From Salinirubrum litoreum (GTDB taxonomy: Archaea; Halobacteriota; Halobacteria; Halobacteriales; Haloferacaceae): a DNA stretch of 64,000 nt. Below are positions 1-64,000 of this stretch, in pieces. Under the pieces are notes generated by a model. It was not told where the DNA came from. It did not search any database and worked only from the letters and a program-made list of their open reading frames with translations. Made by a program: the position numbers and the translations under genes. The stretch's first letter is position 1; every line of letters begins with the position of its first letter. Location: NCBI RefSeq assembly GCF_020567425.1, contig NZ_JAJCVJ010000001.1, positions 1-64,000 on the forward strand. Direction: 5' to 3'.

Positions 1-2
1 CG

Positions 3-60
3 CGAGCAGGGTCTCGCCGTCGCTCGACCACTGCTCGCGGTCCGCGTCGCCAGCAGATCG
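3..60. repeat. Dispersed non-coding repeat, copy A (cut by window edge)
   Basis: This stretch matches 48471-48526 with only a few substitutions and also matches 60085-60165 in reverse complement. All share the core GTCGCTCGACCACTGCTCG or a close variant, followed about 15 bases later by CAGATCG. It lies just past the 3' end of the membrane-protein gene that stops at position 81. I see no reading frame, so it is a dispersed intergenic repeat of unknown nature whose left part lies outside the window. Confidence 0.7.
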
Positions 61-80
61 CTACCCGTCGGGGTCCGGGC

Positions 81-764
81 TCACGACCGCATCTCGACGA
101 CGGCGACGTAGTACACGGTCGTCGCCAGCGAGACCGCGACCCCCTCCACGATCCACGGTTCCGGCGGGCCGACGAGGACGCCGCCGGCGACCAGTGCGGT
201 GCCGAGGAGCGCACCGGCGAGCACCACGCCGCGACCGAACCGCCGGACCGGATCGAGCCCGCGAGTGCCGGCGTACAGCGCACCGGCGAGGAACGCCAGC
301 ACCGCGTTCACCGACGCGAGAAACACCGCGTCGGCGAGCAGTCCGGCGACGAGAAAGCCGATACCGGCGATCGTCCCGGCTCCGAGCGCGACGGACGCCG
401 GAATCGGGAGTGGCTCCTCGCCGTAGGCAACCGCGTAGGCCAACGGGGGGAGCGCGACAACCAGGACGACGAACCCGGCGAGTAGCCCGACCGGCAGGAG
501 ATCGGCCCCCCCGGCACCGACGAGTGCCCACAGTCCGGCGACGGCACCGACGAGCACGCCGGCCGCGGCGACGATCCGGGGCGGGAGCACCGTCGTCGGA
601 TCGGGCGAGTGGTAGACGGCGTAGCCGGCGAAGGGGTAGCAGACGACGACCGCCGAGAGCGTCGTCAGGGGCACGTCGCCCGTGAACAGGACACCGGCGA
701 CGAACAACGAGAGTCCGAGAAAGACGCCCGTCAACAGCGCGAGTTCCGGAACACGACGACTCAT
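81..764 (-). CDS. Polytopic membrane protein, function unknown
   Basis: The 227-residue protein is almost entirely hydrophobic, with roughly seven to eight membrane segments separated by short loops and no recognisable catalytic motif. It starts with MSRRVPELAL; longer upstream extensions of this frame are arginine-rich and non-haloarchaeal in character, so the ATG at 764 is chosen. It is transcribed away from the TRAM gene at 882, and the two share a short divergent promoter region. I do not recognise a characterised family. Confidence 0.75.
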   Translation of the reverse strand: MSRRVPELALLTGVFLGLSLFVAGVLFTGDVPLTTLSAVVVCYPFAGYAVYHSPDPTTVLPPRIVAAAGVLVGAVAGLWALVGAGGADLLPVGLLAGFVVLVVALPPLAYAVAYGEEPLPIPASVALGAGTIAGIGFLVAGLLADAVFLASVNAVLAFLAGALYAGTRGLDPVRRFGRGVVLAGALLGTALVAGGVLVGPPEPWIVEGVAVSLATTVYYVAVVEMRS

Positions 765-881
765 CACCGCTGGTTCGGGTGCCGGGCGACAAAGCCTTTC
801 GATCCGGGCGCACGCGGCGGGTGCGACCGCGCAAACCCCGAAGGCGCAAGCGTTTAGACACAGCCCGGAGTACCAGATTCT

Positions 882-1358
882 ATGGCGAACTGTCCACTCG
901 CGGACGACTGCCCGCAGTTCTCGGAGCGGATCAACGGACTCGGGTGTCAACACTACGGCGACAAAGGCGGCGCGGAGTGGTGCGACCACTACGAGCGGCC
1001 GATCTACGAACTCAAGAGCCAACCCGTGAAGGTCGGCGAGGAACTGGTCGTGGAGGTGACCGACATCCACGAGAGCGGTGCCGGCGTCGGCCGCACCGAC
1101 GACGGCTTCATCGTCCTCGTGGACGGCATCCTCCCGGAGGCGCGGGCGAAGGTCCGTATCAAGCGGGTCAAGTCGAACCACGCACTCGGCGAGGAGGTCG
1201 AGCGCCTCCCGATGGACGAGGAGGAGGCCGAGACGACCGACGCCGACGGTGACGGTGACACCGACACCGAGTCCACCACCGACTCGGACGACACGAAGTC
1301 CTCCGGGCCGAAGCGTCCGGAGGCACTCGGGAGCCGCGACAACTTCTGGGGCAGCTAA
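882..1358 (+). CDS. TRAM domain protein with N-terminal cysteine cluster
   Basis: This 158-residue acidic protein has a TRAM domain at about residues 48-105, a small beta-barrel RNA-binding fold also found in TrmA/RumA and MiaB proteins. It contains the characteristic GxGVGRTDDGF-type strand followed by a VxVDGxLP-like stretch. Residues 1-35 hold four cysteines (C4, C10, C22, C34) that could bind a metal, and residues 108-145 are a low-complexity Asp/Glu/Thr tail. Stand-alone TRAM proteins are common in haloarchaea and are thought to bind RNA; some act as cold-shock-like chaperones. The ATG at 882 has a TATA-like GTTTAGA about 27 bases upstream, suggesting a leaderless or very short-leader transcript. 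Confidence 0.85.
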   Translation: MANCPLADDCPQFSERINGLGCQHYGDKGGAEWCDHYERPIYELKSQPVKVGEELVVEVTDIHESGAGVGRTDDGFIVLVDGILPEARAKVRIKRVKSNHALGEEVERLPMDEEEAETTDADGDGDTDTESTTDSDDTKSSGPKRPEALGSRDNFWGS

Positions 1359-1496
1359 CCCCCGGTCGTCGCACGACGCTCCCGACGGACAGTCCCGACG
1401 CCGACCAACCGCGAGACGCCGACCACCAGTTCGCGCCCCCGGACAGTTCCACCGCGTGTCTGTAGGTTTTTGCCACCCCGTCCCGTAGCCCGGCCC

Positions 1497-2024
1497 ATGG
1501 ACGACGACCTCGGGCCAGACACGCCGAGAGAGCAGTCTTCCCGCGAAGCGACGCCGGACGTGGACGCGCTGCTCGAACAGGCCGGCTTCGACCCCGAGAC
1601 CAGCGTGCTCACGCGCCGACAGGCCGAGGTCTTGCTCCTCCGCGAGCGTGGTGTCCGACAGAGCACCATCGCCGACCTGCTCGGTACCTCGCGGGCGAAC
1701 GTCTCCTCTATCGAGTCGAGCGCCCGCACCAACGTCGAGAAGGCCCGCGAGACGGTCGGGTTCGCCGAGACCCTCTCGGCACCGGTCCGGGTCGAGGTCG
1801 CAGAGGGCACCGACCTCTACGACGTGCCGAAACTGGTGTACGACGCCTGTGACGCGGCCGGCGTGAAGGTGAACCACACCGCGCCGGAACTGATGAAGAC
1901 GGTCTCGGACGAGGCCGGCGACGCGGTACAGGGGCGTGAAGTCCGCGAAGACGTGCTGGTCGGCGTCACCTCGGAGGGTGCGGTCCGGGTCCGGCGGTCG
2001 AGCGACGCGCCTCGGAGCGACTGA
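1497..2024 (+). CDS. Tfx-family DNA-binding transcriptional regulator
   Basis: This 175-residue protein has a sigma-70-region-4-like helix-turn-helix at about residues 37-85 (LTRRQAEVLLLRERG, then QSTIADLLGTSRANVSSIE) and a C-terminal alpha/beta domain, the layout of the archaeal Tfx family. The founding member binds downstream of a methanogen molybdenum formylmethanofuran dehydrogenase promoter; the haloarchaeal target is not evident here. The ATG at 1497 is preferred over a start 27 bases upstream, because the extra residues are proline/arginine-rich and GTAGGTTTTT sits at 1472-1481, in TATA position for a short leader. Flanking genes give no clear functional context. Confidence 0.85.
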   Translation: MDDDLGPDTPREQSSREATPDVDALLEQAGFDPETSVLTRRQAEVLLLRERGVRQSTIADLLGTSRANVSSIESSARTNVEKARETVGFAETLSAPVRVEVAEGTDLYDVPKLVYDACDAAGVKVNHTAPELMKTVSDEAGDAVQGREVREDVLVGVTSEGAVRVRRSSDAPRSD

Positions 2025-2116
2025 TCGTGGGAGGCTCGCCCCCCGAGCGAACCGGCCCACCGCAGCCGACTTCCGCGACCTGAGTGTTTTTCGGTGACGC
2101 GTGCGTGGCGAGCGAC

Positions 2117-2902
2117 ATGGACCTCGGACTCGACGGCGAGACGGTACTGGTGACGGCAAGTTCCAGCGGTCTCGGCCGGGGCTGTGCCGAGTCGCTGGTC
2201 GCCGAAGGCGCGAACGTGACAATCTGTGGCAGGGACGCGGCGCGACTCGCAGACGCAGAGTCAGTCGTCGCCGACGCAGGCCCCGGTGACGTGCTGGCGG
2301 TGCAGGCCGACGTGACCGACCCCGATTCGGTCGAAAACCTCGTGGACGCGACGGTCGCCGAGTACGGCGGTATCGACCACCTCGTCACCTCGGCCGGTGG
2401 CGTCCCGCCGGGCGGCTTCGCGGACCTCTCGGACAAGCAGTGGTACGGCGCGTACGACACACTCGTCATGAGCCTCGTCTGGACCGTCCGCGAGGCGTAC
2501 CCCCACCTCGCCGAGAGCGACGCGGGGTCGATCACCTGCATCACCTCGACGAGCGTCCGGGAGGCCATCGACGACCTGCTCCTCTCGAACGCGGTCAGAC
2601 GCGGCGTGATCGGCCTCGTGAAGACCGTCTCCCGGGAGTTCGCGCCCCAGGTACGCGCGAACGCGGTCCTGCCGGGTGCTCACGAGACGGCCCGTATCGA
2701 GGAGTTGATCGAGGCCGCCATCGACCGAGGCGAGTTCGCCGACTACGAAGAAGGGTTGGCCGACTGGGCGAGCGACATCCCGCTGAACCGGATCGGCGAC
2801 CCGCGCGAACTCGGCGACACCGTGGCGTTTCTCGCCAGCGACCGGGCGAGTTTCGTGAACGGCGTCGCGCTCCCGGTTGACGGCGGCCGACTCAGAAGCT
2901 GA
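2117..2902 (+). CDS. SDR-family oxidoreductase with altered catalytic residues
   Basis: The 261-residue protein has the short-chain dehydrogenase Rossmann fold. The nucleotide loop reads TASSSGLG (residues 13-20), followed by the D/V strand around residue 65, a SAGG motif near 92 and the C-terminal VNGVALPVDGG segment. The usual catalytic Y-x-x-x-K is not present: the aligned stretch reads S157-N-A-V-R161, although the upstream serine region (CITSTS) is kept. A FabG-like SDR subfamily with SNxxR at this place exists in bacteria and archaea, so this is probably a family trait rather than decay. Cofactor and substrate are unknown. Confidence 0.85.
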   Translation: MDLGLDGETVLVTASSSGLGRGCAESLVAEGANVTICGRDAARLADAESVVADAGPGDVLAVQADVTDPDSVENLVDATVAEYGGIDHLVTSAGGVPPGGFADLSDKQWYGAYDTLVMSLVWTVREAYPHLAESDAGSITCITSTSVREAIDDLLLSNAVRRGVIGLVKTVSREFAPQVRANAVLPGAHETARIEELIEAAIDRGEFADYEEGLADWASDIPLNRIGDPRELGDTVAFLASDRASFVNGVALPVDGGRLRS

Positions 2903-2926
2903 GACCGCGACCGGGCGACCGACCAC

Positions 2927-3958
2927 TCAGAACTGCCCGTCGTCCCGCAGTTCCGCGACCGCCTCACGGACACGCTGGGCGTCCGCTTTCGGCACGACGA
3001 GCACCCGGTCGTCGTAGGCGACGACCGCCAGCCCCTCGACGCCGACGAGCGAGACGTGTTTGTCGTCGGTGGCGACCACGTTCTCCGTCGCGTCGACCGA
3101 GAGGTAGTCTCCGAGCGCGACGTTGCCCGCGTCGTCTGCGGCCAGTAGACGGTCCAGTGCGTCCCACGAGCCGAGGTCGTCCCAGCCGAAGGTCGCAGGC
3201 AGGACCGCCGCGTCGTCTGCTTCTTCCATCACGGCGTAGTCCACGCTGACCGGCTCGACCGCCGCGAACCCGGCCTCGGGAGCGCCACGGTCCAACTCGG
3301 CGACGAGCGGCGCGAGCCGCGAGTCGCGGGCCGCCGCGAGGAACGACTCCGGTGTCCACGCGAACAGGCCGGCGTTCCAGAGGTAGCCCGCCTCGACGTA
3401 GGACTCGGCGGTCTCGCGGTCGGGTTTCTCGTGGAAGCTGTCGAGGTCGGCCCAGTCGCCGTGGAACTCACCGGGTTCGAGGTAGCCGTAGCCGGTGTCG
3501 GGGCGGGTCGGTTCGACGCCGAAGGTGACGAGGCGGTCGGTCTCGACTGCCACTTCGGCCCCCCGGCGTGCGACCGACCCGAAGTCTCCCCGGACGTGGT
3601 GGTCGCTCGGCAGTGCGAGGACGACGCTGTCGTCGTACGCGTCTGCAACGTGGTGGGTCGCGTAGGTCAGTGCCGGCCCGGTGTCCTTCCCCTCGGGTTC
3701 GGTGAGGACGGTCGTGTCGGGCGCGTGGTCGCGCACACCCGACTCGAACTCGGGACGCGTGACGACGACCACCTCGTCCGCGAAGTCGACGCGCGAGACG
3801 GTTCTGGAGAGGAGGCTGTCCGACTCCTCGCCGTCACCGTCCGCGTCGCTGCTCGCACCGAGCGAGAGGAACTGTTTCGGCCGGTCGCTCCGGCTTGCGG
3901 GGTACAGTCGGGTGCCGGTGCCGCCGGCGAGGACGACGGCGACGAGCGTCCGGTCCAT
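2927..3958 (-). CDS. Mannose-1-phosphate guanylyltransferase (GDP-mannose synthesis)
   Basis: The 343-residue protein belongs to the nucleotidyltransferase family that makes GDP-mannose from mannose-1-phosphate and GTP. The signature AGGTGTRLYP (residues 11-20) is followed by SDRPKQFL, and later motifs include PSDHH and FxEKPD. It lacks the C-terminal cupin isomerase domain of bifunctional bacterial ManC. In haloarchaea such enzymes supply sugar donors for S-layer glycoprotein N-glycans and glycolipids. The start at MDRTLVAV is chosen because the upstream frame is arginine-rich and overlaps the next gene's 3' region. It converges with the SDR gene, stopping 24 bases from it. Confidence 0.9.
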   Translation of the reverse strand: MDRTLVAVVLAGGTGTRLYPASRSDRPKQFLSLGASSDADGDGEESDSLLSRTVSRVDFADEVVVVTRPEFESGVRDHAPDTTVLTEPEGKDTGPALTYATHHVADAYDDSVVLALPSDHHVRGDFGSVARRGAEVAVETDRLVTFGVEPTRPDTGYGYLEPGEFHGDWADLDSFHEKPDRETAESYVEAGYLWNAGLFAWTPESFLAAARDSRLAPLVAELDRGAPEAGFAAVEPVSVDYAVMEEADDAAVLPATFGWDDLGSWDALDRLLAADDAGNVALGDYLSVDATENVVATDDKHVSLVGVEGLAVVAYDDRVLVVPKADAQRVREAVAELRDDGQF

Positions 3959-4055
3959 GTCGGCGGCAGGTCGTCGGGTCACAAGACGGTTCGGGTGTCG
4001 GCTCGCGGTGGTCGTGACGATAGCAGTGTGTCGTGGGGCGGTCGAGTCGGTCGGC

Positions 4056-4337
4056 TCACCACGTCTCGACGTAGCCTTCCCGCACGTCCTCGGCACAGCC
4101 CCGGCAGTCCGGGTGGTCGTCGTCGTAGCAGGCCGGTTCGCCCTCGGCGTTCACCCGGACCGCGCGCTGTTCGGCGTAGCGCCGGCAGACGATGCGGGCG
4201 CGGCCCTCGGCGTCCGTCGGGAGGTCGTACTGGCTGGCGGCCCGGCGTCCCTCGCGGTAGGCCTGCCGGGTCTCCTCGAACCGCCGGCCTGCCTGCCGCA
4301 TCTTCGTCCGCACGAACCGCTTCAGCCGCTCGTCCAT
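4056..4337 (-). CDS. Small conserved haloarchaeal protein, cysteine-containing
   Basis: This 93-residue protein has a basic/acidic helical N-terminal half (MDERLKRFVRTKMRQAGRRF) and a C-terminal half with four cysteines, including ACYDDDHPDCRGC, which could hold a metal ion. It reads like a lineage-specific haloarchaeal family of unknown function. The start at 4337 is preferred because residues upstream are low-complexity. It lies between the methyltransferase and the guanylyltransferase on the same strand, so it may be co-transcribed with them. Confidence 0.75.
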   Translation of the reverse strand: MDERLKRFVRTKMRQAGRRFEETRQAYREGRRAASQYDLPTDAEGRARIVCRRYAEQRAVRVNAEGEPACYDDDHPDCRGCAEDVREGYVETW

Positions 4338-4402
4338 GTAACTGGATAGAGGCGTCGGGACTAAAGGCTCTCTGCCGTCGCCCGACGCGGGACCGTCCTC
4401 TC

Positions 4403-5143
4403 TCACGCTGACTTCCGGGCTTCGACCACCAGCACTGCCGGCAGTTTGCTCATCAACGACGGGGTACACTCACCCCACGGTCCCGGGTCGTAGGCCTCCG
4501 GGTCGTCCGTGCCGGGTTCGTGCAGGGCCTCGACGACGAAACCGGCGTCGACCAGCGCGCGGTGAATCTCCGAGACGGTGTGCCGGTAGAGCACCTGCGG
4601 CGTCTCGACCTCCTCGTGGTGGATCTCGTAGCGGCCGGTGTCGAAGTAGCTCTCCGTGACGCGCTCGGACTCGGAGTCGACCACCTCGTAGGCCGGGTGC
4701 GGAACAGAGAAGACGAACCGCCCGCCGGAACGGAGCACCCGGTGCGTCTCCCGGAAGCAGGCGTCGAGGTCGCCGACCCACTGGAAGACGTACGCGTTGC
4801 AGGCGAGGTCGAACGACTCGGGTGTGAAGGGAAGTCGTGTCACGTCACCTTCGACGAACCGGACCGAGACGCCGCGCTCGCTGGCTCGGTCCTTGGCGTG
4901 AGCGAGTTGTGCCGCCGAGAGGTCGAGACCGACGACCTCGGCTCCTTGCTCTGCTAAGCCGACCGCACACTGCCCGCCGCCACAGCCGAGTTCCAGTATC
5001 TCGCGGTCGCGCACGTCGCCGAGCAGATCGAGGTCGATGTCGCCGTACGCCGCGCCGGTCCAGTCGGCACCCTCGGCGACATCTGCTGTCGACTGGAAGT
5101 AGTCGGCGGTCGCCTCCCACCACGCCCTGACTTCGTTCGTCAC
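4403..5143 (-). CDS. Class I SAM-dependent methyltransferase
   Basis: The 246-residue protein carries motif I ILELGCGGG (about residues 49-57), an acidic GLDLS motif II and the post-motif LPFTPESFDLA, all typical of ubiquinone/menaquinone- or sterol-type small-molecule methyltransferases of the Methyltransf_11 class. The substrate is not evident. It starts with GTG at 5143, just upstream of conserved-looking TNEVRAWWEATADYF. The gene points away from rpa3, sharing a 158-base divergent intergenic region with it. Confidence 0.88.
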   Translation of the reverse strand: MTNEVRAWWEATADYFQSTADVAEGADWTGAAYGDIDLDLLGDVRDREILELGCGGGQCAVGLAEQGAEVVGLDLSAAQLAHAKDRASERGVSVRFVEGDVTRLPFTPESFDLACNAYVFQWVGDLDACFRETHRVLRSGGRFVFSVPHPAYEVVDSESERVTESYFDTGRYEIHHEEVETPQVLYRHTVSEIHRALVDAGFVVEALHEPGTDDPEAYDPGPWGECTPSLMSKLPAVLVVEARKSA

Positions 5144-5234
5144 ACGGGAGGGTCACGAACGAGCGACAAGTGTCTTGTGTGGGCAGAACTGGGCGACGGA
5201 GAGCGATCGTTCACTTTCACTCCGGTCACGGAAC

Positions 5235-5243
5235 TTTTTATAC
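5235..5243 (+). promoter_or_regulatory. TATA box for the rpa3-rpap3 operon
   Basis: TTTTTATAC lies about 60 bases upstream of the rpa3 ATG at 5302. This implies a leader of roughly 35-40 bases if transcription starts about 25 bases downstream of the box. Confidence 0.55.
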
Positions 5244-5301
5244 CACTGGGAACCAACCGGCGTACGTCTCCAGCCGAAAACAAGACGGAGACGAGCAACC
5301 C

Positions 5302-6231
5302 ATGACAGATCTGCAGACCCACGCAGCAGAGATAGCGGAACAGTTCTCGGACCATCTCGACGTGAGCGAGGCCGAAGTCGAGGAGCGACTGTCGAACCTC
5401 GTGAACGAGTACAAGGTGCCGGTCGACGAGGCGCGCCGGAGCGTCGTCAACAGCTACCTCGACGAGGCCGGCCTGGATCGGGAGGAACTCGGCTCCGGCA
5501 GTGCCGAGGAGATGCTCGTCGGCGACATCGCACAGGACGAACAGTGGGTCGACCTGACCGTGACGGTCGTCGACCTCTGGGACCCCCGAAGCGAGTCCAT
5601 CTCGCAGGTCGGCCTGCTCGGTGACGAGTCGGGGACGATCAAGTTCGTCGCGTTCAAGACCAGCGAACTGGAGAAGTTGGAGGAAGGTGCCTCCTACAAG
5701 CTCTCGAACGTCGTCACCGACGAGTACGAGGGCACCTACTCCGTGAAGCTGAACCGGACGACCACGATCACCGAGATCGACGAGGAGATCGAGGTCGGCG
5801 ACGACAGCGAGACCGTCGAGGGCGCACTCGTGGACGTCCAGTCCGGGTCCGGCCTCATCAAGCGCTGTCCCGAGGAGGACTGCACGCGCGTCCTCCAGAA
5901 CGGCCGCTGTTCGGAACACGGAAGCGTCGACGGCGAGTTCGACCTGCGCATCAAGGCGGTGCTGGACGACGGCATCGACGTGCAGGAGGTGATCTTCGAT
6001 CAGGAGACCACCGAGGCACTGACCGGGATCACCCTCGAAGAGGCGAAGGACATGGCGATGGACGCACTCGACACGACCGTCGTCGCCGACGAGATGCAGG
6101 GGAAGATCCTCGGTCGCTACTACCGCGTGACCGGCCCCCGCTTCCGGCGGTACGTCCTCGCGGACAGCTTCGAGCGACTGGACAGGCCGACAGACACCGA
6201 GGACGTTCTCATCAAAGCGAGGTCGATCTGA
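5302..6231 (+). CDS. rpa3: RPA3-type single-stranded DNA-binding protein
   Basis: This 309-residue replication protein A homologue has an N-terminal helical segment, one OB fold at about residues 80-165 and a C-terminal zinc finger (C189, C194, C203, H206). The size and single-OB plus zinc-finger layout match haloarchaeal RPA3 rather than the longer RPA1. RPA proteins coat single-stranded DNA during replication and repair. The next gene encodes its dedicated partner and begins one base after the stop codon, the conserved rpa3-rpap3 operon of haloarchaea. The ATG at 5302 follows an A-rich leader and directly precedes the folded region. Confidence 0.93.
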   Translation: MTDLQTHAAEIAEQFSDHLDVSEAEVEERLSNLVNEYKVPVDEARRSVVNSYLDEAGLDREELGSGSAEEMLVGDIAQDEQWVDLTVTVVDLWDPRSESISQVGLLGDESGTIKFVAFKTSELEKLEEGASYKLSNVVTDEYEGTYSVKLNRTTTITEIDEEIEVGDDSETVEGALVDVQSGSGLIKRCPEEDCTRVLQNGRCSEHGSVDGEFDLRIKAVLDDGIDVQEVIFDQETTEALTGITLEEAKDMAMDALDTTVVADEMQGKILGRYYRVTGPRFRRYVLADSFERLDRPTDTEDVLIKARSI

Positions 6232-6232
6232 C

Positions 6233-6829
6233 ATGAGTTCCACACCCACCCGCGAGGTCGCACGACGCGTCTTCGCCCGAGAGTTCAACGACGGCGGCTA
6301 CACGTTCAAAGAGTCCGACGACGAGCGCGCACCCCACTACCTGCTGCTCCCGACCGGAGCGAAGGCCAACCGGGTGTTCTTCGTCGGCACGCTGACCGAG
6401 AAGGAGGACGTGGGCGACGACAACGAGTACTGGCGCGGTCGCATCGTCGACCCGACCGGGACGTTCTTCGCCTACGCCGGGCAGTACCAGCCCGAAGCCG
6501 CCAGCGCACTCCGCGAACTGGAACCGCCTGCGTACCTGTCTGTCGTGGGCAAGCCGCGCACGTTCGAGACCGACGACGGGAATATCAACGTCTCCGTCCA
6601 ACCCGAGTCGATCACCGAGGTCGACGCCGCCACCCGCGACCGGTGGGTCGTCGAGACCGCAGACCGGACGCTGGACCGCATCGCCGCCTTCGAGGACGAG
6701 GGCAACGAGTACGCCCGGATGGCCCGCGAGCAGTACGACCTGTCGGTCGAAGCCTACCGCGACGCCGCGATCGCGGCACTGGAGAGCTTAGAGGAGACCG
6801 ACGAACTCGAAGCCGGCGCGGAAGCGTAG
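6233..6829 (+). CDS. rpap3: RPA3-associated protein (RPAP3, COG3390 family)
   Basis: This 198-residue protein is of the RPA-associated family. It has an OB-like beta domain (residues 30-120; the motif DPTGTFFAYAGQYQPEA is conserved in this family) and an acidic helical C-terminus. In Haloferax such proteins interact with their cognate RPA and the pair is needed for DNA repair. It is translationally coupled to rpa3 with a 1-base gap. Confidence 0.92.
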   Translation: MSSTPTREVARRVFAREFNDGGYTFKESDDERAPHYLLLPTGAKANRVFFVGTLTEKEDVGDDNEYWRGRIVDPTGTFFAYAGQYQPEAASALRELEPPAYLSVVGKPRTFETDDGNINVSVQPESITEVDAATRDRWVVETADRTLDRIAAFEDEGNEYARMAREQYDLSVEAYRDAAIAALESLEETDELEAGAEA

Positions 6830-6946
6830 ACGCGGCTCTGGCGTTCGGCGCTCGACTGCGCGACGCGGTTTTTCTAGCGAGCGGATCGGACTACGCCATC
6901 GTCTGACAAACCATTAAGTAGGTGCCGGGTCGTACGTCCACGTAAG

Positions 6947-7363
6947 ATGGGCAACAAGAACAAGACGATCTCGTTCCGCGTCAACGAGGACGCGTTCGAG
7001 ACGCTCCGGGAGATCGCGGAGGAGCGTGACATCTCCCTGTCGGCGGTCTTCCGCGACTACGTGGACACGCTCGTTGCCCACGACGGCCAGGTGCGGGTCG
7101 TCCCGGAACACGAACTGGAGAACATGGGCGCAGAGACGGAAGACTCCTTCCCGCCGAAGGTGGAGGTGCCCAAGAGCTTCATCCGCGAGCACGAACGCCT
7201 CGAACTCGAAGCCGACCACCTCCGCGAACAACTGGAGGAGCACAAACGCTACGTCAACTACCTCAGCGAGCAGTTGGAGGACGACGGCGAGGAGGACGTG
7301 ATCCAACTGGAGGATCTGGACGGCGAGGCCGACCACGACGAACCGTCGTTCCGCCTCGGCTGA
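6947..7363 (+). CDS. Ribbon-helix-helix/coiled-coil protein
   Basis: The 138-residue protein begins with a likely ribbon-helix-helix unit: strand NKTISFRVNEDAFETL, then a helix-turn-helix-like segment ending in SLSAVFRDYVD. A charged coiled coil follows at about residues 68-110 and a very acidic tail completes it. RHH proteins bind DNA as dimers, so this may be a small regulator or architectural protein; no cofactor site is visible. A TATA-like CATTAAGTA lies about 30 bases upstream of the ATG. It follows the rpa3 operon but has its own promoter region. Confidence 0.8.
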   Translation: MGNKNKTISFRVNEDAFETLREIAEERDISLSAVFRDYVDTLVAHDGQVRVVPEHELENMGAETEDSFPPKVEVPKSFIREHERLELEADHLREQLEEHKRYVNYLSEQLEDDGEEDVIQLEDLDGEADHDEPSFRLG

Positions 7364-7385
7364 TCGGACTGTAACTTCCGGCGTA

Positions 7386-7841
7386 CTACTTCGCCAGCGC
7401 CTGCTTCGCCTCGCGGGCCTTCCGGGCCATCTCCCGGTCGCCCTCCACGTCGGCGAGCGACTCGACCGCTTCGAGCGTCCGGACCGCGTCGTCGAGGAAG
7501 GAGAGCACGTCGCCGGGGTAGGCGTACAGCAGGTAGTCGTCGGACATCACGTCGACGATGGCGTCCGGGCCGAGTCCCTGTGCTCGCAGTTCCAGCAGGT
7601 ACTTGACGAACTTGCGCTCCGGGTGGCCGCAGTAGGGGTTGTTGTCGCAGTCGCAGTCGAGGAAGTCCTGCGCGAAGTCGAGAATCCGGTCGCGGGTCGC
7701 GTCGTCCAGTTTCGCGAGGCCGTCGCCGGTGTAGAGGAGATCGAGTGTCGCGCCCTTGAACGCACCTTTCGGGATGTTCGTCTCCAACTGGGAGGCGAGT
7801 TGTCGGTGGTTCTTGACGTAGATCTTGTCGGTGATCGCCAC
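7386..7841 (-). CDS. Conserved haloarchaeal protein with Cys/His cluster, function unknown
   Basis: The 151-residue protein starts from GTG at 7841 (MAITDKIYVKNHRQLASQLE), placed because upstream residues are arginine- and threonine-rich nonsense. It is mainly helical, with a tight cysteine/histidine group (C63, C65, C71, H73) that may bind zinc. I recognise this only as a widespread haloarchaeal hypothetical family. It converges with the RHH gene; the two stops are about 20 bases apart. Confidence 0.8.
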   Translation of the reverse strand: MAITDKIYVKNHRQLASQLETNIPKGAFKGATLDLLYTGDGLAKLDDATRDRILDFAQDFLDCDCDNNPYCGHPERKFVKYLLELRAQGLGPDAIVDVMSDDYLLYAYPGDVLSFLDDAVRTLEAVESLADVEGDREMARKAREAKQALAK

Positions 7842-7989
7842 TGTAGGCCCTGTAGGACAGGTGTGGTCAAAAGCGTCGTGGATGCGACCGCGCCGCCGGG
7901 TCTGGTGTGCGTGTCTCGGAGGATCGGTCGCCGGTTCGCTCCTCGTCCACCACGCCGTCCCGGCCGTCGTCGACGTCGTGGCACCGAAC

Positions 7990-8478
7990 TCAGCGCGGCG
8001 ACACGTCGTCACCGACGGCGAGGTGGCCCGTCTCGACGATTCGGGCCTCCAGGCCGCCCCGGTGAACCAGCGACTCCCGTGCTCCCTCGACGGCCAGCGA
8101 CTCCATGTGTGCACAGGGCTCACACAGGCCGGTCCCCTCGACTACCGCCTCGCCGACCCGGAACCGGCGGCCGACGAGGTGATTCAGCGGGACCCCCGCA
8201 GTCACGACGTTCCGGCGGTGTGCACCCGCCGGGAGCGACACGTCGTAGTCGCGTTCGGCGGCGCGGAGTGCTTCGCGTTCGATCAGCGTCACCTCGACGC
8301 CCGGCCCCTCGGCGTCGGCCGGCCGGAAGTAGCGGTCACCGCGCAGGCCGCGCCCGGCGACCGCCTCGACCGTCTCGCGTGCCGTCGGTGAGGCGGTGCG
8401 CTCGTCGGCGAGCCACAGCCCCGTCACCCTCCCCGCGAACGTCGGGGTCTCGTCCTCGTCGGGTTCGCTGTCGTCCAT
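7990..8478 (-). CDS. MOSC domain protein
   Basis: This 162-residue protein is a single MOSC (molybdenum cofactor sulfurase C-terminal) domain. It shows the typical GLRGDRYF segment near residue 45, a VTLIERE strand, the R/N motif HRRNVVT and the conserved cysteine region TGLCEPC (C119, C122). MOSC domains are linked to sulfur transfer to, or handling of, molybdenum cofactor, and to YiiM/mARC-type N-hydroxylated substrate reduction; the exact role here is unknown. Start at 8478 avoids a long unrelated upstream extension. Confidence 0.87.
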   Translation of the reverse strand: MDDSEPDEDETPTFAGRVTGLWLADERTASPTARETVEAVAGRGLRGDRYFRPADAEGPGVEVTLIEREALRAAERDYDVSLPAGAHRRNVVTAGVPLNHLVGRRFRVGEAVVEGTGLCEPCAHMESLAVEGARESLVHRGGLEARIVETGHLAVGDDVSPR

Positions 8479-8574
8479 GTCGGTGGCTCTCGCTCGGGTG
8501 ACGTAAGCCTGTCCGCATCCAGCGGAGGCCCGTCGCCCCCGAACCGTTTTGTCGACTCCCGCCGAGATCGGAAC

Positions 8575-8922
8575 GTGTCCGGAATCGTCTTCTACGCCAC
8601 CGAGCGTCACGACGCCGTGATCGACTTCTACACCGACCGTCTCGGGGCCGACGTGTGGCTCGAACAGCCCGACTGCACGATCCTGAAACACGACAACCTC
8701 CTGTTCGGTTTCTGCGCCCGGGACCGGACCGACGACTGTGGCATCCTCACGTTCGTCTACGAGGACCGCGAGACGGTCGACGCCGTCCACGCCGATCTGG
8801 CCGACGTGGCCCGGGAGGACCCTTACGAGAACGAGCAGTACGACATCTACCAGTTCTTCGCCGAGGACCCCGACGGTCGGACCGTGGAGGTGCAGGCGTT
8901 TCTGCACCCGGTCGATCTCTGA
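8575..8922 (+). CDS. VOC (glyoxalase/dioxygenase-like) family protein
   Basis: The 115-residue protein has the duplicated beta-alpha-beta-beta-beta fold of the vicinal-oxygen-chelate superfamily: YATERHDAVIDFYTDRLGA at the first module and AEDPDGRTVEVQ at the end of the second. The terminal Glu of EVQ is the usual metal ligand position. Substrate is unknown. It starts with GTG at 8575 and converges with the large bPH2 gene, leaving 6 bases between the two stop codons. Confidence 0.87.
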   Translation: MSGIVFYATERHDAVIDFYTDRLGADVWLEQPDCTILKHDNLLFGFCARDRTDDCGILTFVYEDRETVDAVHADLADVAREDPYENEQYDIYQFFAEDPDGRTVEVQAFLHPVDL

Positions 8923-8928
8923 GTCGAG

Positions 8929-10887
8929 TCACGCGTCGTCCCGAGTCGTCTCTGCGTCGTCGGACGCCTCCTCCCGAGTCGTCTCTGCGTCGTCGGACGC
9001 CTCCTCCCGAGTCGTCTCTGCGTCGTCGGACGCCTCCTCCCGAGTCGTCTCTGCGTCGTCGGACGCCTCCTCCCGAGTCGTCTCTGCGTCGTCGGACGCC
9101 TCCTCACCGTCTTCGGACTCGTCGTCCGACTCGACCGTCGACCCGAAGACGAAGCCGCCCCCGTGCTCCTCGCCCGTCTCGTCCGATGCACCGTTCTTCG
9201 ACGTCGTGTCCTCGCTCTCGGAGTCTCTCTCCGACTCCGACGCGTCGGACTCTGCCGGCGACTCCGACTCCGACGCTGCGGACTCTGACCCCGACGCTGC
9301 GGACTCTGACCCCGACGCTGCGACCGACTCTCCGTCGGTCGTCACGGCGGCGGTCTGTGCCGAGTCATCCGATTTCTCGGTGGTTTGCTCCGCAGCGACC
9401 GACTCGGCGATCATCGACTGGCGTGGTCGCCGCGTCCGCCGCCGTGCCACCGCGACACGGAGGCGCTCTGCGAGTTCGTCCCGCAGGTCGTCGGCGTCGT
9501 CGCGTTCGATGTCGACCGCCGCCGCGTCCCGACCGAGGATCGACAACGACCCCGCCGTGTCGACCGTCACGGTCGCCACCCGCCAGCGTCGCTGGAAGAT
9601 CGTCCGGGAGTCGATCACCGTCTGTACCCGGTAGTACGGCACGATCTTGATCTCGCGGTTCCAGACGCCGTTGCGCGTCACGACGTGGTCGTCGCCGAGC
9701 CAGTAGCCGCGATGCTTCCACTTCAGGTGTGCCGCGACCGGAAGCAGGGGCAGACCGACCGCAGTCGCGTACCACGGCAGCGGTTGCGGGACGACGACGT
9801 TCACGGCGTACAGCACGCCGGTCAGCACCCCGAGAGCGATCAGATACCGCATCGCGTAGCGACGCCGGATCCGCTTCGGTGGGCGACGGAACTCGGGGTC
9901 GCCGAACGCCTCGATCTCGTTCGCCAGTTCCACGACTCGCTCTCTGCTGGCGAGTGGGACCGCCGCCTCCGACCCGCGAGCGGTCCCGTCCTGGCCGCCG
10001 CCGGAGTAGCCCGCCGTCTCGATCTGGAGCGTCGCGTAGCCGAAGTAGCGCTTCAGCGGGTTGTCCGTCACCGTCAGCGTCTGGATCTTGTCCAGCGGGA
10101 TCGACCCGTCGTATCGCTGGAGCAGTCCGCGTTCGTACTGCAACTCCTCGTCGGTCCGGGTCAGCCGGAAGCCGTAGTAGTTGAGGACGGCGACGACCGC
10201 ACTCGCCAGCCACGAGAAGAGGAGGACGCCGACGACCAGCACCGCGATCCCGGCGATCCCGAGCAGGGTCGCGGTGTCGTCCGGAAGCATCTGCGGGACG
10301 AACGGGACCGACCCCGACAGCAGGAAGAGGAGCAGCCCCGGCACCCGGAGGTCGAACGACAACAGGCCGACCAGTGCGAGCTCCCAGTCTGCCAGCGCGA
10401 ACAGTTCTTCTTCTTCGGGTTCTGGCACCGGCTCTCCCTCGTCGGTCGTCCCGCGCTTCAGTCGGGCGATCTCCGACTGGAGTCGTTTGGCCTCCTCGAA
10501 GGTGACGTACCGCAGAGAGCCTTCGGTCTGGCCGCCGCCGGCCGTCTCGAAGTCCACCGCCGCGATCCCCAGCACGCGCTGTGCGACGTTCCGACTGATG
10601 TCGACGTTCTGGATGCGACGCAGCGGAATCTCGCGGTTCCGGCGGGAGAACACCCCCGACCGCACGTCGAAGGTGTCGCTCGTCAGTTCGTAGTCGAACC
10701 GCCGGAAGTACGCCACCTCGTAGCCGACGACCGTGAGCACGGCGAGACCGAGAATCCCGACCGACGCGAGGGGGCCGAGCGGCCCGAGAAACGACGAGGT
10801 CGAGAAGAGGACAAAGGCGAGCGTGAAGACGAGACTGATACCGCGCTGGACCGCCCGGTACGGGATCGACAGCGGGGCGAGTCTCAT
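8929..10887 (-). CDS. Multi-domain bPH2 (YdbT-like) membrane protein with repetitive acidic tail
   Basis: The 652-residue protein has three bacterial-PH-like (bPH2) modules interleaved with paired membrane helices (about residues 15-55, 185-235 and 345-385), the YdbT architecture. Each module shows an [12 protein letters not shown]- or [11 protein letters not shown]-type strand. The last ~160 residues are a disordered Asp/Glu/Ser/Thr tail ending in five near-identical 11-residue units ([11 protein letters not shown]). Function is unknown; such proteins are inner-membrane and in some bacteria are linked to resistance to antimicrobial peptides or stress. Its ATG overlaps the upstream partner's stop by 4 bases (ATGA), so the two are translationally coupled. 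Confidence 0.88.
8941..9105. repeat. Five tandem 33-bp repeats inside the bPH2 gene's 3' end
   Basis: The unit beginning CCGAGTCGTCTCTGCGTCGT recurs at 8941, 8974, 9007, 9040 and 9073 with virtually no change at DNA level. It encodes an in-frame 11-residue repeat in the acidic tail. The near-identity of codons indicates recent expansion by slippage or unequal recombination. Confidence 0.95.
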
Positions 10888-11354
10888 ACCGCGTCCTCAC
10901 CTTCGGCGCGGATGGCGAGCCGTTTCAGTCGCTCCTGGAGGTCCTCGGAGCCGTCCGGCGTCAGGCCGGGGATCGACACGTCCGCACCCCGCGACCCGGC
11001 GGTGTAGACGACGGTACTCGCCAGTCCGGCGACCCGTTCGAGTGGGCCGCGCGAGGAGTCGACGTGCTGGATGCGGACGAACGGGACGACGGTCCGGACG
11101 CGGGTGAACACGCCGCGCTCCAGATAGATTGAGTCGTCCCGGATCTCGTAGCCCCACAGCCGATAGCGTAGGACCGCGAGCGTGACGAACAACAGTGCGA
11201 AGACACCGAAGACGCTGCCACCGGCGACCGCCGGCCTGATCTGGAGAACCGGTGCGAAGCGGAACACGCCGAACGCGATCACGCCGAGGAGCGCCGCGAA
11301 GAGAATCGCCCGTGCGATCCAGAGGAGGCGAATCCGTGGATGGAGTCGGTTCAC
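10884..11354 (-). CDS. bPH2 domain (YdbS-like) membrane protein
   Basis: This 156-residue protein has two membrane helices (about residues 12-65) followed by one bPH2 domain with the strand [18 protein letters not shown]. It is the usual small partner encoded directly before a YdbT-like protein. The start is GTG at 11354 ([12 protein letters not shown]); a nearby ATG is out of frame. The 4-base ATGA overlap with the following gene argues that the two form a complex. Confidence 0.87.
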
Positions 11355-11461
11355 CGAGGACCCTCCGTGAAGCCCGTCTGCATACGCCGAGGTTCGACCG
11401 CCCTCCGGGTAAGTATCCCGGTGTCGTGGTGAGGGAGTGTTCGCCGTCCCCAGGCAGTCGG

Positions 11462-11797
11462 TCAGGAGGCGTACAACTCTCGCACCAGCAGCGCCGCGCC
11501 GACGACGAACAGGCCGAGTGCCCACAGCCCGTCGCCTTCGTACACCCGGAGCGCGCCCCACAGGGCGACACCGACGTAGAACGCGACCCGGAACCGCGTC
11601 GTGTCCATCTCGTCGCGCAAGGTGCCGTAGGCGACCACGCTGACGACGTACAGCGAGATCAACGCGCTCGGCGCGGCGGCCAACCCCTGCGTCGACAGTT
11701 GGCTGATCGCCCCGGCCGCGACCACGCCGACCAACACGAGCGCCAGCACTCTGACGATCTGTTGGGTTCGCGTCGGGCCGTCGTCGCTCTCACTCAT
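11462..11797 (-). CDS. Small membrane protein, unknown
   Basis: The 111-residue protein has a charged N-terminus and four predicted membrane helices, with no recognised motif. It lies 28 bases after the Gfo/Idh/MocA gene on the same strand and may be the last gene of that transcript. No homology is recognised. Confidence 0.7.
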
Positions 11798-11825
11798 GAG
11801 TCACTCTCCCGTCGGATCGTGCCGA

Positions 11826-12926
11826 TCATCGGTCCCACTCCGTCTCGGCTGCGGTCGATCCCGTCAGTTCGACAGCCGCTCCCGACTCGGCCGAGCGATA
11901 GATGGCGTCGATCACACGCTGGACCGCCAATCCCTGTTCGACCGTGTTCCGTCCCGGATGCTCGTCGCTTCGGATCGCCTCGACGAACGCACGCTGTTCG
12001 TCGCGGTGCGGGTCCGAGGGGCGCGTCTCGATGTCGGTGTCGGCGAGGTGGTTGCCCCCGTCCCTGCTCGCTTCGTACAGCCTCAGATCGCCGGAACTGC
12101 GGTCGAGGCGCGCGCCGCCCTCGGTGCCGTCGAGGTGGTAGGTCTCGTTCTCCTCGCGGTTGGTCGCCCACGCCACGTCCAGCGAGACGGTCGTCCCGTC
12201 GGCACACCGGAGGAAGGCGGTCGCCGAGTCCTCCACGTCGAAGTCGCCGGGACCGGTGTCTTCGCCCCACATGTGGATCCAGGCGTAGTCCTCGTCGGTC
12301 CCGAACGTCTGGCGCGTGACGCCCGACACCTCCTCGATCTCCGGAAAGTCGAGGAAGTGCATGGCGAGGTCGATCGCGTGGACGCCGATGTCGACGAGTG
12401 CGCCGCCGCCGGCCACGTCCTTCGAGGTGAACCACGAACCGCGTCCGGGAATCCCGCGTCGTCGGAGGTAGTTCGCGTCCACGTGTGTCAGATTCCCGAA
12501 TCTGCCCTGCTGGACGTACTCCGCGAGCACCTCGACCGGGTTCCGGAACCGGTTGTTGAACCCGACCATGCAGAACGCCTCGGAGTCGCGGGCCGCCTCG
12601 GCGATGCGCTCTGCGCTCGCCAGGTCGTGTGCCAGCGGCTTCTCGACGAGGACGTGCGTGTCGGCGTCGAGGGCGGTGACGGCGTATGGTTCGTGGAACC
12701 GGTTCGGCGTCGTGACGATGATCGCGTCGGCGTCGGCCACGAGTCTCGTCGCGTCGTCGTACTCCGCACAGTCGTACGCCGAGGCGAACCGCGCCCGTGC
12801 CTCCGGGTCCACGTCCATCCCGCCGACGAGGTCCACGCCGTCGGTCAGCGCGAGTTTGTCGGCGTGGTGTTGGCCGATGTTGCCGAGTCCGACGATACCG
12901 ATCCGGACCGGCGGTGTCGTAGTCAT
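11826..12926 (-). CDS. Gfo/Idh/MocA-family NAD(P)-dependent dehydrogenase
   Basis: The 366-residue protein has an N-terminal Rossmann domain with GIVGLGNIGQHHA (about residues 10-22), the EKPLAHD motif typical of the family and a C-terminal alpha/beta domain with GGGALVDIGVHAIDLA, which carries the catalytic-region His. Relatives oxidise sugars, sugar acids or inositols (glucose-fructose oxidoreductase, inositol 2-dehydrogenase). It follows the ABC importer on the same strand after a 178-base gap, so the natural guess is a dehydrogenase for the imported sugar or polyol; that link is inference. Confidence 0.9.
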   Translation of the reverse strand: MTTTPPVRIGIVGLGNIGQHHADKLALTDGVDLVGGMDVDPEARARFASAYDCAEYDDATRLVADADAIIVTTPNRFHEPYAVTALDADTHVLVEKPLAHDLASAERIAEAARDSEAFCMVGFNNRFRNPVEVLAEYVQQGRFGNLTHVDANYLRRRGIPGRGSWFTSKDVAGGGALVDIGVHAIDLAMHFLDFPEIEEVSGVTRQTFGTDEDYAWIHMWGEDTGPGDFDVEDSATAFLRCADGTTVSLDVAWATNREENETYHLDGTEGGARLDRSSGDLRLYEASRDGGNHLADTDIETRPSDPHRDEQRAFVEAIRSDEHPGRNTVEQGLAVQRVIDAIYRSAESGAAVELTGSTAAETEWDR

Positions 12927-13104
12927 GGCTCCGGGTTTCGCGCATCGGGGCAAAAGCCTCACGTTCCGAGCACCGCCTGCGGTCGCTCTGGTCGTCGGTT
13001 CCAGTAGGCGAACGCGGCGTCGTCACCGCCAGAGTCACGCGGAGTCGACACTCCGAGGTCGGTGCGGTGACGTCGCGAAGAATCGGGGGGTGATCGGCGA
13101 CCGA

Positions 13105-13308
13105 TCAGTAGAGCTGTTCTTCCCGCTCCTGTCGCTCTTCTTCCTTCTCCTTCTCCTCTTTGAGCCTGCGCCGGCCCCGGAGGAACTGCGCGGTCTTCGG
13201 GACGATCTTGTTCTTCAGGTCGAGCAGGAACGACACGATGCCGTACGCCCAGAAGAAGAACAGGACTGTGTACAGCGCGAGCACGAGGAGCGGATCGGGC
13301 GTTGCCAT
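13105..13308 (-). CDS. 67-aa single-pass membrane protein in the ABC importer operon
   Basis: This 67-residue protein has one long hydrophobic helix (LLVLALYTVLFFFWAYGIVSF) and an extremely charged, coiled-coil-prone C-terminus rich in Lys, Glu and Arg. It begins 27 bases after the ATPase stop on the same strand, so it is very likely co-transcribed with the importer. No standard importer subunit has this form; it could be an accessory or stability factor. Function is unassigned. Confidence 0.75.
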   Translation of the reverse strand: MATPDPLLVLALYTVLFFFWAYGIVSFLLDLKNKIVPKTAQFLRGRRRLKEEKEKEEERQEREEQLY

Positions 13309-13335
13309 GCGAAGAAGTTGCGGTCGGGGGGTTGT

Positions 13336-14517
13336 CTAGTCGTCGCTCTCTGCTTCGGTGCCGCTACTGGTCTCGGCGCGGGCCGCGCTGGTGATGCCGT
13401 GGTGGATCGCCTGGCCCGACGAACTGTCGAACAGGTGGATCCGCGACCGGTCGAGGACGACGTCCATCGACTGGTCCTCACTGATGTCGTAGTCCGGCGC
13501 GACGCTCATCAGCAACTGGTCGTTCGAGGCAGTCTGGTCGAGGCTGGTGTCGGCGTCCTCGGTGAGCATCAGGTAGACGAAGATCTCGTCACCCATCGGC
13601 TCCAGCACGTCGGTCTTCGCGTCGATGGTCATCGACGGGTCCGGCAGCGACCGGCCGTCGTTCTCGGGGTACACGTCCTCCGGCCGGATGCCGAGCGTGA
13701 CATCCTGGCCGACCTCGACGCCGATCTGTGCCGGATCGAACTCGATGTCGAAGTTCTTCGAGGTCCAGCCGTTCTCCGTCACCTCGCCGTCGATGAAGTT
13801 CATCGACGGCGACCCGATGAAGCCCGCGACGAACAGGTTCTTCGGTTCGTTGTAGCAGGTCAGCGGCGGGTCGATCTGCTGGAGCTGTCCGGAGTCGATG
13901 ACGGCGATCCGGTCGGACATCGTCATCGCCTCCGCCTGGTCGTGGGTCACGTAGACGATGGTGGTGTCCAGTTCCTTGTGCAGGCGCTGGAGTTCCGTCC
14001 GCATGTGGACCCGCAGTTTGGCGTCGAGGTTCGCCAGCGGCTCGTCCATCAGGAACACTTCGGGGTTCCGGACGATCGCACGCGCGATGGCGACGCGCTG
14101 GCGCTGGCCGCCGGACATCTCGTCGGGCATCCGGTCGAGCATCCCCTCCAACTGGACGATCTCGGAGGCGCGGTTGACCCGACGCTCGATCTCCTCGTCG
14201 TCGTAGTCCCGCAGGCGCAGGCCGAACGAGATGTTGTCGAAGACGTCCATGTGCGGGAACAGCGCGATGTTCTGGAACACCATCGCTACCCCGCGATCTT
14301 TCGGCGGTAGGTTCGTCACGTCACGGCCCGCGATGGAGACAGTCCCCTCGGTGGGGATGGTCAGCCCCGCGATCGTCTCCATCGTCGTCGACTTCCCACA
14401 GCCCGAGGGACCGACGAGACAGACGAACTCGCCGTCCTGGATGTGCAGGTTCATGTCGTCGACAGCCGTTACGTCGTCGTATCGTTTCACCACGTGTTCG
14501 AGTTTTACGTCTCCCAT
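13336..14517 (-). CDS. Sugar-type ABC transporter ATP-binding protein (MalK/UgpC class)
   Basis: The 393-residue ATPase has Walker A GPSGCGKST (residues 36-44), signature MSGGQRQR, Walker B VFLMDEPLANLD and the H-loop VTHDQAEA. A C-terminal ~130-residue MalK-type regulatory OB (TOBE) region follows, containing GIRPEDVY. It would energise import through the two permeases encoded directly upstream. The stop of the MalG-like permease lies 4 bases before its ATG. An acidic C-terminal tail is added, as usual in haloarchaea. Confidence 0.95.
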   Translation of the reverse strand: MGDVKLEHVVKRYDDVTAVDDMNLHIQDGEFVCLVGPSGCGKSTTMETIAGLTIPTEGTVSIAGRDVTNLPPKDRGVAMVFQNIALFPHMDVFDNISFGLRLRDYDDEEIERRVNRASEIVQLEGMLDRMPDEMSGGQRQRVAIARAIVRNPEVFLMDEPLANLDAKLRVHMRTELQRLHKELDTTIVYVTHDQAEAMTMSDRIAVIDSGQLQQIDPPLTCYNEPKNLFVAGFIGSPSMNFIDGEVTENGWTSKNFDIEFDPAQIGVEVGQDVTLGIRPEDVYPENDGRSLPDPSMTIDAKTDVLEPMGDEIFVYLMLTEDADTSLDQTASNDQLLMSVAPDYDISEDQSMDVVLDRSRIHLFDSSSGQAIHHGITSAARAETSSGTEAESDD

Positions 14518-14521
14518 TGTC

Positions 14522-15490
14522 TTACTCCTTGAGTGCTCCGGCGGTCAGTCCGCTCACGATCTTCTCCTGTGCGATGATGACGAGGATCGCCACGGGCAGG
14601 ACGCCCACGATACTGGCGGCCGCCATCAGGTTGTACGGCGTCGAGAACTGCCCCTGGTAGTCCAGGATGCCCGCCACGATGGGGGCCCAGTTCTCCACCG
14701 AGCCGTCGTTCATCAGGAACGAGAAGAAGAACTCGTTGTACACCGCGATGAACGTCAGCACGCCCGCCGTCGCCACACCGGGTGCCGACAGCGGCACGAT
14801 GACCCGGAACAGCGCGCCGAGCCGGGTCGTCCCTTCGATCCGTGCGGCGTCCTCCAGCCCGTCCGGGATCTGGCCGTAGAACGTCGTCAGGATGAAGATG
14901 GACAGCGGCATGAACAGCGCGCTGAACGGGAGGATCATCGCCCCCGGCGTGTTGTACAGCTGCGGCGGTGCGAGCATCGACCCGCCGCCCAGCGGGATAC
15001 CGATGTTCCCGTTGAACAGGTTGAACAGCGGCAGGAAGAACGCCGCCGGCGGGAAGTACGAGATCGCCAGGATCCCCAGCATGAACAGGCTCTTGCCGGG
15101 GAACCGCAGGCGACCGAACACGTAGCCCGCGAGACTCGCCAGCAGGAGGACGATCACCGTCGTCCCGATGCCGAGCACGAAGCTGTTGAACATATAGAGG
15201 TGGAACGGCACCTGCTGGAACACGTCCACGAACACCATCACGTCGAACCCTTTCGGGAAGAACGTGAGGTTCTGCATCGCGTTCAGCGGCGTGAGCGCGA
15301 TGATGAGCAGCCAGTAGAACGGGAACAGCGTCGTCACGAGGAAGAACGCCGTCACGACGTAGAACAGCGCCTGGTAGACGCGCTCGGGGCTCTGGATCGA
15401 CTGATCGACCCAGCGACCCAGCGGCCCACGGACGAGTTCTGCGTCTTCCCCGCTACCGATTCCGCTCCCGCGTTGTTGTTCACTTGCCAT
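14522..15490 (-). CDS. ABC sugar transporter permease (MalG class)
   Basis: The 322-residue protein has six membrane helices and the EAA-type loop that contacts the ATPase (AARIEGTTRLGALFRVIVPL followed by SAPG). It belongs to the binding-protein-dependent CUT1 group for oligosaccharides or polyols. Its start codon directly abuts the stop of the MalF-like permease gene, so translation is coupled. Confidence 0.93.
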   Translation of the reverse strand: MASEQQRGSGIGSGEDAELVRGPLGRWVDQSIQSPERVYQALFYVVTAFFLVTTLFPFYWLLIIALTPLNAMQNLTFFPKGFDVMVFVDVFQQVPFHLYMFNSFVLGIGTTVIVLLLASLAGYVFGRLRFPGKSLFMLGILAISYFPPAAFFLPLFNLFNGNIGIPLGGGSMLAPPQLYNTPGAMILPFSALFMPLSIFILTTFYGQIPDGLEDAARIEGTTRLGALFRVIVPLSAPGVATAGVLTFIAVYNEFFFSFLMNDGSVENWAPIVAGILDYQGQFSTPYNLMAAASIVGVLPVAILVIIAQEKIVSGLTAGALKE

Positions 15491-16504
15491 CTAGAATCCC
15501 CCCTCCGCGTCGGCGAACTTGACGATGTACACCGACACCACGACTGCGATGATCCCCGCCGTCACGAAGGCCACCGTCGCCGACGTGCCGATGAGTCGGT
15601 TGTTGAAGCTCGTCACGACGAGACAGGACAGCGACGGCACCGTCGTACACGACGAGACCGTCTCGATCATCCCGTAGACGCGCATCGCCTGGATGGTGCG
15701 GAACAGCATCGCGACGAGCACCGTCGGGAGGATGAGCGGGAACGTGATGATCTTGAACTGCTGCCACTTCGACGCGCCCGCGACACGAGCCACGTCGTAC
15801 AGACCACGGTCGATGCTCTGGAGGCCTGCGAGGATGAGCAGGGCCATGAACGCCGAGGTCTTCCAGATGTCCCCGATGATCACGATGATCGTCGAGTCGA
15901 TGGAGTTGACCAGCGGCGTGAAGCTCATCCCGAGTCCGTTGAGGAACGCGGGGTTCTCCGAGGTCCCGACGAGGAAACCGATCCCCGGCTGGAACAGCAG
16001 GTAGAAGATCATCCCCTGGATGACGATGGGCACCGCCCACGGGATGATGATCGCGACACGAACCCAGCGTCGACCACGGAAGTCCTGGTCCAGCACCAGC
16101 GCCTGCCCGAAGCCGATGATCGTCTCGAAGAAGACGCTCACGCCCGTGATGATCAGCGTCACCGTCAGCGCGCTCCCGAAGAAGGCGTCGATCGTCAACG
16201 CCTCCGGCAGGAACGGCGACGGCAGGATCGCCGTCCGCTGGCCCGTCATCAGGGCCACGTAGTTCTCGATCCCGACGAAGGACCCGAGCTGTTCCGCCCC
16301 TCCGGCGTTGTCCGCGAACAGGGACATCCGGAAGGTACTCAGTAGGGGCCAGACCGCGATCACCGCCAGTAACAGCAGCGCTGGAGCCATCAGCAAGTAC
16401 GCGAACTTCGTCTCGCTGAGGTTCTCCATCCAGCGTACGAGCGACACGTACGGCCCGGATTTGGTGCTGTCTCGCACCGACCCCGATTCTTGTTCAGTAG
16501 CCAT
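15491..16504 (-). CDS. ABC sugar transporter permease (MalF class)
   Basis: The 337-residue permease has a cytoplasmic N-terminus and membrane helices ending in an EAA loop (ARVAGASKWQQFKIITFPLI). An extracytoplasmic loop region around residues 75-110 is typical of MalF-like subunits. The ATG at 16504 is preferred; a TTG two codons earlier is possible. It follows the binding-protein gene by 40 bases. Confidence 0.92.
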   Translation of the reverse strand: MATEQESGSVRDSTKSGPYVSLVRWMENLSETKFAYLLMAPALLLLAVIAVWPLLSTFRMSLFADNAGGAEQLGSFVGIENYVALMTGQRTAILPSPFLPEALTIDAFFGSALTVTLIITGVSVFFETIIGFGQALVLDQDFRGRRWVRVAIIIPWAVPIVIQGMIFYLLFQPGIGFLVGTSENPAFLNGLGMSFTPLVNSIDSTIIVIIGDIWKTSAFMALLILAGLQSIDRGLYDVARVAGASKWQQFKIITFPLILPTVLVAMLFRTIQAMRVYGMIETVSSCTTVPSLSCLVVTSFNNRLIGTSATVAFVTAGIIAVVVSVYIVKFADAEGGF

Positions 16505-16544
16505 TGTCAAGTGGTAACGTGAGTGGAGGAACTTAGTCCTTTGC

Positions 16545-18035
16545 TCAGCCGGACTCTTCGATCGACTCGAGCGAAGACTTCAGACTGCTCATCGCGTCCT
16601 CCGGGCTCTTCTGCTGGGCGTACGCGGCGTTGACTTCCGATGCGATCTGGTCGGACTGCTGGCCCCAGACGGTCGTGACCGGGCGGGGCACCGCGTTCTC
16701 GCCGGCGATGCGGAGCGTGTCGATGTAGCGACCGATGATCGGGACGTTCTGTGCGCGGTCGGACTCGAAGAGGTCGGGCCGCGGCGGCAGCCACCCGATC
16801 TCCTCCAACGCGAGCAGCTGGACGGCTTCGGACTTCATGGCGTTGAGGACGTGGTACGCGGCGGACTTCTGCTCTGCCGGCGCGTTCGGGTTGATGACGG
16901 CGTGCCAGCCACCGAGGGCACTGCTCGTGCCGCCGAGTCCCTCGTAGGGGCTCTCGCTCTCGGGGACTGCGTACGGGATCGGCATCGTACCGAAGTCCTC
17001 GCCGAAGGCGTCGTCGGCACCGTTGATCGGGATCGAGTACGGCCAGTTACGGTTGGCGACCGCGTTCCCGTTCGTGAACGGCTGGCGGGACGGTTCCTCG
17101 GTCCACTGGAGCACGGCCTCGGGGGAGATCTTCTGGTACTCGTCCATCGCGAACTCGTCGTCCGAGCCGTTGATGAACGTCCGGACCATCCGGATCGAGT
17201 CGATGACCTGCTGTTCGTCCACGGTGACGGGGCGGTCCCCGACCGGGCCGAAGAGGTTCTCGCGGCCACCGAAGTACGCGCCACCCCACGAGGACATGAA
17301 CTCGTTGAAGTCACAGCACGAGAGGCCCTCGTAGATGTTAGCCTGGAAGGTGAAGCCGTAGTCGGTGCCGGCCTCGTCCTGTGCGTCGGCCGTCGCCTGC
17401 GAGAACTCGGACCACGTGATCGGCTCGGTGGCCCAGTTGTTGCTCTCCGGGCTGTAGCCGGCCGCCTCGTACACGTCCTTCCGGTACTGCATGACCGGGA
17501 AGTCCGGGAACATCGGCATCCCGAACAGGTCACCCTCCGTGTTGGAGACGGTGTCGACGCTGGCACCGAAGTAGTTGTCCTGGATGTCGCTGACGAAGTC
17601 GCTCGGCATCTGCTGGGAGAAGTTGACCAGCTGACCGCGAGCGATGAACGGAATCGTCCACCCGCTGTCCATCAGCAGCAGCGTCGGACTCTCCTGGCCC
17701 GCGTCCAGAAGTTGCGTGTACTGGTTCTGGCGGTCGTCGGAGATGAACGAGCCGGCCAGCACTTCCAGCGAGATGTTCTCCGGCAGTCCCTCTTCGTAGA
17801 GGAGTTCCTGCACCTGGTCAGCGATACCGGCGAGCCGGTCGTCGGCCGCGAACTGCACCGTGATGTCGCCGTCCGGCACGGAGGTGTCGATCTGCTCGTC
17901 TGCGCCACCGCCGCCGTCGTTCGTGACACAGCCCGCGAGTCCGGCCGTGATGCCGGAGACGCCTGCTGCCTTCACGAACGTCCGACGCGAGACGTTGGAC
18001 CGACGCTTCCTGTCGTGTGAGTCAGTATCAACCAT
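16545..18035 (-). CDS. TAT-exported lipoprotein, sugar-type ABC substrate-binding protein
   Basis: The 496-residue binding protein has a twin-arginine signal (SRRTFVKAAG, RR at 17-18) and a lipobox LAGC with Cys36 as the lipidation site. This gives the usual haloarchaeal extracellular, membrane-anchored solute receptor. The mature part is of the family-1 (MalE-like) extracellular solute-binding type. It heads the importer operon: binding protein, two permeases, ATPase, small membrane protein. The ligand cannot be read from sequence; a sugar or polyol is likely. The start at MVDTDSHD has a TATA box about 30 bases upstream. Confidence 0.93.
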   Translation of the reverse strand: MVDTDSHDRKRRSNVSRRTFVKAAGVSGITAGLAGCVTNDGGGGADEQIDTSVPDGDITVQFAADDRLAGIADQVQELLYEEGLPENISLEVLAGSFISDDRQNQYTQLLDAGQESPTLLLMDSGWTIPFIARGQLVNFSQQMPSDFVSDIQDNYFGASVDTVSNTEGDLFGMPMFPDFPVMQYRKDVYEAAGYSPESNNWATEPITWSEFSQATADAQDEAGTDYGFTFQANIYEGLSCCDFNEFMSSWGGAYFGGRENLFGPVGDRPVTVDEQQVIDSIRMVRTFINGSDDEFAMDEYQKISPEAVLQWTEEPSRQPFTNGNAVANRNWPYSIPINGADDAFGEDFGTMPIPYAVPESESPYEGLGGTSSALGGWHAVINPNAPAEQKSAAYHVLNAMKSEAVQLLALEEIGWLPPRPDLFESDRAQNVPIIGRYIDTLRIAGENAVPRPVTTVWGQQSDQIASEVNAAYAQQKSPEDAMSSLKSSLESIEESG

Positions 18036-18060
18036 TACAGTTGGGACAGTTAGCACACTG

Positions 18061-18070
18061 CTTATTTATA
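18061..18070 (-). promoter_or_regulatory. TATA box of the ABC importer operon
   Basis: On the minus strand the sequence reads TATAAATAAG, preceded by a purine-rich BRE-like CCGAAAG. It lies about 30 bases upstream of the binding-protein ATG, predicting an almost leaderless transcript. Confidence 0.75.
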
Positions 18071-18085
18071 CTTTCGGTAATTGTT

Positions 18086-18102
18086 ACTACCCCTGTTGTA
18101 GT
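18086..18102. promoter_or_regulatory. Inverted repeat upstream of the importer TATA box (candidate operator)
   Basis: ACTAC-N7-GTAGT forms a perfect inverted repeat directly upstream of the BRE/TATA of the ABC operon, a typical place for an archaeal activator site. It resembles but does not match the published TrmB-type TACT-N7/8-GAGTA motif. The cognate regulator is unknown. Confidence 0.45.
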
Positions 18103-18479
18103 GAATTCTCTGACAGCATCTCGTCTTGTGAAAATAACCTACGTGGAAGACGAAATCGACCCGATCGGGCCGTTCGTATCTGGATATTGGTATTTTACGC
18201 GAGTCGCGCGTATGCGTGTAGGTAACGTGTGTAGCCCAACACCTTAGTCCTTACCCGGTTGTGTCCCGACGAAGGCGACGCACTCCCGCGGTTTGGGTAG
18301 TGTGCGCCCGCGCTCGAGAGGGCGTTCGCACCCGCGCTCTGTGGGTCGTTCGCGCCCGGCCGAGATCACGCCGGCCAACAGCAGGACTGGCGCACCGTGA
18401 GCGACGCGTGGCTCTCGCGCGCGCCAGACGCGCACCTCCTCGCGGGGGGGTTACCGGTCCCTGCCGAGCGTCGATCCTC
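18103..18479. other. Gene-free interval between the ABC operon and the aldo/keto reductase
   Basis: No plausible reading frame is present. The part next to the ABC promoter (18103-18245) is unusually A/T-rich for this genome. The rest (18250-18470) is GC-rich with short repeated words around CGCCCGCGCTC. I see no RNA gene or transposase remnant. Confidence 0.5.
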
Positions 18480-19484
18480 TCAGTCCTTGCCGGGGGCGGG
18501 CCAGCGCGGCGTCTTCGGCGCTTCGACGCGCGCGAGGTGATCGTCGGTGAGGGTCACGTCGAGGGCTCCGACGTTCTCTTCGAGGTGCTCGACGCTCCGG
18601 GGACCGACGATGGGCGAGTCGACCACCGGCTTGTGCAGGAGCCACGCCAGCGACACCTGCGCGGGCGTCGCGTCGAGTTCGTCGGCGATGGCTTCGATCT
18701 CCTCGAGCACGGCCCAGTTCTCGTCGGTGAAGCGGTTCTCCGTGTACTCGTCGGTGTCGGCCCGGCGCGTCTCGTCGGCGTCGTCCGTGTCGCCCTCCCT
18801 GTCGTACTTCCCGGTCAGGAAGCCACCCGCCAGTGGTGACCACGGGATGACGCCGACTCCCTCGCCCTCGCAGACGGGCAGGAGGTTCGCCTCCTCGTGG
18901 CGGTCTACGGCGTTGTACTCCGGTTGCATACAGACGAACCGGCTGTAGTTCTCTACGTCGGCGGTGTAGAGCGCCTTCGTGAACTCGTAGCTGGTCATCG
19001 TGCTCGCACCGACGTACCGCACTTTGCCGGTCTCTATCAGGTGATCGAGTGCGGCCAGCGTCTCCTCGATCGGCGTGTCGTCGTCCCAGCGGTGGATCTG
19101 GTAGAGGTCGACGTACTCCAGACCGAGACGGTCGAGACTCGCCTCGCACTGATCGAGAACGTGTTTCCGCGACAGCCCCTGTCGATTCGGCCCGTCGCCC
19201 ATCGGGCCGAAGACCTTCGTGGCGACGACGAGTTCCTCGCGCGAGAACACGTCCTGGTCGGCGATGGCTTCCCCGACGATCTCCTCGGACTCGCCCTGCG
19301 AGTAGACGTTCGCGGTGTCGAGGAAGTTGACCCCCAACTCGAAGGCGCGGTGGAGGAGGTCGACGCTCGCGTCGCGGTCGTTCATCATCCACTCCGCACC
19401 GCTGCCGAAGTTCATACAGCCGAGGCAGAGTCGGGAGACTTCGAGTCCCGTGTCGCCGAGGGTCGTGTACTCCATGTCGGTCAT
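18480..19484 (-). CDS. Aldo/keto reductase family oxidoreductase
   Basis: The 334-residue TIM-barrel protein keeps the catalytic tetrad D56, Y61, K90 and H131, and the C-terminal NADP-binding segment SPIVGPRSVEHLEEN. It belongs to the family reducing sugar or xenobiotic aldehydes and ketones. It lies upstream of, and on the same strand as, the sugar importer but is separated by about 440 bases, so co-regulation is possible rather than shown. A second in-frame ATG at 19475 is an alternative start. Confidence 0.92.
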   Translation of the reverse strand: MTDMEYTTLGDTGLEVSRLCLGCMNFGSGAEWMMNDRDASVDLLHRAFELGVNFLDTANVYSQGESEEIVGEAIADQDVFSREELVVATKVFGPMGDGPNRQGLSRKHVLDQCEASLDRLGLEYVDLYQIHRWDDDTPIEETLAALDHLIETGKVRYVGASTMTSYEFTKALYTADVENYSRFVCMQPEYNAVDRHEEANLLPVCEGEGVGVIPWSPLAGGFLTGKYDREGDTDDADETRRADTDEYTENRFTDENWAVLEEIEAIADELDATPAQVSLAWLLHKPVVDSPIVGPRSVEHLEENVGALDVTLTDDHLARVEAPKTPRWPAPGKD

Positions 19485-19659
19485 ACCCCGCTGTTCGTCG
19501 GACTGCGGGAAAAACGTAGAGGCGACGGTCGGGATTGCTGGCTGTCGGTGAGTCTGCTCGCGGACCGCTGGACTCGTGGCCGGGGGTACGTCCGGAGGTG
19601 CGCTCGCCGGGTCGGATCGATCACGACCCGGGGCCCGACGAGTGCACCGCCCTGCACAC

Positions 19660-19812
19660 TCAGCCCTCGAAGTCCTCGCGCAGATCGTCGATGTGTCCCT
19701 CCAGCACCGAGAGCGCGGCGTCGGCGTCCATGTACCCCTGGTCGTACTCCCGGAGCACGGTCTGGGTGTCGCTCAGAAACGTCTCGACTGACTCTGTGAG
19801 GTCGTCGCTCAT
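19660..19812 (-). CDS. Very small acidic conserved protein (50 aa)
   Basis: This 50-residue, strongly acidic, helical protein (MSDDLTESVETFLSDTQTVL at the start) has third-position GC typical of local genes and no cysteines. Longer upstream extension reads like non-coding sequence. It resembles the many small haloarchaeal proteins without assigned roles. It is divergent from the thiolase gene. Confidence 0.65.
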   Translation of the reverse strand: MSDDLTESVETFLSDTQTVLREYDQGYMDADAALSVLEGHIDDLREDFEG

Positions 19813-19942
19813 GTCCGACCGAACGACGGCGAGCGGTTTAGCTGTTGGGCGACCCACGCCGATCCAGCGGATCGAGTCGGGGGGTCGGCGCGCCGAACAG
19901 ATGCCACCAGTACTTAACCCCGACCCTCATCTACGACCGTGT

Positions 19943-21109
19943 ATGACCGAAGTCCACGTGGCTGGCGTCGGACTCACCCACTTCGGGCGACACCCGGAGC
20001 GCACCGGCCGCGACCTGTTCGGCGAGGCAGTACAGCGGGCCGTCACCGACGCCGGCGTCCCACGAGACGACATCGACCACCTGAACTACGGGAACTTCAT
20101 GGGGGCGCTCGCGGAGCGACAGGCCCACCAGGCCCCGCTGATGGCCGAAGCCGGCGGCCTGCAGTGTCCCGCGACCCGGTACGAGGAAGCCTGCGCTTCG
20201 GCGGGCGTGGCAGTCCGCGAGGCCGTGAAGTCGATTCGCTCGGGCGAGCGTGACGTGATGCTCGCCGGCGGGATGGAACGCATGACGAACATGGGTACTG
20301 CGGGGGCGACCGAGGGGCTGGCAATCGCCGCCGACGAACTCCACGAGGTGCACGCGGGGATCACCTTCCCCGGCGCGTACGCGCTGATGGCGAGCGCGTA
20401 CTTCGACCAGTACGGCGGCAGCAGAGCAGACCTCGCGAACGTCGCGGTCAAGAACCACGCGAACGCCCTCGGCAACGAGTACGCGCAGTACCAGCGCGAG
20501 ATCACGGTCGCGGAGGCGATGGACAGTCCGCCGGTGGCCGATCCCCTCCATCTCTTCGACGCCTGTCCGATCACCGACGGCGCGGCCGGTCTCGTCCTCG
20601 TGTCGGGCGAGTACGCCGACGAACACGCCGTCGACGCGCCCGTCACGATCACCGGCACGGGACAGGGTGGCGACAAGATGGCTCTCCAAGATAGAGAATA
20701 CCTCGCACAGACCCCCGCCGCCCGCGATGCGGCCGACGAAGCCTACGCAGAGGCGGGCGTCAAACCGCAGGACGTGGACGTGGCGGAGGTCCACGACTGC
20801 TTCACCATCGCGGAAGTCCTCGCGCTCGAAGCACTCGGCTTCTACGAGGTCGGTGAGGGTATCGGCGCGGCCCGGCGCGGCGAGACCACCCGCGACGGCG
20901 ACCGGCCGGTCAACCTCTCCGGCGGCCTGAAGGCGAAGGGCCACCCGGTCGGCGCGACCGGTGCGAGTCAGATCGCCGAACTGACCCGACTCCTGCGCGG
21001 TGACCACCCGAACAGCGACGCGGTGCCGGACGCCGAGGTCGGCCTGGCCCACAACGCGGGCGGGACGGTCGCCAGTGCCGTGGTCCACGTGCTGGAGGTG
21101 GCCCGATGA
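19943..21109 (+). CDS. Thiolase-like acyl-CoA acetyltransferase (SCP-x/archaeal type)
   Basis: The 388-residue protein is a thiolase-superfamily enzyme with the nucleophilic Cys84 in YEEACASAG, the H-containing VHDCF region and the C-terminal GGLKAKGHPVGATG loop. Archaeal enzymes of this subgroup act with a Zn-ribbon/OB (DUF35) protein and can channel acetoacetyl-CoA into HMG-CoA for mevalonate; the partner gene overlaps here by ATGA. Fatty-acid or ketone metabolism is an alternative. A TATA-like TACTTAACC lies about 30 bases before the ATG. Confidence 0.92.
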   Translation: MTEVHVAGVGLTHFGRHPERTGRDLFGEAVQRAVTDAGVPRDDIDHLNYGNFMGALAERQAHQAPLMAEAGGLQCPATRYEEACASAGVAVREAVKSIRSGERDVMLAGGMERMTNMGTAGATEGLAIAADELHEVHAGITFPGAYALMASAYFDQYGGSRADLANVAVKNHANALGNEYAQYQREITVAEAMDSPPVADPLHLFDACPITDGAAGLVLVSGEYADEHAVDAPVTITGTGQGGDKMALQDREYLAQTPAARDAADEAYAEAGVKPQDVDVAEVHDCFTIAEVLALEALGFYEVGEGIGAARRGETTRDGDRPVNLSGGLKAKGHPVGATGASQIAELTRLLRGDHPNSDAVPDAEVGLAHNAGGTVASAVVHVLEVAR

Positions 21110-21507
21110 GCACCCACGGCGCGGACGAGACGCCACGGGACGCGGGCTACGACGACTGGCTCGACGGCATCGAGGCCGGCGAGGGAATCTACCTCTCGTG
21201 TCCGAACGACCACGGCTCGCTCCCGCCGCGCAGGGTCTGTCCACACTGTGGCTCGCCCGAACTCACCGAGGAGCCACTGCCCGGCACGGGCGAGATCGAG
21301 TCGGTCACGGTAGTCCACGTCGCCGCGCCGAGTCACGCCGACGACGTCCCCTACGCGACCGCCATCGCGGACTTCGGCCCGGTCCGACTGACGGGGATGG
21401 TTCGCGGTGTCGAACCGGACGCTGTCGAGGTCGGCACGACGGTAGCGCCGACGGTCGAGCGCACCGAGACGCGCGACGAGCGCGTCCTGGTGTTCAGACC
21501 TCGGTAG
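21106..21507 (+). CDS. Zn-ribbon/OB-fold (DUF35/ChsH2-like) thiolase partner
   Basis: The 133-residue protein has a rubredoxin-like zinc ribbon (CPND...CPHCGS, about residues 32-48) followed by an OB fold. This is the DUF35 family that clamps thiolase and HMG-CoA synthase active sites together in archaea. It overlaps the thiolase stop by 4 bases, indicating a stable complex. Its 3' end overlaps the convergent membrane-protein gene by 14 bases. Confidence 0.9.
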   Translation: MSTHGADETPRDAGYDDWLDGIEAGEGIYLSCPNDHGSLPPRRVCPHCGSPELTEEPLPGTGEIESVTVVHVAAPSHADDVPYATAIADFGPVRLTGMVRGVEPDAVEVGTTVAPTVERTETRDERVLVFRPR

Positions 21508-21880
21508 CGTCGTCGGCGTCGTCGGCCGCTGTCTCACCGGGTTCTCGGTCGGCCACACCGCTCGCGAGCACGAGTACGTAGCCGACCGGCGGGACCCCCA
21601 CCAGTGCGAGTGCCGAGACGAGGGCGCTCGCGGGGATCACTGCGCCAGCGACGGCGAAGCCGACCGTCGTCAGGATCGCCAGTCCGAGCGTCGCGCCCGC
21701 AGTCGCCAGCAAGACCTGGGTCGGGGCATCGGAACGGACGAGCGCGTGCACCGCCACGAGACCGCCTCCGAGGACGACACCCAGAGGGGCGATCCCGGTC
21801 GGGTCGGGCGCGAGGAGCAGTCCGAGAAACGTCACGAAGCCGACGTAGCCGACGCCGGCGAGGGAGTCGAGGAGGGCCAT
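21494..21880 (-). CDS. Small membrane protein, paralogue 1
   Basis: The 128-residue protein has four hydrophobic helices and starts MALLDSLAGVGYVGFVTFLG. It shares its N-terminal MALLD, a PDPTG motif near residue 27 and its overall layout with the next gene (21960-22322), so the two are probably a tandem duplication. Its 3' end overlaps the DUF35 gene on the other strand by 14 bases. Function unknown. Confidence 0.7.
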   Translation of the reverse strand: MALLDSLAGVGYVGFVTFLGLLLAPDPTGIAPLGVVLGGGLVAVHALVRSDAPTQVLLATAGATLGLAILTTVGFAVAGAVIPASALVSALALVGVPPVGYVLVLASGVADREPGETAADDADDATEV

Positions 21881-21959
21881 CGTGTCGGTTCTGCGTTCGG
21901 AGATCGCTGGAAAAAATATTCTGTTCGAGTGTGACGGGAGTCACTACAGTCGGTGAGGA

Positions 21960-22322
21960 TCACGACCCACTGGTGAGTCGAGTCGCCCGCAGGCCACCGA
22001 CCGCCAGCGGCGAGAGCAGGTACCCGGCTGGGACCGCGAGCGGAGCACCGACCGCGAGGATCGGATGGCCGAGCGGTCCGCCGACGCCGAGTCCCCACGC
22101 CAGCACCCACATGAGCGCGAACAGGACGACCGTCGTTCCGACCGCGCCCGCGAGTCGCTCCGGCGTCGGGTCCGACAGGAGTGCCGCGACGCCGGCGACC
22201 ACCACACCGGTCAGCGTGACGAGCATCGGGACGACGCCGGTCGGATCGGGAAACGACACGAACCCGGCGACGGCGAGGAGCAGGACGTAGCTGTAGACGG
22301 ACACGTGATCGAGGAGGGCCAT
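21960..22322 (-). CDS. Small membrane protein, paralogue 2
   Basis: The 120-residue protein starts MALLDHVSVYSYVLLLAVAG and carries the same PDPTG motif and helix spacing as the gene 79 bases downstream. It has four membrane helices and no catalytic motif. It may be co-transcribed with its paralogue. Confidence 0.7.
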   Translation of the reverse strand: MALLDHVSVYSYVLLLAVAGFVSFPDPTGVVPMLVTLTGVVVAGVAALLSDPTPERLAGAVGTTVVLFALMWVLAWGLGVGGPLGHPILAVGAPLAVPAGYLLSPLAVGGLRATRLTSGS

Positions 22323-22390
22323 CGAGTCGTCGCTGTCGTACTGTCGGCGTCGAAAAGAACGTACCGGCTCGACCGTGCGAGTCCGCGCGA

Positions 22391-23539
22391 CTACTCGGCT
22401 TCCTCTTCTGCACCCACGGCTTCCGCCTCGTCGTCGGCGTCCGCCGACTCCTCGTCGGTCGCCGTCTCGTCGTCTGTGTCATCGGTCGTCGCATCCGACT
22501 CCTCGTCGGTCGTGTCGGCGTCCGCCGACGCCTCGCTTCCCTCGCTCTCGTCGCCGGTCGCCTCGACCTCGACTTCGATGTCGTCGGTCCCGGACTCGTC
22601 GGCGACCGCATCACCCTCCTCTGCCAGTTCGGCGCGGACGACGCGCAGGAACTCCTCGGCGTGTTCGACGTGTGGCTGGAGGTCCGAGTCGTCGAAGACG
22701 ACCAGTTTCGCGCCGGTCGCGTCCGCCAACTCGCGGCCGTCTTTGAGGGGAACGATCTCGGACTCGCGGCCCCAGACCAGCGTCACCGGTACGTTCAGCG
22801 CGTCGATCTCGTGGGCGAGGTCCAGATCGGAGTTGAGCAGGCCGCCGAAGAACGACGCCAGCGCGTAGCGTGCGCCCTCTTGGTGGATCGTCCGCCACTG
22901 GTAGTCGACCAGTTCCTCGGTGATGTTGTCGGGGTCGTAGTAGCCGTGATCGGCGTTGAAGTACCGGATCGAGGGCGTCGACCCGAGGAGACTGACGACC
23001 GTGTCGCCGACCACCGGCGCGCGGACGAGTTCGGTCAGCATCGGACGCTCGCCGGGCATCGCGGTCGTCGTCGGCGACAGCAGGAGCAGTCGGGAGACGT
23101 TCCCCTCGCGGGCCGCGGCGGCGGTGTACGCCCCCGTCAGCGAGGAGGCGACGACGGCCGGTTCGTCGAACTGGCGGACGAAGTCGCCCACGAAGTCCTC
23201 GTACAGCGGGGCGGAGTAGCGCAGCGGCGGGCGGTCGGACCGGCCGAAGCCCGGCAGGTCCGGGGCGATCACGTGGAAGTCCGCCGAGAGGTCGTCGAAC
23301 ACCTCGCGGAACTCGTGGCTGGAGGCGGAGGCGTTGATCCCGTGGAGCAGGACGAGGTCCGGGTCGTCGGGGTCGCCGGCTTCGGTGTAGCGGACGTCCA
23401 TGCCGCGCCAGCGGAAGGTGCGCTGCTGGCCGACGAGTGCCGGTTCGAGGACGCCGGCACTCCGCTGGAGGACACGGTTGGCGACCGCAGTCGCGCCGAT
23501 ACCGAGAGCCGCGTAGCCGAGGATGCGTCGGAGCTTCAT
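22391..23539 (-). CDS. Alpha/beta hydrolase with N-terminal membrane segment and long acidic tail
   Basis: The 382-residue protein has a hydrophobic N-terminal helix (ILGYAALGIGATAVANRVL) and an alpha/beta-hydrolase core. The core shows the HGINASA oxyanion region, a likely nucleophile Ser133 in VASSLTG (not the usual GxSxG), an acid in the GRESEIVP loop and a His in QPHVEHAEEF. The last ~90 residues are an almost pure Asp/Glu/Ser/Thr/Ala tail. Substrate unknown; relatives hydrolyse esters or act as haloalkane-type hydrolases. Start at MKLRRILG is preferred over an upstream ATG. Confidence 0.87.
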   Translation of the reverse strand: MKLRRILGYAALGIGATAVANRVLQRSAGVLEPALVGQQRTFRWRGMDVRYTEAGDPDDPDLVLLHGINASASSHEFREVFDDLSADFHVIAPDLPGFGRSDRPPLRYSAPLYEDFVGDFVRQFDEPAVVASSLTGAYTAAAAREGNVSRLLLLSPTTTAMPGERPMLTELVRAPVVGDTVVSLLGSTPSIRYFNADHGYYDPDNITEELVDYQWRTIHQEGARYALASFFGGLLNSDLDLAHEIDALNVPVTLVWGRESEIVPLKDGRELADATGAKLVVFDDSDLQPHVEHAEEFLRVVRAELAEEGDAVADESGTDDIEVEVEATGDESEGSEASADADTTDEESDATTDDTDDETATDEESADADDEAEAVGAEEEAE

Positions 23540-23639
23540 ACCCACCTGTTCGTCCGCCAGCGACTTATCTTCATGCTTGGTCCAGTGTGGCACACGGCGC
23601 TGTCCCCCGGTCCCTCTCTGCTCCCTCTCGTCGCCACGC

Positions 23640-24056
23640 TCACAGCGCCGGCGTCACCACCACCTCCACCGTCCGACGCCGAGGGCCGTCACACTCCACG
23701 AGTTGGATCAACTGCCAGCGACCGAGCGCCAGTTCGCCCTCTCGCACCGGCACCGACACCGACTCGCCGAGCAGGGTCGCCCGGAGGTGTGAGTCGGCGT
23801 TGTCGTCGATCTCGTCGTGCGCGTAGCCGTCCCGATCCGGCACCAGATCGCACAGGAACGTCTCGACGTCGCCGAGCAGACGCGACTCGGGTTCCTGCAC
23901 GATCACACCGGCGGTCGTGTGCTGGACGAAGACGGTACAGAGCGCCGCGTCGGGTGTCTTCTCGGTGGTCGGGAGCATCTCGTCGACCGTCGCCGCCACG
24001 CGGTCGGTCACGTCCACACAGGTCAGTCGGTCGTCGGTCTCGACGGTGAACTGCAT
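23640..24056 (-). CDS. YjbQ/UPF0047 family protein (thiamine-phosphate synthase-like)
   Basis: The 138-residue protein matches the YjbQ (UPF0047) family in length and motifs: FVQHTTAGVIVQE near residues 43-55, DDNADSHLRATLLG near 85-98, and WQLIQLVECDGPRRR close to the C-terminus. Some members show weak thiamine-phosphate synthase activity, but the physiological role is unsettled. Monocistronic as far as spacing shows. Confidence 0.9.
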   Translation of the reverse strand: MQFTVETDDRLTCVDVTDRVAATVDEMLPTTEKTPDAALCTVFVQHTTAGVIVQEPESRLLGDVETFLCDLVPDRDGYAHDEIDDNADSHLRATLLGESVSVPVREGELALGRWQLIQLVECDGPRRRTVEVVVTPAL

Positions 24057-24098
24057 GGCTCGGCGTACACGTCGATACTAAAAGTCGTTCAGGGAGCG

Positions 24099-26339
24099 CT
24101 ACTGCGGTGCGGGACTCCGGCCGCCGGAGCCGACGCCGGTGCCGGGCGACTCGCGGTCGCCGACGGCGTCGGGGGACTTGCGGCCGCCGAGCGTCAGGTG
24201 ACGCAGGCGGTCCACGAAGCCGTCCTTCTCGGGTTCGCCGACGAGCGCCACGTCCAGCACTTCCGAGATGTGCGAGACGGGGACGATGTCGATCATCTCG
24301 GCGAACTCGTCTTCGATCATCACGTCCTGCTCGTTGGCACGGGGGATGATGACCGTCTTCAGGCCGGCCTTCGCGGCGGCTTCGATCTTGTAGGTCACGC
24401 CGCCGACCGGGAGCACGTCGCCCCGAACGGAGAGTGACCCGGTCATCGCGACGCGCTGGTCGACCGGCGCGTCCTCCAGTGCGGAGATGACGGCGGTGGC
24501 GACCGTGACGGACGCGGAGTCGCCGTCGACGCCGGCCTGCCCGGCCTGGACGAACTGGATGTGCACGTCCATCTCGCCGAGGTTCTCGTCGGAGAACTTC
24601 TTGATGATCGCGGAGACGTTCTGGACCGACTCCTCGGCCATCTCCTTCAGGAGACCGGTGGCGATCACGTCGCCGGGTCCCTGCGATGGCGTCACCTCGG
24701 CCATGACGGGCATGACGATCCCGGAGTCCTGCCCCATGACCGCGAGGCCGTTGACCCGACCGACGATACCGCCCTCGCGGACGGTGAGGTCGTAGTCCTT
24801 CCGGCGCTCGATGTAGTCGTCGGCCAGTTGCTGTTCGATGGACCGCGACCGGCGCTTGGCCTGCAGGACGTGGTCGCGGGTCGTGAACGGCGATCCCTCG
24901 CCGCGGGCGATGTCGCCCGCGACGCGCACCAGGCCGCCGAGGTTCCGGAACTCCAGCGTCAGGTGGCCCTTCCGCCCGGCACGCCGCCGGGCTTCGAGGA
25001 CCACTTCCTCGATCGCCTCGGTCGTGAACGCCGGGAGGCGACCGTCGTTGGCGACCTCCTGGGCGACGAAGCGGGCGTACTTCCGGCGCATGTCCGGCGT
25101 GTCCTCGATGGTGTCGTCCATGTACACCTCGTAGCCGTAGCCCTTGATGCGGCTTCTGAGCGCAGGGTGCATGTTCTCCATCGCGTCGAGGTTCCCGGCC
25201 GCGATCATGATGAAGTCGGTCGGGACCGGTTCCGTCTGGACCATCGCGCCCGAGGAACGCTCGGACTGGCCGGTGATCGAGAACTCCCCTTCCTGGATCG
25301 CCGTCATCAGGTGCTGCTGGGACCGGATGTCGAGGGTGTTGATCTCGTCGACGAACAGGACACCCTTGTTCGCCTTGTGGATGGCACCGGGTTCCACGCG
25401 GTCGTGGCTCGGCGTCTCCATCCCGCCGGACTGGTAGGGGTCGTGTCGCACGTCACCCAGCAGTGCGCCGGCGTGGGCACCCGTCGCATCTTGGAACGGC
25501 GCGGAGGTGCGGTCGGCGTTGTTCACCAGCAGGTTCGGGATCATCGCCGAGGAACTGCGGTTGCCGCTGCGGAAGATGAAGTAGACGATCACCGCCGCGA
25601 TGATGCCGAGCAGGAGTTCACCCGCGATGAGCAGGGCGTAGCCCAGCACGACGGCGATGACGATCCACATCAGGAAGGTGCGGGTCTGGTTGCGCTTGCG
25701 GGCCTCCTCGCGGTGGGCGGCGACGATCTGTTCGCCCTTCCCGGCCGGCACGGTCCGGATCTTCGGGTTGTTGCCGTCGTCGGGGTTGTGGTACGCGAGG
25801 ACGTCCTGTAGCTCTTCTTTCGGGAGGAGTTCGGACATCGCCTTCGCCAGCATCGACTTGCCGGTCCCCGGCGACCCGATCATCATGACGTGCCGGCGCT
25901 GTTTCGCGGCCTTCATGATCACGTCGCGAGCGTGTTCCTGCCCGATGACCTGGTCGACGAGTCGCTCCGGCACCTCGATGTCGTCGGTCGAGTCGATGGC
26001 GAGGCCGCCCAGCAGGGTGTCCTCGTCGCCGATCTCGGTCCCCTCGGTCGTCTCCACGGCGACGTCCGAGCCGAGTGCGTCGATGTCGAGTTCCTCGGCG
26101 TCGGCTTCCGTCCGGGTGTCGAGTTCCTCGGCGTCTGTCTCGACTTCGGCGTCGTCGGACTCGGACACCTCGCTCTCGTGAGTGGAGTCGCCCGATACCG
26201 TTCGGTCGTCACCGACCTCGTGGCCGCCCGCGCCGTCGGTCGGCGGGTCGCTGTTCGCTCCGGTGGTCGGAGTCTCCTGTTTGCTGTCGGGGGCCGCCAC
26301 CTCGTCGTGGCGCTCCCGAGCGTCGTGATCGTCTGTCAT
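24099..26339 (-). CDS. lonB: LonB-type membrane-bound ATP-dependent protease
   Basis: The 746-residue protease has an acidic N-terminal extension (residues 1-105) and an AAA+ domain with Walker A GSPGTGKS (155-162) and Walker B GVLFVDE. The archaeal LonB membrane insertion lies between the Walker motifs at about 221-256, and the C-terminal serine-lysine protease domain has S608 and K651, correctly 43 residues apart. Membrane LonB is the main ATP-dependent protease of haloarchaea and is essential in Haloferax, where it controls carotenoid synthesis and membrane proteins. The ATG at 26339 is followed by typical acidic sequence; a TATATC-containing element lies about 75 bases upstream. Confidence 0.97.
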   Translation of the reverse strand: MTDDHDARERHDEVAAPDSKQETPTTGANSDPPTDGAGGHEVGDDRTVSGDSTHESEVSESDDAEVETDAEELDTRTEADAEELDIDALGSDVAVETTEGTEIGDEDTLLGGLAIDSTDDIEVPERLVDQVIGQEHARDVIMKAAKQRRHVMMIGSPGTGKSMLAKAMSELLPKEELQDVLAYHNPDDGNNPKIRTVPAGKGEQIVAAHREEARKRNQTRTFLMWIVIAVVLGYALLIAGELLLGIIAAVIVYFIFRSGNRSSSAMIPNLLVNNADRTSAPFQDATGAHAGALLGDVRHDPYQSGGMETPSHDRVEPGAIHKANKGVLFVDEINTLDIRSQQHLMTAIQEGEFSITGQSERSSGAMVQTEPVPTDFIMIAAGNLDAMENMHPALRSRIKGYGYEVYMDDTIEDTPDMRRKYARFVAQEVANDGRLPAFTTEAIEEVVLEARRRAGRKGHLTLEFRNLGGLVRVAGDIARGEGSPFTTRDHVLQAKRRSRSIEQQLADDYIERRKDYDLTVREGGIVGRVNGLAVMGQDSGIVMPVMAEVTPSQGPGDVIATGLLKEMAEESVQNVSAIIKKFSDENLGEMDVHIQFVQAGQAGVDGDSASVTVATAVISALEDAPVDQRVAMTGSLSVRGDVLPVGGVTYKIEAAAKAGLKTVIIPRANEQDVMIEDEFAEMIDIVPVSHISEVLDVALVGEPEKDGFVDRLRHLTLGGRKSPDAVGDRESPGTGVGSGGRSPAPQ

Positions 26340-26524
26340 CGCTTGGAGTCGAATCTGCGGTGTCCGATACACCGACTGAGAATCGTTTACGTCCGATAAG
26401 ACGGTCGCTGAGCAGATATACTTTCTCCAGTCTCGCGCGTGCGACGCGCCGGCGAGTGTGCCACACCCGGTCGTCCGGTAGTCGGGTTCGGTAGCTTCTC
26501 GGACCCGCGCCGTGAGGTGTCGGT

Positions 26525-26884
26525 ATGTACCTCTCACACGCCGTCAGGACGATCAGAGACGACCCGATGGCCGAGGAGTCGGTCGATCTCGTCGTCACGC
26601 TCGAAGCCGACACCGAACTGTCGGAGACGTTCGACGACGAGGTCACGGCCATCGGCGGCGAGGTGGTCGCCGACCTCCAGTTCTCGGCGGTGCACGTCAG
26701 ACTCCCGGAGACCGCCGTCGCGGACCTGTGTGCCCTCGACGGCATCGACCGGATCGAGACCGCCGAGACGCTCCGCCTCGTCGGCGACGAGGCGACAGAA
26801 CCGGCGTCGGACACCGAGCGGCCAGCGACCGACGAGAGGGAGACCGACACGACGCGACCTACGGACCGAAACCGCGAGCAGTGA
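26525..26884 (+). CDS. Small acidic protein with protease-propeptide (I9)-like pattern
   Basis: This 119-residue protein has an alpha/beta core (residues 18-88) with alternating strands and helices: VDLVVTLEAD, a helix, GGEVVADLQFSAVHVRLPE, then VADLCALDGIDRIE. This pattern recalls subtilisin-propeptide/I9 inhibitor folds, with a disordered acidic/Thr-rich tail after it. That fold assignment is pattern inference, not a database match. It is divergent from lonB across a 185-base shared promoter region. An internal ATG at 26567 is an alternative start. Confidence 0.7.
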   Translation: MYLSHAVRTIRDDPMAEESVDLVVTLEADTELSETFDDEVTAIGGEVVADLQFSAVHVRLPETAVADLCALDGIDRIETAETLRLVGDEATEPASDTERPATDERETDTTRPTDRNREQ

Positions 26885-26971
26885 CCGCAGTTCGGCACGT
26901 ACAGTTCCACGAGACGGACGCACGTGGTAACACCCGACAGCTATTTGTTCCGTTGCAAGCTCTCTGCGAAT

Positions 26972-27760
26972 ATGAGTACCAGAGACGAGTCGTTCCTGGA
27001 CCGGTTCCGTCAACCGGAGTACACCGGTGAGAACCGGTGTCTGCCCTGTACCGCCACGAACACCGTCATCGCGGTGGTGCTGAGCGTCGGTGTGGGTGTC
27101 TTCTTCCCACCCGCCGGCGCCGCGGTCTTCGTCGCCTCGCTCGCCGCGATCTGGCTCCGCGGCTATCTCGTCCCCGGCACGCCCGAACTGACGAAACGGT
27201 ACTTCCCCGACTGGCTGTTGGACCTGTTCGGCAAAGCGCCCCAACCGGGTCCCGAGATCGCCGAGACGGACCTCGACCCCGAGGAGACCCTGCTTGAACT
27301 CGACGCCATCGAGCCACACGAGAGCGACCTCCGGGCGACCCCCGAGTTCGCCGAGCAGTGGGACGCAGAGATCGAGACGGTGCGGAGGGACACCGAGACC
27401 CACGTGGCGAACCTGCTCGGACTCGACGAGGAGTCAGTCTCGCTGGAAGCGCGCGGGAACGCCTACGTGATCACGGACGACGACGTGGAGGTCGCCCGGT
27501 GGCCCTCGCGGGCGGCGCTACTGGCGGATCTCGCCGCCATCCCGGTGCTCCGAGAGCGTGCCGGCGACTGGGAGGAACTCGGTCGGGCCGAGCAGGGTCA
27601 ACTGCTGGCCGGCCTCCGCGTCTTCCTCGACACCTGTCCGGACTGTGACGGCCCGCTCTCGTTCGGACAGGAGACCGTCGAGTCCTGCTGTCGGACCGCC
27701 GAGGTCATCACCTACGACTGTGACGACTGCGGTGCGCGCGTCATGGAAGTCCAGGAGTAG
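26972..27760 (+). CDS. Membrane-anchored zinc-ribbon protein, conserved haloarchaeal
   Basis: The 262-residue protein has an N-terminal cysteine pair region (NRCLPC), a double membrane helix at about residues 33-70, an acidic alpha/beta middle and a C-terminal zinc ribbon built from CPDCDG and CDDCG. I recognise no characterised relative. The start at MSTRDESFLDRF fits a TATA-like CTATTTG about 30 bases upstream. The gene ends shortly before the 33-bp tandem repeats that separate it from the convergent membrane-protein gene. Confidence 0.78.
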   Translation: MSTRDESFLDRFRQPEYTGENRCLPCTATNTVIAVVLSVGVGVFFPPAGAAVFVASLAAIWLRGYLVPGTPELTKRYFPDWLLDLFGKAPQPGPEIAETDLDPEETLLELDAIEPHESDLRATPEFAEQWDAEIETVRRDTETHVANLLGLDEESVSLEARGNAYVITDDDVEVARWPSRAALLADLAAIPVLRERAGDWEELGRAEQGQLLAGLRVFLDTCPDCDGPLSFGQETVESCCRTAEVITYDCDDCGARVMEVQE

Positions 27761-27859
27761 CGACTGCAGAGCGGTCGTTCTCCCTGGCTGTTCTCGTTCT
27801 CTCGCGCCGAAGTCGGTGTCGCGTCTTTCGACTCTGCGCCGGGGCAGACATCTGGTTCT

Positions 27860-27981
27860 CTCGGCCTCACGTCGAGGGAGGCACCCGGGTTGCTCGGCCT
27901 CACGTCGAGGGAGGCACCTGGGTTGCTCGGCCTCACGCCGAGGGAGGCACCCGGCTTGCTCGGCCTCACGCCGAGGTAGGC
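27860..27981. repeat. 33-bp tandem repeat (3.7 copies) derived from a gene 3' end
   Basis: The unit beginning CTCGGCCTCACG recurs at 27860, 27893, 27926 and 27959, mostly identical. The last copy contains the final codons and stop of the minus-strand gene ending at 27966. On that strand each unit repeats the motif TCGGCGTGA, so the stop codon itself is multiplied into the flank. Confidence 0.95.
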
Positions 27982-29024
27982 GTACTCCCGTCGCCGTCGT
28001 CGCCGTCGGCGTTCGCCGAGTCGTCCCACTCGTCGGGTCGGAGGTCGGCCAGCACGTCGAGGTCCGGTTCCACGTCGCCGAGGACGAACAGCGAGTAGTA
28101 CCGGAAGTAGGTGATGACCGGCACCTGTATCACTGCCGAGACGGCGAGCGCCGCGAGCACGAACAGGAAGCCGACAGCGCCCAGCAGGAGCCAGCCGCCG
28201 ATCCCGACCGTCCCGCCGCCGACTGCCGTGAGTGCCGCGAACACTACCCCGCCGATCAGCACGAACGGGATGGCGACGATCAACAGTGCCAGCGTGGCGA
28301 CGATGCCGACGGCGATGCCTGCCGCGATCGAGAGCACGATCCGAGCGAGGACGTAGACGCCGATCTGTCGCCACTCGCGCCGGATCACGCCCCAGATTCG
28401 GCCCCACCCGGACAGCACACCCCGACTCTCGACGAACATCGCCGGGACGACCAGATCACGCGTGAGGAGGTCGATCAACGCGACCGTCAGCCCCGCCACC
28501 AGCGCGACGAGGATCAGCGGGAAGACGAGTAGCAAGACGCTCGCGTCGCCTGCCAGCCCACCGGTGACGAGCAGCGCGACGGGGATCAGGATCACCGCGA
28601 GGACGAGCAGACCCAGCACGAACCGGAACAGGAACAGGCTGAACCCGGCCCGGAGGTACCGACCGAACGGTTCTCGGAGTCTGATCTCCCGGTCGCGGAG
28701 TCCCTCCACGAGCACGAACTCCAGTACCGACCCGACGAACACCGAGACCAAGACGAACAGGAGTATCAGGCCAGCCACCACGGCGAAGATGGTGACGAAC
28801 GTGCCGAAGTCCGGGATGTTGCCGGGGATTCCCGGCCCGCCGGGACCGCCGGGCGTGCCACCGCCGCCCCCGAAGTTCGTGCCGCCCTGGAAGCCGGAAC
28901 CGGCTCCGCCGACGAAGAAGGCGATGACGGCGAGCCGGAGCCACCGCCCCGCGTCGAAGGGGAGCAGAATGTCGGTCGTCGCACGGCGAGCGTCGTCGAG
29001 GGCGTCGATAGCGGACCAAGCCAT
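27966..29024 (-). CDS. Polytopic membrane protein, haloarchaeal family
   Basis: The 352-residue protein has an amphipathic N-terminus (MAWSAIDALDDARRATTDILL), a Gly/Pro-rich extracellular loop at about residues 45-72 and six or more long membrane helices, ending in an acidic tail. The arrangement is that of a widespread haloarchaeal DUF family (I believe the one called DUF7544) with no known activity. Its 3' end lies within the tandem repeat array. Confidence 0.8.
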   Translation of the reverse strand: MAWSAIDALDDARRATTDILLPFDAGRWLRLAVIAFFVGGAGSGFQGGTNFGGGGGTPGGPGGPGIPGNIPDFGTFVTIFAVVAGLILLFVLVSVFVGSVLEFVLVEGLRDREIRLREPFGRYLRAGFSLFLFRFVLGLLVLAVILIPVALLVTGGLAGDASVLLLVFPLILVALVAGLTVALIDLLTRDLVVPAMFVESRGVLSGWGRIWGVIRREWRQIGVYVLARIVLSIAAGIAVGIVATLALLIVAIPFVLIGGVVFAALTAVGGGTVGIGGWLLLGAVGFLFVLAALAVSAVIQVPVITYFRYYSLFVLGDVEPDLDVLADLRPDEWDDSANADGDDGDGSTPTSA

Positions 29025-29074
29025 GGCTCGGCCTACGACGTTCTCCGACTTATAATTCGGTCCGCGCCGTGGTA

Positions 29075-29154
29075 GCGTGACGACCGGTCGCGTGACGAGC
29101 GTGACGACCGGTCGCGTGACGAGCGTGACGACCGGTCGCGTGGCGAGCGTGACG
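29075..29154. repeat. 24-bp tandem repeat (3.3 copies)
   Basis: The unit GCGTGACGACCGGTCGCGTG plus four further bases recurs at 29075, 29099 and 29123, with one substitution in the third copy and a partial fourth. It contains the palindrome GACCGGTC. It lies between the membrane-protein start at 29024 and the subtilase stop at 29202, in the subtilase 3' flank. Confidence 0.93.
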
Positions 29155-29201
29155 CTCCCCGGTGGCGCGCGGTCGAAAGAACCGCCGGATCGGTGGACGC
29201 G

Positions 29202-30542
29202 TTACTTCCGCAGCGCGGCGACCGGGTCGATGAAGCCGGCACCGTAGTAGGCCTTGTCGTAGCCCTCCGGGACCGACGCGGTGTTCTTCAGCGTCGCCTC
29301 GATCTGGTTCGGACTGGCGTCCGGGTTCGCGCTCACGAGGAGAGCGGCCGCGCCGGCGACCTGCGGACAGGCCATCGACGTGCCCGCCTTCCAGCCGTAA
29401 GAGCCGATCTGGTCGTCCGGGTCGGTCCCCTCCGGGGTGTCCGCCGGCACCGGATCGAACGTCGTCGAGAGCACGAGGTCGTTGAAGTACGGCACGCCCG
29501 TCCCGATGGCGTCGAGGTCGGCGTCGCCGCCGGGTGCGGCGACCGTGATCGCGTTCGTCCCGTAGTTCGTGTAGAAGGCGGGACTCTCCGGCGGCGCTTC
29601 GAGACCCTCGTCGCCCCACTGGAAGCCGATCGGTCCGGTCGCGGCGACCGAGAGGGCCTGTGCACCCTCGTTGGGTAGGCTGATGACGCCCCCGTCGTGC
29701 TGGAGGTCGGCACTGTCGTTGCCGGCCGCGATGACGAGGAGGGTTCCGTTGCTGTTGGCGTAGGTCATGATCTTGTTCAACTGGCCACCGTAGAAGGAGC
29801 CCTGTGCCTGACGCGGGATCGGGTACGCGCCCAGCGAGAGATTCGCCACGTCACAGCCGACCTGGACGCTGTGGTAGATTGCCGCGAAGATGGAGGCGAA
29901 CGACGCACTCGGCCCGGAGAAGACCCGGCAGTCGACGATCTCTGCGGCGGGTGCGGTGCCGACGACGCCTTCCTCGTTCTGGTCGTTGGCGGCGATGGTC
30001 CCCGCGACGTGGGTGCCGTGGTCGTCGGCCAGCGGGCCGATCCCGTTGCCGTCGCCGGTGAAGTTCTCCGAGAGTTCGGCGTTGTACGCGTGTTCGAGGT
30101 CGGGGTGGGAGCCGAGCACACCGTCGTCGATGACGGCGACACGGGCACCCTCACCACGGCTGATCTCGTGGGCCTCGGGGATGTTCTGGGCCTGCTTGTC
30201 CCACTCCAGCGGATAGAGCGGTTCGTCGGTCGCGCTCTCGTAGTCCGCCTCCTGCACGGCGGGGCCGTCGTCCAGTGTGATCTCGACGTCCGGTGCGTAG
30301 CGCTGTCGTTTGACTTCCGACTGCAGCGCGGACTCCGACCCCTCGACGACCGCCATGTTCACGTCCGCGAGGTCGTAGACGACGGACAGACCGGCCGATT
30401 CGAGTGCCTCGGCGCTCGTCTTCTTTGTCTCGACGAGGAAACGATCCGTGCGCTCGGCCGCCGTGACCGTGGTTCCGACCGCGATGCCGCCCAGCACGCC
30501 ACCGCTAAGCTTCATGAACGTCCGTCTGCTGTGTTGGGACAT
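29202..30542 (-). CDS. TAT-secreted subtilisin-family serine protease (halolysin-like)
   Basis: The 446-residue protein has a twin-arginine signal (SRRTFMKLSGG), an inhibitor-I9-type propeptide (about residues 32-100) and a peptidase S8 domain with the triad D139 (VAVIDDG), H175 (DHGTHVAG) and S389 (GTSMACP), plus oxyanion N275. It ends just after the catalytic domain, so it lacks the roughly 120-residue C-terminal extension of classical halolysins such as R4. It is expected to be extracellular. The start at 30542 has an AATTATACC TATA box about 28 bases upstream. Confidence 0.95.
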   Translation of the reverse strand: MSQHSRRTFMKLSGGVLGGIAVGTTVTAAERTDRFLVETKKTSAEALESAGLSVVYDLADVNMAVVEGSESALQSEVKRQRYAPDVEITLDDGPAVQEADYESATDEPLYPLEWDKQAQNIPEAHEISRGEGARVAVIDDGVLGSHPDLEHAYNAELSENFTGDGNGIGPLADDHGTHVAGTIAANDQNEEGVVGTAPAAEIVDCRVFSGPSASFASIFAAIYHSVQVGCDVANLSLGAYPIPRQAQGSFYGGQLNKIMTYANSNGTLLVIAAGNDSADLQHDGGVISLPNEGAQALSVAATGPIGFQWGDEGLEAPPESPAFYTNYGTNAITVAAPGGDADLDAIGTGVPYFNDLVLSTTFDPVPADTPEGTDPDDQIGSYGWKAGTSMACPQVAGAAALLVSANPDASPNQIEATLKNTASVPEGYDKAYYGAGFIDPVAALRK

Positions 30543-30565
30543 ACCGTGTGCCAAGGAATGTGCAG

Positions 30566-30574
30566 GTATAATTG
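30566..30574 (-). promoter_or_regulatory. TATA box of the subtilase gene
   Basis: On the minus strand AATTATACC lies about 28 bases before the start codon, predicting a transcript that begins at or next to the ATG. Confidence 0.65.
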
Positions 30575-30750
30575 TTCCGAACTGTCCGATACGTTTAATC
30601 CAGTTTATCGAAACGGCTACGGGTGAGCGGGCTGTCGCTTTTGTTGTCGACCCCCGAATCAACAGTTCTTGCCGGGAAACCAACGTCGATCGCTCCGTCC
30701 GGAGTGACAGCGAAAGCCGTCACGGGCGGGTCTTCGAACGACGCGAGGAG

Positions 30751-30990
30751 ATGACGAACGCCCTCGAAGTCGGGACCAGACCGGTCGGCGAGGTGCTGGT
30801 GGCCCGGATCGAGACGGTCGTGCTCTCGACGGCGCAGAGCGTGGACGACGCGTTCGATCCGATCCGGGTGAACCCGCAGTTCGGTCGGTTCCCGCTGTTC
30901 GAGGGGGCGACCGACGACGACCCCGACCTCGATCCGGAGTCGTTCGCCGGCCTCCTCGTCGGCCGGGGGTGTCCCCTCGCCGGTCGTCCG
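30751..30990 (+). other. Coding-like stretch upstream of cysS, possible gene remnant
   Basis: From ATG 30751 this frame has haloarchaeal third-position GC and an acidic product (MTNALEVGTRPVGEVLVARI, later DDDPDLDPESFAGLL) for about 75 codons. It then becomes arginine-rich and runs without a stop into cysS. A shift of one base after about 30960 would end the frame at a TGA near 31026. It could be a short gene with a frameshift, a remnant or chance. It occupies most of the 512-base interval between the subtilase and cysS. Confidence 0.3.
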
Positions 30991-31054
30991 CGCGTCCGGT
31001 CGTTTCGACCACCTTCCGACGGATTGAAAGCCTCACCGCGTCTTCTCCCCGACG

Positions 31055-32545
<1,491 letters not shown>

Positions 32546-32688
32546 GACGAGGACGCCGGGCGCTTCTGACGGTCGGGACCTTCCCGACCCACCCCACCAC
32601 ACGCCTCTTACCGAATCAGTCCGCGACAGAGCGACACTCGATCCACGGGGATACGCCGCCGACACCACAGCCGAGTCGGGTAGTCCCG

Positions 32689-32705
32689 TTTAGGCCGGCC
32701 AAAAA
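32689..32705. promoter_or_regulatory. Candidate metal-regulator (DtxR/Idr-like) box 1
   Basis: TTTAGGCCGGCCAAAAA contains the palindrome GGCCGGCC and resembles DtxR/SirR/Idr-type operators (TTAGG-N-CCTAA class) found before iron-uptake genes in haloarchaea. It is paired with a second box 34 bases downstream. The assignment is by resemblance only. Confidence 0.5.
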
Positions 32706-32722
32706 CCGAAGCGTTTTTGTGT

Positions 32723-32739
32723 TTTAGGTTGGCCAAAAA
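32723..32739. promoter_or_regulatory. Candidate metal-regulator (DtxR/Idr-like) box 2
   Basis: TTTAGGTTGGCCAAAAA shares 15 of 17 positions with box 1 (differing only in CC versus TT) and is close to the DtxR-family half-site arrangement. A TATA-like GTTTTTGTG (about 32713-32721) with a purine-rich CGAAGC before it lies between the boxes. A start site near 32740 would therefore be overlapped by box 2, fitting repression. Confidence 0.5.
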
Positions 32740-33060
32740 GAGATGTGCAGACGAGCGATTCGACACGGACGGCCGAGACGGCGGTCGGGGGGGACGTGGT
32801 CGCGTAGGCCGACCTCGCAGTCGCCCCCGAGGGTGGGACACCCTGACATCCTGCTTCGCCGGGCGGTCGAGGCCCGCCCGGCAGTCGGTCGGCCGAGTGA
32901 CCGACCGACACCTGCCACGGCCCGACACCCGCCGTGGCACGGACCGACCGCCACACCCCGTGGGCATCACGGTCGGTCCACCCTTCTCGCGGACGGGACC
33001 ACCCCGTCGTCGCGGACGCCGGTGAGGCGGCGTCCGGGTCACGGCGACGGCCGTCTCGAC
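32740..33060 (+). ncRNA. Putative structured RNA with a run of perfect hairpins
   Basis: The interval has no acidic haloarchaeal reading frame. Instead it holds successive strong inverted repeats: 32858-32882 (9-bp stem), 32884-32909 (9 bp), 32913-32939 (9 bp), 32941-32979 (10 bp with an inner stem), 32992-33008 (6 bp) and 33014-33035 (7 bp), nearly all perfectly paired. The words GGTCGG and CCGACC occur in several stems, so alternative pairings are possible. It follows two metal-regulator-like boxes. It does not show SRP RNA or RNase P RNA signature sequences. Strand and ends are inferred from the boxes; a decayed mobile element is the main alternative. Confidence 0.35.
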
Positions 33061-33127
33061 TGCACGGTTCGACGCTCGCTAGCGACGGCTGTGTCGCCTC
33101 GGGACGAGCGGAAAATCGGTGAGTCGT

Positions 33128-33196
33128 CACTATCGTGGCGGCCGGAGTCGGTCCCACGACCCTCGGCAGGCCACTACCGTGGCGGCCGGAGTCGGT
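33128..33196. repeat. Direct repeat of the cytochrome b gene's 3' end
   Basis: The 25-base stretch at 33172-33196, which encodes the last residues and stop of the minus-strand gene ending at 33174, is repeated with one mismatch at 33128-33152, 44 bases downstream. The copy keeps the stop codon in register. Confidence 0.9.
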
Positions 33197-33995
33197 AATA
33201 CCGCCGGTTGAGGTCGTAGCTGTACCCCTCGCGCATCGTCCGCAGTAGGGCGTAGGTGACGATACCAGCGACGACCGGCACGAGGAACGTCAGGTCGAGC
33301 AGCAGGTTCGGGTCCATCGGGACGAGGTTCTTGATCGAGAGCACGCTGATGGTGAACGCGAAGACGACGCCCATCACACCGACTGCGGCCCAGAACGGCT
33401 GTTCGATCGGTCGGCGAGCCGACCCCTTGTTCAGGAACGGCACCACGGCGATGAAGCCGACGACGACCACGTTCGCCAGCACGCCGTACGTCCGGTCGGC
33501 CATCAGCTTCTCGCCGCCGAGGATCGCCAACTCGGGGTTGAGCGCTTCCAGCTTCAGGAGACCGAACGACCAGTAGAGATACCAGTCGGGCAGGATGATC
33601 GCCGGCGTGACGCTGGAGTTGGCCGGGTCGCCGATGTGCGGCGGCATCGTCGCCGAGAGAAAGAGGATCATCCCGGTGAAGAACGCCGCGATAGCACTGT
33701 TACGGACGATCTCGTGAGGCCACGTCGGGAAGCCGAGCACGTCACGCTCGACGTACGCCGACTCGGTGCGCAGTTGCTGGTCCTCGTATCTCGCCCGCTC
33801 GAAGTACTCGTAGGTCAACCGCGACAGGCCCACTCGGCGTGCCTTCCGGTCGTACCACGTCGGCGTCTCGTCGTCCGGCGGGACGATGCCGGTTCCGTCC
33901 GTCCGGAGGTCCTCTTCGGTCGGGACCGCGCCGTCGCTGCCGGTCGACTGCTCCCGGTCGTCGGCGGGCGTGCCCCCAGTCTCCGGTGAGGTCAT
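33174..33995 (-). CDS. Cytochrome b C-terminal (PetD/subunit IV-like) protein
   Basis: The 273-residue protein has an acidic cytoplasmic N-terminus (residues 1-80) and three to four membrane helices with the quinol-site motif PDWY (136-139, canonical PEWY). This marks it as the C-terminal half of cytochrome b, equivalent to subunit IV of b6f complexes. No heme-ligand-bearing N-terminal half, Rieske or halocyanin gene is next to it in this window, so it is either separated from its complex or serves another quinol oxidoreductase. The ATG at 33995 is well placed. Confidence 0.88.
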   Translation of the reverse strand: MTSPETGGTPADDREQSTGSDGAVPTEEDLRTDGTGIVPPDDETPTWYDRKARRVGLSRLTYEYFERARYEDQQLRTESAYVERDVLGFPTWPHEIVRNSAIAAFFTGMILFLSATMPPHIGDPANSSVTPAIILPDWYLYWSFGLLKLEALNPELAILGGEKLMADRTYGVLANVVVVGFIAVVPFLNKGSARRPIEQPFWAAVGVMGVVFAFTISVLSIKNLVPMDPNLLLDLTFLVPVVAGIVTYALLRTMREGYSYDLNRRYYRLRPPR

Positions 33996-34129
33996 GGTAC
34001 TACTTCACACCCAGCGAGCATAACGGTGTCAGTCGTTTCTCCCGACGAGTCAGGACGGAATAGAACGCTGAGTGCGGCCGGCGAGCGCCGGGGATCGCTC
34101 TCCGAGCGAATTCCCCGTCGGCGTCCTCC

Positions 34130-34666
34130 TCAGGTCGTTCGCCCGGAGAGTGCTCTCACGACGTGGTCCGACAGCAGGAGAACCCACCCGGCAGTGAGTG
34201 TCGCCCCGACGAGGCTGGCCACGAGTCGGAGCACGACCGAGTGTCGGACCGCCGGGACCGCGTTCCCGACCGCGTAGGTCGCCAGCGTGACGACCGCCAT
34301 CGGCCACCCGACGACCACCCCGGCGACGCGTGCCGGCACGTCGAGCCACTGCGGGAGGATGACGACACTCGACACCACGACGTAGGCGGCCAGCGCGAGG
34401 GTGACGCTCCCGGCGAGGAGACCGCTCCCGGTCGACAACGCCGGTGTCCACCGATCGGGCCCGCACACAGCCACCGCGACCGCGACGAGAGCGGCGACGA
34501 CGACTGCCCCGAGAGCCAACACGACACCACGCAGAATCGCCCCGGCAGTCGGGTGATCGACCGCCGTGAGACCGACAGCGCGAACGACCAGCCAGCACAG
34601 CGGGTAGACGACGAGGAGGAAGGGAGCGACGAGTCGCCGCCGGGGCCGGGGGAGGGAAACTCGCAT
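34130..34666 (-). CDS. Membrane protein, unknown
   Basis: The 178-residue protein has a basic N-terminus (MRVSLPRPRRR) and five predicted membrane helices and lacks recognised motifs. The frame extends 31 residues upstream, but that part is unlike a haloarchaeal protein, so ATG 34666 is chosen. It is divergent from the truncated haemoglobin gene. Confidence 0.68.
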   Translation of the reverse strand: MRVSLPRPRRRLVAPFLLVVYPLCWLVVRAVGLTAVDHPTAGAILRGVVLALGAVVVAALVAVAVAVCGPDRWTPALSTGSGLLAGSVTLALAAYVVVSSVVILPQWLDVPARVAGVVVGWPMAVVTLATYAVGNAVPAVRHSVVLRLVASLVGATLTAGWVLLLSDHVVRALSGRTT

Positions 34667-34826
34667 CGTGTCTCTCTCCCGGGTGGGACCACTTCGGTCT
34701 TGCCCGGGTCGGTCACCGACCGGGCCGGGAGGCCGACCCGAATCCGACGACCCGATCACGTCCCGATGACGGTATCGAATCGCGGTCGCCGAACGTTATT
34801 TCAACCCCGAGACAGTGACACACACT

Positions 34827-35189
34827 GTGACACGAGCGACGCTCTACGAACGACTCGGCGGGAGCGACGCCATCGAGGCGGTCGTCGACGAGTTCTACGA
34901 CAGAGTACTGGCCGACGCGCAACTCGCGCCGTACTTCGAGGACGTGGACATGGCACGCCAACGCGCCCACCAGACGGCGTTCATCGCCGCCGTCACCGGT
35001 GGCCCGGCGGAGTACGACGGCGACGACATGCGCGAGGCACACGCACACCTCGACCTCTCGGAGTCGGACTTCGCGGCGGTCGCGGGCCACCTGGACGACG
35101 CGCTGGCCGAGTGCGGTGTCGACGACGGAGACCGCGAGACGGTCGTGGCGGAGGTCGCGAGCCTCGAACCGGCGATTCTCGGTCGGTGA
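34827..35189 (+). CDS. Group I truncated haemoglobin
   Basis: The 120-residue protein shows the 2-over-2 globin pattern: LYERLGGSDAIEAVVDEFYDRV with B10 Tyr24, the GGP turn (58-60) and the proximal F8 His72 in HAHLDLSESDF. Such proteins bind O2 or NO and in halophiles are thought to help with NO or redox stress. GTG at 34827 is preferred over the GTG at 34815, because a TATA-like GTTATTTC lies about 30 bases upstream, giving a near-leaderless message. Confidence 0.9.
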   Translation: MTRATLYERLGGSDAIEAVVDEFYDRVLADAQLAPYFEDVDMARQRAHQTAFIAAVTGGPAEYDGDDMREAHAHLDLSESDFAAVAGHLDDALAECGVDDGDRETVVAEVASLEPAILGR

Positions 35190-35312
35190 ATCGACAGACG
35201 GCGAGGAGACGAGCGTGTCCACTGCTCCAGCGGGCGACTGCCACGACGGCTCTGTGAGAAGCTTCGCAGGGGAGTGGACGGTGACGCGGCCGAACGCGGG
35301 CCGCTCGGCCAC

Positions 35313-36644
35313 TCAGTGGTCGAACGGATTCGTCAGTTCGACCGTCTCCGCGCGGTCCGGCCCGACACCGACCGCGTAGACCGGCGCGTCGACCTCCTCG
35401 GCGACGTAGTCGAGGTACGTCTGTGCCGGGTCGGGGATGGCGTCGTAGCCGGCCTCGGCGACCTCGGTCCAGTTCACCTCGGGCCACGGCTCGAACTCCC
35501 GCAGAACCGGCTCACAGCGGTCCCACGCCTCGGTCGTCGCGGGCATCGTCTCCAGTCGCTCGCCGTCCAACTCGTAGGCGTGGCCGACCTTCACGGTGTC
35601 CAGTCCGGCCAGCACGTCGAGGTGGTTGACGCCGATGCCGGTGTAGCCGTTGGCTCTGCTGGCGTGGCGGAGCATCGGGAGGTCGAGCCACCCGATCCGG
35701 CGCGGCCGGCCGGTGACGGTGCCGAACTCGCCACCCTTCTCGCGGATGTCGCTCGCGAGTGCTTCCTCCGCCTCGTCGCCGTCCAGTTCGGTCGGCATCG
35801 GCCCCTCGCCGACTCGGGAGAGGTAGGCTTTCACGACGCCGACGACCTCACCCTGTCCGACCACGGTCGGCCCGACGCCGGACCCGGTCGCCGCGCCGCC
35901 GGCGGTGGGGTTCGAGGAGGTGACGTAGGGGTAGCTCCCGTGGTCGATGTCGATGAGCGTGCCCTGTGCGCCCTCGAACATGACGTTCTCGCCGGCCTGC
36001 CGCGTCTCGTAGAGGAAGTCGCCGCAGTTGACGACCATCCCCTCCTCGCGCAGGCGACGACCGAACTCGCTGAACTCCGCGTGGAGGGCGTCGATATCGC
36101 ACTCCTCGCCTGCCTCCAGTCCGTAGACTTCCTCGATGATCGCTCGTTTCTGCGGGACCGCGTATGCAAGTCGCTCGCGGAGCACTTCGGGGTCCAGCAG
36201 GTCGCCGACCCGGACGCCGCGCCGGCCGGCCTTGTCCTCGTAGGTCGGGCCGATGCCGCGCCCGGTCGTGCCGACCTTCATGTCGGAGTCGGCCTTCGCC
36301 TCCTCCTCGATACCGTCGAGTCGGCGGTGGTACGGCATGATGACGTGGGCGCGTTCGGCGACGCGCACGTCGGGGTCGAGTCCCTGCTCGCGGAGGTCTT
36401 CGAGTTCGTCGAACAGCGTACGGGGGTTGACGACACAGCCGTTGCCGAGAATACCGATCTTGTCGCGGACTGCACCGCTCGGCACGAGCGAGAGTTTGTA
36501 CTCGGTTCCGTCGCGGACGACGGTGTGGCCGGCGTTGTCGCCGCCCTGATACCGGACGACGACGTCGGCGTCCCCACCCCAGAGGTCGACGAGGGCACCC
36601 TTCCCCTCGTCGCCGAGTTGGGACCCGACGATGGTTACGGTCAT
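35313..36644 (-). CDS. purA: Adenylosuccinate synthetase
   Basis: The 443-residue enzyme converts IMP, aspartate and GTP to adenylosuccinate. The P-loop-like GDEGKG near the N-terminus, the GxNAGHT motif (GGDNAGHTVV), QGTLIDIDHGSYPYVTSSN and TGRPRRIGWLDL are all present. The length is normal. With purB and purNH about 9 kb away, it forms part of an AMP-synthesis gene set. The ATG at 36644 has GTTTAGG in TATA position about 27 bases upstream. Confidence 0.97.
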   Translation of the reverse strand: MTVTIVGSQLGDEGKGALVDLWGGDADVVVRYQGGDNAGHTVVRDGTEYKLSLVPSGAVRDKIGILGNGCVVNPRTLFDELEDLREQGLDPDVRVAERAHVIMPYHRRLDGIEEEAKADSDMKVGTTGRGIGPTYEDKAGRRGVRVGDLLDPEVLRERLAYAVPQKRAIIEEVYGLEAGEECDIDALHAEFSEFGRRLREEGMVVNCGDFLYETRQAGENVMFEGAQGTLIDIDHGSYPYVTSSNPTAGGAATGSGVGPTVVGQGEVVGVVKAYLSRVGEGPMPTELDGDEAEEALASDIREKGGEFGTVTGRPRRIGWLDLPMLRHASRANGYTGIGVNHLDVLAGLDTVKVGHAYELDGERLETMPATTEAWDRCEPVLREFEPWPEVNWTEVAEAGYDAIPDPAQTYLDYVAEEVDAPVYAVGVGPDRAETVELTNPFDH

Positions 36645-36973
36645 ACGCGCCGGTTCCGCCCCCCGGCCTAAACCCGTTACGGTCTTTCGAGCGAATCTAC
36701 CCACTTTCGTGTACACTCTCGGTGGTGGGGGCGGTGAGATACGCACGTGTGTGGGAATCACGACTCGCTACCGACGACGCCCGAAGCGGGAACGCTGTCC
36801 GGCGGACAGTCGATCCGGATGCGGAGAGCGCCTCCGGAACAGTCCCGAGTCACTCACCGGGAGGTGCGGACTCTCAGACTCACGAACAGGTCGCCCGTCC
36901 GACTGTTTCGTCCGCCCGAGGTGCCGGCAAGTGCCGGAAACTATTTGGTTCGCATGGCGGGAGTTACCCCCAA
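36645..36973. other. Divergent intergenic region, purA and coiled-coil protein
   Basis: This 329-base interval holds promoters for both flanking genes: GTTTAGG near 36668 for purA and ACTATTTGG near 36941 for the rightward gene. No convincing additional gene or RNA is seen in between. Confidence 0.5.
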
Positions 36974-39481
36974 ATGGACAGCGAGAGATTAGACGACGTG
37001 ACCGGCTGGAGTTCCCGGCCGTTCGCGGACGGCTACGACGGACTCCGCGACCTCGCGGACCGGGAGTTCAGCGGCGCGGTCACCGAGGGGATGGCGTGGG
37101 CGTTCTTCCTCAACGGGCGTATCGTCGGGGTCTTCGACGGGAGCATCGAGGACTTCGAGGACGCGGACGGGACCGCCTACGAGGCACCGCACCCCGCCCT
37201 GCCGCTGCTGTACGCGATGCAGGAGACCGGCGGCGAGACGCGCGCGAAGTACTACACCAACGACACACCCATCTCGGAGGTCGACCGGACGCTCTCGGCG
37301 GGCAACTTCACGGGCTACGTCGAACTCTCCGAGAACGTCCTCTCGGGCGACTACTACACGGTCTACCACGGCGGCCGGTCGATGAGTGCCGCCTACGTCG
37401 GGAGCAGTCGCCGCCTCGTGACCGGCGACGAGGCCTTCGAGAAGGCCGACGACGAGGTCGGCATCTACGAGGTGAAGACGGTTCCCGTGGAGATAGTCGA
37501 GATTCCCGGGACAGCGGAGGACGAGGAGGAAGCCGACGACAGAGTCGGTGCGGCCGGTGGTGCGACCAGTGCGGCAGGTGCAGCCAGCGCGACCGACGCC
37601 GGCGCGTCCGACGCCGGCACAGCCGAGACGAACGCAGACGACGCCGGCACAGCCGACACGGGCGACGAGGCCGGCGTGCCGGCCGAGTCGGAGCCGAACG
37701 AGGCGACGCCCGAGGACCGGACTGCCGACGACACGACGACACCGGAGTCGGGCGTCACGCTCGGTGCGGCCACCGATTCAGACGACGCCACCGACTCCGA
37801 CGACGCCGTCGACTCCACGGACTCTACCGCCGTCGACGACGTCGACTCGACTGCCACAGAGTCGGCGGCGTCCACGCCGCCGACGGACAGCGACCCGGCA
37901 GACGAACCACCTGCGGCCACCGACCACGAGTCGTCGGCGACGGAGCCTGCGGCGACGGAGCCGACGAGTGCGGCAGACGACACCTCGGACGCCGACACGG
38001 CCGACGGACCGGCGACCGCGAGCGACGACGCCTCGACGACCGCCACCGACGACGCCTCGACAGGCTCCGAGGGCGTCACCTTCGGCGGCGACGGAGACGA
38101 CGATCTGGACGACGCGGCTGTCAGCGACCTCGCGGACGAGGTCATCGCCGACACGAGCCTCGACGAGGAACCGCTGGCCGAGGAGAGCGACGACGACTCG
38201 GGCGTGTTCTCCGCGGAGAGCGAGTGGCGGGAGACGACGACGATTCCGGCGCTCGACCCCGAGGAGTCCATCGACGACGGCGACGGCGGTAGTCGGAGTC
38301 CCGGGGCCGGCACGGGGAACGGAGGCCAGCGTGGCCGCGGGCAGCGCGGGCGAAGCGGTGCGACCGACCACGCCGGCTCTGGCCGAGCGTCCAGTGGCAC
38401 CGGCGGTAGCGCGTCGGGGAGTCGCCGGAGCCAGCGCGGACAGGCCGGCGGCACCACCTCTCGGAACGGCGTCTCACGCGAGCAGGCCGAACAGCTGCGA
38501 GAGAAACTCGAAGCCAGCCAGGAGGCCAGACAGCAGGCCGAGGCGGCACGCGAGCAGTTGGCGTCGGAACTCGAGTCGGTTCGCGAGGAACGTGACGCGC
38601 TGGAGACCGAACGCGACGACCTCGAAGCCGACCGCGACGAGTTGGAAGCGCGCGCGAACCAGCTCGACTCGCGGGTCGCAGAGTTACAGTCGCAGGTCGA
38701 GCGACTGGAGTCGGAACTCGCCGAGGCGCGGGCCGAACAGCCCGATCCGGAGCACGCCCTCTCCGCGCGGGAGGCACTCGACGGGACGAACCTGTTCGTC
38801 CGGTACGACTCCAAGAGTGGCGGGACCTTAGAGAAGGCTCACGACGGGCAGGTGGATCGAGAGGAGGTCAACACCAACCTCCGACTCGAACACCACACGA
38901 GCTTCGAGACCGACGACGCACACGTCGACGGGGAGCCCTACGAGGCGTTCCTGCAGGAGAGTATCGAGTACGGCTTCGCTCGCTGGGTCGTGCAGGACCT
39001 GCTGTACGAGATCCGCGACACCGGCCACGAGGCGCAGTTACAGGACCTGTACGACGCGATCCCGAAGATCGACCGCGCCGAGTTGAACGGCAACGTCTCG
39101 ATCAGCTACACCGAGAACGGCGAGGAACACCGCGAGCAACAGCGGTTCGACGTGGTCCTGCGCGACCGGATGGGCAACCCCCTGTTGGTGGCGAACCTCA
39201 ACGACTCACGCGAGGCGGCCACCGAGTCGATGATGCGCGAGTTGATCGAGAACTCGCGCCGGTTGGCGGAGACGAGCGACTCGCTGGGTGCGGGCTTCCT
39301 CGTGACGGCGAGTTTCTTCGCGCCGGAGGCACTGGAGACCGCCTCGGAGGCGACGAGCGGCGGGCTCCTCAGCCGGAGTAAGCGCGAGAGCTTCGTCAAA
39401 CTCTCCAGAAAACAGGGGTTCCACCTCTGTCTAGTCGAGACGAGAAACGGCGACTTCCACCTGAACGTACCGGAACTTTAG
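36974..39481 (+). CDS. Large haloarchaeal protein: alpha/beta head, disordered linker, coiled coil, C-terminal domain
   Basis: The 835-residue protein has a folded N-terminal domain (residues 1-180, WAFFLNGRIVGVFDG). A ~310-residue Asp/Thr/Ala/Ser low-complexity linker then leads into a Gly/Arg/Ser-rich patch, a heptad coiled coil (about 495-595, EQLREKLEASQEARQQAEAA) and a C-terminal ~230-residue domain beginning near LFVRYDSKSGG. It is a haloarchaea-specific family (I believe the one labelled DUF7527); function is unknown. The length and architecture suggest a scaffold or nucleic-acid-associated factor. Its stop overlaps the convergent winged-helix gene by 4 bases. Confidence 0.85.
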   Translation: MDSERLDDVTGWSSRPFADGYDGLRDLADREFSGAVTEGMAWAFFLNGRIVGVFDGSIEDFEDADGTAYEAPHPALPLLYAMQETGGETRAKYYTNDTPISEVDRTLSAGNFTGYVELSENVLSGDYYTVYHGGRSMSAAYVGSSRRLVTGDEAFEKADDEVGIYEVKTVPVEIVEIPGTAEDEEEADDRVGAAGGATSAAGAASATDAGASDAGTAETNADDAGTADTGDEAGVPAESEPNEATPEDRTADDTTTPESGVTLGAATDSDDATDSDDAVDSTDSTAVDDVDSTATESAASTPPTDSDPADEPPAATDHESSATEPAATEPTSAADDTSDADTADGPATASDDASTTATDDASTGSEGVTFGGDGDDDLDDAAVSDLADEVIADTSLDEEPLAEESDDDSGVFSAESEWRETTTIPALDPEESIDDGDGGSRSPGAGTGNGGQRGRGQRGRSGATDHAGSGRASSGTGGSASGSRRSQRGQAGGTTSRNGVSREQAEQLREKLEASQEARQQAEAAREQLASELESVREERDALETERDDLEADRDELEARANQLDSRVAELQSQVERLESELAEARAEQPDPEHALSAREALDGTNLFVRYDSKSGGTLEKAHDGQVDREEVNTNLRLEHHTSFETDDAHVDGEPYEAFLQESIEYGFARWVVQDLLYEIRDTGHEAQLQDLYDAIPKIDRAELNGNVSISYTENGEEHREQQRFDVVLRDRMGNPLLVANLNDSREAATESMMRELIENSRRLAETSDSLGAGFLVTASFFAPEALETASEATSGGLLSRSKRESFVKLSRKQGFHLCLVETRNGDFHLNVPEL

Positions 39482-39783
39482 CTCTCGATCTCGTCGGCGG
39501 ACTCGATCTTCATCGACTCCAGCTTCGTGACGATCTCGTCGATCTTGCCGTCCAGTTCGTCGACGAACTCGCCGGTGCGCTCGGTCGTGATCGCACCCTG
39601 GCTCGACGGTTCGATCAGGTTCTCTTCTTCCAGGACGCGGAGCGAGTACCGAACTTTGTGGTGGGGGTAGCCGGTCTCGTTGGACATCTTCACGATCCCG
39701 ATGGGTTCGCTCTCGATGACCATCTTCAGTACCTGCAAGTGTCGCTCCAACATATCGACTTCTTTCTCCAGTCGGTCTATCAT
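39478..39783 (-). CDS. Small winged-helix transcriptional regulator with coiled coil
   Basis: The 101-residue protein has an N-terminal helix (MIDRLEKEVDMLERHLQVLK), a winged helix with NETGYPHHKVRYSLRVLEEENL, and a C-terminal helical dimerisation segment. It is a compact archaeal regulator type with no ligand domain. It lies downstream of trkH on the same strand and may regulate itself or the potassium genes; that is inference. The stop overlaps the convergent 835-aa gene. Confidence 0.85.
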   Translation of the reverse strand: MIDRLEKEVDMLERHLQVLKMVIESEPIGIVKMSNETGYPHHKVRYSLRVLEEENLIEPSSQGAITTERTGEFVDELDGKIDEIVTKLESMKIESADEIES

Positions 39784-39810
39784 GCCATTTGTTAACTTGT
39801 CCGTAGGGGG

Positions 39811-39816
39811 TTTAAA
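39811..39816 (-). promoter_or_regulatory. TATA box of the winged-helix regulator gene
   Basis: The palindromic TTTAAA lies about 30 bases before the ATG at 39783. A GTTAAC-containing stretch between box and start could be an autoregulatory site. Confidence 0.65.
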
Positions 39817-39986
39817 GGTTGTTGTCCGTTCGACCGACGAAGAGTCCGTGGTGACAGTTCACAGTCATCGCAATTAACGTTTGGGATCGGGCCACCTGCG
39901 CCGCGTCCGTCCCCGAAACTGTCTGATTTTATATGCTTTCGTCCCGTCTCCACGACGTGAGGAGGGGGAGGTTCGGGAGGGGCCGC

Positions 39987-41591
39987 CTACCGCCGCCAGT
40001 AGCCCGGTGTCAGGAGGACGAGCACCGGGAGAATCTCCAGTCGGCCGATCCACATCAAGACGACCATGAACGTCTTGCCGGCGTTCGAGAACGAGAGGTA
40101 ACTGCCCATCGGCCCGACGACGCCGAAGCCCGGCCCGACGTTCCCGAGCGTCGCGGCGACCGCGCTCATCGTCTCCAGGATCGAGATAGACTGGTCGATC
40201 CGACTCGCGTCGAGGAAGAGCAGTCCGGTCCCGGCGAAGAAGGCGACGAGGTACAGGAGCGTGAACGCGTAGATGCCCCGGATCGCACGCTCGTCGAGCG
40301 CCCGACCGCCGAGTCGCACCGGCCGGATCGCGTCGGGGTGAGCGGTGGTGAACAGTTCCCGCCGGATCGACTTCAGGATCACGTACCACCGGACGATCTT
40401 GACCGCACCACCGGTCGACCCGGCCGACCCGCCGATGAACATGGCAAAGAGGAGGAGATACTGACCGAGCGGCGACCACGCGTTGAAGTCCATCGAGGCG
40501 TAGCCGGTCGTCGTCACGATAGAGACGACCTGGAAGACGGACTGTCGGAGCGACGTCTCGGCGTCCCCGAGGATCAGGCCCCGGAACCGGTCGAGATACG
40601 CCTGGTCGAACGTCTCGCCCGCAGGGGCCGTCGCCAGCATCGCGTCACCGGTGAACAGCACCAGCGCGAGCAGTCCCGAGAGGACGCCGATCACGCCGAC
40701 GTAGAACTTGAACTCGGAGTCCTCGATCAGTCGACGCGGTTCGCCCGTCAGGACGTGCCAGAACAGCGCGAAGTTCGTCCCGGCCGCGATCATGAACGGG
40801 ACGATGACCCACTGGACGGCGGCGGAGAAGGCCTCGATACTCCGTGCCTCCGGCGAGAACCCGCCGGTCGGCATCGTCGTCAACCCGTGGGCGATGGCGT
40901 TGTACGCGTCCATGTTCGGTGCCATCCCGCCGACGTGGAGGCCGTACAGCAGGAGAATCTCCAGCAGGGTGAAGCCGAGGTACGCACCCCACAGCGCACG
41001 GGCCGTCTCGGCGATTCGGGGTGAGAGTTTCTCGATGCCGGGTCCCGGCGCTTCGGCGTCCATCAACTGCGCACCCCCGACGGAGAGTTCCGGCAGGATG
41101 GCGACCGCGAGGACGACGATGCCCATCCCGCCGAGCCACTGGGTCAGTTGTCGCCACATCATGATCCCGCGCGTGTGTGTGTCGTACGAGATATCGCCGA
41201 GCACGGTCGCGCCGGTGGTCGTGAAGCCGGACATCGACTCGAACAGCGCGTTCGCGGGGTTCCCGAGGGTCGAACTCGGGTGGACGGGGTCGACGAGCAT
41301 CGGGATGCCCCACGCCTCGATCAGGTACGGGATGGCACCCACGACCGCGACCGCGAACCACGTCGCCGCGACCATCAGAAAGCCCTCGCGGGCACCGATG
41401 TCGGGGTCGGGTTTGAGTCGCTCCAGCCCCAACCCGACCGAGAGCGTCACGAGCATCGTGACGACGAAGGGGATCACCGTCTCGCCGTAGATGACGGCGA
41501 CGACGACCGGGACGAGCAACGGGACGACGAGATACTTCAGGACGGTCCCGACGAGACTCAGACTCGCCCGGTAGTCGACACGTACTCTCAC
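39987..41591 (-). CDS. trkH: TrkH-type potassium channel/transporter subunit
   Basis: The 534-residue membrane protein has four M1-P-M2 repeats with the filter regions SMSGFTTTGATV, GLTTMPTGGF, VSIVTTTGYASMD and SAVAATLGNVGPGFG. It takes up K+, the main compatible cation of salt-in haloarchaea. GTG at 41591 (MRVRVDYRASLSLVG) is preferred over the GTG 12 bases upstream, because the shorter start matches the usual length of the family. TrkA is encoded directly upstream on the same strand. Confidence 0.95.
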   Translation of the reverse strand: MRVRVDYRASLSLVGTVLKYLVVPLLVPVVVAVIYGETVIPFVVTMLVTLSVGLGLERLKPDPDIGAREGFLMVAATWFAVAVVGAIPYLIEAWGIPMLVDPVHPSSTLGNPANALFESMSGFTTTGATVLGDISYDTHTRGIMMWRQLTQWLGGMGIVVLAVAILPELSVGGAQLMDAEAPGPGIEKLSPRIAETARALWGAYLGFTLLEILLLYGLHVGGMAPNMDAYNAIAHGLTTMPTGGFSPEARSIEAFSAAVQWVIVPFMIAAGTNFALFWHVLTGEPRRLIEDSEFKFYVGVIGVLSGLLALVLFTGDAMLATAPAGETFDQAYLDRFRGLILGDAETSLRQSVFQVVSIVTTTGYASMDFNAWSPLGQYLLLFAMFIGGSAGSTGGAVKIVRWYVILKSIRRELFTTAHPDAIRPVRLGGRALDERAIRGIYAFTLLYLVAFFAGTGLLFLDASRIDQSISILETMSAVAATLGNVGPGFGVVGPMGSYLSFSNAGKTFMVVLMWIGRLEILPVLVLLTPGYWRR

Positions 41592-41710
41592 CGCAGTGAA
41601 CACTCCCGTCGTTGCACACCGCGAGGAACTGGCGTGGTGGGCTTTAAACTACTGTATCTCGATCGTCGGCAGAAACGCCGGGCGGAGAGCCGTCTACCGG
41701 GATCCGACGC

Positions 41711-43048
41711 TCAGAGCCGAGGCGTCACTTCGTCGGCGATGTCGGCGTCGATGAACAGCACGACGTGGTCACCGGACTGAACCACCGTGTCACCGCGCGG
41801 GACGACGAACTCGTCGCCGCGCGTGATCGCGCCGACGACGACACCCTCCGGCAGTTCCCGCACCGACTCCCGGATCGGTCGGTCGGTGAGGACGCTGTCG
41901 GCGTCGACCTCTATCTCCATCACTTCCGCTTTGTCGGACTCGATCAACGCGATGTTCTCGGCGCTTCCCTCGCGGGTGAACCGAGTGATCTCCTCGGCGA
42001 CGACCTCGCGAGGACTGACCGCCACGTCCACGCCGACCGTCTCGAACAGGTCGACGTACGCCGTCGTGTCGATCACGGCGACGGTGCGTTCGGTGCCGAG
42101 GCGCGAGGCGAGCAGGGAGACGAGCAGGTTCTTCTCGTCGGATTCGAGCGCCGAGACGACCATGTCGGCGTCCCCGATGTGTTCGCGTTCGAGGAACTCG
42201 ATGTTGGTCGCGTCCGACTCCATGACGACGGTGCCCGGCAGGTCCTCCGCGAGTCGTCGCGCCCGGTCGTGGTCCTGTTCGATCAGCCGCGGACTGAACC
42301 CCCGTTCCTCCAAGAGGCGGGCGACGTGGTAGCCGATCTCCGAGCCACCGACGATGACGACTTCCTCGGCGGTGCCGGGCGACTCATCGGGAGCGACCGA
42401 GGTGGCGAACTCCTGCACGCTGCCGGGTGAGCCGATGACGACGACGCGGTCGCCGGGTTCGATGACGGTCTCGCCGCGCGGGATCTCGACGTGGCCGTTT
42501 CTGAGGATCGCGGCGAAGGTCAGCGAGTCGAAGCGGTCGGCCTCACGGACGGTCTGGTTGGCGACCGGCGACTCGTCGCCGACCTCGAACTCGGCCATCT
42601 GGACCTGCCCGCCCGCGAAGGGGTCGACGTCGCGGGCCGCCGGGAGGCCGACGACCCGGACGATGGCCTTCGCGGTCAGCAGGTTCGTACAGACCATGAA
42701 GTCGATGCCGAACGCCTTCTCCGAGCGGTTCCACGTCCGGAGGTACTCGGTGTTCTTGATGCGGGCGATGGTGAACGCATCGGAGATGGCCTTCGCGGTC
42801 GAGCAGGCGACGATGTTCGTCTCGTCGTTGTCGGTCGACGCGATCACCATGTCGGCGCGGTCGATGCCGGCCTGCTCTAGGGTGGCGACGGCGGTCCCGT
42901 CGCCCTCGACCGCGAGCACGTCCAGCGAGTAGTTCAGTTCTTCCGCGCGTTCCGGATCGCGCTCGATGACCACCACGTCGTGGGTGTCGTCCAGGTCGGC
43001 CGCGATGCTGGAACCGACCTGCCCGGCACCGATGATGATCACTCGCAC
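41711..43048 (-). CDS. trkA: TrkA-type potassium uptake regulator (two RCK modules)
   Basis: The 445-residue cytoplasmic protein consists of two tandem RCK_N/RCK_C units. The first NAD(H)/ATP-binding fold starts RVIIIGAGQVGSSIA and the second VVIVGGSEIGYHVA, each followed by a TrkA_C ligand domain with an EIPRGETVIEPGD- or VVPRGDTVVQSGD-type loop. It gates TrkH. The start is GTG at 43048; the nearest upstream ATG is out of frame. A 119-base gap separates it from trkH. Confidence 0.95.
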   Translation of the reverse strand: MRVIIIGAGQVGSSIAADLDDTHDVVVIERDPERAEELNYSLDVLAVEGDGTAVATLEQAGIDRADMVIASTDNDETNIVACSTAKAISDAFTIARIKNTEYLRTWNRSEKAFGIDFMVCTNLLTAKAIVRVVGLPAARDVDPFAGGQVQMAEFEVGDESPVANQTVREADRFDSLTFAAILRNGHVEIPRGETVIEPGDRVVVIGSPGSVQEFATSVAPDESPGTAEEVVIVGGSEIGYHVARLLEERGFSPRLIEQDHDRARRLAEDLPGTVVMESDATNIEFLEREHIGDADMVVSALESDEKNLLVSLLASRLGTERTVAVIDTTAYVDLFETVGVDVAVSPREVVAEEITRFTREGSAENIALIESDKAEVMEIEVDADSVLTDRPIRESVRELPEGVVVGAITRGDEFVVPRGDTVVQSGDHVVLFIDADIADEVTPRL

Positions 43049-43151
43049 GGCGGAGACGCCCCCGAAATCATGCCCGTGGCTACTGGGGGGGAGTGTATCG
43101 TTCTTTCGTTCTCGCCGGATACCGTCGCAGGAAGCCGCGACGGCGCGAAGC

Positions 43152-43160
43152 CTTTTATAC
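43152..43160 (+). promoter_or_regulatory. TATA box of coaBC
   Basis: CTTTTATAC lies about 28 bases before the ATG at 43185, so the transcript is probably leaderless. Confidence 0.75.
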
Positions 43161-43184
43161 GATACCGGGACGAACAGGTCGTAG

Positions 43185-44498
43185 ATGCTCGAAGGAGTCA
43201 ACGTCGCGCTCGGAGTGACGGGCAGTATCGCGGCCGTCAAGACCGTGGAACTCGCCCACGAACTCCGGCGACAGGGCGCGTCGGTGCGGGCCGTGATGAC
43301 CGACAGCGCCCGCGGCATCCTCCACCCGTGGGCCGTCGAGTTCGCCACCGAACACGACGTGGTGACGGAGATCACCGGCCGGGTCGAACACGTCGAACTC
43401 TGCGGCCGGGAGGGGTGGGCGGACGTGCTCCTCGTCGCGCCGGCGACCGCGAACACGGTCGGCAAGATCGCGGGGGCGGTCGACGACACGCCGGTCACGA
43501 CCTGCGCGACGACCGCCCTCGGCGCGGGGGTACCGGTCGTCGTCGCCCCCGCGATGCACGAACCGATGTACGACCACCCCGGCGTGCTGGACGCGCTGGC
43601 CCGCCTGGAGGAGTGGGGTGTCACCTACGCCGACCCCCGGATCGAGGAGGGGAAGGCGAAGATCGCCAGCGAGGACGCCGTCGTCACCGAACTCGCCCGC
43701 GCGACGACCCCGGATTCGCTCGCCGACCAGCACGTCGTCGTCACCGCCGGGGCGACCAGCGAGGTCATCGACCCGATCCGGACGCTGACGAACCGCGCGT
43801 CGGGTACGACGGGACGGGCGGTCGCCCGGGCCTGCTACGTCCGGGGCGCGGACGTGACGCTGGTCCACGACGGCGACGACGTTCACTACGCCGACACGCG
43901 TCAGGTCGAGTCCGCCGCAGAGATGCTGGCGGCGGTCCAGTCGGCGGTGTCGGGGAACGGAGCGACCGACACCGACGGCTCCGGCGGTGGGTCGGATCCC
44001 GACCAGGCCACCGCAGACGACGCACCGACCCGATCCGAGTCGGCGACGAGCGCGGGCGAGGAGCCGACGAGGAGAGAAGCCGAACCGACGACGACAGACG
44101 CCCACGACCAGCCAGCCGACGCCCTCGTCTCGGCGGCCGCGATCAGCGACTTCACCGTGGAGGCACACGACGAGAAGATCCGATCCGGGGAGTCGCTGAC
44201 GCTTGAACTGGAACCGACGCCGAAACTCCTCGATACGGTCCGTGACGAGCACCCCGACCTCACGATGGTCGGGTTCAAAGCCGAGACGTCGGGAGACGAC
44301 GACGCGATGGTCGAAGCGGCCCGCTCGCTCCGCGACCGGGTGGGACTGGCGTTCGTCGTCGCCAACGACGCGAGCGTGATGGGCGAGACCGAGACCCGCG
44401 CGCTGTTCGTGGACGACGCCGACCCGACCGCGTTCGTCGGCTCGAAGGTCGCTCTCGGCGGTGCGGTAGCCGACCGACTGGCCGGCGTGCTGGTCTGA
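43185..44498 (+). CDS. coaBC: Bifunctional phosphopantothenoylcysteine decarboxylase/synthetase
   Basis: The 437-residue CoA-biosynthesis enzyme has an N-terminal flavin-dependent CoaC domain (GVTGSIAAVKT, PATANT at 86-91, the APAMHEPM substrate clamp at 121-128) and a C-terminal CoaB domain (VVVTAGATSEVIDPIRTLTN, later TMVGFKAET). A disordered Asp/Ser/Thr-rich insertion of about 55 residues (256-310) sits inside the CoaB domain and is absent from bacterial homologues. The gene is divergent from trkA. Confidence 0.94.
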   Translation: MLEGVNVALGVTGSIAAVKTVELAHELRRQGASVRAVMTDSARGILHPWAVEFATEHDVVTEITGRVEHVELCGREGWADVLLVAPATANTVGKIAGAVDDTPVTTCATTALGAGVPVVVAPAMHEPMYDHPGVLDALARLEEWGVTYADPRIEEGKAKIASEDAVVTELARATTPDSLADQHVVVTAGATSEVIDPIRTLTNRASGTTGRAVARACYVRGADVTLVHDGDDVHYADTRQVESAAEMLAAVQSAVSGNGATDTDGSGGGSDPDQATADDAPTRSESATSAGEEPTRREAEPTTTDAHDQPADALVSAAAISDFTVEAHDEKIRSGESLTLELEPTPKLLDTVRDEHPDLTMVGFKAETSGDDDAMVEAARSLRDRVGLAFVVANDASVMGETETRALFVDDADPTAFVGSKVALGGAVADRLAGVLV

Positions 44499-44574
44499 TC
44501 TGGTAAAAGCAGGGCTGTCGGACTGCGCTAGCAGAATCCCGGTCGTCGCCGACTTCCGGTCGGCGAGCGACTGC

Positions 44575-44790
44575 TCAGCCGAGGAAGATGTCCACGATGT
44601 CGCCGCTGGACCGACCCTTGTACAGTTCGGAGTAGCCGCAGTTCGCACACGAGACGACCTTGAAACTCCGGTTCTGGATGTCGAACATCTTCGACAGGCC
44701 GCCGCCGGTGGTCGAGATCTCGTCGACGGTCGTCTCCGTGTGACTACACTTCGGACAGCCCGACTGCTCTCGCTCGTCTGTGGAGGACAT
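44575..44790 (-). CDS. Small zinc-ribbon protein
   Basis: The 71-residue protein has two CxxC knuckles (C12/C15 and C48/C51), separated by TETTVDEISTTGGGLSKMFD, and a short C-terminal GDIVDIFLG. The layout matches the PF09855-type zinc-ribbon nucleic-acid-binding family. It follows purB on the same strand after about 70 bases. Confidence 0.85.
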   Translation of the reverse strand: MSSTDEREQSGCPKCSHTETTVDEISTTGGGLSKMFDIQNRSFKVVSCANCGYSELYKGRSSGDIVDIFLG

Positions 44791-44862
44791 ACGAACCGGT
44801 CCCGGCGGGACCGTGATAAGCTTTCCCGCTACCGGGGTCGACACGACACCGAGGTCGTCGGC

Positions 44863-46260
44863 CTACTCCTCGTCGTCCAGTTCGTCCACCAACTCGTCGG
44901 CGATCCCGGTGTAGCCCGTCGGCGTCAGGGCACGGAGTTCCGTACGGACCGACTCGTCGACGTCGAGGTCGTCGAACAGCGCCCGGAAGTCGTCGAGTGT
45001 GACCTGCCGCCCGCGGGTCAACTCCTTCACACGCTCGTAGGCCGCGGTGTCGCCCTCCCGGCGCAGGACGGTCTGGACGGCCTCGCCGACGATCTCGGGG
45101 GTCGCCTCGAGTTCCTCGCGCATCACCTGCTCGTTCGGGACGACCTTCGCAAGGCCGTCGCCGGTCTTCGAGTAGCCGATCAGACAGTGTGCGAGTGCCG
45201 CACCGACGTTGCGCTTGACCGTCGAGTCCGAGAGGTCCCGCTGGAGGCGGGAGGTCGTCACGTAGTCCGCGAGGAAGGTGAGGTCGGCGTTCGCCTTCGA
45301 GAGGTTCCCCTCGCTGTTCTCGAAGTCGATCGGGTTCACCTTGTGTGGCATCGTGGACGACCCGGTCTCGCCGGCCTCCGACTCCTGTCCGAGGTAGCGG
45401 TCCGAGACGTAGAGCCACACGTCACGGTCGAGATCGAGCAGGACATTGTTCACGCCACGAAGTGCGTCGAACAGTTCCGCGAGGTCGTCGCAGGGGTTCA
45501 CCTGCGTCGTCAGCGCGGTGTGGTCGAGGCCGAGCGAGGTGACGAACCGGCGCGAGACGGCCGGCCAGTCGACCTCGGGGTAGGCGGCGACGTGGGCCGC
45601 GTAGGTGCCCGACGCACCCGCGAGTTTCCCCGACAGGCCCTCGGTAGCGTCTCCGACCCGGCCGAGTGCCCGGCCGAGTCGGCTGGCGTACACCGCCATC
45701 TCCTTGCCGAAGGTGGTGGGCGTGGCTGGCTGGCCGTGCGTCCGGGCGAGCATCGGGGTGTCGCGGTACTCACGGGCCATCTCGGCGAGCGCGTCCCGCA
45801 CCTCCCGGATCGCGGGCACCAGCACCGCCTCGACTGCCGGCTTCACGAGGACGCGCTGGGCGAGGTTGTTCACGTCCTCGCTGGTCAGGCCGAAGTGAAT
45901 CCACGGGTGGAGTCGCTCGGGCGTCTCGGTCCGGAGGAAGTACTCGACGGCCTTCACGTCGTGATTCGTCGCCGCGTACCCCTCGGCACCCTCGGTCTCC
46001 AGCCGTTTGATCAGGCGCGCGTCCTCGGCGTCGAACTCCTCGGCCAGCGACCCGAGGTCGGCACGCTCGGCGTCGGAGAGCGTCAGGTCGACACCCTCGG
46101 TGTCCGCGAGCGCGACGAGATACTCGGCTTCGACGCGGACGCGGGCACGCATCAGCGCCGACTCGGAGGCGTACGGCGACAGCGGCGCGGTTCGCCCGGC
46201 GTACCGACCGTCGAGCGGCGAGACGGCCGACAGCGGGTCCGCGCGTGGAAGTTCGGTCAT
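44863..46260 (-). CDS. purB: Adenylosuccinate lyase
   Basis: The 465-residue fumarase/aspartase-superfamily enzyme acts twice in purine synthesis (SAICAR to AICAR, adenylosuccinate to AMP). The family signature SSTMPHKVNP is intact, with TSEDVNN and THGQPATPT motifs supplying active-site residues. The start at MTELPRADPLSAVSPLDGRY matches the usual N-terminus. It is divergent from purNH across 169 bases, so the two purine genes probably share regulation. Confidence 0.96.
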   Translation of the reverse strand: MTELPRADPLSAVSPLDGRYAGRTAPLSPYASESALMRARVRVEAEYLVALADTEGVDLTLSDAERADLGSLAEEFDAEDARLIKRLETEGAEGYAATNHDVKAVEYFLRTETPERLHPWIHFGLTSEDVNNLAQRVLVKPAVEAVLVPAIREVRDALAEMAREYRDTPMLARTHGQPATPTTFGKEMAVYASRLGRALGRVGDATEGLSGKLAGASGTYAAHVAAYPEVDWPAVSRRFVTSLGLDHTALTTQVNPCDDLAELFDALRGVNNVLLDLDRDVWLYVSDRYLGQESEAGETGSSTMPHKVNPIDFENSEGNLSKANADLTFLADYVTTSRLQRDLSDSTVKRNVGAALAHCLIGYSKTGDGLAKVVPNEQVMREELEATPEIVGEAVQTVLRREGDTAAYERVKELTRGRQVTLDDFRALFDDLDVDESVRTELRALTPTGYTGIADELVDELDDEE

Positions 46261-46429
46261 GGGCGACACTGCCGACGACTGGGCAAAAAGCGTGTCGATG
46301 GACGAAGCCACTTTCGTGCATACTTCACGCCCGTTGGTGCCCGAGAACCCGATATTCTATCCGAGTTCGTGGATACTCACCCGGCGATGGACCGCAAACG
46401 TTTTTCGCACGGCGAAACGTCTCACGGCC
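46261..46429. promoter_or_regulatory. Divergent purB/purNH promoter region
   Basis: The 169-base region drives both purine genes. CGTTTTTCGC around 46398-46408 is in TATA position for purNH. The segment around 46350-46360 (GATATTCTATCC) is the most A/T-rich central part. No obvious long palindromic operator is visible. Confidence 0.5.
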
Positions 46430-48013
46430 ATGACCAAGATCGCCGGTCTGGCCAGCAATCGCGGACGGAACCTCCTGCACATCGCGGACGTGACGCCGGG
46501 CGGTGCCGACCTCGGCGTCGTTCTCTCGAACCGGGAGGGCGCGCCGGTCTTAGACGAGGCGGCGGAACGCGGTATCCCGACCGAAGTCGTGACACGCGAC
46601 GACGGGGAGTCCCGCGAGTCCCACGAGCGCCGCATCCTCGACCGACTCGACGGCTACGACTTCGACCTCGTCTGTCTCGACGGCTACATGCGCGTGCTGA
46701 CGAGCGAGTTCCTCGACGACGCACCGACGACGCTGAACGTCCACCCCTCGCTGCTCCCCTCGTTTCCCGGCATGGACGCCCACGAGCAGGTTCTGGACGC
46801 CGGCGTGAAGATGACCGGCTGTACGGTCCACGTGGTCACCGAGGCGGTCGACGCCGGCCCCATCGTCACGCAGGAACCGGTCCCGGTGTACGCGGACGAC
46901 GACGCAGACAGCCTCAAGCGCCGAGTACTGTCCGAGGCGGAGTTCACGGCCTACCCGCGTGCGGTCCGGTGGGTCGCCGAGGACAGCGTGACGGTCGACG
47001 CCGAGGCAGGCGTCGTCCACGTGGAGGGCGACGACGGCGGCGAGTTCCCGGCCCGCCGTGTCGTCTCGGACGACCGCGCCTCCGACCTGCGATACGGCGA
47101 GAATCCCCACCAAGACGCCGCGCTGTACGCCGACGCGACCTGCGAGGAGGCCAGCGTCGTCCACGCCGAGCAACTGAACGAGGGCGCGAAGGCGCTGTCG
47201 TACAACAACTACAACGACGCCGACGGCGCGCTGAACCTCATCAAGGAGTTCGACGACCCGGCGGCGGCGGTCATCAAGCACACCAACCCGGCGGGGTGTG
47301 CGACCGCCGACAGCCTCGCCGAGGCGTACGACCGCGCGCTCGCCACGGACGCCAAGAGCGCCTTCGGCGGCATCGTCGCTCTCAACCGGGAGTGTGACGC
47401 CGCGACCGCCGAACTGATCGTCGACTCGTTCAAGGAGGTCGTCGTCGCGCCGGGCTACACCGACGCCGCGCTGGACGTACTCACCTCGAAGGACAACCTC
47501 CGGGTGCTGGACGTCGGCGAACTGGCCGACCGCACCGAAGCGCTGACCGAGAAGCATCTCGTCGGCGGGCGACTCGTGCAGGAGCGGGACCTCTGGGCAC
47601 CGACCGCCGACGACCTGGAGGTCGTCACCGAGCGCGAACCGACGGACGAGGAGATCGAGACCATGCTGTTCGCGTGGCGCGTGCTCAAACACTGCAAGTC
47701 CAACGGCATCGCCTTCGCCGACGGGACCGAGACGGTCGGCCTCGGCGTGGGTCAGGTCAGCCGCGTGGACGCGGTCGAGATCGCGGCGATGAAGGCCGAC
47801 CGCGACGCCGAGGGGAAGTCCGCCGAGGGCGCGGTGATGGCCTCGGACGCCTTCTTCCCGTTCCCGGACGGGATCGAGAAAGCAGTCGAGGCGGGTATCG
47901 AGGCGGTGATCCAGCCCGGTGGCTCGGTGAACGACGAGGACGTCATCGCCGCCTGTGACGAACACGATGTGGCGATGTGTTTCACCGGCAACCGGTGTTT
48001 CCGGCACGACTGA
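46430..48013 (+). CDS. purNH: Fused GAR transformylase / AICAR transformylase (PurNH)
   Basis: The 527-residue protein joins an N-terminal PurN-like formyltransferase domain (about 1-185; LASNRGRNL, LNVHPSLLPSFPGMDAHEQV) to the AICAR formyltransferase half of PurH (about 200-527; LRYGENPHQDAALY, KALSYNNYNDADGA, VIKHTNPAGCA). The N-terminal IMP cyclohydrolase part of PurH is absent; haloarchaea use PurO for that step. The fusion is a known haloarchaeal arrangement. Length is normal for it. Confidence 0.95.
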   Translation: MTKIAGLASNRGRNLLHIADVTPGGADLGVVLSNREGAPVLDEAAERGIPTEVVTRDDGESRESHERRILDRLDGYDFDLVCLDGYMRVLTSEFLDDAPTTLNVHPSLLPSFPGMDAHEQVLDAGVKMTGCTVHVVTEAVDAGPIVTQEPVPVYADDDADSLKRRVLSEAEFTAYPRAVRWVAEDSVTVDAEAGVVHVEGDDGGEFPARRVVSDDRASDLRYGENPHQDAALYADATCEEASVVHAEQLNEGAKALSYNNYNDADGALNLIKEFDDPAAAVIKHTNPAGCATADSLAEAYDRALATDAKSAFGGIVALNRECDAATAELIVDSFKEVVVAPGYTDAALDVLTSKDNLRVLDVGELADRTEALTEKHLVGGRLVQERDLWAPTADDLEVVTEREPTDEEIETMLFAWRVLKHCKSNGIAFADGTETVGLGVGQVSRVDAVEIAAMKADRDAEGKSAEGAVMASDAFFPFPDGIEKAVEAGIEAVIQPGGSVNDEDVIAACDEHDVAMCFTGNRCFRHD

Positions 48014-48103
48014 CGTGACTCAGCCGACTCGGTCGGATCGATCTGTGAGGTGAACCGAGTCGAATTGATCGTGGAGAGCTGAGTCGAGTCGGTTGCAGAC
48101 ATC

Positions 48104-48151
48104 TCTGCCGAATCGGTCGCGGACGACTCTGCCGAATCGGTCGCGGACGAC
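48104..48151. repeat. 24-bp tandem repeat (2 copies) after purNH
   Basis: TCTGCCGAATCGGTCGCGGA plus four bases occurs at 48104-48127 and, identically, at 48128-48151, within 140 bases of the purNH stop. Confidence 0.9.
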
Positions 48152-48157
48152 GAGGGG

Positions 48158-48344
48158 TGAAAGCCCCCGGCGTCTCGACCCGCCGCGACTTGGTGTCGTT
48201 CGAGAGAGCGAAGCTCTCTCGTGATGACGAGAGACGCCACGGCGTCTCTCGAACCACGCTCCTCAGTCAGGCGGTCGGCAAGCCGACCGCCTTCCCTCCG
48301 GTGCTACCGGCGTCGGGTCGGGGTCGAGACGCCGGCCCCTTTCA
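48158..48344. repeat. Palindrome-rich element with 23-bp inverted ends (MITE/PATE-like)
   Basis: A 187-bp block is bounded by inverted repeats 48158-48180 and 48322-48344 (20 of 23 positions paired). Inside are three strong palindromes: 48202-48220 (8-bp stem), 48228-48251 (11-bp stem, 2-base loop) and 48270-48291 (10-bp stem, AA loop). The right end reads CCCCTTTCAGTCCCACCC; I believe this motif recurs in haloarchaeal intergenic regions. No transposase is encoded. It looks like a non-autonomous mobile or structural repeat. Confidence 0.65.
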
Positions 48345-48429
48345 GTCCCACCCGAACGCTGCGACCCATCGTGTCGTCACTGGTGGTCACCCGGCGAGTC
48401 GTCTGTCGGTTCGGAACCCGGTTTCGCGC

Positions 48430-48545
48430 AGTCGTCCCCATGCCTCCCCGACTGCTGGCGACTCGGACTGCGAGCAGGGTCTCGCTGTCGCTCGACCACT
48501 GCTCGGTTCCGGTCGCCACCAGATCGCGTCCGATCTGGGTTCCAA
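48430..48545. repeat. Dispersed non-coding repeat, copy B
   Basis: This segment matches copy A at the window start and, in reverse complement, the region 60085-60185. The shared sequence includes CCCCGACTGCTGGCGAC-like, CTGTCGCTCG and CCAGATCGCGTCCG words in the same order. It lies in the same gene-free region as the palindromic element, and the two may be parts of one longer repeat. Confidence 0.75.
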
Positions 48546-48860
48546 GTCATCGCCTGATTGGTGGGTGACGAATCTGGTGTGCGCTTTCACAGGAGAGCCG
48601 GCGCGCGAGAAACGCGCGAGGGAGGCGGGCGCTCTCGTGGGCCCGCCGAGGCTGGGGAGGACCGAGGTACGGTGCTGTCTGTGGTTTGCGGGTTGCGGTC
48701 CTGTGGCGGTCGCGGTTCCGTGCGCTACTAACAGCCTGCTGTGCTGTGCGGTCGCGGTTGCGGTTCCTCGCGCTCGCACGAGTAGCGGTGTTGTCGCTGT
48801 CGTGGTCTGCGTCACTCCCGCAGTCGACAGTGTCGCAACAGTCCGAGTCTGGCGTGCAGA
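48546..48860. other. GC-rich remainder of the 880-base gene-free region
   Basis: No haloarchaeal-type reading frame exists on either strand. The sequence is dominated by variations of GTTGCGGTCCTGTGGCGGTCGCGGTTCC-like words, giving long purine/pyrimidine asymmetry without clear tandem units. It ends at the TATA box of the next gene. It may belong to the same composite repeat as 48158-48545. Confidence 0.5.
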
Positions 48861-48869
48861 GCATATAAA
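48861..48869 (+). promoter_or_regulatory. TATA box of the gene at 48894
   Basis: GCATATAAA lies about 28 bases upstream of the ATG at 48894, predicting leaderless transcription. Confidence 0.75.
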
Positions 48870-48893
48870 CCGACGAACCGACTCCGAGTCGAT

Positions 48894-49325
48894 ATGGTCG
48901 AGGAACGACTCACCGACGGCGTCAGGATCGCACAGTTACTCGCCTCGGAAGTCGAGGGCGGCGTCGGCGTCCTCGACGCCTGCCGCGTGAGCGACGCGGA
49001 CCCCGACGTAGAGCCGACGCCGGACGGCGCACTCGCTTACAGGATCACCGTCGAGGAAGGCGGTACCGACGACACCGACGCCACCGACGTCGAGACTCCC
49101 GCGCGCGACCTCCTCGCGGAGGTGTTCGTCCAGCCAGACCGCGCTCGCGTGGAGTTCCTCGCGTCGCCCGACCGCGCCGCCGACGCCGCCGACAGCGAGG
49201 GCCTGCGCGTCCGACCGAAGGCCGTCAGGCCGCCGCGGACGCTGGTCTTCCTCCCCGACGGCGCGAGCGTCAAGCGACTCCTGCCGGTGTTCGACGCGGT
49301 GCTGGGAGGTGCGCGAGACGAGTAG
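48894..49325 (+). CDS. Acidic hypothetical protein
   Basis: The 143-residue acidic protein begins MVEERLTDGVRIAQLLASEV, has an alpha/beta pattern with a Thr/Asp-rich loop near residues 55-65, and ends with a helical segment (VKRLLPVFDAVLGG). Codon use and the well-placed TATA box support it as a real gene. No family is recognised. Confidence 0.75.
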   Translation: MVEERLTDGVRIAQLLASEVEGGVGVLDACRVSDADPDVEPTPDGALAYRITVEEGGTDDTDATDVETPARDLLAEVFVQPDRARVEFLASPDRAADAADSEGLRVRPKAVRPPRTLVFLPDGASVKRLLPVFDAVLGGARDE

Positions 49326-49351
49326 CAGACGAGTAACAGACGACGCGCGAC

Positions 49352-49894
49352 TCAGGAGAACTGCGCCGCCAGATCGGCCTCGGTGACGATGCCGAGCAGT
49401 TCGCCGCGCTCGACGACCATCACCGCGTCGTGGTGGTCGAGGTAGGCGTCGATCTCGTCGACCGTCGCGCCGGGTTCGACCGTCGTGATCGACTCCTGCA
49501 TCACCTCGGCGACCGGCAGGTCGGCGGCGTCGTCGTCCGTCGAGTGTCTGATGTCGCTGTTCGAGATGAGTCCCTGCGGCCGGCCGTCACGCACGACCGG
49601 CAACTGTGAGTAGCCCGCGTCGATCATCAGGCTGATCGCCTCCCGGACGCTGCTGTCCGGCGAGATGGTCACCACGTCGGTCTGCATTAGACTCTCGGCA
49701 CGCCTGACCGACCCCTCCGCCTCGTCGAGGGCTTCGACGATCCGGCGGAGCGTCGAGAGCCGTGGATCGACGTCGCCGCCCTCGATCCGCGCGATCAGGG
49801 GCTGAGAGACGCCCGCCGACTCGGCCAGCGAACTCTGCGTCAGATCGAGCGACTTGCGGCGCTGACGCAAGTCCTGCGGTGTCGGGAGTTCCAT
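49352..49894 (-). CDS. HTH (Xre-type) plus tandem CBS domain regulator
   Basis: The 180-residue protein has an Xre-like helix-turn-helix (residues 1-60: LRQRRKSLDLTQSSLAESAG and VSQPLIARIEGGDVDPRLST) followed by two CBS motifs forming a Bateman module that senses adenosine nucleotides or related ligands. This architecture is typical of archaeal energy- or metabolism-responsive regulators. ATG 49894 is preferred to a TTG nine bases upstream. It converges with the acidic hypothetical gene. Confidence 0.92.
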   Translation of the reverse strand: MELPTPQDLRQRRKSLDLTQSSLAESAGVSQPLIARIEGGDVDPRLSTLRRIVEALDEAEGSVRRAESLMQTDVVTISPDSSVREAISLMIDAGYSQLPVVRDGRPQGLISNSDIRHSTDDDAADLPVAEVMQESITTVEPGATVDEIDAYLDHHDAVMVVERGELLGIVTEADLAAQFS

Positions 49895-50008
49895 GTCGCC
49901 CAATAACCTGCGGTAATTACAAAAGCGTTCCGTCGTTCGTCAGTGTTCGGACCGGTCGGCCGTCGGGCAGACGCCGAGGCCTGCGAGTCGGCCAGTCGGG
50001 GTGCGTCG

Positions 50009-50377
50009 TCAGGCTTCCGCGCCGTCGCCCTCGGCCTCGTCTTCGATGATCTCGACGACCGACAGCGGCACGTCACGGAGGGCACCGCCGACCTCGCTCT
50101 TGGCGATGCGGGCGGCGTGCTCCTCGCTGTCGGCGTTGAACACGTCGATCTCGAGGAGCAGGCCGACCAGTGCGGTGTCGGCCGCGATGAACGCCGAGTC
50201 GAACGGTTCGCCACAGGCCGGACAGCCAGTCGCGCCGACCTCCACCTCGACGAACTCCTTGTTCTGCTGGTTGAGGCGTTTACCGGCCTCGCTGACCGCG
50301 ACCCCGATCGCGTCGTCTACGTTCTCTACGTCTCGAACCAACCAGGCCGCCTCCATCGCGACGAGATAGTTAGCCAT
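50009..50377 (-). CDS. UPF0212 (DUF555) family protein
   Basis: The 122-residue protein matches the archaeal UPF0212 family throughout: MANYLVAMEAAWLVRDV at the start, VEVGATGCPACGEPFDSAF with C52 and C55 in the centre, and FNADSEEHAARIAKSEVGGA near the end. The function is unknown; a single CxxC suggests metal binding across a dimer or redox use. An upstream frame extension of 34 residues is rejected as non-conserved. Confidence 0.92.
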   Translation of the reverse strand: MANYLVAMEAAWLVRDVENVDDAIGVAVSEAGKRLNQQNKEFVEVEVGATGCPACGEPFDSAFIAADTALVGLLLEIDVFNADSEEHAARIAKSEVGGALRDVPLSVVEIIEDEAEGDGAEA

Positions 50378-50583
50378 ACCGAGACGGTCGTGCCCGAGGG
50401 TTTCGTGTCTTGTGGTTCGCCAGTCGCCACGACTCGGTGTCACGTACCACTCGGTCTCTCTCGGGGTGAACAGACGCACCCGAGTTCACTCACACCGGCT
50501 CCACCGGGACCGACCGGCGTCGTGTCGTCCGCGTCCTGCCGGAAAGAGGCGGATTGAAGGGAGCGCCCGGTGAATCCCGGTGC

Positions 50584-51567
50584 ATGACCGACGTACTCGT
50601 CGCCGGCGAGACGTTGATCGACTTCCTGCCGGGCAGTGCTGGTCGCCTCGCGGAGGTCGAGACGTTCTCCCGGCGGGCCGGCGGCGCACCCGCGAACGTC
50701 GCCGTCGGACTCGCCCGTCTCGACGCCGACCCGCTGTTCTGGACGCGACTCGGCGCGGACCCCTTCGGCGACTTCCTCGCCGACACGCTCGCCGACTACG
50801 GCGTCCCGACCGACCTCGTGACACGCGACACCGAGGCGAAGACCGGCCTCGCCTTCGTGAGCCACGACGCCGACGCCGAACGAGCCTTCAGCTTCTACCG
50901 CGACGGGAGCGCCGACACCCGACTGGAACCCGGTCGAATCGGGGACGAGACGCTCGCCGACCACGACTGGGTCCACGTCGGCGGCGTCACCCTCGCGGAC
51001 GACCCGGCCCGGACCGCGACGCTGGACCTCGCCGAACGCGCTCGTCGGGCGGACTGTACGGTCTCGTTCGATCCGAACGCCCGGCCCGAACTGTGGGACA
51101 CCTTCGACTTCGCCGACTCCTGCCGGACCGCGTTCGGGCTCGCGGACGTGGTGAAGGCGACGCCTGAGGACCTGCGTGCGGCCGGGTTCGAGGGGGAGCC
51201 AGCCGACCTCGCACGGGCGGTCTGCGAGCACGGCCCGCACACCGCACTGATCACCGTGGGCGGTGAGGGGGCCTACGCTCACGCGACTGCCGACGCCCCG
51301 TGGACCGGCGCAGAAACGCCCGAAGACAGCGCGGAGACGCCGGCCGGAATCGAGGTCTCACACGCTGGCTACGCGGTCGACGTCGTGGACACGACCGGCG
51401 CGGGCGACGCCTTCACCGCCGGGGCCATCGCCGCACTGTCGGACGGAGCGGCACTCGCCGATGCGCTGGCGTTCGCCAACGCGGTCGCCGCCGTGACGAC
51501 CACCGGGACCGGCGCGATGACGGCACTGCCGACCCGCGAGGCGGTGCAGTCGTTCCTCGGGTCGTAG
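50584..51567 (+). CDS. PfkB-family carbohydrate kinase
   Basis: The 327-residue ribokinase-superfamily enzyme has the N-terminal GGAPANVAVGLARL motif and the C-terminal anion-hole/catalytic motif VDTTGAGDAFTAGA with the catalytic Asp. Fructokinase, 2-keto-3-deoxygluconate kinase and similar activities are all possible; the sequence alone does not decide. A short Ala/Pro/Glu-rich insert (about residues 240-258) precedes the GAGD region. ATG 50584 is preferred to an earlier in-frame start. Confidence 0.9.
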   Translation: MTDVLVAGETLIDFLPGSAGRLAEVETFSRRAGGAPANVAVGLARLDADPLFWTRLGADPFGDFLADTLADYGVPTDLVTRDTEAKTGLAFVSHDADAERAFSFYRDGSADTRLEPGRIGDETLADHDWVHVGGVTLADDPARTATLDLAERARRADCTVSFDPNARPELWDTFDFADSCRTAFGLADVVKATPEDLRAAGFEGEPADLARAVCEHGPHTALITVGGEGAYAHATADAPWTGAETPEDSAETPAGIEVSHAGYAVDVVDTTGAGDAFTAGAIAALSDGAALADALAFANAVAAVTTTGTGAMTALPTREAVQSFLGS

Positions 51568-51805
51568 ACGACCAGCGTCCTCTCGTCGAGGTCGGATCAC
51601 CGAAACCGATAAAAAGCCCCCTTCGATACCAGAGTTCAATTCCGGAGCTGTCGGCCGTCGAACACCACCGCCGTTCATCCCGACGCCGTCCGGTAGTTTT
51701 CAGAACCGGCGAAGGACGGCACAGCCACCAGATTGAAGTGATATCGGTCGTAACACTGTACTGGAGAAACACCCCCAACAGAGACCTTTCTCTCCACCCC
51801 AACCA
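51568..51805. promoter_or_regulatory. Upstream region of the TFB gene
   Basis: The 238-base interval has a BRE/TATA-like CCGAAACCGATAAAAAG near 51601-51617, some 190 bases upstream of the TFB start, plus A/T-rich tracts near 51640 and 51730-51760. A long leader or more than one promoter for this general factor is possible. Confidence 0.4.
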
Positions 51806-52804
51806 ATGACCGAATCTGTCCGAAGTTACACCAGTGAGCGCACTCGCGCCCACGAGGGCCGTGAGACCGAGACCGACGCGGAGACCGAGTCGGCGGACGA
51901 CGAGAGTCTTCGGTGTCCCGAGTGCGGCGGGAACGTACAGAGCGACACGGAACACGGCGAGACGGTCTGTGCCGACTGTGGCCTCGTCGTCGAGGAAGAC
52001 GAGATCGACCACGGGCCGGAGTGGCGGGCGTTCGACTCGAAGGAGAAAGACGAGAAGTCCCGCGTCGGTGCGCCGACGACGAACATGATGCACGACAAGG
52101 GGCTGTCGACCAACATCGGCTGGCAGGACAAAGACGCGTACGGCAACTCGCTGTCCTCGCGCCAGCGCGAGAAGATGCAGCGACTGCGGACGTGGAACGA
52201 GCGATTCCGCACTCGTGACTCGAAGGAGCGCAACCTGAAGCAGGCGCTCGGCGAGATCGATCGCATGGCCTCCGCACTCGGCCTGCCGGACAACGTCCGG
52301 GAGACCGCGAGTGTCATCTACCGCCGCGCACTCGACGAGGACCTCCTGCCGGGCCGGTCCATCGAAGGTGTCTCGACGGCGTCGCTGTACGCGGCCGCAC
52401 GACAGGCCGGGACGCCGCGCTCGCTCGACGAGATCGCTGGCGTCTCGCGCGTCGGCAAAGACGAGATCGCGCGGACGTACCGGTACGTCGTCCGCGAACT
52501 GAAGTTGGAGATCCAGCCGGCCGACCCGGAGAGCTACGTGCCCCGGTTCGCCTCGGACCTCGACCTCTCGGAGGAGGCCGAGCGTCGCGCGCGGAGTCTG
52601 CTGAAGAACGCGAAAGAACAGGGCGTCCACTCGGGCAAGTCGCCGGTCGGCCTCGCGGCCGCCGCCGTCTACGCCGCCTCCCTGCTGACCAACGAGAAGG
52701 TGACCCAGAGCGAGGTCTCGGACGTCGCGAACATCTCCGAGGTCACCATCCGCAACCGGTACCACGAACTGCTCGAGGCCGAAGAACAGGTCGCGCTGCC
52801 CTGA
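51806..52804 (+). CDS. tfb: Transcription initiation factor TFB
   Basis: The 332-residue TFIIB homologue has an N-terminal zinc ribbon (C37, C40, C55, C58), the B-finger/B-reader region GPEWRAFDSKEKDEKSRVG, and two cyclin-like repeats. The second repeat ends in the HTH that contacts the BRE (VTQSEVSDVANISEVTIRNR). Haloarchaea encode several TFBs that direct different promoter sets; which paralogue this is cannot be told from the window. A 30-residue acidic N-terminal extension precedes the ribbon. Confidence 0.96.
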   Translation: MTESVRSYTSERTRAHEGRETETDAETESADDESLRCPECGGNVQSDTEHGETVCADCGLVVEEDEIDHGPEWRAFDSKEKDEKSRVGAPTTNMMHDKGLSTNIGWQDKDAYGNSLSSRQREKMQRLRTWNERFRTRDSKERNLKQALGEIDRMASALGLPDNVRETASVIYRRALDEDLLPGRSIEGVSTASLYAAARQAGTPRSLDEIAGVSRVGKDEIARTYRYVVRELKLEIQPADPESYVPRFASDLDLSEEAERRARSLLKNAKEQGVHSGKSPVGLAAAAVYAASLLTNEKVTQSEVSDVANISEVTIRNRYHELLEAEEQVALP

Positions 52805-53034
52805 CGCGGACACGTTTCGAGGCATCCGTCGCCGACGAGACTCCCGAGTGGCGACGCAGGTTCGGGCGACTCCACTCTCCCTCGCCGACCGCGTCGTCCG
52901 ACCGCACACCGACGTTCCGGAGTCCCCACCGAGTCACCCGGAGTCACGGCACGGCTCGTCAACCGAATTCACCGGTCGAGTTAACGATCCGGAACCGACA
53001 GAATGAGGTAGCACATCCCAGTAGACCACGGTAA

Positions 53035-54861
<1,827 letters not shown>

Positions 54862-54948
54862 ACGGCGGCGGTCGACTGCTCGGCCGACTGCGCGAGTCGC
54901 CTCCGACCCACCTACGGTTCCGGTGCGTTCCAGCGACTTCGTGCGTGG

Positions 54949-54957
54949 ATTTTTATC
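54949..54957 (+). promoter_or_regulatory. TATA box for the CHAT-like gene
   Basis: ATTTTTATC lies inside the longest possible reading frame of the downstream gene and about 28 bases before the in-frame GTG at 54983. This argues that translation starts at that GTG and that the gene has its own promoter. Confidence 0.6.
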
Positions 54958-54982
54958 GGACGATGACCCACGCAGCCGTGTA

Positions 54983-57184
54983 GTGTTCGACGAGGAGTTC
55001 CCGAATCGGAGCGCGCACACGCCGTCGATCCACGCGAGCGACGCCTCGGGACTCCGCGTCCACGATCCGATCCAGCACACGTCCTACGAACTCCAGACGC
55101 CGGGGGCGGTCCGACCGACACCCGTCACGAACCCACCTTTCGAGATGCCGGTGGACACGGCAGTCGGCGTCGAGACGGACAGCCTCACCGTCCCGTGGAG
55201 TCCGGAGACCTACGTCTTCCGCGACGGGCACGTCGTCGCAGAGACGCAGTACGACGAGACGAGGCACTTCGCGACCGGGCCGCTGACCCTCCAGGTGAAC
55301 AGCGGGCCGACCGTGCTCTATCTCCACGCTCCTGCAGGCGTTCGCATCGTCGGTGAGCGAGCCCACGTGCGCTACGAGTTCGACGACCCGGTCGTCACGG
55401 TCGGCGTGCGATCCTACCACGACGACCCCGCCGGAACCGTCACGACGACGAGCGACCCGACAGACCTCTGTCGAGCGGTCTCGCGGCTCGGATCGGCGCT
55501 CAAGACGACCGGGCCCGAGCGAAGTTTCCCGACGCTCCGGGGCCATCCACCACTGCTCGAACTCGGCTCGTCGTTCGCCGTCTCCGGCAGTGTCGAACCA
55601 CTCGACACCGGCGTCTCGATCGAAGTGCCCGCCGACCCCGAGTACGTCTTTCCGGTCGGTTCACTCGCGTTCTACACCGGTGCGACCGTCGTCCCCGGCG
55701 GCGATCCGCGACTCTACGCCGACGGCGAGTCGTGGTCGCTGTCCGAGGGTGGGCGACTCGCCAATCGGGTTGATGTCGCCGGGAGTGGCGACAGATCGGC
55801 CGACGGACGTGGCTCGTCCGGGTCGACGTTCGAGAGGGTCGTCGCCGAGGTGCTGAAACACGTGTTCGTCCTCGACTGCGTGACGCGCACCTACGGCTAC
55901 TACCCGGTCGAGACCCGCGAGCGTGCGGCGGTCGAGTCCCGGACTGCAGTCGACTTCGCGTCGCTCTACGACGCTTCCCTCGCCGAGCGCGTCGCGGCGT
56001 ATCTCTCGGTCCCCTTCGAGTCCGTCACCCCCTCACGACCGGTCTGGCGGATGACGGCCGACCTCGAGCCACGAGTCGAACACGTCGAACTGCTTCCCTA
56101 CACTGCACGAAATCTCGCCACGGTTCGGTGTCCGGACCCCGACCCGGTAGTGAGCGATGCGGAGGAATCTGCGGCCGTCTCGTCGTTCTTCCGGGCCGGC
56201 GACCCTGCCGACGACGAGCGCCGGCCAGTCGGATCCCTCCCGGCGACCGACGACGAGGTACGACTCCCGGACACCAGCGCGCGTGAACACGTCTGGGCCG
56301 GCGAGGGCGTCCCGCAGAACGCCAGCCTGCTCACCCGGCCGTCGTTCCGCCGGGCGCTCCAACACGAACCGAAGTCCGAGGCGGCCGCGGTCGTCGACGT
56401 CGTCTGTAACGATCACCGGATGGCGTCGGAGGGAGACAGTTGGCCCGGGTCGGACGCCGGGACCGACGACCGTCTCGACGTACAGACACACTACGACCTC
56501 TCCGTCGCGGAACTCGAAGCGCTGTTCCGGCAGGACACCGACTTCCTGCACTACGTCGGCCACGTCGACACCGACGGCTTTCGCTGTGCCGACGGCCACT
56601 TCGACGCCCGGACGCTGGAGCGGACCGGTGTCGAGTCGTTTCTGTTGAACGCCTGTCGGTCGTACACGCAGGGGAGAGCGCTGATCGAGCGCGGGAGCGT
56701 CGGCGGACTCGTGACGCTCTCCCGCGTCGGCAACGAGTCGGCGAGTCGGATCGGGCGGCTGTTCGCGCGCCTGCTCGGCACCGGATACACCCTGTCTGCG
56801 ACGACCTCGATCGCTCGGATCGCGGAAGCTTCCGGTCGTCGCTACGTCGGACTGGGCGTGCAGGACTTCGAGGTGGTGACGAACGTCGGCGGACACCAAC
56901 TGTTCAACGTCGTCGAACGCGTCGACGGAGCAGAGAGCGCGGGCGAGGCGGCGTACGACCTGACCGTCCACAGCTACCCGGTCTCCAGAAACGGACTCGG
57001 GACCGTCGGCCGGACGCTCGTCGGCGCTGACTCCGACTCCGAGCGGTTCCTCGTCCCGCCGGGCGGCGAGACGTGCCGGGTCTCGCGGACCGAACTCCTC
57101 GAGTACCTCGAACTGGACACCACACCGGTCCTGCTGGACGGTCGGCTGTACTGGAGCGACGAGCTCGACGACCCGACACTGTGA
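54983..57184 (+). CDS. CHAT/caspase-like putative cysteine protease
   Basis: The 733-residue protein has a long beta-rich N-terminal region (about 1-300, no family recognised), a helical middle and a C-terminal caspase-fold-like domain. There HYVGH527-VDTDGFRC is followed 31 residues later by SFLLNAC558-RSYTQG and then GGLVTLSRVGNESASRIGRLF, the order of the catalytic His and Cys blocks in CHAT and caspase-like (C14 clan CD) proteases. No TPR repeats or signal peptide are seen. It lies between a biotin-carboxylase gene and birA on the same strand but has its own TATA box. An upstream in-frame GTG at 54923 would add 20 residues. Protease activity is inferred. Confidence 0.75.
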   Translation: MFDEEFPNRSAHTPSIHASDASGLRVHDPIQHTSYELQTPGAVRPTPVTNPPFEMPVDTAVGVETDSLTVPWSPETYVFRDGHVVAETQYDETRHFATGPLTLQVNSGPTVLYLHAPAGVRIVGERAHVRYEFDDPVVTVGVRSYHDDPAGTVTTTSDPTDLCRAVSRLGSALKTTGPERSFPTLRGHPPLLELGSSFAVSGSVEPLDTGVSIEVPADPEYVFPVGSLAFYTGATVVPGGDPRLYADGESWSLSEGGRLANRVDVAGSGDRSADGRGSSGSTFERVVAEVLKHVFVLDCVTRTYGYYPVETRERAAVESRTAVDFASLYDASLAERVAAYLSVPFESVTPSRPVWRMTADLEPRVEHVELLPYTARNLATVRCPDPDPVVSDAEESAAVSSFFRAGDPADDERRPVGSLPATDDEVRLPDTSAREHVWAGEGVPQNASLLTRPSFRRALQHEPKSEAAAVVDVVCNDHRMASEGDSWPGSDAGTDDRLDVQTHYDLSVAELEALFRQDTDFLHYVGHVDTDGFRCADGHFDARTLERTGVESFLLNACRSYTQGRALIERGSVGGLVTLSRVGNESASRIGRLFARLLGTGYTLSATTSIARIAEASGRRYVGLGVQDFEVVTNVGGHQLFNVVERVDGAESAGEAAYDLTVHSYPVSRNGLGTVGRTLVGADSDSERFLVPPGGETCRVSRTELLEYLELDTTPVLLDGRLYWSDELDDPTL

Positions 57185-57287
57185 CCGTCTGGTCGCCGCA
57201 GGACGGTGGCGTCACGTCGGTACTCGCTCTGACGGAGGTTCGGTGTGTGACGCCACCGTCAATACGTGGGCGGCCGAACCCGGTGGC

Positions 57288-58280
57288 ATGACCGAGACAC
57301 GGCGGGCACTGCTCGACGCGTTGGCGGCGGGGCCGGTCGCCGGGCCGGCCTTCGCCGAGGCACACGGCGTCTCACGTGCGGCCGTCTGGAAGTGGATCGA
57401 CCGTTTCCGCGAGGACGGGTTCGACGTCGAGAGCACCGACGAGGGGTACGTGGTACGGTCGGTGCCGGCGTTCGGCGGGTCGGCCGTCGAGTTCGGACTC
57501 GACGCGCCGTACCGCGTCGAGTACCACGACAGCATCGGCAGTACGAACGACCGCGCCCGCGAACTCGCCGCCTCGGCCGACCGCGACGAAGTCGTCGTCC
57601 TCGCGGACGAACAGACCGGCAGTCGGGGTCGACTCGACAGGGAGTGGACCGCGCCGTCCGGTGGAATCTGGGCCAGTCTCCTGCTCGCCCCCGAGCGTCC
57701 ACCGGCACACGTCCCACTGTTCACGCTCGCCGCCGCGGTCGCGACCACGAGCGCCTGCCGCGAGGCGGGTGTCGACGCCCGGATCAAGTGGCCGAACGAC
57801 GTGCTGGTTCCCGGGTCCACCGTCGACGACGCGACGGCAGGGACCGGCCGGGAGAGCGCGGGCGAACGCGGACGCGGCGGAGCGAAACTGGCGGGGATCC
57901 TGACCGAGATGGAAGGCGAGGCGGACCGCGTCTCGTGGCTCGTCGTCGGGATCGGCGTGAACGCGAACGTGGCTCGCGAGTCCCTCCCGGTAGGGGCGAC
58001 GAGCCTCCGCGCCGAGACCGGCGACGTCGACCGCCGGGTGTTCGTCCAGCGACTGCTGGAGCGGTTCCACGAGTTGCGCGAAGCCCCCGAGTCGGTGCTG
58101 CCGGCGTGGCGCGAGTACAGTGCCACACTCGGCCGACGCGTACGTGTCGAGACACCCGGTGGCGTCGTAGAGGGGGAGGCGGTGGACGTGACCTTCCCCG
58201 GCGCGCTGATCGTTCGGACCCCGGACGGCGAGCGCACCGTCCACGCCGGCGACTGTGAACACCTCCGGACCGCGGAGTAG
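57288..58280 (+). CDS. birA: BirA-type biotin protein ligase with N-terminal HTH
   Basis: The 330-residue protein has a winged helix at residues 1-55 (FAEAHGVSRAAVWKWIDRF), the biotin-binding loop GSRGRLDR (111-118), KWPNDV with K167, and KLAGILTE in the ligase core, plus the small C-terminal SH3-like domain. It makes biotinyl-AMP and attaches biotin to BCCP. The HTH suggests it also represses biotin or carboxylase genes. A ~25-residue Gly/Arg/Thr-rich insertion lies between KWPNDV and KLAGIL. The BCCP substrate is encoded 2.4 kb upstream. Confidence 0.94.
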   Translation: MTETRRALLDALAAGPVAGPAFAEAHGVSRAAVWKWIDRFREDGFDVESTDEGYVVRSVPAFGGSAVEFGLDAPYRVEYHDSIGSTNDRARELAASADRDEVVVLADEQTGSRGRLDREWTAPSGGIWASLLLAPERPPAHVPLFTLAAAVATTSACREAGVDARIKWPNDVLVPGSTVDDATAGTGRESAGERGRGGAKLAGILTEMEGEADRVSWLVVGIGVNANVARESLPVGATSLRAETGDVDRRVFVQRLLERFHELREAPESVLPAWREYSATLGRRVRVETPGGVVEGEAVDVTFPGALIVRTPDGERTVHAGDCEHLRTAE

Positions 58281-58331
58281 CGCCGGTCGGCCGAGGGGAC
58301 GCCCGAGCGTCTCGGAGCCGCGGACGGCGAG

Positions 58332-59126
58332 TTACGCCGAGTCGCCCGACTCCTCGTCGCCGGCGTCGTCTGCCTCCCCAGTCGCGCCAGCGCCGGCGGA
58401 TTCGGTGTCGTCCGTGGTCTCGCCGAGTTCGTCCCGGAGGAGGGCCAGTTCGGACTCGATCTCGTCGTCGGTCTGGATGCGGTCGAGTTCCGCCTCGATG
58501 TCGTCCTCGTCGCCGAAGACGCCCGTCCGACCCAGTGCGTCCTGCTCGTCGAGTTCTTCGAGGGCGGCAGTCCGGGCCTCCAGTTCCGCGGTTCGGTCGG
58601 CCACGTCGCCGATCGCGGTGTCGGCCTCCGAGAGACCGCCGTCCTCGCCGGTGTCGGCCATCGTCTCCGAGACGGTGAGATCGGCTTCGGCCGCCTTCCG
58701 GCGCGCCTTCAGTTGCTCGCGTTCGGTGCGGAAGCGTTCGATCCGGCGTTCGAGGTCGTCCCGGCGTTCGAGGAGCGTCTGCTGGGCCGACTCCAGTTCG
58801 TCGATGTCGGCCTCCAGGTCGTCCAGGTCCTGCATCTCGGCTCGCTTCCGGCGGAGTGCCTCACGCGCGAGGTCGTCCCGGCCGGCGGCGACCGCCTCTC
58901 TGGCCTGCTCGTTTCGGTCGGCGACGCGCGATTCCACGTCGTCCCGGCGTGCTTCCAGTCGCTTCTTCTCGGTCACGAGGTCTGTCAGTGCCGACTCGAC
59001 CTTTGAGAGTTCGTCCTGCAGTCGCTCGTAGGTGTAGTCCAACTGCTCGTCGGGGTCCTCGAGTCTGTCGAGGAGCGAGTTCATCTTCGCACCGAAGAGG
59101 TCGGAGGTCCGGTCGAGGATTCCCAT
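58332..59126 (-). CDS. pspA: PspA/Vipp1 (IM30) family membrane-stress protein
   Basis: The 264-residue protein has the ESCRT-III-like PspA layout: a short amphipathic N-terminus (MGILDRTSDLFGAKMNSLLD), then long coiled-coil helices (about 25-175) rich in Arg/Glu/Leu, and a disordered acidic tail. Such proteins form rods or rings that protect and remodel membranes; haloarchaeal PspA homologues are associated with salt and membrane stress. It converges with birA, the stops being 50 bases apart. Confidence 0.9.
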   Translation of the reverse strand: MGILDRTSDLFGAKMNSLLDRLEDPDEQLDYTYERLQDELSKVESALTDLVTEKKRLEARRDDVESRVADRNEQAREAVAAGRDDLAREALRRKRAEMQDLDDLEADIDELESAQQTLLERRDDLERRIERFRTEREQLKARRKAAEADLTVSETMADTGEDGGLSEADTAIGDVADRTAELEARTAALEELDEQDALGRTGVFGDEDDIEAELDRIQTDDEIESELALLRDELGETTDDTESAGAGATGEADDAGDEESGDSA

Positions 59127-59294
59127 ACCCCCACTGCGGCCTCTCGGAACTTATCGGTTCGTGCCGGTGGAGGTGAGTCAGGGCGCTCGGTCGCCGGTCT
59201 CCGCTCGACTCTCGTCGTCCGTCGGTCCGACCGTTTTCAGTCGCTGGGAATCTCGGCCGCGATTATGGGGGACTCGTCCCTACCGTTTCCCACG

Positions 59295-59930
59295 ATGACG
59301 GGTGTTCGAGCCGAGGTCGAGGTCAGTGAACCGGGGAGTTGTCCGGTGGCGAGCGTCTCGGAGTCGGTCGAGGGGTCCGTCGGCTCTGTCTCGTGGACCG
59401 CCAGCGACGACGCCGTCACCGAGGAGTTCACGGTCGAGACGGACGACGACTCGCTCGACAGTGCCGACGTCGAACGCGTCTTCGACTACGGATCGGAGTC
59501 GGTGTACCAGTTCCAACGAGACGGGGGTGACTGCGTCTGTGAGGTCGTCGAGTCGGTCGACTGTCCGATCGCGGACGTGCGCGCCGAGCGTGGGTCGCTT
59601 GTCCTGACGCTCCACCTCGACGAGATGGCCGACCTGCGGACGTTGGTCTCGACGCTCCGCGAGCAGTTCGGCGGTGTCGGGGTGCGATACCTCGCCCAGG
59701 CGAGCGCCGAGGCGGCAGAGGGTAGCGATCTGGTGCCGGTGGATCGCGGTCGGCTGACCGACCGGCAGGAGGAGGTGCTCCGCACGGCCCACGAGATGGG
59801 CTACTTCGAGTACCCCCGCGACTCCAACGCGACCGAGGTCGCAGCGGCACTCGACATCCGCCCCTCGACGTTCACAGAGCATCTCTCGGCCGCACAGTCG
59901 AAGCTGTTGGACGACTTGCTCGCCGACTGA
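59295..59930 (+). CDS. HTH_10 (bacterio-opsin-activator-type) transcriptional regulator
   Basis: The 211-residue protein has an N-terminal sensory alpha/beta region and a C-terminal HTH_10 domain: LTDRQEEVLRTAHEMGYFEY, then a second helix pair SNATEVAAALDIRPSTFTEHLSAAQ. This is the Bat-like helix-turn-helix family expanded in haloarchaea; no PAS or GAF module is present. ATG 59295 is preferred because ATTATGGG around 59260 is in TATA position for it. It is divergent from pspA, which makes pspA a candidate target. Confidence 0.9.
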   Translation: MTGVRAEVEVSEPGSCPVASVSESVEGSVGSVSWTASDDAVTEEFTVETDDDSLDSADVERVFDYGSESVYQFQRDGGDCVCEVVESVDCPIADVRAERGSLVLTLHLDEMADLRTLVSTLREQFGGVGVRYLAQASAEAAEGSDLVPVDRGRLTDRQEEVLRTAHEMGYFEYPRDSNATEVAAALDIRPSTFTEHLSAAQSKLLDDLLAD

Positions 59931-59940
59931 GTGTATCCCC

Positions 59941-59996
59941 GGGCGTCGACCGATGGCGATTCCACCGAGGGCGTCGACCGATGGCGATTCCACCGA
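59941..59996. repeat. 28-bp perfect tandem repeat (2 copies)
   Basis: GGGCGTCGACCGATGGCGAT plus eight bases is repeated exactly at 59941-59968 and 59969-59996, starting 11 bases after the stop codon of the HTH_10 gene. Confidence 0.97.
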
Positions 59997-60084
59997 ATGC
60001 GCGCACCTCGTTTCCGGTGAATCCCACGACGCGGTGTCGCCGGCCCGATTCAGGGTATCCACCGCACGTGATCGCCCGGAATCC

Positions 60085-60185
60085 GGACCGGACGCGATCT
60101 GCTGGCGACCCGGACCGGGCAGTGTCCGAGCGACAGCGAGCGACCTGCCCTGGGTCGCGTCGTCAGCAGTCGGGGGGCGTGGGGA
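60085..60185. repeat. Dispersed non-coding repeat, copy C (inverted)
   Basis: In reverse complement this region follows copy B at 48430-48545 with the same order of words (CCGGACGCGATCTG, GCGACAGCGAG, CAGCAGTCGGGG). It occupies most of the 410-base gene-free interval before the helicase; the rest holds the 28-bp tandem repeat and the helicase promoter (CGTTTACTC near 60312). Confidence 0.75.
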
Positions 60186-60340
60186 GTACGAGCCACGCCG
60201 GATTCCTGGCCGGGCCTGCGACACGCCCCGTGAGGACCCGATCCGACCCCCCACGTCCTCGACAGCGCGACCTGCCGCCGCCGCGTCCCCGACAGCGTTC
60301 GGACCGCAATCCGTTTACTCACGCCGCCCAAGCCAGTACC

Positions 60341-62668
60341 GTGGACGACCTCATCGCGTGGCTTCGGGGCAGACCGTACTACGAGGGGCAGATCGCCGAC
60401 CACCGGCGCATCCCGGCCCGCGAGGCCGAGTTCGCCGACGTGGACCTCGAACCACGCGTCGTCAACACGCTCGACAAGCAGGGCATCGACGGGCTCTACC
60501 GCCACCAGGCCGAGGCCATCGAGGCGGTCCGAGACGGCAAGAACGTCGTCCTCGCCACCCAGACCGCCTCCGGCAAGAGCCTCGCGTACACCGTCCCCGC
60601 CTTCGAGCGCGCGCTGGATCACGGCGGCCGAACCCTCTACATCGGGCCGCAGAACGCCCTGATCGCCGATCAGGAGGACACCCTCTCCGAACTTGCGAGA
60701 GGACTCGGCTTCGGCTCTCGGGTGTCGGTCCGGCAGTACACCGGTCGGCAGTCGAAGTCCGAGAAGCGGGAGGTGCGGGACCGCCGGCCGACCGTCGTGC
60801 TCTCGAACCCCGACATGCTCCACTACGCGCTCCTGCCGTACGCCAGAAAGCTGTGGGAGTGGTTCTTCTCCTCGCTGGAGACGGTGGTGATCGACGAGGT
60901 GCACGGCTACCGGGGCGTCTTCGGGAGCCACGTCGCGCTGACGCTCCGGCGACTCAACCGCATCTGTGAACGCTTCGACAGCGATCCACAGTACGTCTGC
61001 TGTTCGGCGACGATCGGCAACCCTGTGGAGCACGCCAGTCGCGTGACCGGGAAATCCGCCGACTCGTTCGCGCTGGTCGACGAGGACACCAGCGCGACCG
61101 GCGAGCGCCACTGGATCTTGTGGAACCCGCCGGAGTACGCCGATCAGGAGAATCGCTCTGGACGGCGGCGTTCCAGTCACACCGAGGCGAAACGGCTGTT
61201 CGTCGATCTGGTGAGCAAGGACTTCCAGACGCTGACCTTCACCCGCGCCCGGCAGGCCGCCGAGCAGTACGCCACCGAAAGCGCCAAGATGCTCCGGGAG
61301 CGCGGCCAGCACGACCTCGCGGGCAAGATCACGGCGTACCAGGCCGCCCTGCGGAACGACCGCCGCAGAGAGATCGAAGCCGACCTGCACGCCGGGAAGA
61401 TGCGGGGTGTTTGGAGCACGAACGCGCTGGAACTCGGTGTGGACGTGGGTGGCCTCGACGCCGTCCTCCTCGACGGCTACCCCGGCACCCGGATGTCGGC
61501 GTTCCAGCAGGCCGGCAGAGCAGGGCGCGGGGAGGACGCCGCGCTGGTGGTGATGATCGGCGGCGAAGACCAGTTAGACCAGTATCTGATGGGCAATCCC
61601 GACGACTTCTTCGAGGGCGAACCCGAGGAGGCGGTCGCCGACCCCGAGAACGAGCAACTGCTGGACGACCACCTGCTGTCTGCCGCCACCGAGAACTGGT
61701 TGATGCCCGACGACGACCGGTACTTCGGCGAGACGTTCGAGTCGGCCGTGTCGGATCTCACGGCGGTCGGGGAACTCGACCGCCGGGACACCCAGCACGG
61801 CCCGCGCTGGACCTACGCCGGCAACGGGAGTCCACAACACGAGATGAGCCTCCGGACTATCGACGACCGCGAGGTGAGCCTCGTGGACCGGCGGTCCGGC
61901 GACTCCATCGCGGAACTGGGCTTCTCCGACGCCCTCCGGGACGCTCACCCCGGCGCTGTCTACCACCAGCAGGGCCAGAGCTACGAGGTCGTCGATCTCG
62001 ATCTGGCCACCGACACCGCCGAACTTCAGCCGACGTGGGCCGACTACTACACGCAGGTTCTCACTGACAAGGATATCGTGGTCGAGCGCGACCTGACCGA
62101 GAAACAGTTGACTGCCCGGCCGGACACGCCGGTCAGGTTCGCGGACGTGACCGTCACCGAGCAGATCACGGGCTTCGAGCGCAAGGACCGCGCGAGTGGC
62201 GAGACGATCGGCACCGAGACGCTGGACCTGCCGGAGACGACCCTGCGGACGCGGGCGCTCTACTTCACGGTCCCCGAAGACCTCGAGACGGCGATGCGGT
62301 CGGAGGGCGGCGAGTACGGGTTCAACGGCGGCATCCACGCCGCAGAACACGGGATGATCTCGCTGTTCCCGCTGCACCTGCTGTGTGACCGGGCGGACAT
62401 CGGCGGCATCTCGACGCCGTTCCACGGCCACACCGGGCAGAGTACGATCTTCATCTACGACGGCTATCCGGGTGGCGTCGGCCTGACGCGGTCGGGGTAC
62501 GACGCGGTGGAGTCGCTGATGGACCGCACCGCGAAACTGATCGACGGCTGTACCTGCGAGGGTGGCTGTCCGGCCTGCGTGCAGTCGCCCCACTGCGGGA
62601 ACGCGAACGACCCGCTGTCGAAACCCGAGGCCGTCATGCTGTTGGAAGGGCTGACCGGCACGGACTGA
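60341..62668 (+). CDS. DEAD/DEAH-box helicase with DUF1998/MZB domain (MrfA/YprA/Hrq1-like)
   Basis: The 775-residue superfamily-2 helicase has Walker A TQTASGKS (73-80), DEVH (185-188), the SATIGNP motif III region and QQAGRAGRGED motif VI. The C-terminal DUF1998 zinc module contains C737, C739, C743, C746 and C752. This architecture is that of Bacillus MrfA (YprA) and fungal Hrq1, 3'-5' helicases acting in mitomycin or cross-link repair. No MrfB-like nuclease gene is adjacent. GTG 60341 (MDDLIAWLRGRP) is chosen, since upstream sequence is repeat-derived and non-coding in character. Confidence 0.93.
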   Translation: MDDLIAWLRGRPYYEGQIADHRRIPAREAEFADVDLEPRVVNTLDKQGIDGLYRHQAEAIEAVRDGKNVVLATQTASGKSLAYTVPAFERALDHGGRTLYIGPQNALIADQEDTLSELARGLGFGSRVSVRQYTGRQSKSEKREVRDRRPTVVLSNPDMLHYALLPYARKLWEWFFSSLETVVIDEVHGYRGVFGSHVALTLRRLNRICERFDSDPQYVCCSATIGNPVEHASRVTGKSADSFALVDEDTSATGERHWILWNPPEYADQENRSGRRRSSHTEAKRLFVDLVSKDFQTLTFTRARQAAEQYATESAKMLRERGQHDLAGKITAYQAALRNDRRREIEADLHAGKMRGVWSTNALELGVDVGGLDAVLLDGYPGTRMSAFQQAGRAGRGEDAALVVMIGGEDQLDQYLMGNPDDFFEGEPEEAVADPENEQLLDDHLLSAATENWLMPDDDRYFGETFESAVSDLTAVGELDRRDTQHGPRWTYAGNGSPQHEMSLRTIDDREVSLVDRRSGDSIAELGFSDALRDAHPGAVYHQQGQSYEVVDLDLATDTAELQPTWADYYTQVLTDKDIVVERDLTEKQLTARPDTPVRFADVTVTEQITGFERKDRASGETIGTETLDLPETTLRTRALYFTVPEDLETAMRSEGGEYGFNGGIHAAEHGMISLFPLHLLCDRADIGGISTPFHGHTGQSTIFIYDGYPGGVGLTRSGYDAVESLMDRTAKLIDGCTCEGGCPACVQSPHCGNANDPLSKPEAVMLLEGLTGTD

Positions 62669-62673
62669 GTCGG

Positions 62674-62725
62674 TTCGTCGGTGGAGACGGGGGTGAGTTC
62701 GTCGGTGGAGACAGGGGAGAGTTCG
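62674..62725. repeat. 24-bp tandem repeat (2 copies plus a partial)
   Basis: TTCGTCGGTGGAGACGGGGG plus four bases at 62674-62697 is repeated with two changes at 62698-62721. A third partial copy runs into the stop region of the minus-strand gene ending at 62726. The array fills the space between the two convergent stop codons. Confidence 0.9.
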
Positions 62726-63103
62726 TCACTCGGGCACGATCCGGAGCAGTTCGGCGTAGGGGACGTAGCCGCACTTCTCGCCGTCCGCGTCGGTCAGCTT
62801 CAGGCCGTGTTCCCCCTCGCTGAAGCCGTGGCAGGTGATCGGGTCCTCGGCCGGGACGCGACTCGGTCGGCTCTCGGTCCCTTCGGCGTCGGAGACGACT
62901 GCTGTGTCTGCGCCGGTCGTCCCCGCTCCGGTCGTACTGGTTCCAGTCCCGCTCTTCCCGATCGGTGGCGCAGGATTCCCGCCCGGCGTTGACGATTTCG
63001 AACCAGCATGGTCGGCGGGTGTCGAACCGGCGTCGGGGGAACTGGCGTCGGCAGAAGTGGAGTCGGCGGGCGATTCGGTCGTGGTGCGGACGACGACGCG
63101 CAT
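62726..63103 (-). CDS. Hypothetical protein with low-complexity linker and small C-terminal domain
   Basis: The 125-residue protein has a short basic start (MRVVVRTTTESPAD), an Ala/Ser/Gly/Thr/Pro-rich linker to about residue 80, and a compact C-terminal segment with two cysteines (ITCHGFSEGEHGLKLTD, EKCGYVPYAELLRIVPE). The C-terminal part looks conserved and structured; no family is recognised. Confidence 0.65.
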   Translation of the reverse strand: MRVVVRTTTESPADSTSADASSPDAGSTPADHAGSKSSTPGGNPAPPIGKSGTGTSTTGAGTTGADTAVVSDAEGTESRPSRVPAEDPITCHGFSEGEHGLKLTDADGEKCGYVPYAELLRIVPE

Positions 63104-63211
63104 ACCCGCGACGAGGCGCGCGAGACGCCTAAAACCGGGTGACGTGACGGTTCTGTAGAACGAGTTCGACCGTCGCCGGGTCCGGTTCCGGACAACCGGG
63201 GGTCGGCACCT

Positions 63212-63991
63212 TCACGCGGGGCCGGTCAGCTTCAGCGACGTCGTCGCCCGCGTCGCGTCGGCGGGGACGAGCACGTCGGCCGAGACCTCGCGCACTGCGG
63301 CGGGCTTGATCGTGCCGACCGGACACGTCTGGCTCCCGATCCGGGTGCCGGTCCCGTCGTAGAACTCGACGGCGACCTCGACGCTCGTCTCCTCGCCCTC
63401 GTTCTCGACGACGAACTCGGCTCGGCTCACCTGTCCCTGGAGGTCGGACACCGTCGCCTCGGTGTCGTCGGTGTCGTAGAACGTCACGCTCCGCACCGAG
63501 ACGGAGTCGAGCGTGTCGCTCTTGATGTACCGAAACAGTTTGTCGCTGATCTGCTGGTACAGTTCGTCGCCCTCGCTTCCGTCCTCGAACAGGACGCTGA
63601 TCGGGTTCAGATCCGCCCGGAGGTCGCTCGCGATCGTGGTTCGATTCTTCCGGCTGATCTTCAGGCGGCGGTAGTCCTCGATGAACGAGTCGAACTGCTC
63701 TGGCAGGTCACCGTCGTACAGTTCCGCGAACCCACGAAGCTCCGCGTCGAAGTTGAGTAGCGGCGGGAGCGGTGCGGCCTGCCGGTTCCCGACGACCCAC
63801 GGCTTGGCCGGTCTGGTGTCCGTCTGCTCTGCGGTCTGGGTCGTCGCGGTTCCCCGGTCGGGGTCGAAGTAGCCGAGCGTCTCCAGCGCAGAGGCGATGA
63901 TCGCCGTGAGGACGGTGACGAGCAGGACCCCCGCCGTGAGGAGGTGTGAGACCGGACTCGGGAGCGTGAACTGGAACGCCGCGATGAACAC
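63212..63991 (-). CDS. Membrane-anchored protein, unknown; 5' end may lie beyond the window
   Basis: The visible 259-residue product has one hydrophobic helix near its N-terminus (about residues 15-37), then an extracytoplasmic-type alpha/beta region and a C-terminal beta-sandwich-like domain (AEFVVENEGEETSVEVAVEF) resembling immunoglobulin-like FxLyD modules. The first in-frame start seen is GTG at 63991, but the frame stays open to the last base, so the true start may be outside the window. Function is unknown. Confidence 0.7.
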   Translation of the reverse strand: MFIAAFQFTLPSPVSHLLTAGVLLVTVLTAIIASALETLGYFDPDRGTATTQTAEQTDTRPAKPWVVGNRQAAPLPPLLNFDAELRGFAELYDGDLPEQFDSFIEDYRRLKISRKNRTTIASDLRADLNPISVLFEDGSEGDELYQQISDKLFRYIKSDTLDSVSVRSVTFYDTDDTEATVSDLQGQVSRAEFVVENEGEETSVEVAVEFYDGTGTRIGSQTCPVGTIKPAAVREVSADVLVPADATRATTSLKLTGPA

Positions 63992-64000
63992 GCAGGTGAC

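Follow-up and report, generated by a model that had tools for sequence, protein, structure and literature searches.

Proteins of the CHAT domain family (PF12770), for example SAVED-CHAT (PDB 8tl0), have a caspase-type fold in which the catalytic residues follow one another in the order GH...C, and the same clan CD fold is found in separase (PDB 5fby, 5fc2) and in the gingipain RgpB of peptidase family C25. In extracts of the haloarchaeon Haloferax volcanii, proteolysis is reported to be dominated by a caspase-like activity for which there is no matching gene (PMC3615174). We have analysed a stretch of 64,000 nucleotides from Salinirubrum litoreum (contig NZ_JAJCVJ010000001.1, positions 1 to 64,000), referred to here as the window, in which a gene lying between a biotin carboxylase gene and a biotin protein ligase gene encodes a CHAT-like protein. 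We consider it probable that the product is a regulated cytoplasmic clan CD cysteine protease of CHAT/caspase fold, with a role as effector in stress or defence.

The gene occupies positions 54983..57184 of the forward strand, a frame of 733 open codons starting at GTG, as established by reading of the open reading frame and by the homologue family. GC content per codon position is of the coding type (0.70/0.51/0.84), the protein is acidic (D+E = 15%) and a search for transmembrane or hydrophobic segments in it revealed none, properties which together fit a cytoplasmic haloarchaeal protein. The gene proposed in an earlier sequence-only reading is thus real, and the neighbours named there are identified as such by Pfam, with a biotin carboxylase-BCCP fusion (accC-like, 53035..54861, forward strand) upstream and a biotin protein ligase with an N-terminal HTH (birA-like, 57243..58280, forward strand) downstream. 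An alternative in-frame GTG at 54923 would extend the CHAT-like protein by 20 residues. Following the spacing rule for archaeal TATA boxes, the TATA-box-like TTTTTAT at 54950..54956 (forward strand), ~30 bp before the GTG at 54983 and recognised by sequence reading only, is compatible with a leaderless start at this codon and suggests that the gene may have its own putative promoter, rather than being expressed purely by read-through from accC. A scan for promoters and terminators of bacterial type gave no match. For the birA-like gene, a later ATG at 57288 suits the homologues better, alignments beginning at ~residue 13-16. Shortly beyond birA lie a PspA/IM30 gene (58332-59126, reverse strand) and a DmsR_N/HTH_10 regulator gene (59265-59930, forward strand).

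The AlphaFold model of the protein (pLDDT 87.3, pTM 0.89) separates into three domains. The C-terminal domain, residues 425-733 (56255..57181, forward strand), is assigned as a caspase-fold, CHAT-like protease domain from the model, from Foldseek and from the CHAT profile matches of relatives. Its elements are arranged as beta-alpha-beta-alpha-beta(His)-hairpin-beta(Cys)-alpha-beta-alpha, which is the caspase order, and two successive core strands carry the predicted catalytic residues at their ends, the His after strand 3 and the Cys after strand 4, positions that are conserved in relatives. The model and Foldseek together place the domain in the caspase-haemoglobinase fold characteristic of clan CD. 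The best Foldseek matches are SAVED-CHAT and separase (E 6e-6 to 1e-5), followed by gingipain RgpB (E 2.5e-4), with procaspase-3 lower on the list. The whole-chain comparison gives low global TM-scores (about 0.2 relative to query length, 0.1-0.5 relative to target length), as expected if the C-terminal domain alone is shared. Upstream of a low-confidence linker at ~residues 404-424 (56192..56254, forward strand; pLDDT <50 at 398-421), none of the N-terminal ~400 residues was recognised as belonging to a known family. The description of the N-terminal part as beta-rich holds for residues 15-155 (55025..55447, forward strand), a beta domain by AlphaFold secondary structure with weak, non-significant Foldseek matches to beta-sandwich parts of glycosidases; it does not hold for residues 159-403 (55457..56191, forward strand), a middle domain which the model and alignment show to be alpha/beta to mostly helical. 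The middle domain contains the invariant residues R180, R186, D298, R302, Y329, Y340 and W355, and the N-terminal part, being conserved among paralogues, may hold a binding site or domain interface common to them.

Both predicted catalytic residues stand where they had been placed from the sequence, His527 (56561-56563) within the HYVGH motif at 56549..56563 and Cys558 (56654-56656) within the FLLNACRS motif at 56639..56662, all on the forward strand, the latter being followed by GGLVTLSRVGNES, the strand after the Cys motif and the start of the next helix. Alignment of 46 homologues, the check proposed for these residues, found both invariant, as are H523, G526, C535, D537, N556 and S560, and with these eight residues unchanged the motif pair is not a chance occurrence. 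A CxDG hairpin (C535-A-D537, 56585..56593, forward strand) is invariant between the catalytic His and Cys in this alignment and is retained in outgroup copies; C535 is a third conserved Cys, which might permit redox control. In a wider set, the HYxGH...NxCxS motif was found in 73 of 77 sequences with a His-Cys distance of 31-33, and two of the four exceptions are outgroup copies retaining GH and NSC. Catalysis by an H527/C558 dyad is accordingly predicted from fold and conservation. One family member (L092:3487-6063) has HYIGD and LDAAN in place of HYxGH and NxC, both catalytic residues being gone, and one copy of a tandem CHAT-like pair (L123:5445-7301) stops before the catalytic Cys at 618 aa; therefore not every member of the family need be a protease. 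The former represents a natural pseudoenzyme form and a ready control for protease-independent roles.

By profile search, the window protein and most of its family score under the Pfam CHAT cut-off. The window protein alone gave no match to Pfam, NCBIfam, PADLOC or PDB sequences, and none to the Pfam CHAT profile (PF12770) up to E 10. The latter matches 19 of 46 family members, weakly (best E 4e-5); its best score in the window genome, 16.8 bits, falls short of the cut-off of 24. Thus, the window protein is CHAT-like by fold and dyad and not a member by the Pfam score rule. One family member matches the peptidase C25 profile weakly. The C14 (strict caspase) profile has no match among the window protein and the 46 members, the family alignment, used as a profile against PDB, found none, and a viral fold library search returned nothing below E 0.001. 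Combined, the model, the Foldseek matches, the sub-threshold CHAT matches and the near-invariant His and Cys uphold the CHAT/caspase fold that had been read from the motifs.

The family is large and specific to a part of the archaea. Seven paralogues are present in the S. litoreum genome, the window copy and six others. Of 60 genomes sampled from the same taxonomic family, 47 have members; across the phylum, 50 of 295 genomes do, all from the haloarchaeal order except four, which belong to one other family. Members are also carried on 25 plasmids. Most are annotated as hypothetical; the names 'caspase family' and 'CHAT domain-containing' are given to a few, so the caspase-type fold is not a first sighting here. 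What is undescribed is the family itself, together with its N-terminal module and operon partner; our literature search on DUF7504 and on haloarchaeal CHAT domains found nothing. In three genomes of the one non-haloarchaeal family, the outgroup copy has as neighbours a small conserved gene and one resembling an acetyltransferase gene, and two of the three also have a gatE-like gene nearby, a deeply conserved locus.

A gene with a DUF7504 domain, assigned by Pfam in six cases, lies immediately upstream on the same strand at 22 of 72 distinct CHAT-like loci, mostly overlapping the CHAT-like gene or within 70 bp of it. One DUF7504 copy in the window genome also matches a KaiC-like ATPase profile below the cut-off (E 1.6e-5), pointing to a possible RecA/KaiC-type domain. 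DUF7504 occurs at 14 places in the window genome, only two of which adjoin CHAT genes, and constitutes a large unexplored haloarchaeal family. In a separate clade, seven CHAT-like copies sit upstream of a TbsP-type regulator. This synteny extends across several haloarchaeal families, as seen at six loci, and TbsP-linked loci often also carry glyA or folD. The window copy has neither a DUF7504 nor a TbsP-type neighbour.

The protease reading proposed above builds on the predicted fold, conservation of the dyad, the size of the family, the partner and the recurring gene order described below. The N-terminal ~400 residues, comprising the beta and middle domains, would most likely hold the H527/C558 protease inactive in the cytoplasm until a triggering signal or partner binds, the partner in many relatives being the KaiC-like DUF7504 protein encoded directly upstream. 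Once activated, the protease would have one or a few host proteins as its cleavage substrates, with a stress- or defence-response phenotype as the presumed outcome. The window copy is solitary; its expression may be tied to the carboxylase genes, and its substrate need not be. More tentatively, and with the balance of probability against it, the pairing might represent a haloarchaea-wide two-component proteolytic switch, with DUF7504 as the KaiC-like sensor and the CHAT protease as the effector under its control, expanded to many copies per cell. If true, this would give archaea a counterpart to the caspase-based signalling of stress or death, and the orphan caspase-like activity of haloarchaeal extracts would have a genetic source in it.

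The alternative that survives best narrows this role to a specific antiviral defence or programmed-death effector, like SAVED-CHAT, gasdermin-linked CHAT or Csx29. SAVED-CHAT is indeed the top structural match, the family is multi-copy, patchy and partly plasmid-borne, and a subset of loci has the KaiC-like partner. However, PADLOC defence models gave nothing above noise, with no match to a known CHAT defence system, and the inspected neighbours included no recognisable gasdermin, CRISPR or cyclase gene. In addition, copies adjoin housekeeping genes and the TbsP-syntenic clade spans families, a pattern more like that of a cellular regulator. A dedicated defence role is conceivable but doubtful.

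The position between the carboxylase and its ligase had raised the further question of a biotin link, in which the protease would serve biotin/acyl-CoA carboxylase physiology by sensing biotin, biotinyl-AMP or unbiotinylated BCCP and cleaving the carboxylase, the ligase or a regulator. Accordingly, accC-birA neighbourhoods were surveyed in 31 genomes, 16 of which have the two genes within 3 kb. A CHAT-like gene lies between them in only two, the window genome and Halobacterium sp. DL1; nine of the fourteen genomes lacking it were read at gene level and the rest judged from coordinates. In favour of the link, each of the 13 genomes sampled from the genus that includes strain DL1 has the CHAT-like gene beside accC and in the same orientation, the other genomes being assigned to Halobacterium as well; the order accC-CHAT-birA was read at gene level in five of them, and the remaining eight were judged from coordinates. 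Since the order recurs outside the source species, in a distant genus, it is not a one-species accident, and a one-off insertion was rejected. In the full tree the window copy has no resolved position; with long branches, three aberrant rows, removed, the six accC-linked copies form one group with support of 78.8, which is not significant. The arrangement may go back to an old shared position that was later lost in places, to the block having been transferred, or to two insertions. In other haloarchaea, at six loci, the accC-birA gap is filled by differing unrelated genes, as would be expected of a spot that tolerates insertions. VNG1533H of H. salinarum may, judging by its gene number, be the copy in the accC-birA slot of that species, which would then place this copy under redox control. 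VNG1533H (arCOG06229, uncharacterised) belongs to the RosR oxidative-stress core regulon (PMC3443676).

Against the link, most accC-birA pairs have no CHAT-like gene, the gap can be occupied by unrelated genes, and the TATA-like element suggests that the window gene may be transcribed separately. Most CHAT-like paralogues have no biotin gene as neighbour, and paralogues with the same invariant residues adjoin DUF7504, TbsP and many unrelated genes, so linkage to biotin as a family-wide property was rejected. In our estimation, a role in biotin metabolism is improbable. Least probable is that the window copy is a pseudoenzyme or decaying paralogue whose fold is kept for binding only: its long branch (1.27), loss of several otherwise near-invariant residues and the existence of the L092 copy are in keeping with this, and the gene may be under relaxed constraint, but no invariant active-site residue, H527 and C558 included, has been lost, and the frame and its coding bias are intact.

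A regulated CHAT-like protease, the reading we prefer, makes this family a plausible candidate source of haloarchaeal caspase-like activity. The CHAT profile finds no match among H. volcanii proteins, and the same profile misses most members in the window genome. A conserved, multi-copy family with intact active sites supplies concrete candidate genes for the 'missing' archaeal caspase-like enzymes, and the DUF7504 pairing together with the undescribed middle domain offers a new route to how CHAT proteases are switched on.

Among database entries, the Halomarina 'caspase family protein' WP_254546615.1 (38% identity to the window protein) and the Halorussus 'CHAT domain-containing protein' WP_253484706.1 (35% identity) belong to the same family under automatic names, most members being entered as 'hypothetical protein'. 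With gingipain RgpB the window protein has the clan CD fold in common, whereas it shows no signal peptide, other signs of secretion or hydrophobic segment. Separase has the same fold and a similar Foldseek score, but the window protein is archaeal, 733 aa in length and about 11% identical, with no cohesin-type substrate known. Relative to CHAT (PF12770), the fold and the GH...C order of the dyad are shared, and the window protein differs in its His-Cys spacing of only 31 and its invariant CxDG hairpin. The likeness to SAVED-CHAT extends to the architecture, the protease domain being C-terminal behind a large regulatory region in both; in the window protein, in contrast, no SAVED domain is recognised and the protease domain, below Pfam CHAT detection, is identified by its caspase-type fold.
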